From: Candidatus Hatepunaea meridiana
Lineage (GTDB): Bacteria > Electryoneota > AABM5-125-24 > Hatepunaeales > Hatepunaeaceae
Reading direction: 5' to 3'
NCBI GenBank assembly: GCA_030765125.1
Contig: JAVCDD010000358.1
Location: 1 to 47,278, forward strand
DNA length: 47,278 bases
A program made the translations under genes and the position numbers. Positions 1 through 47,278 of the stretch are shown piece by piece; position 1 is the stretch's first letter, and the number at the start of each line of letters is the position of its first letter. The notes under the pieces are model-generated. The model was not told the DNA's origin. It worked only from the letters and a program-made list of their open reading frames with translations, and ran no database searches.

Positions 1-443
1 ATAGGCAGATTGAGATGATTTATGGCGCTCATAGTGATTTCAACGGTGATGGAGTGAACGATTTCATTATTCGTTCGAAGCGAGATCATACACCTCCCCA
101 CATGGCAATATACCTGGGGAACAGGAGATGGGTTGTTTCGGTTGATGATGAGCCGGAATTGCCGGATGTTCATATATTAAGGATAAGCGCGAGTCCGAAT
201 CCTTTTAATAGTGCAACAACGATTTCTTTTTCAATTCCTTATAACGGTAATGTCAGGATAGATGTTTTTAATGTTCAAGGTCATCTCGTTGAAGAAATTG
301 ATCTTGGTTTGAAATCTATCGGTGAGCATTTAGTATTGTGGAATTCGAAGAATAAAGCCAATGGTATTTATATAGCCAGAGTTTGTTTGGAAAGTAAAAG
401 TAGTAAACAAGCAGCATTTCTGAAGCTGTTGTTGTTAAAATAG
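1..443 (+). CDS. C-terminal end of a secreted FG-GAP / T9SS-sorted protein (5' partial)
   Basis: The reading frame is open to the left edge, so the gene begins outside the window. The visible part starts with a calcium-binding FG-GAP/integrin-like loop (DFNGDGVNDFII), followed by a linker and a type IX secretion C-terminal sorting domain of about 85 residues. That domain has the SPNPFN motif, an FNVQG strand and a GIYIARV strand, and ends with a basic/hydrophobic tail. Family knowledge: such domains direct export across the outer membrane by the Por machinery. The rest of the protein is unseen, so its enzymatic or binding role cannot be stated. It is the first of four T9SS-type cargo genes here, which suggests a secreted-protein locus. 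Confidence 0.8.
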   Translation, partial: RQIEMIYGAHSDFNGDGVNDFIIRSKRDHTPPHMAIYLGNRRWVVSVDDEPELPDVHILRISASPNPFNSATTISFSIPYNGNVRIDVFNVQGHLVEEIDLGLKSIGEHLVLWNSKNKANGIYIARVCLESKSSKQAAFLKLLLLK

Positions 444-474
444 GATTACTTAAAGACTTATCGGAAATCACCAC

Positions 475-609
475 TTTGTCATTCCAGCGAAAGCTGGAAT
501 CCAGTTTAAAAGTTTAATGAATTAGCCTTACGTTGAGAGACTCGATAAGCTATTTAGTTGGTTGATGGGAAAACTCTCAATCTGGATTCCCGTCTTCACG
601 GGAATGACA
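475..609. repeat. Palindromic intergenic repeat pair (VIPAKAGIQ-type)
   Basis: Two oppositely oriented units flank a 77-base spacer: tttgtcattccagc...ccag at 475-504 and ctggattcccg...gacag at 582-609. The left unit forms an 8-bp stem (attccagc / gctggaat) with a gaaa loop. The same element occurs in a near-perfect version at 5635-5733. Translated, such units read VIPAKAGIQ or LDSRLRGND, a repeat seen in many bacterial genomes. It explains why an open frame appears to extend upstream of the next gene's true start. Confidence 0.75.
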
Positions 610-647
610 GCGGTGGGGACAATACCAAAAAACAAGGAGTGAGAAAA

Positions 648-3600
648 ATGCAGTATCTGCACAGTTTAATTTCAAGGAAAGTCGGGTTTCTCTTCCTGAC
701 TGTTTTACTGGCTGTCATTGTATTACCGGTATTTAATAATCTGTCTTTTGCCGGACAGATTCCACGGGGCGTTCGCGCTGATCCCTGCTTTTATTATTTC
801 GGTAGATATCCAAAAGGGAACGGTAACCAGAACTGGATTGACAACGGATTCTATTATCCACAATTGAAGGACATGGGGATTACATTTACCATATCAAAAC
901 ATTATTGGGATGCAAATAACAGTTCAGCTCACAGAGATGCTATCGAAGCAAATAATCTGGAATTATATATTTTGCCGAGCAGTGTAGATGTACCCTCGGA
1001 TGATAGCACTACAAACTTCCGTACGGATAGGGCTATGCATACCACTCGATTTGCCGACGAAATATGGCCCGAAGAAGCTGACGGTTTATTCTCGTGGGAT
1101 GATTCGTTAGGTCAAACCGACTTTTTCCGCTTCGATCTTGATCCTGGTGAGGGCGGAACGTGCAGAGCCCATTTAGATGATCAGATTATTGAGTACTACA
1201 AAAGTGAAGTAGGCACAGATAATGAAGGTTACATCTTCAAGGATGAGGTACTCAGCACCGATCTTCATCACTATAGTTATATATACTGGGTTGAATTTGA
1301 GATGAGGATTCACGGGAATTATGAGGATGAAGATATTGTAGCTACACTTGAAGTATATGATCCAGATATTCCCATTGATAGTACAAAGACTTATATTATT
1401 GAAGCTGATATGTTTACAAGTGAGGATGTTTGGCAATGGATTCCTATCAAACTCACGGATTGTGCGAGAGCCCATGGGAATACTAAGATTTCATTATGCT
1501 GGTGGGAAACTGTATCGATGGACATCCGCAGTTTCAAATTCTACGATAAGTATCACCAGAAGCTCTATTTCGATGATCATTCTGAGGATTACTGGGATGC
1601 TTTACAAGTGGAATTTGAAACCCAGAGAGATGGTTTTGATGGACCGCTTAAGGGTTGGTTCAATAACGAACCGTGGCGGGGGACATGGGAACTTGCTTCT
1701 GATTTCAATGACAGCATAGATTCCTGGATGGCAGATGATGATTTGTTTGCTATAGCATCCCCGATGGGATTGGGAACAGTGTGGCTGGAGGAGTTCATCG
1801 CTATAATGGATCCGCGGATTATTTACTATAATGATTATCAGGTAGGAAAAAAATTCTGGTCTCACTCATATACTATTGCAGGTGATACATCGATCCAGGA
1901 AGCTTGGGATAGACTTGTATGCCGCGATGATATAGAAGAAGGAATTGCGGCAGATCAAGGTTTAAGAACTGCAATAACTAAAGCCAATGAATCTGAAAGA
2001 GATTTCTGGTTTGCTATGCAGACTTATGCGAATACAAAACTTGATGGTGATGGTTATAGGGTACCAAAACTTTATCGTTTCCCTACTCCGGAAGAAATAT
2101 TGTGTCAAGGGTTCCTCGGTCTAACCTATGGCGCCAAAGGCTTTGTATATTTTGTATATATGTCATTGTATGGTGAATATAGACCTTATAGGAATATGAA
2201 TGATTGGCATGGTCCCGCAAGCCTTGGATTAACAGAATTACGTCTTTCAGATAGTTCATATATTGATAGTCAAAATGATTTAGATAATGCCTTCGAAAGT
2301 GGCATATTGGTACCAAATGAGGGTTATTATGCCGTTCAGAAGTTCAATGGTTACCTTGACAGTCTTGAAAACCTCGTAACAAACCTGCGCTGGGTTTCTG
2401 CAGGTTGCGCTGCCGATAGTAATAACCAGATATCTTATGTGTATATCGATTCAGTCTACCATCCTGATTCGGAATCCTGGGATGATGAAGATTCATTGTA
2501 CGTTGAAGTGGGGATATTTGAAGGTATCTCAGCTCCATTTCTTGGAGATGCTATTTCAATAGTAAATCGCCGTTGTGATACATCAGAAACCAGAACGATA
2601 TTTGGTAAGATATACTGGCGAAGAGTTTGTGAACAATCTCCCTCGCAAGCGACATTTGATGTCTTAACTAAAAATATGACCCAACTTAGTAACAACAGGT
2701 TTGAACTCACACTAGGACCAGGTGAGGGAACCTTCTTGATACCTGTATATCACGATAACTCCCTTACCGCTAATTTAGCTGATACTACCTGGGGAGAACC
2801 TGATACAAGTGATGGTGGTAACGGTGACTGGCCAAATGTCTATTTAGATACAACCTTTACAGTTACAGCCAATACAACCTTAACCATCTACAAAGGAACC
2901 ACCGTTATTTTCGGACCTAATGCTTCCCTCCAGGTAAACGGCACCTTGAAAGCCATTGGAAATGAAGATTCACTGATAACGTTTATGTCCATTCACAACG
3001 ACCATCATGGTTATATACAGCTCAATAACTCAGCAACAGACAGCCTGGTATATTGTTGTTTCGGTCAACTTGAACGCGGGCTTAAAATCAGCAAGGACTC
3101 CGGTGAAAAGGTATATATAGAGAACTCATATTTCATTGAAAACACTAATGAGGGGATTAAAGCTACCGGCGGTGAAATAGACGTGATGAAATGTTACTTC
3201 ATCGACAACGGAACCGACGGCGCCTATTTCTACAACTGCACCGCCCGGATAGACAGCAGCGACTTCATCTGGAATACAAAGAACGGGCTCTATCTTTATA
3301 CAGCCGATGCCAATTCTTATATCAAGACTTCCACGTTTTCCCATAACGGTGACTGGAATGAAACAGGACCCAAGGCTGGTGTCCGTTACTACAACTGCTC
3401 GGCAAAGATGGTCAAGTGTCAAGCTGAATCCAATGGTGGATACGGCATCTACGGCGCCAACGGCTCCTACCCAATCCTCTATAACGTTGTTGGAAACGCT
3501 GCCAACTTCATCACTGAGAACGAGGATCACGAAACCTATTGGGACAACTCGTACCCGATACTCGACTATGGGCATAACAACTTCAACACCGAAGATGATA

Positions 3601-4658
3601 CGATTATCTATATCACCGGCACGGCGCTGGATACGTTTTTCGCTCAATGCAATTATTGGGGCAACGATGATCCGGATACTACGCTGCCGTTGGTCTATGG
3701 TGTGAATACAGTAATCTATACGCCTACCGATGGCGCCGGACAGTATGGTATGCTTGAACGCGAAGAAATAGGCAATCTTCTGCTCGATCCTGATCCCGGC
3801 AACCGCATCGCAGAAAACAGCCTGCAAGCTCAGAATGACCTGCGCAACGCCCTCGCTGTTGAAGACGAGCATCCGCGCGAAGCTATCGACGAATACCGCC
3901 GCATCATCATCCGTCATCCGGGCAGCGCAGCGGCTCCGGTGGCGTTAGATCGGCTCTTCTGGCTGACCAGACGACAGTTCGAGGGTGACGAGCGAGACAA
4001 TCAACTGAGCGACTTCAACCGTTATTGCGACAATCTGGCTCGCACCTGCCCCGCGAGGGGCTTAGCCTGGAAGGCGCGGCGGATAGCGTTGTGGGCGATG
4101 GCTGCTCAACATCTCTACGACGAGGCTATCCGCGGTTTCGAGGAAATCGTCCAAAACCACGACTGCCTCGCCGATAGCATCTTTGCGGTGATAGACATCG
4201 GCACGCTGCACCTTGAAGCTGAGGAGTGGCGTCGGCGCGATCCTCAAAACCGTCAGCAGTCAGTCCCCGGACGTTACAACGAGCTTTGCCCGGCGGACTT
4301 CCCCACGCACCGCGAGCACACGGACGAACTGTTAGCGATGCTGACCGGGGACGCCTACAAATCTCCGCCGATGATCCCCGAAGACTACTTCCTGGCGCAG
4401 AATTACCCCAACCCGTTCAACGCCACCACCAAGATCCGCTACGGTCTACCGGAAGACGGGCTCGTCAGGATAGCTATCTACGATCTGATGGGACGCCGCG
4501 TCAGGACGTTGCTCAACGAGTCAATGCGCGCCGGATACCACACAATGATCTGGGATGGAAAGACATCAGCGGGAGTATCGGTATCATCCGGTTTGTACTT
4601 CTACCGGATTCAGGCAGGACGGTTTACGAAGGTGAAAAAGATGACTATGATGAAGTGA
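648..4658 (+). CDS. Large secreted protein: glycosidase-like N-terminal region, beta-helix, T9SS sorting domain
   Basis: The ATG at 648 is chosen because an aaggag Shine-Dalgarno precedes it and a signal peptide follows directly (GFLFLTVLLAVIVLPVF, cleavage near FAG/Q, about residue 36). Upstream codons run through the intergenic repeat. The protein has 1336 residues. The N-terminal 650 residues hold strings such as GLTYGAKGFVYFVYMS that recall a TIM-barrel glycosidase (weak inference, no catalytic pair assigned). Residues about 728-1015 are a right-handed beta-helix, pectate-lyase-like, with regular N-G-x and YF turns. Residues about 1035-1220 look alpha-helical and TPR-like. Residues about 1245-1336 are a T9SS sorting domain (YPNPFN, GLYFYRI). 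Likely secreted or surface-anchored polysaccharide-active protein. Base composition changes sharply inside the gene: the 3' third is much more GC-rich than the 5' part. Confidence 0.8.
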   Translation: MQYLHSLISRKVGFLFLTVLLAVIVLPVFNNLSFAGQIPRGVRADPCFYYFGRYPKGNGNQNWIDNGFYYPQLKDMGITFTISKHYWDANNSSAHRDAIEANNLELYILPSSVDVPSDDSTTNFRTDRAMHTTRFADEIWPEEADGLFSWDDSLGQTDFFRFDLDPGEGGTCRAHLDDQIIEYYKSEVGTDNEGYIFKDEVLSTDLHHYSYIYWVEFEMRIHGNYEDEDIVATLEVYDPDIPIDSTKTYIIEADMFTSEDVWQWIPIKLTDCARAHGNTKISLCWWETVSMDIRSFKFYDKYHQKLYFDDHSEDYWDALQVEFETQRDGFDGPLKGWFNNEPWRGTWELASDFNDSIDSWMADDDLFAIASPMGLGTVWLEEFIAIMDPRIIYYNDYQVGKKFWSHSYTIAGDTSIQEAWDRLVCRDDIEEGIAADQGLRTAITKANESERDFWFAMQTYANTKLDGDGYRVPKLYRFPTPEEILCQGFLGLTYGAKGFVYFVYMSLYGEYRPYRNMNDWHGPASLGLTELRLSDSSYIDSQNDLDNAFESGILVPNEGYYAVQKFNGYLDSLENLVTNLRWVSAGCAADSNNQISYVYIDSVYHPDSESWDDEDSLYVEVGIFEGISAPFLGDAISIVNRRCDTSETRTIFGKIYWRRVCEQSPSQATFDVLTKNMTQLSNNRFELTLGPGEGTFLIPVYHDNSLTANLADTTWGEPDTSDGGNGDWPNVYLDTTFTVTANTTLTIYKGTTVIFGPNASLQVNGTLKAIGNEDSLITFMSIHNDHHGYIQLNNSATDSLVYCCFGQLERGLKISKDSGEKVYIENSYFIENTNEGIKATGGEIDVMKCYFIDNGTDGAYFYNCTARIDSSDFIWNTKNGLYLYTADANSYIKTSTFSHNGDWNETGPKAGVRYYNCSAKMVKCQAESNGGYGIYGANGSYPILYNVVGNAANFITENEDHETYWDNSYPILDYGHNNFNTEDDTIIYITGTALDTFFAQCNYWGNDDPDTTLPLVYGVNTVIYTPTDGAGQYGMLEREEIGNLLLDPDPGNRIAENSLQAQNDLRNALAVEDEHPREAIDEYRRIIIRHPGSAAAPVALDRLFWLTRRQFEGDERDNQLSDFNRYCDNLARTCPARGLAWKARRIALWAMAAQHLYDEAIRGFEEIVQNHDCLADSIFAVIDIGTLHLEAEEWRRRDPQNRQQSVPGRYNELCPADFPTHREHTDELLAMLTGDAYKSPPMIPEDYFLAQNYPNPFNATTKIRYGLPEDGLVRIAIYDLMGRRVRTLLNESMRAGYHTMIWDGKTSAGVSVSSGLYFYRIQAGRFTKVKKMTMMK

Positions 4659-4801
4659 GTGGGAAAGTGTGAAAGTGTGAAAGAAAAGGTGCAATTAGGG
4701 TTTTAGATTATCCCTGCCCTACCGAAATTTTGAATTATGAATTCATAGCCCGGATAAACCAAAACACAGACGTAAGCACCATAATAACAAGGAGTAATCT
4801 T

Positions 4802-5119
4802 ATGAAACATTCAACGCATATCTATCTGGCTGTGAAAGCGGTTGAACTCCTGAAGCGGAGTGTTGACAACCTGCATTACTCGAACAACAGAGTGGTCGCG
4901 AGTTCGAGGAAATCGAAAGAACGGCGCGCTGCTACTGAACTGCAACGGATTTTCAATTATCACCTCTCAATGATCAGGGAAGCAACTTGGGCGCCCGATG
5001 ACATCCTCCATGATAATGACCCCAATCATATCTTTAAGCTGTTCACCAACGAGGAATTTCCAAACCATGGACTTGAGGATGTAAAACAGAAAATCGTTCG
5101 CGATGGCGTTATATACTAA
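4802..5119 (+). CDS. Small protein, possible N-terminal fragment of a larger family
   Basis: The ATG at 4802 has an aaggag motif about 8 bases upstream; the frame stays open further upstream, but without another convincing start. The 105-residue product begins KHSTHIYLAVKAVELLKRS, is hydrophilic with no signal peptide, and ends with GVIY. The text (THIYLAVKAVE ... WAPDD) recalls the start of longer uncharacterised, possibly zinc phospholipase C-like proteins, so this may be a truncated remnant; that recognition is uncertain. The following bases (5120-5190) are low-complexity, with repeated gattttgg units, as expected at a decayed gene end. No function is assigned. Confidence 0.55.
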   Translation: MKHSTHIYLAVKAVELLKRSVDNLHYSNNRVVASSRKSKERRAATELQRIFNYHLSMIREATWAPDDILHDNDPNHIFKLFTNEEFPNHGLEDVKQKIVRDGVIY

Positions 5120-5208
5120 AAATACGAATTACGAAAGACGAATTTTGGATTTTGGATTTTGAATTGAATAGTGACGTAAAATAAACTCGAATCTTATTGG
5201 ATAGTAAT

Positions 5209-5535
5209 ATGGACATGGAGTTTCAGCAAATAGCATTGCTCAAAAAGGATCTGTCTGACGAAGAATGCAGGCAATTCGACAGGGAGTTTTACTCCAGACG
5301 CAAAGATACGACAATCGCCATGGTTTTAAGCATTTTCCTTGGGGAATTTGGTGTTGATCGTTTCTATCTTGGTCAGATTGGTTTGGGCTTTGCCAAGCTG
5401 TTTTTGGTATGGTTGACATTGTTTATCTGGTGGCTTGTCGATCTATTCCTGATCATCGGAGCCACCCGGAGGGTCAATTTAGAGTTAGCACAACAGGTCT
5501 ATGATTCAATTAAAATGATGCGATCAGATACGTAG
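5209..5535 (+). CDS. TM2 domain membrane protein
   Basis: The product has about 108 residues. A charged N-terminal segment of about 30 residues precedes a TM2 domain. That domain has a first membrane helix (IAMVLSIFLGEFGV), the conserved D-R-F-Y-L-G-Q turn, a second helix (KLFLVWLTLFIWWLVDLFLI) with the family's internal Asp, and a short basic tail. TM2 proteins are small two-helix inner-membrane proteins of unclear role. Two nearby ATG codons (5209, 5215) and an upstream TTG (5197) are possible starts; none has a strong ribosome-binding site, and 5209 is a compromise. It stands alone between a possible remnant gene and a converging giant gene. Confidence 0.8.
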   Translation: MDMEFQQIALLKKDLSDEECRQFDREFYSRRKDTTIAMVLSIFLGEFGVDRFYLGQIGLGFAKLFLVWLTLFIWWLVDLFLIIGATRRVNLELAQQVYDSIKMMRSDT

Positions 5536-5634
5536 GGCGGATTTTATCCCGCCCCACATTAATGTCAAGTATCAAGATCACATACAGGGACATCTATGAT
5601 TCTGTTGATTAAGTCAACAATTTCAGAATTAACC

Positions 5635-5733
5635 TCCCATTTTGTCATTCCCGCGAAGGCGGGAATCCAGAGTTTTCAAGTATTTAACAAACACCATCTG
5701 GATTCCCGCCTTCGCGGGAATGACAAAATGGGA
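5635..5733. repeat. Perfect ~36-bp inverted repeat between converging genes
   Basis: The arms tcccattttgtcattcccg... (5635-5670) and the exact reverse complement (5698-5733) are separated by 27 bases. Each arm contains its own small hairpin (cccgc gaag gcggg). This is a complete copy of the repeat at 475-609. It lies between the + strand TM2 gene and the end of the minus-strand gene at 5758, so its RNA could act as a bidirectional terminator. No transposase is adjacent. Confidence 0.85.
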
Positions 5734-5757
5734 AGTATTTCAACAGGATCATCTATG

Positions 5758-8700
5758 CTACCGAATCAGAGCCGCTTTCCATTGTGATGTTAATCCTGCC
5801 GCATCCATACGGATTATATATACGCCACTCGATAGATTCGAACCGTCAAACATTATCGTATGAACGCCAGCCTTTTCATAACCACTCGTCAATTCTGCGA
5901 CTCTACGTCCTGTTATGTCACATAAGTTCAGCGAGATATCTATCGCTTCAGGTAGTCCATAACTGATGCGCATCGAAGAGTTGAACGGGTTGGGATAGGC
6001 TGAAATGATACCGAATTCATTTGGTAATTCCACAGGTTCGCTTACGCTGATTACTGTCAGGGCGTCCGTTGTATAAACTGGTTCACCGGATAACAAGGTG
6101 TAATTAACAGTACGTAGTATACCATTCTCAAGAAACCTGATTTCCAGCGGTTGACCTTGCAAGGCGCCGTCTATGGCATCGGTCAATGGATCATCACCCC
6201 AGACGGCTATGCCGCAGATACCATCCTGCATAACGCCTGAACCTACTAAGACGTTGGAAGAATATACGCCAATATCAACCATTTCCGGGTAGGATATCCC
6301 GAAACTTCGGGACTGTCTGTCTCCCTGTGAATTACCTACCAACACCAACAGACTCATATTCTTGCCGGTTGGTTTATGTACAGGCAGTAAACCGGGTTCG
6401 GAATATACCGATGTCTGACGATTAAGATTGCCTAATGCATCATCCTGCTCCTCGATAACGTATACCAAATTAACGTTTGCATCCACATTCAGGTAATACC
6501 CCTGATACTTGCGCATATCACCCATATTGCTGAATTCCCATTCCGGGATGTAGAAATTACCCCTGCCGTCCTTGGCAATAATCAAATGATCTTCGATTCC
6601 GGATAAGGCTAACGTCGCTTCAACAGGAGAAGGTGGATAATACGAGGCAATCTGCCAGCCCTCTTCAAGTTCAATAGGCTCATTATACAGCACTGACCAC
6701 CCGACTAAGGTTACAGTGGCTTCATCAGCCATCTTGATTAGATAGCCTTCGTCCACTACCCAACCGGGGATGTTGTTAAACCCGGTCGCCGCGTGGAAGA
6801 AATGCCCGGAGCCGTCTTTCATCATCAGTAATGAACCGGCGTCAATCAGATCTGCTAACAGTACTTCGATGTCCTCCTCATCCGGCTGAAGATTGACCGA
6901 AACCATATTCCAGCCGACATTCATAGTGAGATTGCGGAAAGTATGCACCTCACCCTCGACAACCTCCAGCGTTACCGGAATAACGGCTTCCAATCCTTCA
7001 GCGTTGTGATGAAATACTAATTCACCCTCAAAGATGTTATCTGTCGGCAGTCCGGAAGCGTTTATCGTCAGCGTGAATTCTTGGTATTCACCAGCGGCGA
7101 TCTCGCCATCCTCCGGGTCGATCTGAAACCACTCGCGCCGAGCTCCAATATGCCAGACAGAGAGGTTATCAGGACTTTGTATAATCCAGACAAACGCCCA
7201 GTTGAAGACGTCAAACTCATTGGTCATACAAATTCCCCCCGGGCGACAATCATTATAGTCGAACTCGGTCTCAATAATAAAATCACTATCTTCGAGGTTG
7301 ATTTTGGCAATCATAAGGTCTGTATCCTCACCTCGTGATGAGGCGTACAAATTGTAACCATCGGGATCATCCGACCAATACGCCAGTCCATAGGTACGCA
7401 CCGCATCCGGACGGTTGATGGTTCCAACCAGATTGCCCTCCCGGTCGGTAAGAAAGATATTCGTAGCGATGTCCGATGATAAGAAAACCCCACGATCCGG
7501 GTTCCAGGTCAAAGCACGGTAAGAACCGGCTTCACCTTCAATGGTTTCAATCAGCTCTCCAGCAGTATTGAAACCATATAGGGTTCGTTCGTCTGCTCCC
7601 CAGATCAATTCACCGTCCCAGGTTAAATCTCGCATTCCATAGCGAGATTCGTGGAATTGGTCGAAATCCCGAACTAATTCACCTTCCGTATCGAGCACAT
7701 ATATCTTGCTGAAATTGACGCCACCGGTACCACCGGAGATATAGAAATAATCCTCGACAAAGACAACGCCGTTCAGATAGGTGTCCTCTACCACCTCTTC
7801 AATATTCTGAAGAAGACGTTCCTCCCACGGTTCGCCTACCTCGTCAACCAGCCGGCGTTCGATTGAGTAAATCAATGGTCCGTTGCCGTCGTTTGCTACA
7901 TCAAACTCAAACGTGCTTTCCAGCACCGGTTCAAGTTCTACGATAAATCCATTCTCGCTTGCCTCAAATTCGGGATGAAGTAATCCGATTTCGATGTCAA
8001 GTTCCTCATCATTTTCCAGGTGGAGGTCTTCAACAGTTGCGGTGTTGTACCCATCTTTGGATACGGTAACGGAGAAATCACCGCTCGGTCCGAAGGGGAA
8101 TATGAAATGCCCCTCTTCATCCGTCCAGCCTCGATGATCCTGAGATGTGATTACCTGCGCGTGATCGATTGGGCTATCGTCCTCAGTGTCAGTGACCGTT
8201 CCTGTTAAAACCCCGCCATGATCCGGACCGGACAGCTTAATCCGGATGGCATAATCACCGGAATGGGCATGATCAAAAGATTGTCCATTATTTTGGGTTT
8301 GCATCATTGCCGGGGGCATTCCTGCAGCAACGCCTGCGATGGGTGGAGTGGCATCACCCCGGAAAGTACCGCCGTTTATATAGAAATAGGTTACTATCAA
8401 TCCTTCCCCGTCGTGGATTGTTATATAGTCATCCTCTTCAAGCTCGATAGTGACCCAATCATCTTGAATGCGTCCCGTACTTTCCCAGACGGCTTCAATT
8501 TGCGGTTGATCACCGCTGAAGTCAATCAAATGAATACCGAGCCTGCAATCCAGATCGGCTACGCCTGAGATTCCAGCTTGCAGCGCTGTAATCCATAGCG
8601 GAACTTCAGTGCCGGGATGATCGAAACGCACCGACCAGCCATTGCCTTCCTGCCAGTTGGTTGATGTTTCCAGCAGATCGTCCACAAATCCTAACCATTG

Positions 8701-9783
8701 GTCACGGCTCGCTTCCTGATCGAAGACTATCTGATCCAATCCGAGCAGATTGTTATCTTCATTGACGTCGTCCTCGGTTGAAACAGTTACCCAAATAGCA
8801 TAGTTTCCGATTGCTTCCGGATCTTCAGGAGTTTCCCAAGCCTCATCACACTCAACGAGCAATGTATTTTCAGCTTCGAGACCATCCTCAACTTCAATCT
8901 CTCGTTCGAAAATTGCATCACCATCGGGATTGAAGACCTCGAAAGTGACTGTAAATTCTTCTACGTCGTCACCTTCATTGGTAATTTCAGCAAACAGCGT
9001 TTTCTCGGATCCGAGTAGCAATAGCCAGCGACGGTCGGCTTCTTCTTCTGCATTGAAGACTCCAGAAACGCCAAGGTCTATGAAACCACCTGTATATTCA
9101 CCATTGGCGCGGATGAACAGATCACCGCTGTCGATGCGCTGCCATTGATTGTGTGCTTCAGGAGGCTCATCACCGGCAACGTTGTAGCTTCGGTTGACTT
9201 CAGTAGCGCCGTCCCATACGTTCCACCAGCCGTCTCCTTCGCGAGCGTTTTGATAATCCCCTCCGGGCGCTGGACCATATATGATCGAGAAATCATCACC
9301 AGCTTCGATTTCCACCCGGTCATCCTCGTCGAGTTCGATCCAGTGCCAGTCATTATCCGGATTGCCGTTGTAGCGTCTGAGTTGCTCAATCGTTCCCTCC
9401 CAGAGCAGTTCATCGAGGTCGTGGTTGTCCTGATCTTCGCTGTAGACCTTGATTTGGCATTCAGAATTATTCCCGCGCTGGTTGAGAGGCATAACCATAA
9501 CACCCCATAACTCGAAGTTCGCATTAGGCGTGAATATTACCCTCGACCAGAGATTTCCGGTTTGACTAAGTGTTCGCGGATTTTCATCGTCGTAGAATAT
9601 CCAGTCCTCACCGGGGTCGTCGCGACGCGGACCGGGGATGCCGTCGTCGTAACTAAGTTCGATAGCGTCGAAGGTTGGTTGGGTGATAGAGAGGAATGTT
9701 TGTTCTATCGGTTGTTGAGCAAAAGATGGCAACGTCCATACTAATGCAGATAATAGCATTAAAAAAGTACGTAATCCTGGCAT
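5758..9783 (-). CDS. Giant secreted multidomain protein with carboxypeptidase-like, propeller and T9SS domains
   Basis: Start: the minus-strand text reads ggagg-acat-atg, placing a perfect Shine-Dalgarno 4 bases before the ATG at 9783. The ATG six codons upstream would include that site in the coding region. The 1341-residue product opens with a signal peptide (TFLMLLSALVWTLPSFAQQ). In order (approximate residues): two beta-sandwich regions with D/E-rich strands (40-520); a carboxypeptidase regulatory-like domain (524-602, GTVTDTEDDSPIDHAQV); a six-bladed-type propeller (650-870, repeated LTWDGELIWG-like blades); an Ig-like domain (885-945); a segment beginning GWNMVSVNL (955-1110); and a T9SS sorting domain (1255-1341, YPNPFN, SGVYIIRM). 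No catalytic motif is recognised, so adhesion or surface structure is the more likely role. The middle modules match those of the divergent gene at 10049. It is the only minus-strand gene in the window. Confidence 0.85.
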   Translation of the reverse strand: MPGLRTFLMLLSALVWTLPSFAQQPIEQTFLSITQPTFDAIELSYDDGIPGPRRDDPGEDWIFYDDENPRTLSQTGNLWSRVIFTPNANFELWGVMVMPLNQRGNNSECQIKVYSEDQDNHDLDELLWEGTIEQLRRYNGNPDNDWHWIELDEDDRVEIEAGDDFSIIYGPAPGGDYQNAREGDGWWNVWDGATEVNRSYNVAGDEPPEAHNQWQRIDSGDLFIRANGEYTGGFIDLGVSGVFNAEEEADRRWLLLLGSEKTLFAEITNEGDDVEEFTVTFEVFNPDGDAIFEREIEVEDGLEAENTLLVECDEAWETPEDPEAIGNYAIWVTVSTEDDVNEDNNLLGLDQIVFDQEASRDQWLGFVDDLLETSTNWQEGNGWSVRFDHPGTEVPLWITALQAGISGVADLDCRLGIHLIDFSGDQPQIEAVWESTGRIQDDWVTIELEEDDYITIHDGEGLIVTYFYINGGTFRGDATPPIAGVAAGMPPAMMQTQNNGQSFDHAHSGDYAIRIKLSGPDHGGVLTGTVTDTEDDSPIDHAQVITSQDHRGWTDEEGHFIFPFGPSGDFSVTVSKDGYNTATVEDLHLENDEELDIEIGLLHPEFEASENGFIVELEPVLESTFEFDVANDGNGPLIYSIERRLVDEVGEPWEERLLQNIEEVVEDTYLNGVVFVEDYFYISGGTGGVNFSKIYVLDTEGELVRDFDQFHESRYGMRDLTWDGELIWGADERTLYGFNTAGELIETIEGEAGSYRALTWNPDRGVFLSSDIATNIFLTDREGNLVGTINRPDAVRTYGLAYWSDDPDGYNLYASSRGEDTDLMIAKINLEDSDFIIETEFDYNDCRPGGICMTNEFDVFNWAFVWIIQSPDNLSVWHIGARREWFQIDPEDGEIAAGEYQEFTLTINASGLPTDNIFEGELVFHHNAEGLEAVIPVTLEVVEGEVHTFRNLTMNVGWNMVSVNLQPDEEDIEVLLADLIDAGSLLMMKDGSGHFFHAATGFNNIPGWVVDEGYLIKMADEATVTLVGWSVLYNEPIELEEGWQIASYYPPSPVEATLALSGIEDHLIIAKDGRGNFYIPEWEFSNMGDMRKYQGYYLNVDANVNLVYVIEEQDDALGNLNRQTSVYSEPGLLPVHKPTGKNMSLLVLVGNSQGDRQSRSFGISYPEMVDIGVYSSNVLVGSGVMQDGICGIAVWGDDPLTDAIDGALQGQPLEIRFLENGILRTVNYTLLSGEPVYTTDALTVISVSEPVELPNEFGIISAYPNPFNSSMRISYGLPEAIDISLNLCDITGRRVAELTSGYEKAGVHTIMFDGSNLSSGVYIIRMDAAGLTSQWKAALIR

Positions 9784-9892
9784 ATGTCCTCCATATTTCA
9801 ATTAAGTATATATATCAAGATAGTAATAATATTGCAAAAAGTCAATTAACAAGATGTGTAATGTTATCATTATAACCTGCTATAATAGTTGT

Positions 9893-9936
9893 ACGTCAGG
9901 TAGAAGGTGTTAACACTTGACACAACGTCAGGTAGA
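9893..9936. promoter_or_regulatory. Direct repeats flanking a palindrome between divergent giant genes
   Basis: The 12-mer acgtcaggtaga occurs exactly twice, at 9893-9904 and 9925-9936, 32 bases apart (about three helical turns). Between the copies lie a 10-bp palindrome, gtgttaacac (9907-9916), and a consensus-like -35 box, ttgaca (9917-9922). A tataat hexamer sits just upstream at 9881-9886. The region separates the divergent starts at 9783 and 10049 and is AT-rich otherwise. Arrangement and spacing suggest an operator for a dimeric regulator; which promoter is used is inference. Confidence 0.4.
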
Positions 9937-10048
9937 GCAAAATAAACCTGATATTTTTACTTTTGAAATAGTTTCTCTAAGTTTTACGTATTATATTACA
10001 AAGTTATCAAGTTTATTTCTGACAATTGATAAAAACAGGGACTTAATA

Positions 10049-13000
10049 ATGTGTCGCATCTTATGTTCTGCTTTCTTCCTTTTACTATTCATAACGAATA
10101 GCGTTGTAGCTTCGATTAATCCGCTTACTGCTCGCAATGAACATGCCCAAATAATTGCTTCTGATAATCAGACCGTCAGCCTTAGCTTTGAACTTACCGG
10201 CGTTGAGAAACGCACAGTAACAAAGGATGATCTGACTTTTGAGGTTTACGGTATACCGGGTGAAGGTGTAATCCTGGAATATAATAAACCGATACTGCCA
10301 TCAATCAGCCGGTTCATCGTTATCCCACCGGATGTGAACGTTGAATTGGTTGTCATGACAGGTGAACCCCGTGTTGAACAACTGAACCATCCTCCGGCGG
10401 TCAGCGATGATGAAAATGTCTCATACAACGGAACCAATACAGTGGCAGGACAGACATTTTTGTCTGTCATTAACAATGAGCTTTATCCCCCGGAACCGGC
10501 AATAGTAAGCGAACCGGTTGTCATCCGAGGCGTTCGACTGGTGATGGTTACTACTTATCCTATTCAATATGACCCATCTACTAATAGCTACATACATCAC
10601 GAGTATATCGAAACCGAACTGCGATTTATTCAGGGTGATCCGATTAATCCGGTCAATTCTCCCATTCGACGTAATCGCAGCGCTAACTTCCTGAAATACA
10701 TAAAAGCGTTAGCAATTAACGGTGATGTTGTTGGTCGAGACGATCCGGATCAGGATACCGAACCTCCGTATATCGGTCATTACTTGATTGCCACTCACGA
10801 AAGCTGCCTCCAATTTGCAGCTCCATTTATCGAGTGGAGACGCAAGTCGGGGTATAAAGTTGATATTTTACGTCTGACATCCGGGCAGGCAGGAAATTCA
10901 AGCAACGTAAAGAGTGCAATACAAGCACGATACGATGCCTATCTGGATGATGAAATAGATCCATTTGACGAGATACTTCTTATTGGTGATCGAGCACACT
11001 ATTATTACTCCACGGCAGCCAATTGGATACTCTTGCCATTTCGCGGCGAACCTACCTGGGGTAACGATTCTCACGCCGACTATCTCTTCGCTTGTCTTGA
11101 AGGAGGCAACAACGACCGGCACCCTGATGCGGGGATATCGCGCTGGCACTCAGGCAATTCGAATCTTATGCAGTTGGCAGTTGGCAGAACCCTGGCATAC
11201 GAGGCTGAACCTTATATGGAAGAAACCGACTGGTTCACGCGTGGAGGAGTTTATTCGCAACACTGGGGTAATACAAATACTTCAGCTTGGCATATTAGTA
11301 TTCATACCAACGTTCCCTGGGCTTACGAAGTTCTGGAACATCTCGGCTTCGATGACGTCGGCTTCTATGAAGATTTCAACTGGGATCAGGGTGGTGCGCG
11401 CATCGGTCCGGTTATAGCTCGCTGGCTCAATGAGGGTTTAAACTTACTGGTAGGACGGGCTGAGAACTATTACTGGCGTCAGAATTTCAATGGTGTTAAC
11501 AGGAACGTGGTTTTCCCAATAAACCTCTGCGCCAGCGGTCACGGCGAGTGGTGCGCTGAGTCAATGACACGCACCGGCAGCGGGAACGACCTTAAGGGAC
11601 CGGTGGCAATGACCTATGGCTGGGGTAATCCTCCTTATACAGCGCCTATCAGCGCTTGTTGGATGGAGTGCGTGAATGCCGTCTTACAATTGGATATGTC
11701 GCTCGGCTGGGGTAGAGTTTATGGTATAACATCAACGGAGACCTATTTCGGAGGCGGGCAAAATTACATACTGAGCAACAAGACCGAATTCGATTGTTTT
11801 GGAGATCCCGGTATCCAACCCTGGATAGGGGTGCCAACTGTTGTTGAAGCGGAATTTTCTGAGTCAATCACGCCCAATACAAAAATGATTGAGGTTCACG
11901 TAACAGATGAAGAAAGTGGAGACGACGTCCCTGATGCCCAGGTTACTCTATATTCACCCGGTGATATGCCCAATTTTAACAGCGCTGACTACGCCAATCA
12001 CGATGAGATGGTTATGATAACCAAGAAATCCGACAGCGATGGTAAAGCGCGATTTATCTTTGATGAACCGGTTTTTGACCATCGTTACGATCTTTTCCTG
12101 ACAATAACGGGTCGAAATATCTGCCCGTTATTCGAGGAGATTGATGTCGAAAGCAATCTTGATGCAATTGATATTGCAGAATATACCCTATCGGAAATAG
12201 AAGGAAACGATGACGATGAGATTAACCCTGATGAGGAGTTTTCGCTTGAATTGACAGCAGTCAATATGAGTCGCGGGGATAATATGCGCGACGTTACCGC
12301 TGTTGTCAGTAGTCCTTCACCCTGGGTCGAAGTGGAAGATGGTGAATTGTCTTTTGGGAATATTGATGCTTGTGATGAAGCTGAAGCGGATGAAGCTGTA
12401 ACTCTGATTATTTCACCAACTTGTCCTGACGGCGAAAGCAGACCTGCGACACGACCTGTAATCCTGGTTGAGTTCTCCAGCGGTAATGATACCTGGAGTT
12501 CAAGCATTAAGCTCGATCCACACGCTCCTCACTTTGAAGTACACAGTATTGTAGGCGGTGAAATCATTCCGGTTGATGTACACAATCTGAATGTCGAAAT
12601 CCGTAACAGTGGAAGAATGACCGCACGCGGCATCACAGCCAGATTGTCTTCACGAGGTATGGGTGTGAGCATAATGAACAATTCGGCGCGTTATCCGGAT
12701 ATAGATGCAGGCAGGCATCAACGTATATCAGGCGATCCATTTACCGTTTCCGGCAACAGCATTGTTCCACCGGGTTTCAGAAGTAATGTAATGATGATAT
12801 TGAATTCCAATAACAGCTTCATTGATACAACCTATTTTGAGCTTCAGGTGAATGAACCGCGTGCTAATGCACCCTCACCACCGGATAATTATGGATATAT
12901 GTGTTTCGATAATACGGATAATGGATGGGATATATCACCGGAATATGAATGGATAGAGATAAGTACGCGCGCCGACGAATGGGATTATAGAGGTGAGAGG

Positions 13001-15583
13001 ATTGACTTCGACGGTGAAGCGCCTCACAATATCGGATGGGCAGAAGTAATCGAGCTTGGTTTCACTTCGAAATTATACGGATGCGAATTTGACGAGATAA
13101 CTATTTCTACCAACGGTTTCATCAGTATCGGCGATCAGGAATTAATTGAGAATCATCAGAATTGGCCACTTGATCGTGCTACAGGAGGCGGTGCGGGTAT
13201 GATTGCGCCGTTCTGGGATGACCTTCGGATGACCGGCAACGATGCGGGAGTCTATTATTTCTATGATGAGGAAAATGACCGGATGATCGTCGAATGGTAC
13301 AAGCTAAGGCACGCCACAGGTGGCAACACAGATCTGATTTTCGAGGTTGTTATCCACGATGCCGATGTTTGGGTTGTCGACGAAAATCGAAACCCGTTTA
13401 TTGTTTTCCAGTATAAAAGTATAGCAAATGTCCAGAACATCCGTCAGGGAGATCAAGCCTGGGCTAAGAATATACCATTTGCTTCCGTCGGAATATCCAG
13501 TCCTGACGGTAACAGTGGTATCAACTATACATTCAACAACCAATATCCGGTGTGGGCTGCGCGGCTTGAGAACCGCCTCGCGCTGCTGTTTACAACTACT
13601 CCACGGTTCAAATCGGGCTGCATCGAGGGATGGGTAACGGATGCAGAAAACGGACAACCTCTCCCTGAAGCGCTTGTTTATACTGAGCATGGATTCGTTT
13701 CTGAATGCGATGAAGACGGGCGGTTTTTCATACAGGATGCGCTTGCTGAAATAGAATTTAGCATCACGGCGTCATGTCCGGGTTATAACGATTCGACATA
13801 CATAGATACAATGCTGATTGAGAATGACACCCTTGAAATCATCTTTGGTTTGCTGCATCCGGAATTTGATCCATCGGACGTTGAGCTTAGTGCGTACATC
13901 GATCCTGACTGGTCGATAGATATTCCGTTCAATATCCACAATACCGGCAATGGACCACTTGACTGGTCATTGTCAAGACTTCTGCCGGGTGGCGCTGAAA
14001 GGGATCCCTGGGAACAGAGGTTGTCATATTTTGTAGGCGATACCGTCAATGATTCCCGTATTGAAGGTGTGATTTATATTGACGGTCTTTTCTACGTATC
14101 CGGAGCTAATCGTCAGGGTCGGGAAGATGGACCGAATATGATATATGTACTTGAACGTAACATTAATGATGATGGAGAGGAAGTTATAAACGAGATTAAC
14201 AGGTATGAGCAATGTGGTAATTCAAATTACGGCTTCCGCGATATGGCTTATGACGGTGAGTTAATCTGGGCGTCCGGTGAACGCAATGTGTACGGTTTTT
14301 TCCTTGATAATGGTGAAGTTGCAGATTCAATTGAAGGTCCCTTCAGTTCACAGCAAGCGCTGACATGGGACTCCGATCGCGATATTCTCTGGATGTCCGG
14401 CATTACCAGTCAGTATATAGCAGGATATGATCAACAGGGTGAGGAGATAGAAAGACTTGCTCGCAATGGTCTGCGTATCTACGGATTAGCTTATTGGCAT
14501 GATGATCCGGACAATCATCCTCTTTATATATTCAATGGTCCGGGAGACGGCAGGCAGGTCGTGCACAAGATAAACCCTGATGATGGCGACACGATGTTCG
14601 TTCGTGAGTTGCGTCCTGTGGGAGGAGGCACGCCTAACGGCGCCTTTGCAACTAACCAGTTTGACGTTTACAGTTGGGTCTTTATAACCATATCCAACGA
14701 TGGAGCCGACGATCGGATAGACGTCTGGCAACTCGATGCGCGCCGCGACTGGTTCAGGGTCTTCACCGGAGAACAGGAAGAGCGAGAGGAGGTTTCTCTG
14801 GGCAGGATTGAAGCGGATGAGGTGTTAGATTTCGATCTACAACTGTCATCGATAGATCTTCCGATTTTACAAACCTTTGAGGCGATGCTTCACTTCTACC
14901 ACAATGCCGAGGGCGGTGAAACCGTGATTGATGTGACGCTTGAAGTCATCGGTCCTATGTTGCCCAGCGAGTTTGGATTACTTAGTCCAGACGATAATGA
15001 CACATTAGACGCTAACATTGATACTACCATTACCACATTCAACTGGGAGCCATCCACAGATTACAACCACGAAGACATTATTACTTATTTAGTGTGGTTT
15101 GAATCCGACAACGATACTGCAATGGTAAGGGTGGACACAGATTCACTTACCATAAACATCGCCGACCTTGCCGACAACCTTGAATTATCCATTGAGGTCG
15201 AATTCCCGTTGTTCTGGTGGGTACAAGCTGTCTCCGGTGCTGATACAGCAGACTGTTACCGCCGTTTCAGCTTCACCTTTATGCCAAACAAGGTTATCGG
15301 ATCAGATGAAGGTATTCCCGTAGAGTTTGGTTTGCAATCAATCTACCCTTCACCGTTTAATTCGATGACTACTGTAAGATTCGGTATGGATAGCCCAGAT
15401 CGGGTGCGACTTAACGTCTTTGATTTAATGGGTAGAAGGATTGCAATGCTGTTTGATTCTAAAAACGCAGTTGGGTATCATAATGTTGTATGGAATGCAT
15501 CTGCATTGCCTTCGGGGTTGTATATTGTGCAGCTCGTAACGGTTGGTAGAATGCAAACGATGAAAGTGGCATTAGTGAAATAA
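10049..15583 (+). CDS. Giant C25 (gingipain-family) peptidase homologue with T9SS sorting domain
   Basis: The ATG at 10049 begins a signal peptide (ILCSAFFLLLFITNSVVAS); the frame is open upstream to a TTG at 9917, but that part reads unlike a protein start. The product has 1844 residues. After a propeptide-like region (to ~230), residues ~240-600 match the peptidase C25 fold (HYLIATHESCLQFAAPFIEW, EILLIGD, GDPGIQPWIGVP). The usual Gly-His-Gly after the LNEGLN strand is replaced by Arg470-Ala-Glu. A GHG (His498) appears later, in the segment where the family Cys is normally found (Cys494 nearby, another Cys at 537), so activity is uncertain. Then come beta-sandwich domains, a carboxypeptidase regulatory-like domain (~1190-1270), a propeller (~1335-1570), an Ig-like region and a T9SS sorting domain (~1755-1844, YPSPFN, SGLYIVQL). 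Likely a secreted surface protein. Confidence 0.85.
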   Translation: MCRILCSAFFLLLFITNSVVASINPLTARNEHAQIIASDNQTVSLSFELTGVEKRTVTKDDLTFEVYGIPGEGVILEYNKPILPSISRFIVIPPDVNVELVVMTGEPRVEQLNHPPAVSDDENVSYNGTNTVAGQTFLSVINNELYPPEPAIVSEPVVIRGVRLVMVTTYPIQYDPSTNSYIHHEYIETELRFIQGDPINPVNSPIRRNRSANFLKYIKALAINGDVVGRDDPDQDTEPPYIGHYLIATHESCLQFAAPFIEWRRKSGYKVDILRLTSGQAGNSSNVKSAIQARYDAYLDDEIDPFDEILLIGDRAHYYYSTAANWILLPFRGEPTWGNDSHADYLFACLEGGNNDRHPDAGISRWHSGNSNLMQLAVGRTLAYEAEPYMEETDWFTRGGVYSQHWGNTNTSAWHISIHTNVPWAYEVLEHLGFDDVGFYEDFNWDQGGARIGPVIARWLNEGLNLLVGRAENYYWRQNFNGVNRNVVFPINLCASGHGEWCAESMTRTGSGNDLKGPVAMTYGWGNPPYTAPISACWMECVNAVLQLDMSLGWGRVYGITSTETYFGGGQNYILSNKTEFDCFGDPGIQPWIGVPTVVEAEFSESITPNTKMIEVHVTDEESGDDVPDAQVTLYSPGDMPNFNSADYANHDEMVMITKKSDSDGKARFIFDEPVFDHRYDLFLTITGRNICPLFEEIDVESNLDAIDIAEYTLSEIEGNDDDEINPDEEFSLELTAVNMSRGDNMRDVTAVVSSPSPWVEVEDGELSFGNIDACDEAEADEAVTLIISPTCPDGESRPATRPVILVEFSSGNDTWSSSIKLDPHAPHFEVHSIVGGEIIPVDVHNLNVEIRNSGRMTARGITARLSSRGMGVSIMNNSARYPDIDAGRHQRISGDPFTVSGNSIVPPGFRSNVMMILNSNNSFIDTTYFELQVNEPRANAPSPPDNYGYMCFDNTDNGWDISPEYEWIEISTRADEWDYRGERIDFDGEAPHNIGWAEVIELGFTSKLYGCEFDEITISTNGFISIGDQELIENHQNWPLDRATGGGAGMIAPFWDDLRMTGNDAGVYYFYDEENDRMIVEWYKLRHATGGNTDLIFEVVIHDADVWVVDENRNPFIVFQYKSIANVQNIRQGDQAWAKNIPFASVGISSPDGNSGINYTFNNQYPVWAARLENRLALLFTTTPRFKSGCIEGWVTDAENGQPLPEALVYTEHGFVSECDEDGRFFIQDALAEIEFSITASCPGYNDSTYIDTMLIENDTLEIIFGLLHPEFDPSDVELSAYIDPDWSIDIPFNIHNTGNGPLDWSLSRLLPGGAERDPWEQRLSYFVGDTVNDSRIEGVIYIDGLFYVSGANRQGREDGPNMIYVLERNINDDGEEVINEINRYEQCGNSNYGFRDMAYDGELIWASGERNVYGFFLDNGEVADSIEGPFSSQQALTWDSDRDILWMSGITSQYIAGYDQQGEEIERLARNGLRIYGLAYWHDDPDNHPLYIFNGPGDGRQVVHKINPDDGDTMFVRELRPVGGGTPNGAFATNQFDVYSWVFITISNDGADDRIDVWQLDARRDWFRVFTGEQEEREEVSLGRIEADEVLDFDLQLSSIDLPILQTFEAMLHFYHNAEGGETVIDVTLEVIGPMLPSEFGLLSPDDNDTLDANIDTTITTFNWEPSTDYNHEDIITYLVWFESDNDTAMVRVDTDSLTINIADLADNLELSIEVEFPLFWWVQAVSGADTADCYRRFSFTFMPNKVIGSDEGIPVEFGLQSIYPSPFNSMTTVRFGMDSPDRVRLNVFDLMGRRIAMLFDSKNAVGYHNVVWNASALPSGLYIVQLVTVGRMQTMKVALVK

Positions 15584-15625
15584 GGAAAATGCTATATTGG
15601 GGGTGACTCGACCAAGAATGAAAAC

Positions 15626-15711
15626 AAAGTTCAGAGTGCGCGCTTCAGCGCGTAAAGCCTTTAGAATGAGGGATATAGCCAACACGCGCTGAAGCGCGCA
15701 CTCTGAACTTT
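15626..15711. repeat. 28-bp perfect inverted repeat (TTCAGAGT family, copy A)
   Basis: The arm at 15626-15653 (aaagttcagagtgcgcgctt...) is the exact reverse complement of 15684-15711, with a 30-base loop. Each arm also contains the internal palindrome gcgctt..agcgcg. Related but more diverged copies lie at 18863-18914, 26015-26106 and, with a different core, 32078-32125. All are intergenic, and this one abuts the following ABC transporter gene. It could be a small mobile or REP-like element, or a terminator for the gene ending at 15583. Confidence 0.85.
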
Positions 15712-15749
15712 ATTTGAAAGGGAATCATCCAAAATTAACAAAGCTGCCA

Positions 15750-17582
15750 ATGGAACCAGGTGATAAAGGAATACTCAGACGATTCGGAAAATACTTTCGA
15801 TCATATCGAATACTAATCGTTATATCATTGACCGCCGCGGTAATGGTTGCCCTATCAGATACGGCAATTGCTCTGGTAGTAAAACTGATAACCGACCTAT
15901 TCGGTGGTATTACACAAGCAGTATCGTCAGGTAAACCGATTGAAATTCAATTTTCGCTGTATAAGTGGGGTTTCAATATATATGATTTTACCGTCAGTGG
16001 AACGAGTCAGGCAGGTCGAATGCTTTGGATCATTGCACTGGGGACGTTATGCGTTGTGTTAGTGAAAGGAGCTTTTCATTTTCTGAAAGAATATCTGATG
16101 TGGAGTGTGACGCATCGAATTGTAATGCAGTTGAAGCAGGAATTATTCTCACGAGTTGTTCACTTTCCGCTTTCTTTCTTTGATAGAGAAAAGTCCGGTG
16201 ACGTCGTTTCGCGGGTCACTTACGATGTTACACAGATAGAAAACTCGATACGATCCGCCGTTATGTTGGTCAAATCTGTTGTTTACACGTTCATTTTTGT
16301 AACCTTTATGTTCTTGCTGGAATGGTCGTTGACACTCTTCGTCCTTGCGGTATTCCCCGTTTCCGGTATCCTCATAAAGTTGTTTGGCGATCGGATCCGC
16401 GGGATTAGCAGAAAATTATCTCTTAACGTAGCAGACTACACGGCCTTTCTCGCTGAGGCTATCGGTGGAGCTAAAGTTATCAAAGCATTCGGTCGTGAGA
16501 AAACTAAAGAACGCTCCTTTAATAAGAAAGTGCATGAGAATTATCGCTTCAATATGAAGGTTGCCAAGCTTGCGACGTTGCATTCACCGGCACAGGACAT
16601 CTTCTCGTCAATAGGTATGGCTGGCGTGGTGATCTTCTGTGGTTATCGAATTCTATATGGAGGTATGACCTTCGGTGACCTGACAGGCTTTCTCATTTTA
16701 TTGTTCAATGCTTATAAGCCGATTAAGACGCTTGGAGAAGCTAACAATGTACTCCAGAGGGCGCTTGCATCAGGCAGGCAAATATTTGATCTTATTGATC
16801 AACCCGATGAAAGTATGGTCATTGGATCAGGCTCTAAAAAACTATCGGAAGTTAAGGGAAATATTGAGTTTGAAAATGTTGATTTCAGCTATTTAGATGA
16901 TATTCCTGTATTGCAGGATATCAATTTGATAGCTGAACCGGGAGAAACTATCGCTTTAGTAGGTCCTTCCGGAGGCGGAAAATCTACGTTAATAAGCTTA
17001 ATTCCCAGATTTTATCCCTTGCACCAGGGAAAGATTATGCTGGATGGGGTTGACATTGCAGAGCTTGACATAGATCACTTGCGTAGGCAGATAGCCATTG
17101 TACCTCAGGAAACGGTACTATTTTCAGGAACCGTTGAGGAAAACATCCGATTTGGGCAACTGGATGCAAACAATACTGAGATTACTAATGCAGCTAAGTT
17201 GGCAAATGCTCATGATTTCATAGAAAAATTATCAGGTGGATATCAGGCGGAGGTTGGCGAGCGTGGCGTCCAATTATCAGGAGGTCAAAGACAGCGGATT
17301 GCTATTGCAAGGGCGATCCTGCGCGACCCGAAGATTCTTCTGCTCGACGAAGCGACTTCATCTCTTGACAGCGAATCAGAGCATCTGATTCAAGATGCAT
17401 TGGAACGTTTCCGTCGGGACCGCACTACTATTGTCATTGCCCACCGGCTCTCAACTGTTCAATCGGCTGATAGAATTGCAGTTATTGTTGAGGGTAGTTT
17501 AGCTGAGATTGGCTCTCATCAAGAGTTGTATAAAAAGGATGGTATTTACAGAAAGCTCTGTGATCAGCAGTTTGGGGGATGA
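15750..17582 (+). CDS. MsbA-like ABC exporter (permease-ATPase fusion)
   Basis: This is a half-transporter of about 610 residues. The N-terminal membrane domain has about six helices (ILIVISLTAAVMVALSD, MLWIIALGTLCVVLVKG, SVVYTFIFVTFMFLLEW and others). The C-terminal ATPase has Walker A GPSGGGKST (~residue 405), signature LSGGQRQR, Walker B ILLLDEA, a D-loop and the H-loop IAHR. The length and layout fit the MsbA/lipid flippase family (ABCB type), which moves lipid A-like or lipid-linked glycans across the inner membrane. The next gene, a glycosyltransferase, supports a cell-surface glycolipid role. Start is uncertain: the ATG at 15750 is preferred, though a TTG at 15714, immediately after the inverted repeat, is in frame. 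Neither has a clear ribosome-binding site. Confidence 0.9.
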   Translation: MEPGDKGILRRFGKYFRSYRILIVISLTAAVMVALSDTAIALVVKLITDLFGGITQAVSSGKPIEIQFSLYKWGFNIYDFTVSGTSQAGRMLWIIALGTLCVVLVKGAFHFLKEYLMWSVTHRIVMQLKQELFSRVVHFPLSFFDREKSGDVVSRVTYDVTQIENSIRSAVMLVKSVVYTFIFVTFMFLLEWSLTLFVLAVFPVSGILIKLFGDRIRGISRKLSLNVADYTAFLAEAIGGAKVIKAFGREKTKERSFNKKVHENYRFNMKVAKLATLHSPAQDIFSSIGMAGVVIFCGYRILYGGMTFGDLTGFLILLFNAYKPIKTLGEANNVLQRALASGRQIFDLIDQPDESMVIGSGSKKLSEVKGNIEFENVDFSYLDDIPVLQDINLIAEPGETIALVGPSGGGKSTLISLIPRFYPLHQGKIMLDGVDIAELDIDHLRRQIAIVPQETVLFSGTVEENIRFGQLDANNTEITNAAKLANAHDFIEKLSGGYQAEVGERGVQLSGGQRQRIAIARAILRDPKILLLDEATSSLDSESEHLIQDALERFRRDRTTIVIAHRLSTVQSADRIAVIVEGSLAEIGSHQELYKKDGIYRKLCDQQFGG

Positions 17583-17606
17583 AAGGCATGTCACCGGGAA
17601 GATTCA

Positions 17607-17702
17607 AGTAGATGCGACACTCTTGTCGCATATTTTTTTTATCCGCAGATTACGCAGATTATTAATTCACAAGAACCACGCGACAAGAGTGTTGCGTCTA
17701 CT
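17607..17702. repeat. Intergenic repeat with agtaga-tgcgacactcttgtcgc arms
   Basis: The arm at 17607-17629 is the reverse complement of 17680-17702 with two mismatches in 23. The space between them holds the terminator's T run and a 'ccgcagattacgcagatt' segment. A related unit with the same core (cgacaagagtgtcg, then cgtctact) and a neighbouring 'ctgcgtaatccgcag' occurs at 24258-24312, before another gene. It has no coding potential; it is a dispersed palindromic repeat. Confidence 0.75.
17612..17640 (+). terminator. Intrinsic terminator after the ABC exporter gene
   Basis: The stem atgcgaca / tgtcgcat (8 bp) with a ctct loop at 17612-17631 is followed by one A and a run of eight T at 17633-17640. 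It begins 29 bases after the exporter's stop codon. The stem is part of a larger repeat (17607-17702), so a mobile repeat appears to have supplied the terminator. Confidence 0.75.
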
Positions 17703-17741
17703 AATTTAAAGAATCACAACATCACATCATTACAACATTAA

Positions 17742-18860
17742 ATGCGCGTAATAATCGCAGTTGCACATGGGGGTATATATTCAGGTGGTGCACATCAGGC
17801 ACTCTATGCACTCCGCGGGCTTAAGCGTGCAGGCGTTGAGGTTATGGCGGTCTGGGGTCCGGATGTAGATGGGGATCCGCATGGGCTTGATCGCCTCAAA
17901 GACCTCGATATTTCTTTAGAGATCATTCCTATGAATGATACACTCAACCTTTCAACACTTAAGCAATTCCGAAAAATACTGAATGAATTTAAGCCTGACG
18001 TAGTTGAATGCTTTAAAAGCGGAGCGCAATATCATGCACTCTTCGGTGGTATTGGTCTCAACCAGCATGCCATAATATTTTACCGCGGGATCAGCCGGAA
18101 TATGGACGTCTGGCAAGGATTGAAATATCGTTTACGACGAGTTGATCGGATTATTGCCAACTGCGAAGACTTGAAATGGATAATGTCCAAAACCGGAAAG
18201 ATACCCCCTGAAAAGATAGATTTTGTCCATGGCGAGTTTGATCCTGCATTCAGCAATCCGGATTCGGTGGATGGTTCCGGTTTCAGAAATGAGTTAAACA
18301 TCCCGGAAGATGTAATGTTGATAACGCAGCTTGGCAATTGGTCTGAATGGCGCGGGCAGGGCGTAACCCTGAAAGCTGCAGCTATATTGAAAGAAAAGGG
18401 CTATCGCTTTCACCTGCTTTTCTGTGGCAGGGAAACAGATAAACTTAGGGATCAAGTAGACAATTTGGCGCTCTCTGATGTAGTAACGTTGTCATTATAT
18501 CGCCGAGATCCGGAAAGAGTCCTTAAAGCGACCAATATCGCTGTGAACGCCTCGACCAGTCATGAAAGTCTTCCCGGTTCGTTGATTAATATTATTGCAA
18601 TGGGAATTCCAGCCATAGCTTCGGATGTACCGGGAAGTAATATGATTGTAAGGGATGGCGTAAACGGCTACATTATACAACCAGGTGATTCTGATTTACT
18701 GGCTCAGTCGTTAATGAAATTATTGAATATGGATGAGAGCAAGCTAAATGAAATGAGTAAGGCAGCAAGACAACGCGCTTTAGACCTGTTTTCCTCAGAT
18801 ATACGCACGAGTTGCAGACTGAAGGTGTATGAACGAGCTATTGAACATCGACGGCAATAA
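17742..18860 (+). CDS. GT4-like glycosyltransferase
   Basis: The 372-residue product has the two-Rossmann-domain layout of GT-B enzymes. The N-terminal strand reads RVIIAVAHGGIYSGGAHQAL, with the Gly-rich acceptor loop. The C-terminal donor-binding half has ITQLGNWSEWRGQ, LLFCGRE and the HESLPGSLINIIAMGIPAIASDVPG segment. It likely transfers a sugar from a nucleotide donor to a surface glycan or lipid on the cytoplasmic side. In the canonical family segment, Glu-x7-Glu binds the donor; here the first Glu is present but the second position is Asn, so donor specificity or activity may differ. It follows the MsbA-like exporter, separated by a terminator-bearing repeat, so co-transcription is doubtful. 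No strong Shine-Dalgarno is visible before the ATG. Confidence 0.85.
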   Translation: MRVIIAVAHGGIYSGGAHQALYALRGLKRAGVEVMAVWGPDVDGDPHGLDRLKDLDISLEIIPMNDTLNLSTLKQFRKILNEFKPDVVECFKSGAQYHALFGGIGLNQHAIIFYRGISRNMDVWQGLKYRLRRVDRIIANCEDLKWIMSKTGKIPPEKIDFVHGEFDPAFSNPDSVDGSGFRNELNIPEDVMLITQLGNWSEWRGQGVTLKAAAILKEKGYRFHLLFCGRETDKLRDQVDNLALSDVVTLSLYRRDPERVLKATNIAVNASTSHESLPGSLINIIAMGIPAIASDVPGSNMIVRDGVNGYIIQPGDSDLLAQSLMKLLNMDESKLNEMSKAARQRALDLFSSDIRTSCRLKVYERAIEHRRQ

Positions 18861-18862
18861 AG

Positions 18863-18914
18863 TTCAGAGTTCAACCTTCAGATTGTTTTTCCACGCTGAA
18901 GCGCGAACTCTGAA
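18863..18914. repeat. TTCAGAGT family repeat, copy B (degenerate)
   Basis: The arm ttcagagttc (18863-18872) pairs exactly with gaactctgaa (18905-18914). Between them lies the familiar 'cgctgaagcgcg' core. It begins three bases after the glycosyltransferase stop. Compared with copy A (15626-15711) the termini are kept and the loop has diverged. It could work as a weak terminator. Confidence 0.65.
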
Positions 18915-19036
18915 TCCTAAACTAAAAAAGTATAGTTTTTTCCGCTATTTTTTACCTCAATCACTTGCACACCAGCAATTGTTATTGTATCTTTCGCTCG
19001 CGCAATATTTGCACACAATACTGCATTTTAATTTTT

Positions 19037-19124
19037 AAAACAGGGGGACAGTATACCTATTTTATAAGTTTTCTTGGAATGACAGACAATCTATTGAAAA
19101 ATAGGTATACTGTCCCCCTGTTTT
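19037..19124. repeat. 27-bp perfect inverted repeat (GGGGGACAGTATACCTATTTT)
   Basis: The arm aaaacagggggacagtatac... at 19037-19063 is the exact reverse complement of 19098-19124, with a 34-base loop. It belongs to none of the other repeat families here. Sequences ending in GGGGGACAG-type blocks are common REP-like elements mobilised in trans by Y1/REP-associated tyrosine transposases (established for that class; assignment of this copy is inference). No transposase gene is in the window. It ends 34 bases before the lipoprotein start, within the likely promoter region. Confidence 0.8.
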
Positions 19125-19158
19125 TACATCATTTTCGTATAGAAACTCAGGAGTCCGG

Positions 19159-20187
19159 ATGTCTATGCGTCGGTATATATGGGCAGTTTTCTTAATCACT
19201 CTCTTTACACTGACAGGTTGTAATTGGGATCCACCACATGATAACGTTTTCGACCCGGGCAATCCCAATTACAAGCCGTTAGGAAGCCTCTACATTAAGG
19301 TGTTAACCTATTGGCCGCCACAACGACCTATCGGTGACGCTACAGTTTGGCTTCCTGAATTGGGCAGACTTCGCTGTACAGATTCGAAAGGCGAAGTGTC
19401 TTTCAGCGAACTGCCTGAAGGTGAATGGTGGGTGATTGCCTATCGAGACATCATACCGGATACTGCTTATGCCCGTGATTCAATCAGGGTTACAATCAAC
19501 CAGGCGATGCAGACTCACGATAGTCTGCGCCTGGATGCTTTGCCTTTTTTTAGAAACGTCAGAGTGAACTCGAAAACCGTAGTAGACAGAGATAACCAGG
19601 GTAACGTTTATAAGAATGTTTATGCTATCTTGACTGCTCAAGCTGATGATCCGGACGGAATTGGAGATATAGAAAGAATCGAATGGAGATTGCTGAATCT
19701 GATGGAAGGTACATTGGATTTTAAAAGGGATTCCATTTATTGGCAAGTTGAAATACCATCGGAGGATTTTCCAGGCGGTGATCTGATTAATACTTTGACG
19801 TTGCCGTTCACATTTGAAGCCTATGATAATTTAGGAAATTCGTCGCAATCAATAACAACTTTAGCACGTGTTATAACAGATGTCCCTGTGTTAAGATCCG
19901 TTACGCCGGCAGTACGGCAACCAATCTTACGATGGCTTTTCTATTGGAATCATCCTTTCCGTAATACCGATTCCTTTTCTTATCTTGTTAGAATACTGAG
20001 TACCGACGCAGAACCGGAACTGGTTTACCAAAGGTATATAAGCGCTACACCGGAAGCAGGTTACGAGGAAGAGCATCTTGTTGAAGAACCTTTAACGTTC
20101 GGATCTTCTTACCTCTGGGAAGTATGGGTAATTGATCTATTTGGGAATCATTCGATTTCACTACGCCCGGGGTTTACAGTTGAGTAA
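19159..20187 (+). CDS. Predicted lipoprotein with carboxypeptidase regulatory-like and Ig-like regions
   Basis: The ATG at 19159 has ggag five to six bases upstream. The 342-residue product opens with a lipoprotein signal (WAVFLITLFTLTGC; lipidated Cys at about residue 21). Residues about 40-125 look like a small beta-sandwich with turns such as GDATVWLPELG and GEVSFSELPEGEW, as in carboxypeptidase regulatory-like domains. The rest has fibronectin/Ig-like strands (LRSVTPAVRQPILRW, SYLWEVWVIDLFGN). It is probably anchored in the outer membrane or periplasmic leaflet. No enzymatic motif is seen. It is separated from the next gene, a sigma54 activator, by only three bases, so the two are likely co-transcribed and it may act with the signalling genes. 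Confidence 0.75.
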   Translation: MSMRRYIWAVFLITLFTLTGCNWDPPHDNVFDPGNPNYKPLGSLYIKVLTYWPPQRPIGDATVWLPELGRLRCTDSKGEVSFSELPEGEWWVIAYRDIIPDTAYARDSIRVTINQAMQTHDSLRLDALPFFRNVRVNSKTVVDRDNQGNVYKNVYAILTAQADDPDGIGDIERIEWRLLNLMEGTLDFKRDSIYWQVEIPSEDFPGGDLINTLTLPFTFEAYDNLGNSSQSITTLARVITDVPVLRSVTPAVRQPILRWLFYWNHPFRNTDSFSYLVRILSTDAEPELVYQRYISATPEAGYEEEHLVEEPLTFGSSYLWEVWVIDLFGNHSISLRPGFTVE

Positions 20188-20190
20188 AAT

Positions 20191-21636
20191 ATGACATTAC
20201 AATTAACTACAGTTACTAAATCAGATATTGGTTCTCATCATAAGGATATAGTTCTACTGCTTGAAACCGTTCTTAAACTGGCGGTTGAGATGATGAAGGC
20301 TGACAGTGGCATTATTTTACTGCGCGAAGGTGATAATCTTAGTACTATGGCAGCGCATAATATTCCAACAGAAAGCGCGGACAAACTGACAGAACTTTCA
20401 TCGCGAGCGGTCAATAAGGTGTTGTCATCTGGAGCTCCTCTGCTTACTCATGATGCCCAGGTTGATCCAAGGTTTGGCGAAGCAGAAAGTATTATTATGC
20501 ATCAGATCACATCTATCATTTGTGTTCCTATGTACTTCGAGGACGATGTAATCGGGGTTATTTATCTTGACAGTCGACGCGATCGCCAACATTTCACCGA
20601 AGACAATTTTAATTTCGTTAACACTTTCGCTCGGATGGCTGCTATCGCCGTTGATTACGCTCGCAACTATAGCAAACTGTATCGAGAGAAACTGCTGCTG
20701 TATGATCAAATACAATCTTCACTACGGTTTGAAGACATTATCGGTAAAAGTCCAAAGATGCAGGATATTTTCAAGCTGATGCACCGGGTAATGAATTCTG
20801 ATATTACTGTTCTATTGGAAGGAGAAAGCGGTACCGGCAAGGAGTTAGTCGCAAAAGCGCTTCATTTTAATGGTCCCCGGCGTGATAAACCGTTTGTGGC
20901 TCAGTTCTGCGGGAATTTAGCAGAGTCACTGTTAGAAAGTGAATTGTTTGGTCACAAGAAAGGTTCCTTTACCGGCGCTATCGCAGATAAGAAAGGTTTA
21001 TTTGAAATTGCTGACGGGGGTACGTTCTTCCTTGATGAAATAGCAGACATCAGTCCAACCATCCAGACCAAATTGCTGCGAGTCGTTCAGGAAGGTGAGA
21101 TTCGCAGAGTTGGTGATACAGTATCACAGAAGGTGAATGTCAGGATAATCTCTGCTACTAACAAGAACCTTAAAGATGAAGTTGATGCAGGTAATTTCCG
21201 CGAAGACCTCTTCTATCGTTTGAACGTAATTACTATCCGTCTGCCGGCTTTGAACGAACGTATTGGTGACATCCCTTTGCTGGTTAATCACTATCTGAAG
21301 ATGTTTTCAGATATAAACAATGTTCCAGTTAAAAAGATATCACCGAAAGCTATGGAAATATTGTCAAATTATCATTGGCCCGGCAACGTACGAGAGTTGT
21401 TAAATACGATTGAGCGCGCAGTTATCCTCGCTGAAGGTGAAATCATTAACGCTGATGACCTTTTTATCCCAGATTCTGAAAAACTTGCTACAGGTCGCAA
21501 AACACTTAAAGAGCATGAAAAGGAATTAGTCCTGAAGACACTTGAAGATTACGGAAATAATAAAACGAAAACTGCTGAGCTTCTGGGTGTCTCGCTTCGG
21601 TGGCTGCATTATAAGCTGAACGAATGGAAGAAGTAA
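20191..21636 (+). CDS. Sigma54-dependent transcriptional activator with N-terminal GAF domain
   Basis: The 481-residue product has a GAF sensor domain (~15-165), a central AAA+ domain (~185-410) with Walker A GESGTGKE (~211), the sigma54-contacting loop as GSFTGA (~257, a common variant of GAFTGA), Walker B (GGTFFLDEI), and an Arg-finger region (FREDLFYRLNV). A Fis-type helix-turn-helix closes the protein (TAELLGVSLRWLHYKLNEW). It should activate sigma54-holoenzyme promoters in response to a small ligand or redox/gas signal bound by GAF; there is no receiver domain, so no partner histidine kinase is implied. The stop overlaps the next start by 13 bases, coupling it to a Ser/Thr kinase. Targets are unknown: no convincing GG-N10-GC promoter was found in the window by eye. 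Confidence 0.93.
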   Translation: MTLQLTTVTKSDIGSHHKDIVLLLETVLKLAVEMMKADSGIILLREGDNLSTMAAHNIPTESADKLTELSSRAVNKVLSSGAPLLTHDAQVDPRFGEAESIIMHQITSIICVPMYFEDDVIGVIYLDSRRDRQHFTEDNFNFVNTFARMAAIAVDYARNYSKLYREKLLLYDQIQSSLRFEDIIGKSPKMQDIFKLMHRVMNSDITVLLEGESGTGKELVAKALHFNGPRRDKPFVAQFCGNLAESLLESELFGHKKGSFTGAIADKKGLFEIADGGTFFLDEIADISPTIQTKLLRVVQEGEIRRVGDTVSQKVNVRIISATNKNLKDEVDAGNFREDLFYRLNVITIRLPALNERIGDIPLLVNHYLKMFSDINNVPVKKISPKAMEILSNYHWPGNVRELLNTIERAVILAEGEIINADDLFIPDSEKLATGRKTLKEHEKELVLKTLEDYGNNKTKTAELLGVSLRWLHYKLNEWKK

Positions 21637-23345
21637 GCAAAATTGGATCATATCGGATTGATGCTGAAATTGTAAAAAGCAGTATCTGTACCGTTTATCG
21701 CGCTTATGAAGAGAGCCTTAATCGTCCGGTTCTGATAAAAAAACTCCACCCGCAAATGGCGCGAGAGGAAGATGTTAGAAACCGTTTTAAACGCGAGGCA
21801 CAGGCATGCGCTAAAGTCATTCATCCGAATATTGTTAGCGTCTACGGTTATTACGCTGATCCTGAATTGACGATGTTAGCGCTTGAGTTCGTTGAAGGCT
21901 TTTCACTTGGCGAGCTAATCAATATACATAACCATCTCAATTGGCGTTTGACAATAGTATTACTATCCGGTGTTCTGAATGGTCTTGCTTATGCACACTC
22001 CAAAGGTGTTATCCACCGTGATATTAAACCTGATAATATCCTTGTTTCCAAAGATGGACAAGTAAAAATATCCGATTTCGGGCTTGCAACATTAGAGGAT
22101 TCACCCCAACTTACACGGCAGGGGATGGTTGTCGGCACACCGGCGTATATGCCGCCGGAACAAATTAGCGGTGGCAAGATTGATCAGCGAAGCGATCTCT
22201 TTTCGCTGGGTGCGACTTTTTACGAAGTGTTGACTGGAATGTCTCCTTTTTACGCTGATAATTTTTCCGAATTAATGAACAATGTCTTGAAAGCTCATCC
22301 TCAAAAGCCTTCATCTATAATCCCTGAAATACCCCCCGAAGTTGATCAGATCATACTTCGACTCATCGAAAAACAGCCCACCAAACGTTATGCAACCGCA
22401 GATCAGGCGCTTCTGGACGTTCAAAACCTCGCCGTCCAGAAAGAGATATCCTTAAAGCCGGAGAGCATTCGAGATAGTATAAGAGGTTCGGACAATGATA
22501 CCGGAGTTGCTAAAAGACACACAACAAGCACTCCGCGTCCTGCACCCAAACAGCAGCGTCGCTTACCGATCCGAACGTTTGCAGTATTTGGATTAATTAT
22601 AGTTATCGGAGCGATATTACTATTAGACCCATTAAACTATTTCAATAACACAACTCTTGAATTACCGAGTGATACGACACTAATTGCAAAAGATACTATC
22701 ATGACTACGATAAAACAAACAGTAGTCACTCCGGAAACACTATCTGATGTCGTTTCGATTACACCAATAATATTAGAAAAGCAAAGCAATAAAAGAGTAG
22801 GCAAGGAGAGCAAAACCTCCGAAAATACAATTGATGAAGTAAATAAAGAAAAACCTCATTCTGCCAAAATAACGGAGGAGATCGAACAATCTGCTCTCGG
22901 ACGTCTGTCCATAACTTGTGATCCTTGGGCAATTGTAACTATTGATAATAAATCCATTGGGGAGACCCATAGAAACAAACAGATTGAACTTTCGCCGGGT
23001 GAACACCAGATCGTTTTCGCTAACGATCAGTTTCCAGCTCCAGTAGTTGAAACAGTAACTATACATAGTGATCGTGAACAAACCCTGAAAGTGGATCTTT
23101 GGTCGTACTTTGCTGTTATTAAAATCAAGAAAGTGGATCCGTGGGCTAAAATTTATTCAAACGGGAAATACATTGGTGAAACCCCTTATGGTAAACCAAT
23201 AATTCTCCCTTATGGAATATATAAGATAGAACTAAGAAATCCGGAATACGAAATATGGCGCAAGACTATTGATGTAAAGAAGGGTGATCCTCCGGTGGAA
23301 ATATCCGCTGCGCTTGTGCTTATTGAGAGCGTCAACAGAAAGTAA
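21624..23345 (+). CDS. Transmembrane Ser/Thr protein kinase with two PEGA domains
   Basis: The 573-residue product has a Hanks-type kinase domain (~5-270) with the ATP-binding Lys (VLIKKLHPQ), catalytic loop HRDIKPDN (~131), DFG (~150) and APE-like PPEQ segment. A linker follows, then one membrane helix (FAVFGLIIVIGAILLL, ~319-334), a Lys/Glu-rich stretch and two PEGA domains (~426-480, GRLSITCDPWAIVTIDNK; ~497-560, KVDPWAKIYSNGKYIGETP). The kinase is cytoplasmic and the PEGA part periplasmic, where such domains often bind envelope or surface structures. Its start overlaps the end of the activator gene by 13 bases, suggesting translational coupling and that the kinase phosphorylates the activator or works on the same pathway (inference). 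Confidence 0.93.
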   Translation: MEEVSKIGSYRIDAEIVKSSICTVYRAYEESLNRPVLIKKLHPQMAREEDVRNRFKREAQACAKVIHPNIVSVYGYYADPELTMLALEFVEGFSLGELINIHNHLNWRLTIVLLSGVLNGLAYAHSKGVIHRDIKPDNILVSKDGQVKISDFGLATLEDSPQLTRQGMVVGTPAYMPPEQISGGKIDQRSDLFSLGATFYEVLTGMSPFYADNFSELMNNVLKAHPQKPSSIIPEIPPEVDQIILRLIEKQPTKRYATADQALLDVQNLAVQKEISLKPESIRDSIRGSDNDTGVAKRHTTSTPRPAPKQQRRLPIRTFAVFGLIIVIGAILLLDPLNYFNNTTLELPSDTTLIAKDTIMTTIKQTVVTPETLSDVVSITPIILEKQSNKRVGKESKTSENTIDEVNKEKPHSAKITEEIEQSALGRLSITCDPWAIVTIDNKSIGETHRNKQIELSPGEHQIVFANDQFPAPVVETVTIHSDREQTLKVDLWSYFAVIKIKKVDPWAKIYSNGKYIGETPYGKPIILPYGIYKIELRNPEYEIWRKTIDVKKGDPPVEISAALVLIESVNRK

Positions 23346-23494
23346 GTGCGCTGTCGTTGCTATCACCTGACAGCCTTTACCACTACAAAGGGTACGAGAA
23401 GATGCGTTTCTATTAGGATTCATCCCGAAGCTTCGGAATTGGGAACCTTCGAGGAATGCATTTTCTTCGTGTTCTTCGAGGTGAAATTTTCTAA

Positions 23495-24175
23495 TTGGAT
23501 TATGACTTAGTGAACCTGTTTCGTACAATAAAACTAACGGCAAGCTCGCTGGTGTTCCCGCTTTACTGTCCTGCATGTGGGAAAATATGGTATAATGGGA
23601 CTGGTTGGATATGTCCGAATTGCTGGGATACGCTTTCTCCACCTGGCAGAGGAACATGGTATCATATAAGATCGCTCAAAGGAAAAGTACTTGTTGCATT
23701 TCAGTATAGCGAGATAACACGTAATCTTGTCCATTATTTGAAGTTCTACGGCAGAGTGGATATTGCATCAGAAAGTGGTAAGTGGGCTGTTGGACGTCTG
23801 AAGGATGAGTTGTCAGGGATTCATCTCAAAGGAATTGTACCTGTTCCACTCCATCCGGTTCGCGTGCGAGAGCGTGGTTATGATCAGAACCTTATCATTG
23901 CTCATTCGGTAGCTGATCAGCTTGAACTTCCTGTATTCGACAACATAATTAAAAGGATCAGAAATACACCGCCTCAATCAAGGTTATCCGATAACGAGAG
24001 ACGACGAAATATAAGTGATGCATTTGCTCCGGAGAAGGAGTCGATATCCTTAAAGCAGGGAACATTATTATTAGTAGATGATGTCATCCATACCGGCGCT
24101 ACTGTACTCGGCTGCATTAAAGCCATTAGAAAGGCTGGTTTCAGGGATGTTATGGTATTGGCAGTTTTTGGGTGA
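23495..24175 (+). CDS. ComF family phosphoribosyltransferase-like protein
   Basis: The 226-residue product has an N-terminal four-Cys zinc ribbon (CPACG ... CPNCW) and a C-terminal PRTase fold with the family signatures VPVPLHPVRVRERGYDQN and the PRPP loop LLVDDVIHTGATV. ComF proteins are needed for DNA uptake in competent bacteria; in others the role is unknown. No other competence gene is nearby. The start is not certain: a TTG at 23495 lies about 10 bases after gaggtg, and a GTG at 23510 is also in frame. The preceding 150 bases carry weak hairpins (gctgtc/gacagc around 23350 and the ccgaagcttcgg palindrome at 23425-23436). Confidence 0.9.
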   Translation: MDYDLVNLFRTIKLTASSLVFPLYCPACGKIWYNGTGWICPNCWDTLSPPGRGTWYHIRSLKGKVLVAFQYSEITRNLVHYLKFYGRVDIASESGKWAVGRLKDELSGIHLKGIVPVPLHPVRVRERGYDQNLIIAHSVADQLELPVFDNIIKRIRNTPPQSRLSDNERRRNISDAFAPEKESISLKQGTLLLVDDVIHTGATVLGCIKAIRKAGFRDVMVLAVFG

Positions 24176-24257
24176 TTTGCTCCTGAAGCGTGTGCCTCCG
24201 CGCGCGCGATGTTTCTCAGACGGGAACGCCTGCGCTACTATTAATAAAATCTGTATA

Positions 24258-24305
24258 ATCTGCGTAATCCGCAGATAAAACAAACACGCGACAAGAGTGT
24301 CGCGT
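24258..24305. repeat. Two adjacent hairpins: 'ctgcg-cgcag' and 'acgcgaca-agag-tgtcgcgt'
   Basis: The first stem is atctgcg / cgcagat at 24258-24264 and 24270-24276; the second is acgcgaca / tgtcgcgt at 24286-24293 and 24298-24305 with an agag loop. These are the same two motifs, in a different arrangement, as in the repeat at 17607-17702. The element ends about 20 bases before the GAF/HD-GYP start and has no T run on the + strand, so it is less likely to be a terminator here. Confidence 0.65.
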
Positions 24306-24326
24306 CTACTATAAACCCGATTATTA

Positions 24327-26012
24327 ATGACTCAGGAAAAAGAAAAGGAATCCAATATTAAACTATCATCGGACCGGCAGATTAATGCTCTGCTTAATGA
24401 TATGGTAGGCCGTCTTAAGGAATACACTGAAGATCAGGTACAGCATATTAATAAGCTGGCTAAGATAGGCGTAGCACTTTCTTCAACTCGAAATCTCGAT
24501 GTTCTTCTTGAAATGATACTTGATGAGGCGCGTGCTTTTACGCGTTGCGACGCCGGTACGCTTTATCTGATTAATGAAGAAGAACAAACAGCAAAACATA
24601 CTATAATTCAGACAGAATCAACGGGTACACGGATGGGTGGAGCTTCAGGTAATCCAATCAATTGGCCCCCTGTATCACTTATTGTAGATGGTAAACCCAA
24701 CAACTCGAATGTATGTGCTTATGTGGCAAATTCCGGTAAAATGGTTAATATTCCTGATGTCTATGAAGTTGATGGTTTCGATTTCCAGGGACCTCGCAAG
24801 TTCGATAAGGATACGGGTTATCGCACCAAGTCGATGATGGTCTTTCCCATGCTCAATCATGAAGGTACGATTATTGGCGTAATGCAGCTTATCAATGCTC
24901 TGGATTCGGTGACTGGTGAGACCATTCCATTCGCACCGGAGTTTGAAGAACTATCAGAGGCATTAGCTTCGCAAGCTGCGGTCGCCATCACCAATGCTCA
25001 ACTTATTCATGACCTGGAAAACCTGTTTGAATCTTTCATCCAGACCATTGCCACCGCGATTGATGAAAAATCACCATATACCGGCGGTCACATTGAGCGT
25101 GTCGCCAATTTGACGATGGAAATTGCTCACCGAATCAACGATGCAACGACAGGTAAATATGCGGATACTCACTTTTCCGATGATGAATTAACTGAACTGC
25201 GTCTTGCAGCTTGGTTGCACGACACAGGCAAGATCACCACGCCGGAGTATGTAGTTGATAAACAAACCAAGTTGGAAACAATTTTTGATCGTATGGAGCT
25301 TGTGCGGATGCGTTTTCAACTGGCAATTGCGAATGAACAGACCAAGATTGCTGATGCAAAGGCGCAATTATCAAAAGAATGTCAATCAGACTCAGAGACG
25401 GAAAAAACTCTTAAGGAAGCTGAAACCCAGACACGAGAACTGCTTGAGGATTATGAGTTTGTTGAAGGTTGCAATGAAACCCAGGAGTTTGTACGTGATG
25501 AAACGATTGACAGGTTACGGAAAATATCAGAGATGACAGTTGAAACATCAGTCGGTAAGGAAAACCTCCTGTTATTTGATGAACTGCATAATTTGGAAAT
25601 CAGAAAAGGTAACCTGACCAAAGATGAACGTAAGAAAATAGAAAACCACGTTGTCGTTACCAGGAAAATGCTTGAGAAGGTTCCATTCCCTAAAAAGATA
25701 AGAAATGTTCCGTTTCTTGCTGGGGCTCATCACGAAAAACTTAGTGGCAAGGGTTATCCGGATGGTCTTAAAGGTGACGAAATTCCACTACAAGCCCGGA
25801 TACTGACTCTGGCGGATGTTTTCGAAGCCCTGACCGCTGCTGACAGACCATATAAACCTTCCAAGAAAATGTCGGCTGTACTGAAGATTATAGGCTTTAT
25901 GATAAAAGATAGTGAGTTGGATCCGGATCTCGCGCAGTTTTTCCTTGATGAGAAAATGCACATTGAGTATGCCAGGAAGCATATGAAACCTTCATTGCTT
26001 GATGTAGAATAA
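24327..26012 (+). CDS. GAF domain HD-GYP cyclic-di-GMP phosphodiesterase
   Basis: The 561-residue product has a GAF sensor domain (~40-225) followed by an HD-GYP domain (~235-540). The metal and substrate motifs look intact: GHIERV, HDTGK, NHVVVTRKML, HHEKLSGKGYPDGL and ADVFEALTA. It should hydrolyse cyclic-di-GMP under control of a GAF-bound signal. Between HDTGK and the next metal His there is a charged, helical insert of about 110 residues; similar inserts occur in a known subfamily of GAF-HD proteins. It has no membrane segment. A second, degenerate HD-GYP gene lies at 33833. The start codon has no clear Shine-Dalgarno. The upstream repeat separates it from the ComF gene, so it may have its own promoter. 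Confidence 0.9.
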   Translation: MTQEKEKESNIKLSSDRQINALLNDMVGRLKEYTEDQVQHINKLAKIGVALSSTRNLDVLLEMILDEARAFTRCDAGTLYLINEEEQTAKHTIIQTESTGTRMGGASGNPINWPPVSLIVDGKPNNSNVCAYVANSGKMVNIPDVYEVDGFDFQGPRKFDKDTGYRTKSMMVFPMLNHEGTIIGVMQLINALDSVTGETIPFAPEFEELSEALASQAAVAITNAQLIHDLENLFESFIQTIATAIDEKSPYTGGHIERVANLTMEIAHRINDATTGKYADTHFSDDELTELRLAAWLHDTGKITTPEYVVDKQTKLETIFDRMELVRMRFQLAIANEQTKIADAKAQLSKECQSDSETEKTLKEAETQTRELLEDYEFVEGCNETQEFVRDETIDRLRKISEMTVETSVGKENLLLFDELHNLEIRKGNLTKDERKKIENHVVVTRKMLEKVPFPKKIRNVPFLAGAHHEKLSGKGYPDGLKGDEIPLQARILTLADVFEALTAADRPYKPSKKMSAVLKIIGFMIKDSELDPDLAQFFLDEKMHIEYARKHMKPSLLDVE

Positions 26013-26014
26013 GT

Positions 26015-26106
26015 GTTCAGAGTTCAATCTTCAGATTGCTTTTCCCGTGATTCTGACAAGTTATTATTTTTTCAAACGCTAACACACTAAAGTGCGAACT
26101 CTGAAC
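26015..26106. repeat. TTCAGAGT family repeat, copy C
   Basis: The arm gttcagagttc (26015-26025) pairs exactly with gaactctgaac (26096-26106). The interior is diverged and AT-rich. It starts right after the HD-GYP stop and ends 20 bases before the prmC start, so the right arm immediately precedes the prmC ribosome-binding site (aaggga). The sequence after the right arm (tctatttttcaaggga) resembles that after copy A (ttatttgaaaggga), so the conserved unit may extend beyond the arms. Confidence 0.7.
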
Positions 26107-26126
26107 TCTATTTTTCAAGGGAACTT

Positions 26127-27017
26127 ATGCAATTAAGTGCTAATTCTATCGGCGCAGCTCTTCTGGCTGGTGAACAACGACTTAGAAATGCACATATCAT
26201 CCGACCGCGACGGCATACTGAATTGCTATTGGAAGCGGCGCTTGATCTTGATCGCACACAGCTATATCTTCACACGAACGAAAGAATTAATATGCGGCAA
26301 ATGGAGCATTTTCAGTCGCTGCTGACAAGACGCGAAGCTGGGGAGCCTGTTCAGTATATTGTCGGATGGGCACCTTTCTATGGCAGAAAATTCCACATCG
26401 GCAAAGGTGTGTTTATTCCCCGTTTCGAGACGGAGTTGCTGGTTGAACGTCTTCTTGAAAATATATTTATGGATAAAGGGGCAAAACAACCGGTTGAAAT
26501 ATTAGACCTCTGTTGTGGTAGTGGTGTGATAGGATTGACCGCCATCGCTGAAATTGCTAATGCCAGCGTTACGCTAATTGATATATCTGAAGCAGCAATT
26601 GAATACTGCAGTCTAAACGCTGAAACTTTACGTATTAATGATCGCACAACCATTATCAACCGAGATGTTCTTGATGAATTTCCGAAAAGCTGGCAGGGAA
26701 AATTTCACTATGTACTCTTGAATCCACCATATATTCCACTTGCCGATGTCGATGATCTACCCATAGACGTTCGCGAAGGTGAACCTCATAAAGCTCTAAC
26801 TGATTTCGATGATGGGCTGAGATTTTATCGGCGCGGAGTGCAAAATATACCTCAGGTTATGACCACAGATGGCGCATTGTTAGTTGAATGTGGTGATAAC
26901 GCTGCTGGTAAAGTCAGGGAAATACTATCGGAAGGATTCTCCAATCTTATCACAACGAAGGATCTGGAAGGGATTGAACGAGTGGTTGAAGGAACGCGTA
27001 AATATTGCACAGAGTAA
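26127..27017 (+). CDS. prmC: Peptide chain release factor N5-glutamine methyltransferase
   Basis: The 296-residue product has the PrmC/HemK layout. A helical N-terminal domain (~1-90) ends with GEPVQYIVGWAPFYGRKF. The SAM-binding Rossmann domain has ILDLCCGSGVIGL (motif I), an acidic end of strand 2 (TLIDIS) and the catalytic NPPY (LLNPPYIPLADVDDL), which positions the Gln side chain. It methylates the Gln of the GGQ motif in RF1/RF2 to promote termination. The aaggga Shine-Dalgarno lies four bases before the ATG. In many genomes prmC follows prfA; here it does not, and it is flanked by intergenic repeats on both sides, so it is likely expressed alone. Confidence 0.95.
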   Translation: MQLSANSIGAALLAGEQRLRNAHIIRPRRHTELLLEAALDLDRTQLYLHTNERINMRQMEHFQSLLTRREAGEPVQYIVGWAPFYGRKFHIGKGVFIPRFETELLVERLLENIFMDKGAKQPVEILDLCCGSGVIGLTAIAEIANASVTLIDISEAAIEYCSLNAETLRINDRTTIINRDVLDEFPKSWQGKFHYVLLNPPYIPLADVDDLPIDVREGEPHKALTDFDDGLRFYRRGVQNIPQVMTTDGALLVECGDNAAGKVREILSEGFSNLITTKDLEGIERVVEGTRKYCTE

Positions 27018-27018
27018 C

Positions 27019-27099
27019 CCGCTGGCAGACGCCCTCGTCTGCCAGCATGGAACAGTAATAGCAAATACTTAACTGTCAGACGAGGGCATCTGCCAGCGG
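27019..27099. repeat. Inverted repeat of 'ccgctggcagacgccctcgtctg' type
   Basis: The arm 27019-27041 pairs with 27077-27099 with one mismatch in 23. The left arm also lies within an 11-bp perfect hairpin (gctggcagacg / cgtctgccagc, loop ccct, 27021-27046). It starts right after the prmC stop and may terminate it, although no T run follows. Similar but shorter hairpins with a G/C-rich stem and four-base loop occur at 45632-45649 and 46259-46278. Confidence 0.75.
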
Positions 27100-27116
27100 A
27101 TTAAATATACTTGATT

Positions 27117-28577
27117 ATGAAACAATATGGTAATATCATAATAAATGGCTTAGTTCTTCTAACATTAGCTTTTGCTGTTATAAACCTGACCTTCGCCGCA
27201 GATACGTTGAACCTTACACTCGATGATTGTTTCCGGTTAGCGCTTCGGGATAGTCCTGCGATGCAGAAAACCCGTCTGGATTCACTGGCGAGCGCCGGTG
27301 ATTGGCTAAGCGTCAGGGCTAAGCGGTTTCCTCAATTCAAATTATCTGGTGAAACGCCCAGTTTAAATGAGGCAGTTGATTACAGTATAGTATACAATCC
27401 TGATAATGAAAGAAATGAGTTCAGCCGGGTTTCGTCCGGAGATCAGCGCTGGCAGAGTCGCATTGAAATTGATAAAACACTGCCATGGGGCGCAACGTTT
27501 AATATTTCTACGGGGCTATATAAAAGTACTTGGTACAATGACCGAATTGGTTCTGGTGAGGATACTACCGAGTACTCTTTCCGCAGACGGTTTTCACTTT
27601 CACAGCCCTTGCTAGCAGGTAATCCTGTTGGTAGAGAATATAAGATCGGCAAAATTGCCTGGCAGAATAGTTTAATTAACTACGAACTTGAACACCGTCA
27701 GATTCGTTATCGCACCAGACAGCTTTTCTTTAACCTGGTTTCAGCTTCATCGGCATTAGATATTTCCAGTCGTGATCTTGAACAGGGAAAATCAGCGGGA
27801 GAGTTAGCGAGCAGAAAGCTTCAAGCCGGTTTGATTCCGGAAGTTGAATTGTTGCAGATTCAAGTCGATCTTGCACGCAGGGAGGGTAACTATCGTCAGT
27901 CCGAAGGGCGGGTCGAAGCTGCTGCTGACCGGTTAAAGAATGAATTGGGATTGCCTCTGGACCTGTATATTAATACTCATTGGTCAGCTCCGGTAGTTTA
28001 TCAGGATTTCCCGGATACCTTCAACACCAGCGGTGAAAGATTAGAACTAACAAGCGAAAAGCTCAATTTAGAACGAATCAAGCTCGATAATCGAGCAGCG
28101 GTTCTTTACGAGCGAATTCGTGCTTCCCTTGAGTTATATTATGATATGGAAACTCGACATAATGAATTAGACCTCCTTGATAAGCCTAATGATCGGAATT
28201 ACGGCGCAGTCCTGCATTTCGATCTGCCCCTTTTCGGCTTTGGATTTACACGAGGGCGAATCGAAAAATACCGGGCAAATCTTGCTCGTGCACAGATAAA
28301 TTATTCCATTCGGGAAGCGGAATTTGTCATCGAACTCAGAGAAGTAATACGAACGGTCAAAAGAACTGCCGAAAGAATCACAATCGCCGAGGCAGCGCTC
28401 AAGCTTTCAGAAAAGAGCTATGATATAACCACTGAACGTTTTGCAAATGGTGTAATCAATTCGCGCCAATTACTCGACTCACAATTAGACTTGACCCAAA
28501 CTCGCACTGATTTGCTGAATGCGCGTATTGACTATGAAATGGCATTAGCAAACCTGGAACGGATTGCGCCGAAATGA
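27117..28577 (+). CDS. TolC-family outer membrane efflux protein
   Basis: The ATG at 27117 is preferred over the in-frame TTG at 27111. The 486-residue product has a signal peptide (GLVLLTLAFAVINLTFAAD) and the duplicated helix-strand plan of outer membrane efflux proteins: LTLDDCFRLALRDSPAM at the start, beta strands around residues 95-165, and long coiled-coil helices (ASRKLQAGLIPEVELLQIQVDLARREG; later ITTERFANGVINSRQLLDSQLDL). It should form a trimeric channel through the outer membrane and periplasm for export of drugs, lipids or polypeptides. No inner-membrane RND pump or membrane-fusion gene is adjacent, so its partner is unknown. The repeat at 27019-27099 sits directly upstream. Confidence 0.9.
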   Translation: MKQYGNIIINGLVLLTLAFAVINLTFAADTLNLTLDDCFRLALRDSPAMQKTRLDSLASAGDWLSVRAKRFPQFKLSGETPSLNEAVDYSIVYNPDNERNEFSRVSSGDQRWQSRIEIDKTLPWGATFNISTGLYKSTWYNDRIGSGEDTTEYSFRRRFSLSQPLLAGNPVGREYKIGKIAWQNSLINYELEHRQIRYRTRQLFFNLVSASSALDISSRDLEQGKSAGELASRKLQAGLIPEVELLQIQVDLARREGNYRQSEGRVEAAADRLKNELGLPLDLYINTHWSAPVVYQDFPDTFNTSGERLELTSEKLNLERIKLDNRAAVLYERIRASLELYYDMETRHNELDLLDKPNDRNYGAVLHFDLPLFGFGFTRGRIEKYRANLARAQINYSIREAEFVIELREVIRTVKRTAERITIAEAALKLSEKSYDITTERFANGVINSRQLLDSQLDLTQTRTDLLNARIDYEMALANLERIAPK

Positions 28578-28709
28578 TGTTTTTTACCGCAGAGAGCGCA
28601 GAGATCGCAGATAAAAGTATAGAGTCCACGCTTTAGCGTGATATGAGTATTTACACTAAATGCTTATTATCATATTCAACACTGAAATGTTTAACATAAG
28701 GTGATTAAG

Positions 28710-30236
28710 ATGGAAATCGTGAATAAAATCAAACCGAGGTTAGCTGCGTTACGTAAGCGGATCAAGAATCAACCTCGCCTCTACCCGCATCTTGCTGACT
28801 GTTATATGCAGGTAGGTATGTATAAAAGCGCTAATAAAGAACTCGCAAAAGGATTGGAAATGTTTCCTTCTGATATAGTCGGTTGGTTGGTGAAAGGGAA
28901 ACTACATTTAAAGCAGAATCAATCCGATCTGGCTTATGCAGCTTACGAGCAGGTTCTCAAGATTGATAATGATACTGCTTTAGCACATGAAAAATGCGCT
29001 GAACTGGCTGAACAGGAGAACGATACTAACAAGTTCATTCATCATCTTGCTGAGTTAAAGCGTTTAGTACCATTAGATAACCAAGCTCAAATTAGGATGG
29101 AGAACGCTTACTTACGAAAAATAGCGGTTGAAGAGGGATTTTATCAGAGAAACCGCGTTCTCCAGGTTCCGATCACTACATTAAGGCAGCTCTTATTGGA
29201 ACACAATTTGCTCCCTGAAAAACTTATACGAAAGACAGGGCGAGTCGAGGATGTTGTGGATGAAGGCGCTCAGCCAAAACAGGAAACGAATGTTGAGGTC
29301 ATCGAGGAATTGCCTGAATATGCTCAAGAACAAACGCCAGATTTAGCAGATACTACTGATCAGGATGAACTACTTGTCCAAAGCGAAGATATAGCGGTTG
29401 ATGAACTGTTCTCACCAGTAATTGAAGATGAGCCTGTTCAACCGGATTCAACATACATACCGGAACCTGCTACATCTGATGAAGTAATAAAAACTGAGCA
29501 TTCTTTATTTGACATTAATGAACAACCTATTGAGCAGAATTTTCCGGGTATAGAGGAAATAGAGGAAACATCGATAGAGATTGACGAGCCATTGGAAGCA
29601 GAGAGCAATAAATTTGAAATAGAAGAAGAACTAATGTTACAGGATGTTCAATTCAAAGAGGAACAGGAGCAACCTGAGCAGGAATTAATCGAAGAACTAA
29701 AATCAGGTTCACCTAAATCGGAAACTGCCCCTCCAATGATTATGCAACCAGAAATGAAGCAGAGAAGAAAAGATGCAGATCTGGTACGTAGAGAAGGTAT
29801 ACATCGAAGATTGGCACGAATGGCGCGAGAAATTACCAGCGCTCCGCCACCGATAACAGAAGCCATTGAGTTACCTAAGAGTGCACCTGATAATTTAGAA
29901 CAAAAACCAGCACCACCTATGCAAACAGATGTAGGAGCGCCAGATGATCAAACTGCGATTAAAGAGGAAGCTACTCAGCTACCTCCCACAATACCGGAAG
30001 AACCAATTGAAGACAAACCTCGCACTCGGGTACATACTAAGTCCTTTGCAGAGTTATTCAGCAAACAACCTCGTGGTCGAATTCCCACAAAGACACTTGC
30101 TGAGTTGTATGCATCGCAAGGTGATTATAGCCGAGCCATTGAGGTATATCAAGAACTTTATAGTAAATCTCCGGATAATACGAGTTTTATAGATAGAATA
30201 GAATCACTTCAAGCGAAACTTATGGAAGGTTCATAG
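28710..30236 (+). CDS. TPR-repeat protein with acidic linker
   Basis: The ATG at 28710 follows aaggtgat with good spacing; a GTG three codons upstream is the alternative. The 508-residue product has an N-terminal TPR block (~1-160: LYPHLADCYMQVGMYKSA, IVGWLVKGKLHLKQNQSDLAY), a conserved tail ending LLEHNLLPEKLIRK, then about 250 residues of acidic, Pro-rich linker, and a C-terminal single TPR (LAELYASQGDYSRAIEVYQELY). There is no signal peptide or membrane segment. It is likely a cytoplasmic scaffold for protein interaction; function unknown. The N-terminal 180 residues are paralogous to the whole of the next gene at 30386, so a duplication with loss or gain of the linker and C-terminal TPR occurred. 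About 120 bases of repeat-like text ('accgcagagagcgcagag', 'ccacgctttagcgtg') precede it. Confidence 0.85.
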   Translation: MEIVNKIKPRLAALRKRIKNQPRLYPHLADCYMQVGMYKSANKELAKGLEMFPSDIVGWLVKGKLHLKQNQSDLAYAAYEQVLKIDNDTALAHEKCAELAEQENDTNKFIHHLAELKRLVPLDNQAQIRMENAYLRKIAVEEGFYQRNRVLQVPITTLRQLLLEHNLLPEKLIRKTGRVEDVVDEGAQPKQETNVEVIEELPEYAQEQTPDLADTTDQDELLVQSEDIAVDELFSPVIEDEPVQPDSTYIPEPATSDEVIKTEHSLFDINEQPIEQNFPGIEEIEETSIEIDEPLEAESNKFEIEEELMLQDVQFKEEQEQPEQELIEELKSGSPKSETAPPMIMQPEMKQRRKDADLVRREGIHRRLARMAREITSAPPPITEAIELPKSAPDNLEQKPAPPMQTDVGAPDDQTAIKEEATQLPPTIPEEPIEDKPRTRVHTKSFAELFSKQPRGRIPTKTLAELYASQGDYSRAIEVYQELYSKSPDNTSFIDRIESLQAKLMEGS

Positions 30237-30385
30237 GATTATAGAGTTTTTAAAAGTAACATCGTGCGAGCGAAGGGAAGCAATCTCTCTCGTCACTAAT
30301 ATTCAAACAGGTTGTTTTTTCACTGCGTTCCTCGTGACGACGTACATAAGTCATTACTTTTGGGAAATGCTTAGCAGGATACCAT

Positions 30386-30940
30386 GTGGAAATTATAAAC
30401 GATATTCAAGTTCGATTGAAAATACTTCGCAAGCAGATTAAGCATCAACCGGCATTGTTTGCTCATCTTGCTGATTGTTATATACTTACTGGTAAACACC
30501 ACCAGGCTGAAAAAACGTTGATAGCAGGATTGAAGCAATTCCCTGACAGTATCACCGGTTGGTTGGTTTATGGTAATCTGCATCTTGAAAACGGGCAATC
30601 TAAACGGGCGCTCTTTGCTTTTGAACGGGCATTGATAATCAACAATGATATTGCATATGCCCATCAGAAATGTGCTGAAATACTGGAAGCAGAATGGGAA
30701 TTCGGGCGGAGTATATCACATCTACGCGATCTAAAACGGCTTAATCCTTTAAGTGGATACACACAAAAGACATTGGAACTACTCATCATACGGAATATTG
30801 TGATTGAGAATAACTTCTTTAACAAAAAGGATGTATTAGTAGTATCACCATCGAATCTGAGGTTGACATTACTAAAGCACGATTTGCTCCCCGAGCAATT
30901 CATACGTGTGAAAGAAAGAGACCAAACAAAGAAATTATAG
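30386..30940 (+). CDS. Short TPR protein, paralogue of the preceding gene
   Basis: A GTG start at 30386 is inferred: cagga lies about eight bases upstream and the protein then begins MEIINDIQVRLKILRKQIK, matching MEIVNKIKPRLAALRKRIK of the preceding gene. The overlapping ATG at 30384 is out of frame and stops after four codons. The 184-residue product is one TPR block (FAHLADCYILTGKHHQAEKT, SITGWLVYGNLHLENGQSK, IAYAHQKCAEILE) with the tail LLKHDLLPEQFIR. It lacks the acidic linker and C-terminal TPR of its neighbour. It could be a competing partner for the same ligand. The 150-base space between them contains a 'gcgagcgaag...' repeat of the kind scattered in related genomes. Confidence 0.8.
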   Translation: MEIINDIQVRLKILRKQIKHQPALFAHLADCYILTGKHHQAEKTLIAGLKQFPDSITGWLVYGNLHLENGQSKRALFAFERALIINNDIAYAHQKCAEILEAEWEFGRSISHLRDLKRLNPLSGYTQKTLELLIIRNIVIENNFFNKKDVLVVSPSNLRLTLLKHDLLPEQFIRVKERDQTKKL

Positions 30941-30974
30941 AAAAAAACAATAACTCTAAACTAAAGGTATCTGA

Positions 30975-32060
30975 ATGGAACACAGAACTGCAGCATTGCG
31001 CCGTCGTTTCAGATCACTTGGAATAGCCAACTTCCTTGTGACACGTTTATCCAATATACGTTGGCTATGTGGTTATACCGGATCAAACGGAGTACTGTTC
31101 GTTACCGGACAAAACTCCTATTTTATCACCGATGGGCGCTATACAAACCAGGCAAAAGAACAGGTTAAAAGCGCAGAAGTATTTATCTATTCCAACGGTG
31201 TGACAATCGCTGACGCTTTTATCCGTGAATTAAAGAACAATCGAAACATCAGGTTTAGAGGCAGAGTAGGTGTCGAATCACAAATGATGACGGTAGAATT
31301 TTACCAGCGTTTAAAGATGGCTTTCCCAAATTCCAGTGTTGTAGAGACAGAGGATATAATTGAAAAATTAGCGATGGTAAAGGATGATTATGAGATCGAA
31401 AACATCCGTCACGCTGTTGAAATCACTGATAAAACGCTGGAAACGATTTTACCATTTGTTAAACCCGGAATTACCGAAATTGAACTCTCATCTGAAATAA
31501 CTTACTATCATAGGAAATACGGCGCTCAGAAGGATGCTTTCGAAACAATTGTAGCCAGTGGACCGCGCTCGGCGCTTCCGCATGGAATTGCATCAAACCG
31601 TAAAATCGGAAGCAATGAGTTGCTGACTTTCGATATGGGTTGTTTCTATAATGGATATCCTTCTGATATGACGCGAACTTTCGTTGTTGGCAAAGGGAGT
31701 GACGAGCAACGTAAAATATACGAAACTGTCCGGGAAGCACAGGCAATGGGTGTTGAAGCAGCAATACCAGGAGCAAAATGCTGTGATGTGGATGCAGTTG
31801 CGAGGAACATTATCACCAAAGCAGGATATGGTGATAACTTCACACACAGTTTAGGGCACGGCTTAGGGCTCGAGGTTCACTCAGCGCCAAGGATCAGTAA
31901 GCTGTCGAAAACAATACTCAAGCCCGGTATGGCAATTACTATCGAACCCGGTATTTACATTGAAGGCTTTGGTGGTGTTCGTATTGAAGACGACGTACTG
32001 ATTACAGAGGATGGAAACGAAGTCCTGAACCAATCACCCCGAGAGTTAATCGAATTATAG
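30975..32060 (+). CDS. M24 family metallopeptidase (Xaa-Pro aminopeptidase/dipeptidase)
   Basis: The 361-residue product has a creatinase-like N-terminal domain (~1-130: LVTRLSNIRWLCGYTGSNG, YFITDGRYTNQA) and a pita-bread catalytic domain. The five metal ligands can be placed: Asp in LLTFDMGCFYNG, Asp in YPSDMTRTF, His in HSLGHGLGLEVH, Glu in ITIEPGIYI and Glu in VRIEDDVLI. Length and motifs fit the short YqhT/PepQ-like prolidase group, which removes N-terminal residues before proline or splits Xaa-Pro dipeptides in the cytoplasm. It has no signal peptide. The ATG is preceded by aaagg at suitable spacing. It is 34 bases downstream of the short TPR gene and probably co-transcribed. A strong hairpin follows its stop. 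Confidence 0.93.
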   Translation: MEHRTAALRRRFRSLGIANFLVTRLSNIRWLCGYTGSNGVLFVTGQNSYFITDGRYTNQAKEQVKSAEVFIYSNGVTIADAFIRELKNNRNIRFRGRVGVESQMMTVEFYQRLKMAFPNSSVVETEDIIEKLAMVKDDYEIENIRHAVEITDKTLETILPFVKPGITEIELSSEITYYHRKYGAQKDAFETIVASGPRSALPHGIASNRKIGSNELLTFDMGCFYNGYPSDMTRTFVVGKGSDEQRKIYETVREAQAMGVEAAIPGAKCCDVDAVARNIITKAGYGDNFTHSLGHGLGLEVHSAPRISKLSKTILKPGMAITIEPGIYIEGFGGVRIEDDVLITEDGNEVLNQSPRELIEL

Positions 32061-32077
32061 ACTTACAAAGTATGAGA

Positions 32078-32125
32078 ATGAGTTCAGAATCCATCCCGAT
32101 AATTCAGGATGGATTCTGAACTCAT
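32078..32125 (+). terminator. 19-bp perfect hairpin after the peptidase gene
   Basis: The stem atgagttcagaatccatcc (32078-32096) pairs exactly with 32107-32125, leaving a 10-base loop. It lies 17 bases after the M24 gene's stop. There is no long T run, so it may be a factor-assisted terminator or RNA-stabilising hairpin. Its outer part (gttcaga...tctgaac) is shared with the TTCAGAGT repeats, while the core differs, so it may be a fourth member of that family. Confidence 0.55.
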
Positions 32126-32292
32126 ATACCCCATCCCATTAGACATCTTGTTAATTTCAATCCACATATAATTTTATAATTGGTATTTCAATTATTAAGT
32201 TATAAATAATACTTGACTTATAATTTAAAAGATATTACCTTTACCTTGAAAAGTAGAAAATTACAGTATCATAATTTGGTATACTATAACCA

Positions 32293-32922
32293 ATGTATCC
32301 TTCGCAGAGTTTTACTGAACAATTTGAGGTGTTTATTTCATGGCTTAGTACAGATCTTATTTCAATTGGTGATGTTTTTCTACATGGCGTTGTATTTATA
32401 TTACTTGGAGCTATATTAACTATTTTGATGGGGGTTAAACGACCTCTTTTATTAGTATGGATAATTTGTTTTCTATTCGGTATAGCGGAGGAAGCTCGTC
32501 AAGCTTACATTGGTCGTCCGGTTGGCTGGAACGATTTGCAGGATTTGTTTGTGAACGGTGTGTTCGCATTGGTTGGGATTTTTACCGTCGCCAAAATCAG
32601 AGCACGTAATCTCACTACATATCTCAGTACACGTAAGTGGAAAAAACGCCGTGTTGCATTAGTTATTACGTTAACTCTGGTATGGTTAGTTTTTCTAATG
32701 CTTGTACTTCTAATTAATCCTTCAAAATGTAATGTTAATATTTATACTGATCCACCTACGGCAAATATTTTGATTGATGGTGAAGGACCTTACAAACGGT
32801 GTATTAGTAAATCCGTTTACCGTAACGAGTTGACTACTATTCTGATTACATGGGAAGACGACATAACGCAAACGTATGTTATACAAGTAAAATCAGACAC
32901 AACGATTACGATTACACGCTGA
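32293..32922 (+). CDS. VanZ-like membrane protein with C-terminal PEGA-like domain
   Basis: The 209-residue product has three or four N-terminal helices in VanZ arrangement (GDVFLHGVVFILLGAIL; PLLLVWIICFLFGIAEEARQ; the loop GWNDLQDLFVNGVFALVGIF, matching the VanZ Glu and Asp positions). A basic loop and another helix (VALVITLTLVWLVFLMLVLL) follow, and then about 60 residues resembling a PEGA domain (CNVNIYTDPPTANILIDGEGP). VanZ-like proteins include a teicoplanin resistance factor and many envelope-glycan-associated proteins. The PEGA end should face the periplasm. The fusion is unusual. It precedes the polysaccharide cluster. No Shine-Dalgarno is seen before the ATG; the 170 bases upstream are very AT-rich and may contain its promoter. 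Confidence 0.75.
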   Translation: MYPSQSFTEQFEVFISWLSTDLISIGDVFLHGVVFILLGAILTILMGVKRPLLLVWIICFLFGIAEEARQAYIGRPVGWNDLQDLFVNGVFALVGIFTVAKIRARNLTTYLSTRKWKKRRVALVITLTLVWLVFLMLVLLINPSKCNVNIYTDPPTANILIDGEGPYKRCISKSVYRNELTTILITWEDDITQTYVIQVKSDTTITITR

Positions 32923-33025
32923 AGTAGGTTTTTTTAGGCTGACCGCAGATAGAATTTGATAGGCGCTTATGCGTAAATGCTTAATCAACAAAATCATCAA
33001 TGTAACTTAATATCTTAGAATAACA

Positions 33026-33808
33026 ATGTATTTAGATTACTGGCAACTCAAACGAAAACCGTTTGAAAATACACCCGATCCCGATTTTTTCTACTTCTCA
33101 CCGGAACACGAGGAAGCTTATATTCGGTTTAAGTATGCAATATTAGAGAGTAAGGGAGCAATTCTCTTGACAGGTGATTACGGCTGCGGGAAAACTACAT
33201 TAGTTCGCTTACTAGTTGCTGAACTTGATCCGGAATTCTACCAGGTTGCAATTATTAATCACCCGCGCGGAGAAATTACTGATCTACTGAAGTCATTGTT
33301 AGTAGATCTTGAAGAACAACCGGAAGCTGATTCCATTGACCTCCTTGAACGCCAACTTGGCGAAAAACTACTGAGGAATTTCGAAGAAGATAAAACAACT
33401 CTGCTTATTATTGACGAAGCACAGCTAATTAATAAGGATGCGATCTTTGAAGAAATCAGGTTATTATTGAATTTCAATCTTAATGATCGTTTCCTGATTA
33501 ATCTGTTTCTCATCGGGCAGCCGGAACTTCGGGATCGTATAAACAATTTGCCACAATTCGAGCAGAGAATATTCTGTAAGTTTCATCTTCGCGTTCTTAA
33601 TCATGCGGAAACAACGAAGTATATTAACCATCGGATATCCATAGCCGGAGCCACCCACACACTGTTTTCACCGGAAGCAATCAGTTTGATCCATAAAAAC
33701 AGCTTTGGAACACCACGCAGGATTAATAACATCTGCGATCTTGCCCTGCTTTTTGGCTCAACGCGTAATGCACAGATTATTACCAAAGAGATCATCCAGG
33801 AAGTATAG
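33026..33808 (+). CDS. ExeA/XrtA-type AAA ATPase of polysaccharide clusters
   Basis: The 260-residue product opens with the family start YLDYWQLKRKPFENTPDPDFFYFSPEHEEA, broken here only by description, and has Walker A GDYGCGKTT (~50), Walker B TLLIIDEAQLI and a sensor region IGQPELRD. This matches the general-secretion-protein-A-like ATPases that accompany exosortase (XrtA) and exopolysaccharide loci (TIGR03015-type). They are thought to help assembly or regulation of the export apparatus. There is no peptidoglycan-binding C-terminal domain. No exosortase is visible in the window. It is 24 bases upstream of the next gene and probably heads the operon running to at least 44966. Confidence 0.88.
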   Translation: MYLDYWQLKRKPFENTPDPDFFYFSPEHEEAYIRFKYAILESKGAILLTGDYGCGKTTLVRLLVAELDPEFYQVAIINHPRGEITDLLKSLLVDLEEQPEADSIDLLERQLGEKLLRNFEEDKTTLLIIDEAQLINKDAIFEEIRLLLNFNLNDRFLINLFLIGQPELRDRINNLPQFEQRIFCKFHLRVLNHAETTKYINHRISIAGATHTLFSPEAISLIHKNSFGTPRRINNICDLALLFGSTRNAQIITKEIIQEV

Positions 33809-33832
33809 TAGTATTTAACATTTCATATTCCA

Positions 33833-35452
33833 ATGTATAAAGCCAGAAATCTATTCAGAAGCGCTAAGCAAATGAGATTAGTTTCGGAGAAGGATAAAAC
33901 AACACCGGAACTGCAATCTGATTATGTTTTGATTTACAATGTAAGTTTGAGTGAGCTTCTAATGCTCAATAATCTGATTACCAGCGCTGGATATCGCAGC
34001 ATTGTTGCATCAAGTTTTAAAGATGCTGATGAAAAATGCACAAAAAATCCACCATTTGCAGTTGTAGTAGATTTCTCACGCGAACCTGAACAGGCAGTAA
34101 AATTATTTAATTGTATTCGCAAAAATAAAGTCGCAATCGACACACTGATCTTGTTCTTTTGCGATGATGGTATATTATTAGAGAACTCTCTTGGTTTACA
34201 TGCCAGAGGTTACGAGTACCTTTATAAACCCATCGAGTTAGGACCTTTGAAAATTCGTCTGGAATCCATTCTACAAAAGAAAAATTGGCGTGGAAGCATA
34301 ACTATACCTTCGCGTATCCCAAAGAAGACAATTCCCGAAGAACTTCCTATCTCATTGTCGCCTGATTTGGAACAAATGTTGAAAAATGAGGATAAACCAT
34401 TACCCATCCCAATTCCTAAAATAAAATCATCTATTCCTGTTCTTAAACCAGCAATAACTGAAACAATTATCGAAGATAATAATAAAAGCAAATCCGAGGT
34501 TTCAGAAAATAAATCTATTCATTCACCTGGTAAAAAAAATAAAAATTATTTCTATGATCATGCTGTACTTGTAATTACTGAACAGATTGAAAGAATTAGA
34601 AACGATGAACCTATTAAGCTATTGACTATTAAACAATTATCAAAAGAGCTATCCGATAACATACACACCCACCCGGATCTCGAAGTAAGGGCTTTGAATC
34701 GAAGAGAATTTAATTCCCTGTCAAACCGTATCATTAATATGACTGTCTTTGCAACTCTATTGGGATACAGGATGAAGCTTTCTGAACAGCATCTTCATTT
34801 ACTTACTGCTTCTGCTCTTATTCACGATCTTGGTATGGTGAAGATTCCAGATAGCATCTTGAAAAAAGAGTCCGAATTAAGTAATATAGAATTCAAAGCA
34901 ATCAAGCAACATCCCGATCATACTGTAAAAATAGTAGAGGGTGCTGTTGATTTTGATAATGAAGCGGACAGTTCTATTACAAGAATAGTATATCAGGTTC
35001 ACGAGCGTGAGAAGGGGACCGGATACCCGAAAGGATTAGAATCTGATCAGATTGACCCGCTGGCTAAGATACTCGCAGTTGCTGATGTGTTCGAGGCATT
35101 CAGCCATCCACGTAAATACCGCAAATCGTTCATGGCGTATGAAGCGATTCAAGAGGTAATTAAGCTAAAAGGCAACGAACTTGCCTCAGAAGTGCTAAAG
35201 GCGCTTGTAAATGAGTTATCTATTTTCCCCTTGCATAGTTATGTCCAGCTTAATAATAAACAGATCGGGCAAGTAATTGAGATCAATAAGACACACTCAC
35301 TGCGACCAGTGGTGGAAATAAAATTTGATGAAGCCGGAAAAGAAGTCAAACCTCCATTAAGATTGAACCTTCAAGAAGCACCATTCCTGTTTGTTACAAA
35401 GATATTGCCCCAAAGCAAACTTCCCAAGATAGACGCTAATGGATATGAATGA
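33833..35452 (+). CDS. Pseudo-receiver / degenerate HD-GYP protein
   Basis: The 539-residue product has a receiver-like N-terminus (~30-150). It keeps the strand with Asp (AVVVDFS) and Lys (YLYKP), but the acidic pair at the end of the first strand is missing (VLIYNVS). A Lys/Pro-rich linker (~160-235) leads to an HD-GYP domain (~285-470). There HD is kept (HDLGM, though the usual Lys is Met) and GYP is kept (HEREKGTGYPKGL), but the first metal His of HxxRV is Leu (LSNRI) and the HHE pair is Val-His. It is likely an inactive or altered cyclic-di-GMP-binding regulator of polysaccharide production rather than an ordinary phosphodiesterase (inference). The C-terminal 80 residues resemble a small beta domain. 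Its end overlaps the next gene by 14 bases. Confidence 0.88.
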   Translation: MYKARNLFRSAKQMRLVSEKDKTTPELQSDYVLIYNVSLSELLMLNNLITSAGYRSIVASSFKDADEKCTKNPPFAVVVDFSREPEQAVKLFNCIRKNKVAIDTLILFFCDDGILLENSLGLHARGYEYLYKPIELGPLKIRLESILQKKNWRGSITIPSRIPKKTIPEELPISLSPDLEQMLKNEDKPLPIPIPKIKSSIPVLKPAITETIIEDNNKSKSEVSENKSIHSPGKKNKNYFYDHAVLVITEQIERIRNDEPIKLLTIKQLSKELSDNIHTHPDLEVRALNRREFNSLSNRIINMTVFATLLGYRMKLSEQHLHLLTASALIHDLGMVKIPDSILKKESELSNIEFKAIKQHPDHTVKIVEGAVDFDNEADSSITRIVYQVHEREKGTGYPKGLESDQIDPLAKILAVADVFEAFSHPRKYRKSFMAYEAIQEVIKLKGNELASEVLKALVNELSIFPLHSYVQLNNKQIGQVIEINKTHSLRPVVEIKFDEAGKEVKPPLRLNLQEAPFLFVTKILPQSKLPKIDANGYE

Positions 35453-36677
35453 ACCTCCTGAATTGCGGATTCTGCTTGCGAAATTAAGCGCTGAATTCTG
35501 TAAAGAAGGTGTAGTTTCTGACAATGAAATGAAGGATAGTTTTCTTAGATATAATCCTTCTGAAATTGCTGAGATACTCCTGAATGATGGTCTTTTAGGA
35601 TTTTTATGGAAACCACTCTCAAGCTTGTATGAATTTCCCGCATCACAACGTACGATAATTAAAAACTATTTATTTGATACTTGCAGACGAGAACTACTTG
35701 TTCACAGGCAACTCCCCATGCTTTGGTCATTGTTCAAGGATGAAGGTTTAGACCCGATACTGTTACGCGGTCCATCATGGCAGAGATACTATCCATCCGA
35801 AGTTATCCGTGACCTGTCTGATATTGATTTATTAATACACCCGGATCAGAAGACTAAAATTGATATATTCTTTGAAGCGATGGGTTATAAGAGATCATTT
35901 CATTGTCCCGATGTATGGTTAAAAGATGGTGTAACCCTGGATATCCATACGGATGTAATGGGAATTACCTGGCTGCCGGCATCGGTTTATGCTGGTAATA
36001 TACCCTTACAAGAACTGTTTGATCGAAAAAAAACCATTCAATTTGAGTTTATGACCCGCTGTCAGGGGCGGCGTCTTGACATCAATGCTTTCAACCTCGG
36101 TGGGTTGACAGCAGAGAGTTCTATTTTTCAAGGAGATGAAAAGGAACTCCTGAAGATCAGCGTACTTGAGGAAGCCGACGATCTGATTTGTGCATCTATT
36201 CACTGGGTCAAACACTCATTTAACAGATTGTCCTGGAGCGTTGATCTGTTAATGTTATGCGACCAAGTGAACAAGTTAGACCTATGGGAAGAAGTGACCG
36301 AACGAATAGAGCGCTATAAAGTTGACGGGTTAGTTGGTTTTGGTCTTTTACCTGTTAGGCGTATATTTAATGCTGATATACCGGATAGTGTTATCAGCGG
36401 TAATATGAGATCGAATTCAAGTGTAGTTTCCAGGTGGATTATTGAAACAATTTCAAAAGGCAGACGGTTTGAACCTGCCGGTTATTTACTTTTTGCGAGT
36501 TCTATCGGGAATATATTTAGGAAGTTTCAGTTTTATTTTGAGATCGTTTTCCCTCGACGCAAGGTTCGTCGACGGATGTTCAGAAGGTATCCCGATGCGC
36601 CGAGATGGCTTTTTCCATATTTTCACATCTCAAGAGGCTTGTCAGGGACAATGCGGCTTATCAAGGGGTTGCTTTAA
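35439..36677 (+). CDS. Nucleotidyltransferase family protein (PF14907-like)
   Basis: The ATG at 35439 overlaps the previous gene by 14 bases; an ATG at 35445 is an alternative. The 412-residue product has the minimal nucleotidyltransferase core of the family: DPILLRGPSWQRYYPSEVIRDLSDIDLLIHPDQ (broken by description: a Gly-Pro/Ser turn, then Arg-Asp and the Asp-x-Asp metal pair at DID), and later GVTLDIHTDV with a further Asp. A helical C-terminal half follows. Relatives occur beside PqqD, HPr-kinase-like and B2-type genes in exopolysaccharide loci and in some lasso-peptide clusters, where they modify a peptide or sugar. The substrate here is not known. Its stop codon shares a base with the next gene's ATG (TAATG). 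Confidence 0.85.
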   Translation: MDMNEPPELRILLAKLSAEFCKEGVVSDNEMKDSFLRYNPSEIAEILLNDGLLGFLWKPLSSLYEFPASQRTIIKNYLFDTCRRELLVHRQLPMLWSLFKDEGLDPILLRGPSWQRYYPSEVIRDLSDIDLLIHPDQKTKIDIFFEAMGYKRSFHCPDVWLKDGVTLDIHTDVMGITWLPASVYAGNIPLQELFDRKKTIQFEFMTRCQGRRLDINAFNLGGLTAESSIFQGDEKELLKISVLEEADDLICASIHWVKHSFNRLSWSVDLLMLCDQVNKLDLWEEVTERIERYKVDGLVGFGLLPVRRIFNADIPDSVISGNMRSNSSVVSRWIIETISKGRRFEPAGYLLFASSIGNIFRKFQFYFEIVFPRRKVRRRMFRRYPDAPRWLFPYFHISRGLSGTMRLIKGLL

Positions 36678-37501
36678 TGCCTCGGTCAGATAACAAACTC
36701 TGTATTGCTATTGGACCGATTCACTTAATTATAGAAAGCCCGATAGATTGGGTCATCCGTGAAATAGTGAACAATTATAATCCGTTTCTTTGTCATAGCG
36801 ATTCCGGATTTAAGTTAATAGTTTTACCTAAAGATCGAGGTATTTCTTATAACATATCCGATCTGCAAGTTACATATAAGAATGGATACGTTTTCGCCAG
36901 ACGAAGCGACTTCGATTTGAGTATTAGTATGAATGGTAATTATGCCGAAGGACAAATACTTGAAGGCTCATTACCCGGGCTTGTTACTATGTTGAAATTT
37001 GTCTTTACAGTAACTGCTTTTAAAACCAATGGTCTTTTTCTCCACGCAGGCGCGACTGTTAAAAATCGAAAAGGTTGGGTTTTTCCAGGACATTCAGGCG
37101 CAGGTAAAACAACGTTGGTTAAGAGATTGAATAAGCATAAACTGTTAAATGATGAAACAACACTTGTTATTCAACAAAATAATGGCTGGTATGTTTACTC
37201 AACTCCTTTTAGTGGTGAACTTGCTCAGCATCCGGAACTCGATTCAGCTCCCTTGCATGCGTTGGCTTTCCCTGAAAAAAATAAAGGAATGAAGTTAACA
37301 GGGATTTCACATACTGAAGCAGTTTACAGGATAATTCAGAACGTTATTGGGTGGGGCGGGGAAGATTGGGGTAACTCTATGCTCGATCTGGCAGTTGACT
37401 TATCTAAATCATGTAAGTCTTTTGTTTTATCCTATCCAATTAACAGCGATCCGGATATCCTATTTAAAAAGGTTGACTATGAGAACTATCCAGCGCAATA
37501 A
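36677..37501 (+). CDS. HPr-kinase-like P-loop protein
   Basis: The start is the ATG at 36677, inside taatg at the end of the previous gene, with aagggg about nine bases upstream; the earlier in-frame ATG at 36605 would overlap 73 bases of that gene. The 274-residue product has an N-terminal beta region (~1-105) and an HprK-type kinase core: HAGATVKNRKGWVFPG, P-loop GHSGAGKTT, and the LLNDETTLV segment with Asp-Glu near where HPr kinase has its catalytic Asp. Such HPrK-like proteins include lasso-peptide kinases (PadeK/ThcoK), which phosphorylate a peptide Ser. This context (PqqD, radical SAM, nucleotidyltransferase) makes peptide modification a plausible role. The next gene overlaps its 3' end by 23 bases. 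Confidence 0.85.
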   Translation: MPRSDNKLCIAIGPIHLIIESPIDWVIREIVNNYNPFLCHSDSGFKLIVLPKDRGISYNISDLQVTYKNGYVFARRSDFDLSISMNGNYAEGQILEGSLPGLVTMLKFVFTVTAFKTNGLFLHAGATVKNRKGWVFPGHSGAGKTTLVKRLNKHKLLNDETTLVIQQNNGWYVYSTPFSGELAQHPELDSAPLHALAFPEKNKGMKLTGISHTEAVYRIIQNVIGWGGEDWGNSMLDLAVDLSKSCKSFVLSYPINSDPDILFKKVDYENYPAQ

Positions 37502-37748
37502 CGACGTTGCGTTCAGAATACTTGACGGTGAAGCAGTGTTACTCAATCCTGTTGATAATCAGATACACCTGTTGAATGAAGTAGCGACATTTATCTGGGA
37601 ACTGCTGCCTGAACCCAAGTCTGAAGATGATATTCTATCAGCAATACGTGAAGAATTCGAAGTAGAGTATACACAGGTGCTGTCTGACCTTCAGAAATAT
37701 TCAGATCAACTGCTCGAAAAAGATCTGATTGAAGTTATTGCAAGGTGA
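37479..37748 (+). CDS. PqqD-family peptide-binding (RRE) protein
   Basis: The ATG at 37479 overlaps the kinase gene by 23 bases and is preceded by an aagg motif. The 89-residue product matches PqqD: an N-terminal beta hairpin (VAFRILDGEAVLLNPVDNQIHLLNEVATFIWELL, described piecewise) followed by a winged-helix tail (DDILSAIREEFEVEYTQVLSDLQKY ... LLEKDLIEVI). PqqD proteins bind the leader of a ribosomal precursor peptide and deliver it to a modifying enzyme, typically a radical SAM protein. The radical SAM gene lies just downstream, as in pqqD-pqqE. The 110-base space before that gene contains an inverted repeat. Confidence 0.9.
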   Translation: MRTIQRNNDVAFRILDGEAVLLNPVDNQIHLLNEVATFIWELLPEPKSEDDILSAIREEFEVEYTQVLSDLQKYSDQLLEKDLIEVIAR

Positions 37749-37771
37749 ATTCAGGAGTGCTGCTTACTTTG

Positions 37772-37843
37772 ATTGTTAGATTGTTATATTGCTTCGAGAC
37801 TTCGGAACAATACAGCAATACAGCAATAAAACAATCTAACAAT
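37772..37843. repeat. 14-bp inverted repeat between pqqD-like and radical SAM genes
   Basis: The arm attgttagattgtt (37772-37785) pairs exactly with aacaatctaacaat (37830-37843). The interior carries repeated acagcaat units and a gcttcgagacttcgg segment. The hairpin lies 15 bases before the radical SAM start, where it could affect translation or limit read-through within the operon. It contains no convincing coding sequence. Confidence 0.65.
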
Positions 37844-37857
37844 GAGACAATTAAACA

Positions 37858-38931
37858 ATGAACACTGAACAATGCAACATATCAGTCTATAATGAAATTG
37901 TTGGTCGGGCAATGGAGCTTAAGCATCCGCTTGATGTGATGTGGGAACTTACTTATCGTTGTAACCTTGAATGTAAACATTGTTACATAACACCTGGAAA
38001 TGGCATTGAAATAAGTACAGAGAAAGGCTTTGATCTGCTTCAACAACTTGCAGATGCGGGAGTTTTATGGTTAACTTTTTCAGGTGGCGAACCATTTCTA
38101 CGAGCAGATATTTTCGAACTGTTAGAGCGTGCCCGATCACTGAATTTTGCAGTTATGCTATTCACTAATGGCACACTTATCGGACAAGCGGAAGCGAAAC
38201 GGTTGGCAAGTCTAAAACTTTCCGGTGTTGAAGTGAGCATCTATGGCGCATCACCGGTGATCCACGATGCGTTTACAGGGATTGAAGGTTCATTCGAGAA
38301 GACTATGGCAGGTATTAAATATATGCTGGCGTTAGGAGTACCCGTCACATTGAAAACTTGTATTGTAAGATCAAATATGGAAGATATGACAAAGATGGAA
38401 GAACTGTGTAATAATCTCGGAGTGAGATTCCGTATGACTTCATATCTTGCTCCACAGAATGATGGTGATACGACAAAGGTTGATAAGCATCGTTTAACTG
38501 ATTACCAATTAGAGAAGCTTTATCGGGAAGACGGTTTTTCTGATGATAATGATGAAATAGTATATCCGGATTTACAAATGAACGACCAAAAAGACATTAT
38601 TCCATGCAGCGCCGGTCATATAACCTGTGGAATAACGCCGGATGGTCGTATTCTGCCTTGTCCACAATTTGTAAATGGTGGAGACAGCATATTTGAGAAT
38701 GATTTTCTTTCTATTTGGAGAAACTCTGAATATCTTCAGAAGATCAGGGAAATACGACTTTCCGATGTTGAAATCTGTAACAGGTGCCCAGGACTGAAAT
38801 ATTGCTTTCGCTGTCAGGGCATTGCTCTAATCGAAGATGGTGATCTATTGGGTCCTTCAAGTGAAGCGTGTCGAAACACGCGAATATTTATGAGGTTAAT
38901 AGGTAATGAAGCGCAAGTACCACCCGCCTGA
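37858..38931 (+). CDS. Radical SAM/SPASM peptide-modifying enzyme (PqqE-like)
   Basis: The 357-residue product has the radical SAM cluster motif CNLECKHCY (Cys35, Cys39, Cys42), the GGEPF motif (FSGGEPFLR) and a TIM-barrel core. A C-terminal SPASM domain binds additional iron-sulphur clusters: CSAGHITCGITPDGRILPC, then ICNRCPGLKYCFRC and a final Cys in SSEAC. Family knowledge: SPASM radical SAM proteins, partnered by PqqD-type proteins, form carbon-carbon or thioether bonds or epimerise residues in ribosomal peptides. Here a PqqD gene is immediately upstream and a candidate precursor overlaps its last 26 bases. The ATG at 37858 has a poor ribosome-binding site, and Met18 or Met27 remain possible starts. 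The substrate is not known directly. Confidence 0.93.
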   Translation: MNTEQCNISVYNEIVGRAMELKHPLDVMWELTYRCNLECKHCYITPGNGIEISTEKGFDLLQQLADAGVLWLTFSGGEPFLRADIFELLERARSLNFAVMLFTNGTLIGQAEAKRLASLKLSGVEVSIYGASPVIHDAFTGIEGSFEKTMAGIKYMLALGVPVTLKTCIVRSNMEDMTKMEELCNNLGVRFRMTSYLAPQNDGDTTKVDKHRLTDYQLEKLYREDGFSDDNDEIVYPDLQMNDQKDIIPCSAGHITCGITPDGRILPCPQFVNGGDSIFENDFLSIWRNSEYLQKIREIRLSDVEICNRCPGLKYCFRCQGIALIEDGDLLGPSSEACRNTRIFMRLIGNEAQVPPA

Positions 38932-39085
38932 AATTCGATCTGAAACTGCATTTGAACAAGAAACATTGGTATGTCTTAAAGTTAGACGAGGATGTTCTAG
39001 ACAACTTCCTAGACAACTTGGTCAAATACGGTGCCGTCGCAGGATGATACGATATCGTAGATGCTACGAGAGAACCAGGAGTTAA
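38906..39085 (+). CDS. Candidate RiPP-like precursor peptide (59 aa)
   Basis: The ATG at 38906 lies inside the end of the radical SAM gene in another frame, with gagg ten bases upstream. The stop is at 39083-39085. The N-terminus reads MKRKYHPPEIRSETAFEQ, then ETLVCLK. This resembles leaders of small peptides found beside PqqD/radical SAM pairs (Lys-Tyr-x-x-Pro, Ser-Glu-x-x-Phe-Glu, then Leu-x-Cys); the resemblance is from memory and not verified. The rest is rich in Arg (15 in total) and has Cys23, 30, 43 and 53, with a RQLP/RQLG pair from a 12-base direct repeat. A different frame over the same bases also reads as protein-like (LKLDEDVLDNFLDNLVKYG) and is in phase with the next gene, so the assignment is tentative. 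Confidence 0.45.
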   Translation: MKRKYHPPEIRSETAFEQETLVCLKVRRGCSRQLPRQLGQIRCRRRMIRYRRCYERTRS

Positions 39086-39092
39086 TGGGCTG

Positions 39093-40217
39093 ATGGACAT
39101 CCATTATATTATGCTGGCAGATAAGCGGCGTCTTCAGGCTTATCAGCAAGCGATCAACGCTGTCGTAAAACCAGGCGATATTGTTCTCGACATCGGAACT
39201 GGAACCGGGATACTCGCACTTATGGCAGCTCAAGCAGGAGCCTGCAAGGTATATGGGATAGAGTATGATTCAATGTCTGAAGTTGCAAAGGAAATTGTAG
39301 CTGCTAATGACTACAAAGATGTAATTGAAATCATTTCCGGTGATCTACGGAACATTGAACTACCTTGTAAAGTTGATGTTCTTATCGGTGAGATGTTGGG
39401 CAGTTTTGGAATCGAAGAGAATATTCTGGCGTTATACGATCACGCTTGCAAGCGCTTCCTGAAACCCGACGGTATTGTGATTCCGCAACGATTCTCGCTT
39501 TGGGCAGCGCCGTTTTCATCGCAACGAATCCGTAAGGAACTCAAATTCTGGGAGAAGGTTAACGGGTTTAACTATTTACCGATTCAAAAACGCATACAGC
39601 ATCTCACTAAGATAGATTCCATAAAGCAATCGGCTCTCATTTGTAAACCTGAAATGCTTGGTGAATTTGATCTGAAAGATTTTTCTGGAATGGATATTAA
39701 CGGATGTGTAGGTTTTACCTGCGATAAATCAGCAGTTATAGACGGCTTTTGCGGTTGGTTTGAAGCAGTGTTGTCCGACGGAATTATACTTGACAATAAT
39801 CCTGCCTCACCACCGACACACTGGCGGCAGATGATATTCCCGTTATTACCTTCAGTTCGAGTAAAAGAAGGTGACACGGTAAATCTACGCATCACAAGTA
39901 CGCACTTTGGCGATGAAGTCCATTTGAACTGGTTCACTGAATTTAATCTGTCGGGCAGAAGAGAACAGCGCAAGCAAGCAGCTTTTCTGGGAGTAGATCT
40001 ACCGGGAAAATTTACAAACTGGTTCACACCACCACTTGATTCGAAAAGTAAATTAACCGAATACGGTCAGGAATTATTGGCAGCATTGTCCTCTATTGAA
40101 AAAGGAGCTGAAATATCCAGAATAAAGATGGTGAACGATAACGATGATGAAAACAAGCAGAAAGAACGACTGGCAATGAAGCTGTTGCGTGAAGGATTGA
40201 TTGAGATTGACAAGTAA
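39093..40217 (+). CDS. PRMT-like SAM-dependent methyltransferase
   Basis: The 374-residue product has the Rossmann SAM site VLDIGTGTGILALMA with an acidic strand-2 end (GIEYD), and features specific to protein arginine methyltransferases: a double-E-like loop (IGEMLGSFGIEEN), a beta-barrel domain and a THW loop (PPTHWRQMIFPL). It should transfer methyl groups to a guanidinium or similar nitrogen of a protein or peptide. Bacterial PRMT-like genes are uncommon; here it follows an Arg-rich candidate peptide by seven bases, suggesting that peptide as a possible substrate (inference). The ATG at 39093 has aggag about 12-16 bases upstream. The same frame is open backwards to a TGA at 39045, with protein-like text beyond it, so an interrupted N-terminal extension is possible. 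Confidence 0.82.
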   Translation: MDIHYIMLADKRRLQAYQQAINAVVKPGDIVLDIGTGTGILALMAAQAGACKVYGIEYDSMSEVAKEIVAANDYKDVIEIISGDLRNIELPCKVDVLIGEMLGSFGIEENILALYDHACKRFLKPDGIVIPQRFSLWAAPFSSQRIRKELKFWEKVNGFNYLPIQKRIQHLTKIDSIKQSALICKPEMLGEFDLKDFSGMDINGCVGFTCDKSAVIDGFCGWFEAVLSDGIILDNNPASPPTHWRQMIFPLLPSVRVKEGDTVNLRITSTHFGDEVHLNWFTEFNLSGRREQRKQAAFLGVDLPGKFTNWFTPPLDSKSKLTEYGQELLAALSSIEKGAEISRIKMVNDNDDENKQKERLAMKLLREGLIEIDK

Positions 40218-40220
40218 TTT

Positions 40221-40805
40221 ATGAAACGGCATCAAAAAATTGCGGCATTAGAACTTCTGTATCGGATTATCCAACAACGCGGTTCAGCAATTATCACAAC
40301 TCATGGAAGGAGTATGGATCCGTGGATACCTGATAATAGTCTGGTTAAGATTAAGTCTGTAGATAGCGGATTGAGAACAGGTATGGTGGTGGCGGTTCGT
40401 GATGGTGAGAGGTTGCTCGTTCACCGGATTGTTAAAATTGTCTCTAACAACGGTTTTATTACCAAAGCAGATAATCTTCCTTTCATTGATGGTCTTTGGA
40501 AAAATGACTTTGTTTTAGGCACTGTAGTTTCAGTTGTATCGAATGACGGTGATGAATTACCTTTCCCGCAAGGCGAGTTGTTTACAAAGTTTCTAGCGCG
40601 AATCTCGCTCATTTACGGACGATTATTCTATACGCTCGATGTAATGTTACAATCTATCCTAAGGATTGGGTGTTCGATAATCCACTGTAACGCCGACATT
40701 AATCACTTAAGTTCGCGATTTGAAATATTGTCTGCAATTATTTTTAAAACAGTTCAAGGTTTCATTCGTATCAATTTTCATATAATCAGCAAGTTCAAAA
40801 GGTAA
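40221..40805 (+). CDS. S26/S24-like signal peptidase homologue
   Basis: The 194-residue product has the signal peptidase core: the nucleophile region TTHGRSMDPWIP (Ser-Met with following Pro), a strand LVKIKSVDSGLRTGMVVAV, then LLVHRIVKI where His may be the base, and TKADNLPFIDG corresponding to the conserved K/G-D-N...D region. The His rather than Lys dyad is like archaeal/eukaryotic signal peptidases and S26-like proteins of exopolysaccharide loci. C-terminal residues ~125-180 may form a membrane-associated helix; there is no clear N-terminal anchor. It might cleave a leader or an exported peptide made by this operon (inference). It starts three bases after the methyltransferase and ends five bases before the receiver gene. 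Confidence 0.8.
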   Translation: MKRHQKIAALELLYRIIQQRGSAIITTHGRSMDPWIPDNSLVKIKSVDSGLRTGMVVAVRDGERLLVHRIVKIVSNNGFITKADNLPFIDGLWKNDFVLGTVVSVVSNDGDELPFPQGELFTKFLARISLIYGRLFYTLDVMLQSILRIGCSIIHCNADINHLSSRFEILSAIIFKTVQGFIRINFHIISKFKR

Positions 40806-40810
40806 ACACT

Positions 40811-41212
40811 ATGGCAGAAAAACCACATTCGTTGCAAAAGACCATCCTTATTGTGGATGATGAACCGAGTATCGGTCAATTACTATCAGAGTATCTCGTT
40901 AATTTGGGTTATAGACCTGAGATCGCCAATGATTGCAATGATGTTATCATCTTTTTTGATGAAAAAACACCGGATATAGTATTCCTTGATATTCAACTTC
41001 CCGTAGTAAATGGAGTTACAATACTGAAGTTAATAAAACGTATAGCGCCTGAAGTCGTCGTGGTTATGATGTCTGGGATAGCAACTGAAGATACAGCAAG
41101 GGAGACTTTAAAAATCGGTGCTTTTGATTATATTACAAAACCTTTTGAATTTTCAAGGGTTACAGAGATACTCAGAGCAATCGAACTAACACCGGAAGAA
41201 CATAGATATTGA
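40811..41212 (+). CDS. Stand-alone response regulator receiver
   Basis: The 133-residue product is a single CheY-like domain with the acidic pair in ILIVDDEPS, the phosphoacceptor Asp in IVFLDIQLP, the Ser/Thr switch in VVVMMSGIA and Lys in YITKPFE. There is no output domain. It presumably passes a phosphoryl signal to a partner by protein contact, perhaps the Wzc-like kinase or the pseudo-receiver at 33833. No histidine kinase is in the window. The ATG follows aaaaggtaaacact, with a Shine-Dalgarno-like aagg, and the stop overlaps the next start as TGATG, so translation of the two is coupled. Confidence 0.93.
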   Translation: MAEKPHSLQKTILIVDDEPSIGQLLSEYLVNLGYRPEIANDCNDVIIFFDEKTPDIVFLDIQLPVVNGVTILKLIKRIAPEVVVVMMSGIATEDTARETLKIGAFDYITKPFEFSRVTEILRAIELTPEEHRY

Positions 41213-42630
41213 TGGTTATATATAAACAATGTAAAGTACTTGTAGTATCTGTCCTTATATTCTGTTTTTTGTGGTATGTTACTTCACATACCACATTAAT
41301 TGCAGCACCGCAATCTGCTTCACTTAACAATCTGGCGAAGATTCGTTGTAACCTTTATACTGAAGGTAGTGAAGATGCAAGGATCAGACTGGCTTTTGAT
41401 TTCCAGAATTATTCTGAGAAATTAATATTGAAAGAAGATATTAATAAGGACAAGGAGACAGAGTCCGGTTTTCTTAGACAGTTTATTATTACCTTGGAAA
41501 AAGAACGCGATAAGGATATTTTTAGAGGCGTCCAGATTAAGTATAGTAATGCTGGTGGAAAAATTAAACTGAAGGTAGGTTTTAACCAGATATCTCTATT
41601 AGTTAAAAGAGATTTTGAACTTAAAGCTTCTTCATTTAACTATATAAAGAATAAAAAAGTAGCTTTCATAGACATACCTTACTCGAAACGTTCACAGGAG
41701 GAAATCCCTAAGCAAAAATCAGATAATAGGAAAGATAATAATCCTGATAAAACCAATTTACTCCAACGAATAGAACCGAAAGAGCGAAGCGGGCACTATA
41801 TTTTGGGTCCGAGCGATATACTCGGAATTACAATTTATCTTAGTTGGATGAACGATGCACAACCGGCAAAGATAGAAGAAATACCAATAACTTCCGATGG
41901 TCAGATATTCTTACCTTTCATCGGTTTTATGTATGCAGCGGACTTGACTTGTGAAGCATTAGCATATAAGATAACTGAAGAACTCAAAGAGAGCTATTTA
42001 AATCCTTATGTTACAGTCAAGGTTGTAGAACAACGCAGCAGGACTGTTACAATAATAGGTAAGGATTTCAATGGTGTTTTCCCGATAATGCAAAATGAAC
42101 GTCTATATCATTTAATTGTGAGAAATTCAAATAAAGGTCAATTCCTTAAGAACTATAGAAGGTTTCAAATTACCAGACTGGATGGAAGTAGATTCGAGGT
42201 AGATCTTTCAAAATATATTTCAAAAGGCGACTCACTAAACAATCCTGTTCTCGCAGTTGGAGACCAGATATTTATTCAAACAGACAAGATTCAAGTAAAA
42301 ATATTCGGCGCAGTAAACAGACCAGGAGTATATTCATTGGATTATCCGGCTACTTTAACAACCGGTATTGCCGTTGCCGGAGGATTTGCTAATAATGCAA
42401 AAGTTAATAAAATAACTATTACTCATCTTGATTCATCCGAGCCAAATGTCTATAATTTAGAACGATATATAAAAGAAGGTGATATTTCTGTTAATCCGGA
42501 ACTTCAAGATGGAGATATGATATATATACCAGATAGGTTTGTGATAACGTGGGGAATTGCACGAGATGTGTTGATGAGTATTCATATGGTGCTAACATCA
42601 TATGTTTTAATAATATCATTAAGAGACTGA
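41212..42630 (+). CDS. Wza-like polysaccharide export outer-membrane protein
   Basis: The ATG at 41212 overlaps the receiver's stop; a TTG one codon upstream is not needed. The 472-residue product has an N-terminal hydrophobic export segment (VLVVSVLIFCFLWYVTSH), a beta-rich region of about 140 residues resembling an AMIN-type domain, a Lys-rich linker, and then the PES domain (YILGPSDILGITIYLSW ... ITSDGQIFLPFIG) followed by an SLBB domain (VKIFGAVNRPGVYSLDYP). A C-terminal hydrophobic helix (VLMSIHMVLTSYVLIISL) could span a membrane, as in Wza. It should form the outer-membrane channel for exopolysaccharide. No lipobox Cys is seen; the canonical Wza is a lipoprotein, so anchoring may differ. 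The next gene is the inner-membrane co-polymerase. Confidence 0.9.
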   Translation: MVIYKQCKVLVVSVLIFCFLWYVTSHTTLIAAPQSASLNNLAKIRCNLYTEGSEDARIRLAFDFQNYSEKLILKEDINKDKETESGFLRQFIITLEKERDKDIFRGVQIKYSNAGGKIKLKVGFNQISLLVKRDFELKASSFNYIKNKKVAFIDIPYSKRSQEEIPKQKSDNRKDNNPDKTNLLQRIEPKERSGHYILGPSDILGITIYLSWMNDAQPAKIEEIPITSDGQIFLPFIGFMYAADLTCEALAYKITEELKESYLNPYVTVKVVEQRSRTVTIIGKDFNGVFPIMQNERLYHLIVRNSNKGQFLKNYRRFQITRLDGSRFEVDLSKYISKGDSLNNPVLAVGDQIFIQTDKIQVKIFGAVNRPGVYSLDYPATLTTGIAVAGGFANNAKVNKITITHLDSSEPNVYNLERYIKEGDISVNPELQDGDMIYIPDRFVITWGIARDVLMSIHMVLTSYVLIISLRD

Positions 42631-42695
42631 TAAAAAGAGTGCGTATATTTTACATTCAATTTCTTATTAATTAAAGAATCGAGCAGGTAATAAAT

Positions 42696-44966
42696 ATGGA
42701 AGAATCCACATTTACAATACAAGATTATTCTCGTATTCTCAGACGTCGCAAATATACAATTCTATGGATAACTGTAATAGTAGGTCTGATAGTATATATA
42801 TTGTTTCCAAAATCCAAAGCAGTTTATCATGCCAGTGCTTCAGTTGAGTTAATTCAGAAAAACACGGTAGGGGGGCTTTTATTGTCAGATGTATTGTATT
42901 TCGGTGAGGGTGATAATATTGCAACCCAGGCAGCAATTATTACCAGTCAGCGTATAGTATTCCTCGCTGCACAGCGAATTGGGGAGATTGAAAAAAGTAT
43001 CGCCTATGAAGATTTGAGTATTGTCTATGAAGATCCTAACTCTCGTCCTGAGTACTTCAAGAAGATGAATGAATTACAGAGGAGTGTTACATCGAAGCCT
43101 AAGGAGCTAAAACGATCAAATATGATTACCGATATAATTGACGTTACAGTAACCACGAACAATCCCAGCCTTTCAATAAAATTTGTTAATGCAGTTGTTG
43201 ATGTTTACAGAGCGGAGAGTTTGAACCAACGAAAACGCGAGATGGTAGATACAAAGAGCTTTATTGAAAAGCAGTTAGCAGAATATACTAACAATCTAAA
43301 AAGATCAGAAGAGCAGTTAATGAAATATGTTAAAAGTACACTTCCTTTTGTTGAACTTGAGGGTGGTGATATATTGGATATCCAGATAGCTTATGGCGGA
43401 AAAAAAGAACAAATAATGAATTTAGAAAAATTACAGAGAAAGCTTAAACAGCGAATACAACTGGATGATAATGAAAAAAGTTCTGAAGATTGGATATCAT
43501 TGGCGATTAATGAACAATTCGGTGAAAATGTTTTTCCTAATGTTATTAAACTGGTGAATCAGAAAACAGAATTGCTTGGATATGTAAAAGAAGAAGCTCC
43601 TCAAATACGGGAAATTAATCGAAAAATAAAAGAAGGAATTTTATCGGTATTGCCGAGTATAGAGAACAGACTGGATAATCTGGAAAAACAGAAAAACGCT
43701 ACATTAGCCCTTCTGGAACGGAATATTGAATATGATCGTCTGAATCGGGAAGTGAGATTAAACGAGAGTATTGTTGAGGATCTATCATCAAGCCTGCAGG
43801 ATGCTCTTATTCAAGGAGCTAAAGATTTTGAAGCTGTTCGGATTCTTGAATTTGCTACTTCTGCTGCCTCTGTTGCTGGACTTGCTCATACTCACCGTTT
43901 GTTTTTATCTATGATTATCGGACTGGTTGCCAGTATATTTATCGTTATACTTTTTGACACCTTTGACACATCCATCAAGGTTATTGAAGATGTGGAAAGT
44001 TTTCTAAACTTAGCTGTGTTAAGTGTCATTCCGCGCATTTCTACAAAGAAGTACGCTACTAATGGTATTAAATCAAAAGTAACCTCAACAGGCGGTGGGT
44101 ACTCAAAATCCTTAGGGTTGATAACACATTTCTGGCCCAAGTCTCCTTTTGCAGAAGCGTATAGAACGTTAAGAACCAATATCGATGTTGCTCGGTCTTC
44201 TGAAGAGAGCACTGTGATCATGTTTACGAGTTCAACAATGAGAGAAGGCAAAACCACGACGATTTCAAATTTAGCAATTTCTATGGCACAGAAGGGAAAT
44301 CGAGTACTGCTTATCGGATGTAATCTTCGTCGACCAAGTCTCTATCGAGTATTTGATCTTGAAAAAAAACCAGGTGTAACAGAAATCATCATGGGAACAG
44401 TTAAATGGCAGGATACAGTCAAGAATATTACAGATATGTTTGTTGGAACGGCGGTTGGAATAGATGATGTATTGTTAAGCCCCGGACTTGATAACCTTCA
44501 TATTATCACTGCGGGAGCTTCATCGGCAAATCCCTCTGAGCAGTTATCAGAGGATTCATTCCGGGAGTTCATAAAAGAAGTTCGTAAAGAATATGATATC
44601 ATCTTAATCGACTCGCCTCCAACACTTCCGGTAACAGATTCCGCGATAATTGCACCGAATTGTGATTTTGTAGTAATTGTATATCAAATTGGGAGAGTAG
44701 GCAGGGATATGTTGAGTAGAACCAAAGCACATCTCGAAAGCGTAAATGCCAAAATACTTGGCGTTGTTTTGAACGATATTAAAGCCGAATTACATGATTC
44801 CCAGTATAGTTCCTCGTACACATTAACATACTATGGTGAGGATGACCAGAAAAAAACAAAGAGAGGTATGAAGTCCTTATCGAATATGGATGCTGATAAT
44901 GGTTCAAACGGTGGTTTTATGAACAAATCATTGTCATATTTGAAACGTAAAATAAGTAGTAATTAA
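42696..44966 (+). CDS. Wzc-like polysaccharide co-polymerase / tyrosine kinase, atypical Walker A'
   Basis: The 756-residue product has an N-terminal Wzz domain with two membrane helices (TILWITVIVGLIVYILFP ~25-42; LFLSMIIGLVASIFIVILF ~405-424), a long coiled-coil periplasmic part and a C-terminal BY-kinase domain. Walker A is FTSSTMREGKTTT; Walker B is ILIDSPPTLPVTDS; the Tyr-rich tail (YSSSYTLTYYGED) is near the end. The Walker A' position, normally Ile-Asp-x-Asp-x-Arg, reads LLIGCNLRRP, so both Asp are replaced (Gly and Asn). It should control chain length and export of the polysaccharide with the Wza-like protein; kinase activity may be lost or altered. The 65-base gap from the previous gene is AT-rich with no terminator seen. 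Confidence 0.9.
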   Translation: MEESTFTIQDYSRILRRRKYTILWITVIVGLIVYILFPKSKAVYHASASVELIQKNTVGGLLLSDVLYFGEGDNIATQAAIITSQRIVFLAAQRIGEIEKSIAYEDLSIVYEDPNSRPEYFKKMNELQRSVTSKPKELKRSNMITDIIDVTVTTNNPSLSIKFVNAVVDVYRAESLNQRKREMVDTKSFIEKQLAEYTNNLKRSEEQLMKYVKSTLPFVELEGGDILDIQIAYGGKKEQIMNLEKLQRKLKQRIQLDDNEKSSEDWISLAINEQFGENVFPNVIKLVNQKTELLGYVKEEAPQIREINRKIKEGILSVLPSIENRLDNLEKQKNATLALLERNIEYDRLNREVRLNESIVEDLSSSLQDALIQGAKDFEAVRILEFATSAASVAGLAHTHRLFLSMIIGLVASIFIVILFDTFDTSIKVIEDVESFLNLAVLSVIPRISTKKYATNGIKSKVTSTGGGYSKSLGLITHFWPKSPFAEAYRTLRTNIDVARSSEESTVIMFTSSTMREGKTTTISNLAISMAQKGNRVLLIGCNLRRPSLYRVFDLEKKPGVTEIIMGTVKWQDTVKNITDMFVGTAVGIDDVLLSPGLDNLHIITAGASSANPSEQLSEDSFREFIKEVRKEYDIILIDSPPTLPVTDSAIIAPNCDFVVIVYQIGRVGRDMLSRTKAHLESVNAKILGVVLNDIKAELHDSQYSSSYTLTYYGEDDQKKTKRGMKSLSNMDADNGSNGGFMNKSLSYLKRKISSN

Positions 44967-45011
44967 GTTGTTATCGAGCCCATCCCGCTCAAACCTGCCT
45001 AAATTGCATTC

Positions 45012-46151
45012 ATGCCAAAAAGAATATTAATATGCCCTCTGGACTGGGGGATAGGTCATGCCACACGCAGCCTGCCGATTATCCGCCTCCTGCTGAAAGC
45101 GGATTTCGACGTTATAATTGCAGCCGATAAGCGTCCTTATGCGCTGTTGGAAAGGGAATTTCCCGGTCAGAAAATGATTCGACTGCCTGGTTATGATATT
45201 ACTTACCCTCATGATTCTAATATGGTTGTCAAGATGATCCAGCAGACTCCACGATTAATATCGAGGATTATAAAGGAACACCGGGCATTGTCGCGCATTA
45301 TTGAACGTTATAAGATTGACCTTGTTATCTCCGATGCAAGGTTTGGTCTGTGGACAAAGCAGGTTCCTTGTGTTTATATGACACACCAGGTTATGGTTAA
45401 GTTTCCCGGGAGATTCAGATGTCTGGAGTCAATCTTCTATAGATTACATAAGTGTTTAATTAATAGGTATACCGAATGCTGGATACCGGATGTCGAAGGC
45501 GAACCTAATCTATCAGGTGATCTTTCACACAAATATCCTCTACCTCGCAATGCTCATTTTATTGGACAGCTTTCTCGCTTTACAAAGAATGTTAATTATC
45601 AGGAGCCCCAGAAAAAAGGTTTCCAGGAGCAGCAGGCGTCCCCGCCTGCAGATAACATTACAAACTACGACCTCTTAATCCTCCTTTCCGGTCCAGAACC
45701 CCAGCGAACCATCTTCGAGAAAACAGTCATAGATCAAGCTATGAAATTGACCTCTTTTAAAACACTAATCCTGCAAGGTAAATCAGAATGCAGCCAGGAC
45801 GTGATGCTTTCAGAAAACGTAAGGATGTTGTCTCACCTCCCCGCTGACGAACTTAACGCAGCCATCCTCGCTATCCCATTAGTGTTAGCCAGACTGGGTC
45901 ATACTACTATTATGGATCTGTCAGTGTTAGGCAAGAAAGCAATACTTGTTCCCACGCCAGGGCAAACCGAGCAGGAATACCTCGCTGAAAAATACAAAGA
46001 GGAACGTTTTTTCTACAGTGAGACACAGGATGATTTTGATTTACAGCGGATGCTTGACAGAGCAACTGAATATACTGGCGTTGAGATGCATGAGGTTGAC
46101 GAAGAGGCTATACTTAAAAGAACTCAGTCTGTTTTGATTCTTGGAGAGTAA
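45012..46151 (+). CDS. MurG/GT28-like glycosyltransferase
   Basis: The 379-residue product has a GT-B-like N-terminus (ILICPLDWGIGHATRSLPIIRLL) with the Gly-rich loop of the MurG family, then DLVISDARFGLWTKQVPCVYMTHQ, and a C-terminal half with LLILLSGPEPQRTIFE and LVLARLGHTTIMDLSVLGKKAILVPTPGQTEQEYLAEKY, described piecewise, matching the donor-binding GT28 C-terminal motif. The enzyme probably works on a membrane-linked surface glycan. About residues 200-216 there is a low-complexity insertion (QEPQKKGFQEQQASPPAD) that coincides with an intergenic-type palindrome. It follows the Wzc-like gene by 45 bases and may be the end of the polysaccharide operon. Confidence 0.82.
   Translation: MPKRILICPLDWGIGHATRSLPIIRLLLKADFDVIIAADKRPYALLEREFPGQKMIRLPGYDITYPHDSNMVVKMIQQTPRLISRIIKEHRALSRIIERYKIDLVISDARFGLWTKQVPCVYMTHQVMVKFPGRFRCLESIFYRLHKCLINRYTECWIPDVEGEPNLSGDLSHKYPLPRNAHFIGQLSRFTKNVNYQEPQKKGFQEQQASPPADNITNYDLLILLSGPEPQRTIFEKTVIDQAMKLTSFKTLILQGKSECSQDVMLSENVRMLSHLPADELNAAILAIPLVLARLGHTTIMDLSVLGKKAILVPTPGQTEQEYLAEKYKEERFFYSETQDDFDLQRMLDRATEYTGVEMHEVDEEAILKRTQSVLILGE
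45632..45649. repeat. Palindromic repeat in frame inside the GT28-like gene
   Basis: The stem gcaggcg / cgcctgc with a tccc loop lies within the coding sequence and reads in frame as part of an insertion between the two glycosyltransferase halves. The same kind of stem-loop occurs outside genes at 27019-27099 and 46259-46278. It suggests that such a repeat entered the gene without breaking its frame. Confidence 0.6.
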
Positions 46152-46258
46152 AATTCCGAGAAATCGACAGGTCATACAGAATATTAAAGAGTAGGATATT
46201 GTGATGTTGTAATTGAGTGGCGTATTCCGAAGCTTCAGGAATGTTTGCAAACTTCTGC

Positions 46259-46278
46259 CACAGGCAGAGATGCCTGTG
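46259..46278. repeat. Hairpin repeat upstream of the DUF2461 gene
   Basis: The stem cacaggca / tgcctgtg (8 bp) with a gaga loop. It is one of a set of G/C-rich stem, four-base-loop elements in the window. A further near-palindrome, attccgaagcttcaggaat, lies at about 46224-46242. The open frame that covers both reads through repeat text and is not likely to be coding. Confidence 0.6.
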
Positions 46279-46314
46279 CTGCTATCAGTGTGTTATAATT
46301 TAGAGGAACATATT

Positions 46315-46911
46315 TTGCGACAAATATCAGTGGAATCTTTCAAGTTTATGGCGGATCTCTGGAATAACAATAACAAGCAGTGGTTTACTGATAATAGAAG
46401 ACGATACGAGGAGACAGTCCGTCTTCCACTTAAGTCGTTAGCAGAAGCCCTGGCGGAACCGGTTGCCTCGATTCTACCGGAATTTACCGGCAAACCGAAG
46501 ATGTCACGCATAAACAATGACATCCGGTTCTCACTGAATAAACCGCCATATAAGGAGCATATATGGATCTCATTCGGTAAGGTTAAAGGGAGTTGCGCAG
46601 ATATATTTGTGGCAATCGGTCGTAATGGCTGGGCTGCCGGTTGCGGGATTGGCGCTCCGAAGCAAGAACAACTTGATGGTTGGCGGAAGAACCTGCTCGA
46701 ACACAGGGATGTATGGCGAAGATACGCTCAGGCTGCAGGGATGGGTGAGAAGATTGGGATATATATAAACAACAGTTACAAAAAACCGCTTTTCCCTGAC
46801 ATTCCGGATGATTTGATGCAATTAGTTCAAGCAAAGAGTGTCTGGCTGGTAGAAATCCCCAAAACCGAATTCAATGATAATCCTGAACGGGATTTTTTTA
46901 TTAGTATTTGA
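46315..46911 (+). CDS. DUF2461 family protein
   Basis: The start is inferred as TTG at 46315, with gagg nine bases upstream and the family N-terminus directly after (SVESFKFMADLWNNNNKQWF). The frame is open upstream only through repeat sequence. The 198-residue product matches DUF2461 (TIGR02453-type): WFTDNRRRYEETVRLPLKSL, then SRINNDIRFSLNKPPYKEH and KPLFPDIPDDL near the C-terminus. The family has no known biochemical function; the conserved Asn and Arg/Lys residues are present. It follows the glycosyltransferase after about 160 bases of repeats and is not obviously part of the polysaccharide operon. Confidence 0.75.
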   Translation: MRQISVESFKFMADLWNNNNKQWFTDNRRRYEETVRLPLKSLAEALAEPVASILPEFTGKPKMSRINNDIRFSLNKPPYKEHIWISFGKVKGSCADIFVAIGRNGWAAGCGIGAPKQEQLDGWRKNLLEHRDVWRRYAQAAGMGEKIGIYINNSYKKPLFPDIPDDLMQLVQAKSVWLVEIPKTEFNDNPERDFFISI

Positions 46912-46914
46912 TGG

Positions 46915-47034
46915 ATGCTGCCTGTATATCTCTTTATGCTTATACCATCGGTAGAACTGTCGGGACGCTTAGCTGAATTGGGAGATTCGATTAAACCGCC
47001 GGATAAAGAAACTGAAAGATTTTGGAGAATTTAA
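46915..47034 (+). other. Short open reading frame, possible gene remnant
   Basis: A frame of 39 codons starts at ATG 46915, four bases after the DUF2461 stop, and ends TAA at 47034. The product (ending LAELGDSIKPPDKETERFWRI) reads protein-like but is too short to assign and has no clear Shine-Dalgarno beyond the previous gene's end. It may be the end of a decayed gene or chance. Confidence 0.25.
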
Positions 47035-47278
47035 TACCTTAATTTTGAGATGCGTGTATTTATGACAGAAGACAATTTATCGCCACGAAGGATATGAAGA
47101 GCACGAAATGACAAAGAGGGGGTTTCCGATTTGGCATTAGGTTATTCTACTTTAATAATAACAGCTTAAGAAAAGCTGTTTGTTTATTATTAATCGGTTA
47201 TGCCTTTAGCTCAGCAATGTATAAAATTAATAACACCGGAGTAGCGAAGCTTGCTGCGCGTCCACTTAATAATACCGG
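47035..47278. other. Gene-poor tail of the window
   Basis: No convincing coding region. It holds repeat-like text of the 'gccacgaaggatatgaagagcacgaaa' type at about 47082-47110 and a hairpin aacagctt / aagctgtt (47160-47167 and 47173-47180, loop aagaa) followed by a T-rich stretch. The hairpin could be a terminator for the preceding gene. The last 60 bases show no recognised feature. Confidence 0.4.

Follow-up and report, generated by a model that had tools for sequence, protein, structure and literature searches.

This locus raises the question of whether an unannotated frame of 59 codons, which starts inside the 3' end of a radical SAM (rSAM)/SPASM gene, encodes the precursor of a modified peptide (RiPP). 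The DNA analyzed was a stretch of 47,278 nucleotides from Candidatus Hatepunaea meridiana (contig JAVCDD010000358.1, forward strand), here called the window, and coordinates are those of the window unless a locus is named. The original prediction had read the frame as a precursor with a leader recognized by PqqD-type proteins, four Cys and many Arg, and had held that it would define a new modified peptide tied to polysaccharide export.

Conservation of the precursor frame

The frame was found where it had been predicted, at 38906-39085 on the + strand, with an ATG start and 59 codons. Its first codons share 26 bases with the 3' end of the rSAM gene (37858-38931), and the encoded peptide, MKRKYHPPEIRSETAFEQETLVCLKVRRGCSRQLPRQLGQIRCRRRMIRYRRCYERTRS, contains 4 Cys and 15 Arg. 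A lone overlapping frame proves nothing, and the same locus was therefore sought in other genomes. The contig search, with the rSAM alignment and narrow patterns, returned the G008 contig only (same family, other genus), and viral contigs searched for rSAM gave distant rSAMs only. By peptide-profile search across 39 genomes of the phylum, a direct orthologue was found in G000 and G008 only. The operon is present in G008 too, where the rSAM protein is 65% identical to that of the window, and at the orthologous locus (L002/L031/L066) a 59-codon ORF has the same position, frame and 26-base overlap. The peptide at this position, MKRKYHPPEIKSEIAFEQEMLACLKVNQNCFQELPKKPWQVKCLLDLLRQANCYERTRS, aligned with that of the window without gaps over 59 residues (59% identity), and Cys23, 30, 43 and 53 and the terminal CYERTRS are common to both.

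Selection was analyzed on these two direct orthologues. The rSAM reading frame also constrains codons 1-9; across codons 10-59, beyond the overlap, window and G008 differ at 67 bases but share 26/50 residues. When these substitutions were placed at random, a mean of 12.9 identical residues remained and 26 was never reached in 20,000 trials (P < 5e-5), and the frame stayed open in only 2.4% of placements. pN/pS was 0.36 in the precursor frame; the other two frames had 1.03 and 1.00. Constraint was strongest in codons 10-26 (13/17 identical) and codons 53-59 (7/7, with 6/6 base changes silent). Codons 27-52 were near neutral (6/26 identical, P = 0.07), the exceptions being Cys30, Cys43, Leu34, Pro35 and Gln40; retention of Cys30, Cys43 and Cys53 had P = 0.0017. 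As read from the two sequences, this constraint profile is what a leader followed by a variable core with fixed Cys would be expected to show.

A spurious ORF that owes its conservation to the rSAM frame it overlaps, or to an alternative frame (...LKLDEDVLDNFLDNLVKYGAVAG), was suggested by the position of codons 1-9 within the overlap and by the protein-like appearance of the alternative frame in the window. It was rejected on the frame-specific pN/pS, the random-placement test and the in-frame stops that interrupt the alternative frame in G008, as selection is present beyond the overlap and the other frames are unconstrained; the chance of a spurious ORF is now negligible. The checks proposed beforehand (conservation in related genomes, comparison with the overlapping alternative frame and a codon-substitution test) thus all came down on the side of the precursor frame, and it is practically certain that 38906-39085 is a genuine gene. 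Inside the gene, a 12-base tandem duplication (CTAGACAACTTC/G, 11/12 identical) at 38997-39020 reads SRQL-PRQL in the peptide frame.

Genes of the cassette

The gene order in the window is nucleotidyltransferase, HprK-like kinase, PqqD-type RiPP recognition element (RRE), rSAM/SPASM maturase, peptide, PRMT-like methyltransferase and S26 peptidase, all on the + strand. The nucleotidyltransferase (NTP_transf_5, 35439-36677) was assigned by PF14907 (8.7e-24). For the HprK-like kinase (36605-37501), the best NCBIfam match was HprK_rel_A (TIGR04352, 3.1e-8) at 33.1 bits, below the curated cut-off of 200; its H147, Walker A (162-170) and D183 are retained in nearly all homologues. The RRE (37479-37748) was assigned by PF05402 (1.6e-16), and the maturase (37858-38931) by PF04055 (5.9e-21) and PF13186 (2.1e-7), with the rSAM motif CxxxCxxC at 35/39/42 and SPASM Cys at 250, 268, 307, 310, 316, 319 and 338. 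The PRMT-like gene (39093-40217; PRMT_C, 2.1e-18) starts 7 bases past the peptide stop. The S26 SpI-like (SipW/archaeal-type) peptidase, a predicted leader peptidase (40221-40805), had TIGR02228 (sigpep_I_arch, 1.4e-6) as its best NCBIfam match, below the curated cut-off; of its catalytic residues, S31 is retained in 22, H68 in 24 and D84 in 23 of the 25 homologues aligned. At 40811-44966 follow a receiver domain, a polysaccharide export protein (PF02563, 3.3e-14) and a chain-length regulator-like protein, called Wzc-type by sequence appearance only. Within 39075-39095, the final peptide codons (AGGAGT) could also serve the PRMT gene as its ribosome-binding site.

Pfam and NCBIfam scans of the cassette genes gave no ABC exporter or MsbA-like transporter, and no macrolactam synthetase (C) or B2 peptidase. 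An ORF at 15714-17582, some 18 kb upstream from the cassette, resembles an MsbA-type ABC exporter, as judged by appearance. The G008 cassette has the window order minus the PRMT gene, and the order matches as far as the export gene. The L120 cassette (G075) comprises RRE, rSAM, peptide, HprK, PRMT, S26 and nucleotidyltransferase.

A peptide family beside rSAM/SPASM genes

Loci with a homologous rSAM gene, about 40 in all, were mapped in genomes from many different families. The cassette recurs in these loci, and at many of them a small ORF with YxxPx[ILV] adjoins the rSAM gene. Peptides were picked by the YxxP pattern and then curated by eye, giving a set of 29 (26 once close copies were removed). 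All 29 start the motif, a known RRE motif, with Y or W (+0) and carry P at +3 and one of I/L/V at +5, but its conservation is circular because it was the selection criterion. The Cys register and the C-terminal Ser played no part in selection. Cys occurred at +18 to +20 after the motif Tyr in 24/26 peptides, and at exactly +18 or +20 in 22/26, where 20,000 shuffles gave 3.6 on average and 12 at most. FET, FEN or FEQ was found at the position of the window FEQ in G008 and five further loci (L098, L101, L103, L131, L135). Ser was the last residue of 16/22 HprK-linked peptides, compared with 7.5% of the long ORFs at these loci (P = 5e-14, a value that assumes independent peptides, whose independence is not full). 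Ser also ended 6/6 peptides with no HprK in the region (L098, L101, L113, L119, L124, L135), and is therefore a family trait and not a kinase-specific marker.

In the window peptide, the predicted RRE-binding motif YHPPEI (residues 5-10, YxxPx[I/L/V]) lies at 38918-38935, FEQ (residues 16-18) at 38951-38959, Cys23 (+18 from the motif Tyr) at 38972-38974, Cys30 at 38993-38995, Cys43 at 39032-39034 and CYERTRS (residues 53-59) at 39062-39082. On these sequence features, the window peptide is a member of a family adjoining homologous rSAM/SPASM genes across many bacterial groups. A YxxP...SExxFE...LxC pattern with a variable core, in line with the KYxxP...SExxFE...LxC pattern that had been put forward for searching, recurs beside PqqD/SPASM genes, and with the conserved frame it bears out the reading as a RiPP precursor, very probably one recognized by the RRE. 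Neither the window precursor nor its relatives had a Pfam or NCBIfam match above cut-off, and the precursors had no match among solved structures.

Conservation of the four Cys and of both termini between the two orthologues would also suit a small protein that binds metal through these Cys and serves as an rSAM subunit or regulator, not itself a modified product. The YxxP leader with its RRE, the variable family core and the SpI-like peptidase all suit a RiPP precursor, and the metal-binding reading is rated improbable.

Separately from the window, locus L130 (G277:C34) has two paralogous precursor peptides in one cassette, ending CQVRGT and CMVRGT. YxxP peptides also adjoin rSAM genes at L013 (2785-2925) and L015 (minus strand, 1074-1223), in two unrelated genomes; their cores are near-identical, with the ends CRQCSGCHGCR and CRQCSSCHGCR.

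Comparison with known systems

Clusters for LPP (linear polyphosphorylated peptides) encode an RRE, an HprK-like kinase, an SpI-like leader peptidase, an NTP transferase and an MsbA-like exporter, and are located in capsular polysaccharide loci (PMC13381572). The window shares the first four genes, a YxxP leader with F-E-T/Q and the polysaccharide-locus setting. For the discrete window RRE, the closest solved chains were the lasso RRE TbiB1 (5v1u) and LppB (9x8z), the latter bound to its leader (PMC13381572). Its alignment with LppB was ungapped, and window N33 and D70 coincide with LppB N33 and D70, which hold the Pro kink and the Tyr of the leader (PMC13381572); D is at position 70 in 38/40 RREs of rSAM cassettes. 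Retention of these YxxP-binding residues agrees with the leader having been read as one for PqqD-type proteins.

Against the LPP leader consensus YxxPxVLxHQxIxFETxxS, the window has YxxPxI and FEQ, but the spacing to F is 11 and not 13, HQ is absent and Cys stands for Ser at +18. The LPP kinase targets core Ser3, and this phosphoserine lies 18 residues past the motif Tyr (Y-16 to S3) (PMC13381572); in the rSAM family, Cys occupies this register. The window further differs from LPP in its rSAM/SPASM and PRMT genes and in having no adjacent identified MsbA-like exporter, and the LPP product is linear with no cyclizing enzyme, whereas the window cassette has an rSAM/SPASM gene. Of the new modified peptide that had been proposed, the class of modified-peptide precursor stands; judged by its genes, the system is only partly new, since it has the same core as LPP RiPPs. 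The proposed tie to polysaccharide export has gene position as its basis, matched by LPP clusters in capsule loci, and extends no further than position.

For lasso peptides, C-terminal Ser phosphorylation by an HPr-kinase homologue is described for paeninodin, and in pseudomycoidin a nucleotidyltransferase adds a hexose to the C-terminal Ser phosphate (PMC8498205). A discrete lasso-type RRE, an HPr-kinase homologue and a nucleotidyltransferase are also present at the window, which differs in having rSAM in place of the macrolactam synthetase/B2 peptidase and in a motif that begins with Y and not W. PqqD/PqqE and SkfB-type systems likewise pair a PqqD-type RRE with a SPASM rSAM enzyme, and SkfB and PqqE were the solved chains closest to the window rSAM; the window precursor and partner enzymes are unlike theirs, and the PQQ equivalogs were missed (PqqE 126.5 bits, cut-off 381; PqqD 15.2 bits, cut-off 46).

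Proposed biosynthesis

Gene and class are well supported, and each chemistry is one that we infer. The frame probably encodes the precursor of an LPP-like system with an added rSAM/SPASM maturase, in which the assembly line, as predicted from its genes, would join LPP-type parts with a radical enzyme and, unusually, a PRMT-like enzyme. The RRE would clamp YHPPEI and present the peptide to the enzymes. The family Cys sits at the LPP phosphoserine register, so the rSAM enzyme is expected to act there, and the kinase on the C-terminal Ser. The rSAM enzyme would modify the core, at Cys23 in the fixed register and perhaps also at Cys30/43/53, with thioether cross-links as the most likely outcome; action on Cys is favored, with appreciable room for doubt. 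The HprK-like kinase would phosphorylate Ser59, as expected by analogy with paeninodin, although a C-terminal Ser target is preferred only by a little, and the nucleotidyltransferase may then decorate the Ser59 phosphate. The LPP SpI-like peptidase cleaves after F-E-T and requires the RRE (PMC13381572), and by this analogy window cleavage was placed near the junction of FEQ and ET, where removal of the leader would give a 41-residue product; cleavage near FEQ is reasonably likely. The PRMT-like enzyme may methylate core Arg, which is unusually numerous in the window peptide. Evidence against this model is that the core center is weakly conserved between the two direct orthologues, the only ones found. 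Further points against it are that C-terminal Ser does not track HprK, that the G008 cassette lacks PRMT, that no exporter was identified beside the cassette, and that the HprK_rel_A and sigpep_I_arch matches fall under their curated cut-offs.

The enzymes might instead belong to different pathways, the peptide being a real RRE-guided rSAM product of the lasso, PQQ or sactipeptide kind and HprK, S26, nucleotidyltransferase and PRMT serving the polysaccharide system or another substrate. The six rSAM-peptide loci where the region read shows no HprK (L098, L101, L113, L119, L124, L135) are consistent with such a division, as are the PRMT homologues in the phylum of G284, which are mostly outside cassettes. 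However, rSAM, RRE, HprK and S26 occur together in many genomes and in varied orders, mostly with no EPS genes detected, and the same four enzymes work on one peptide in LPP. Division among pathways is considered unlikely, and the LPP-like system acting on a single precursor is preferred.

These cassettes matter for annotation and for the reach of known chemistry. A candidate precursor is supplied for orphan rSAM/RRE/HprK/S26 cassettes of many bacterial groups, with a rule for finding precursor genes missed by annotation (YxxPx[ILV], Cys at +18 to +20, often a C-terminal Ser). LPPs have been reported as limited to Bacillota (PMC13381572), and LPP-type enzymology would be widened to rSAM-containing clusters. 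The phylum of the window, represented by only 39 genomes in the set searched, is very unlikely to be Bacillota.

PRMT-like enzyme and arginine content

The PRMT-like protein, a predicted methyltransferase, matched true PRMTs (yeast HMT1 structure, 4e-37). It resembles type I PRMTs (yeast HMT1, human PRMT1/6) in its SAM motif, PRMT_C domain, intact double-E loop (E100/E109) and THW loop (242-244), and differs in being bacterial and adjoining a RiPP precursor. The double-E loop is intact in the rSAM-linked PRMTs examined (window, L120, L168, L169, L229) and in L162, with THW, or QHW/QSW in L168/L169, where read. It is degenerate in HprK-linked PRMTs without rSAM (L156, L160, L163, L165, L166, L206, L239, L259, L260, L261). 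In the phyla of G075, G246 and G251, the PRMT searches extended to only two or three genomes apiece.

The window peptide has 15 Arg vs. 4 in its PRMT-less G008 orthologue. At L162 (G251:C34, minus strand, 1626-2286), a pair of neighboring YxxP peptides, each with a long tail of RG/RGG-type repeats, lies upstream of RRE, HprK and PRMT genes, and RG repeats are a typical PRMT substrate composition. PRMT and Arg content were less closely linked than had been hoped: the window and L162 peptides are rich in Arg, but this does not hold for the peptides at L120, L168 and L169, which are also PRMT-linked. That Arg residues of the window peptide are methylated is a tentative proposal, somewhat on the doubtful side. 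A widespread RiPP class that combines a YxxP precursor with rSAM/SPASM and an HprK-type C-terminal Ser kinase, and in some members with an active core-Arg PRMT, is more speculative still. If true, a protein-arginine methyltransferase would be serving as a RiPP tailoring enzyme. Arginine methylation of a peptide natural product from bacteria is raised here as a possibility, and a text search of the paper collection used found no description of it.

Gly- or His-rich peptides were also seen beside HprK and PRMT-like genes whose double-E loop is lost, at L156 (784-954) and L163 (7795-9756, both in PRMT-strand coordinates). Their N-terminus reads [KR]R[ED][FL][LI]KK, followed by a hydrophobic and then a Pro-containing stretch, and they are possibly a separate precursor class.
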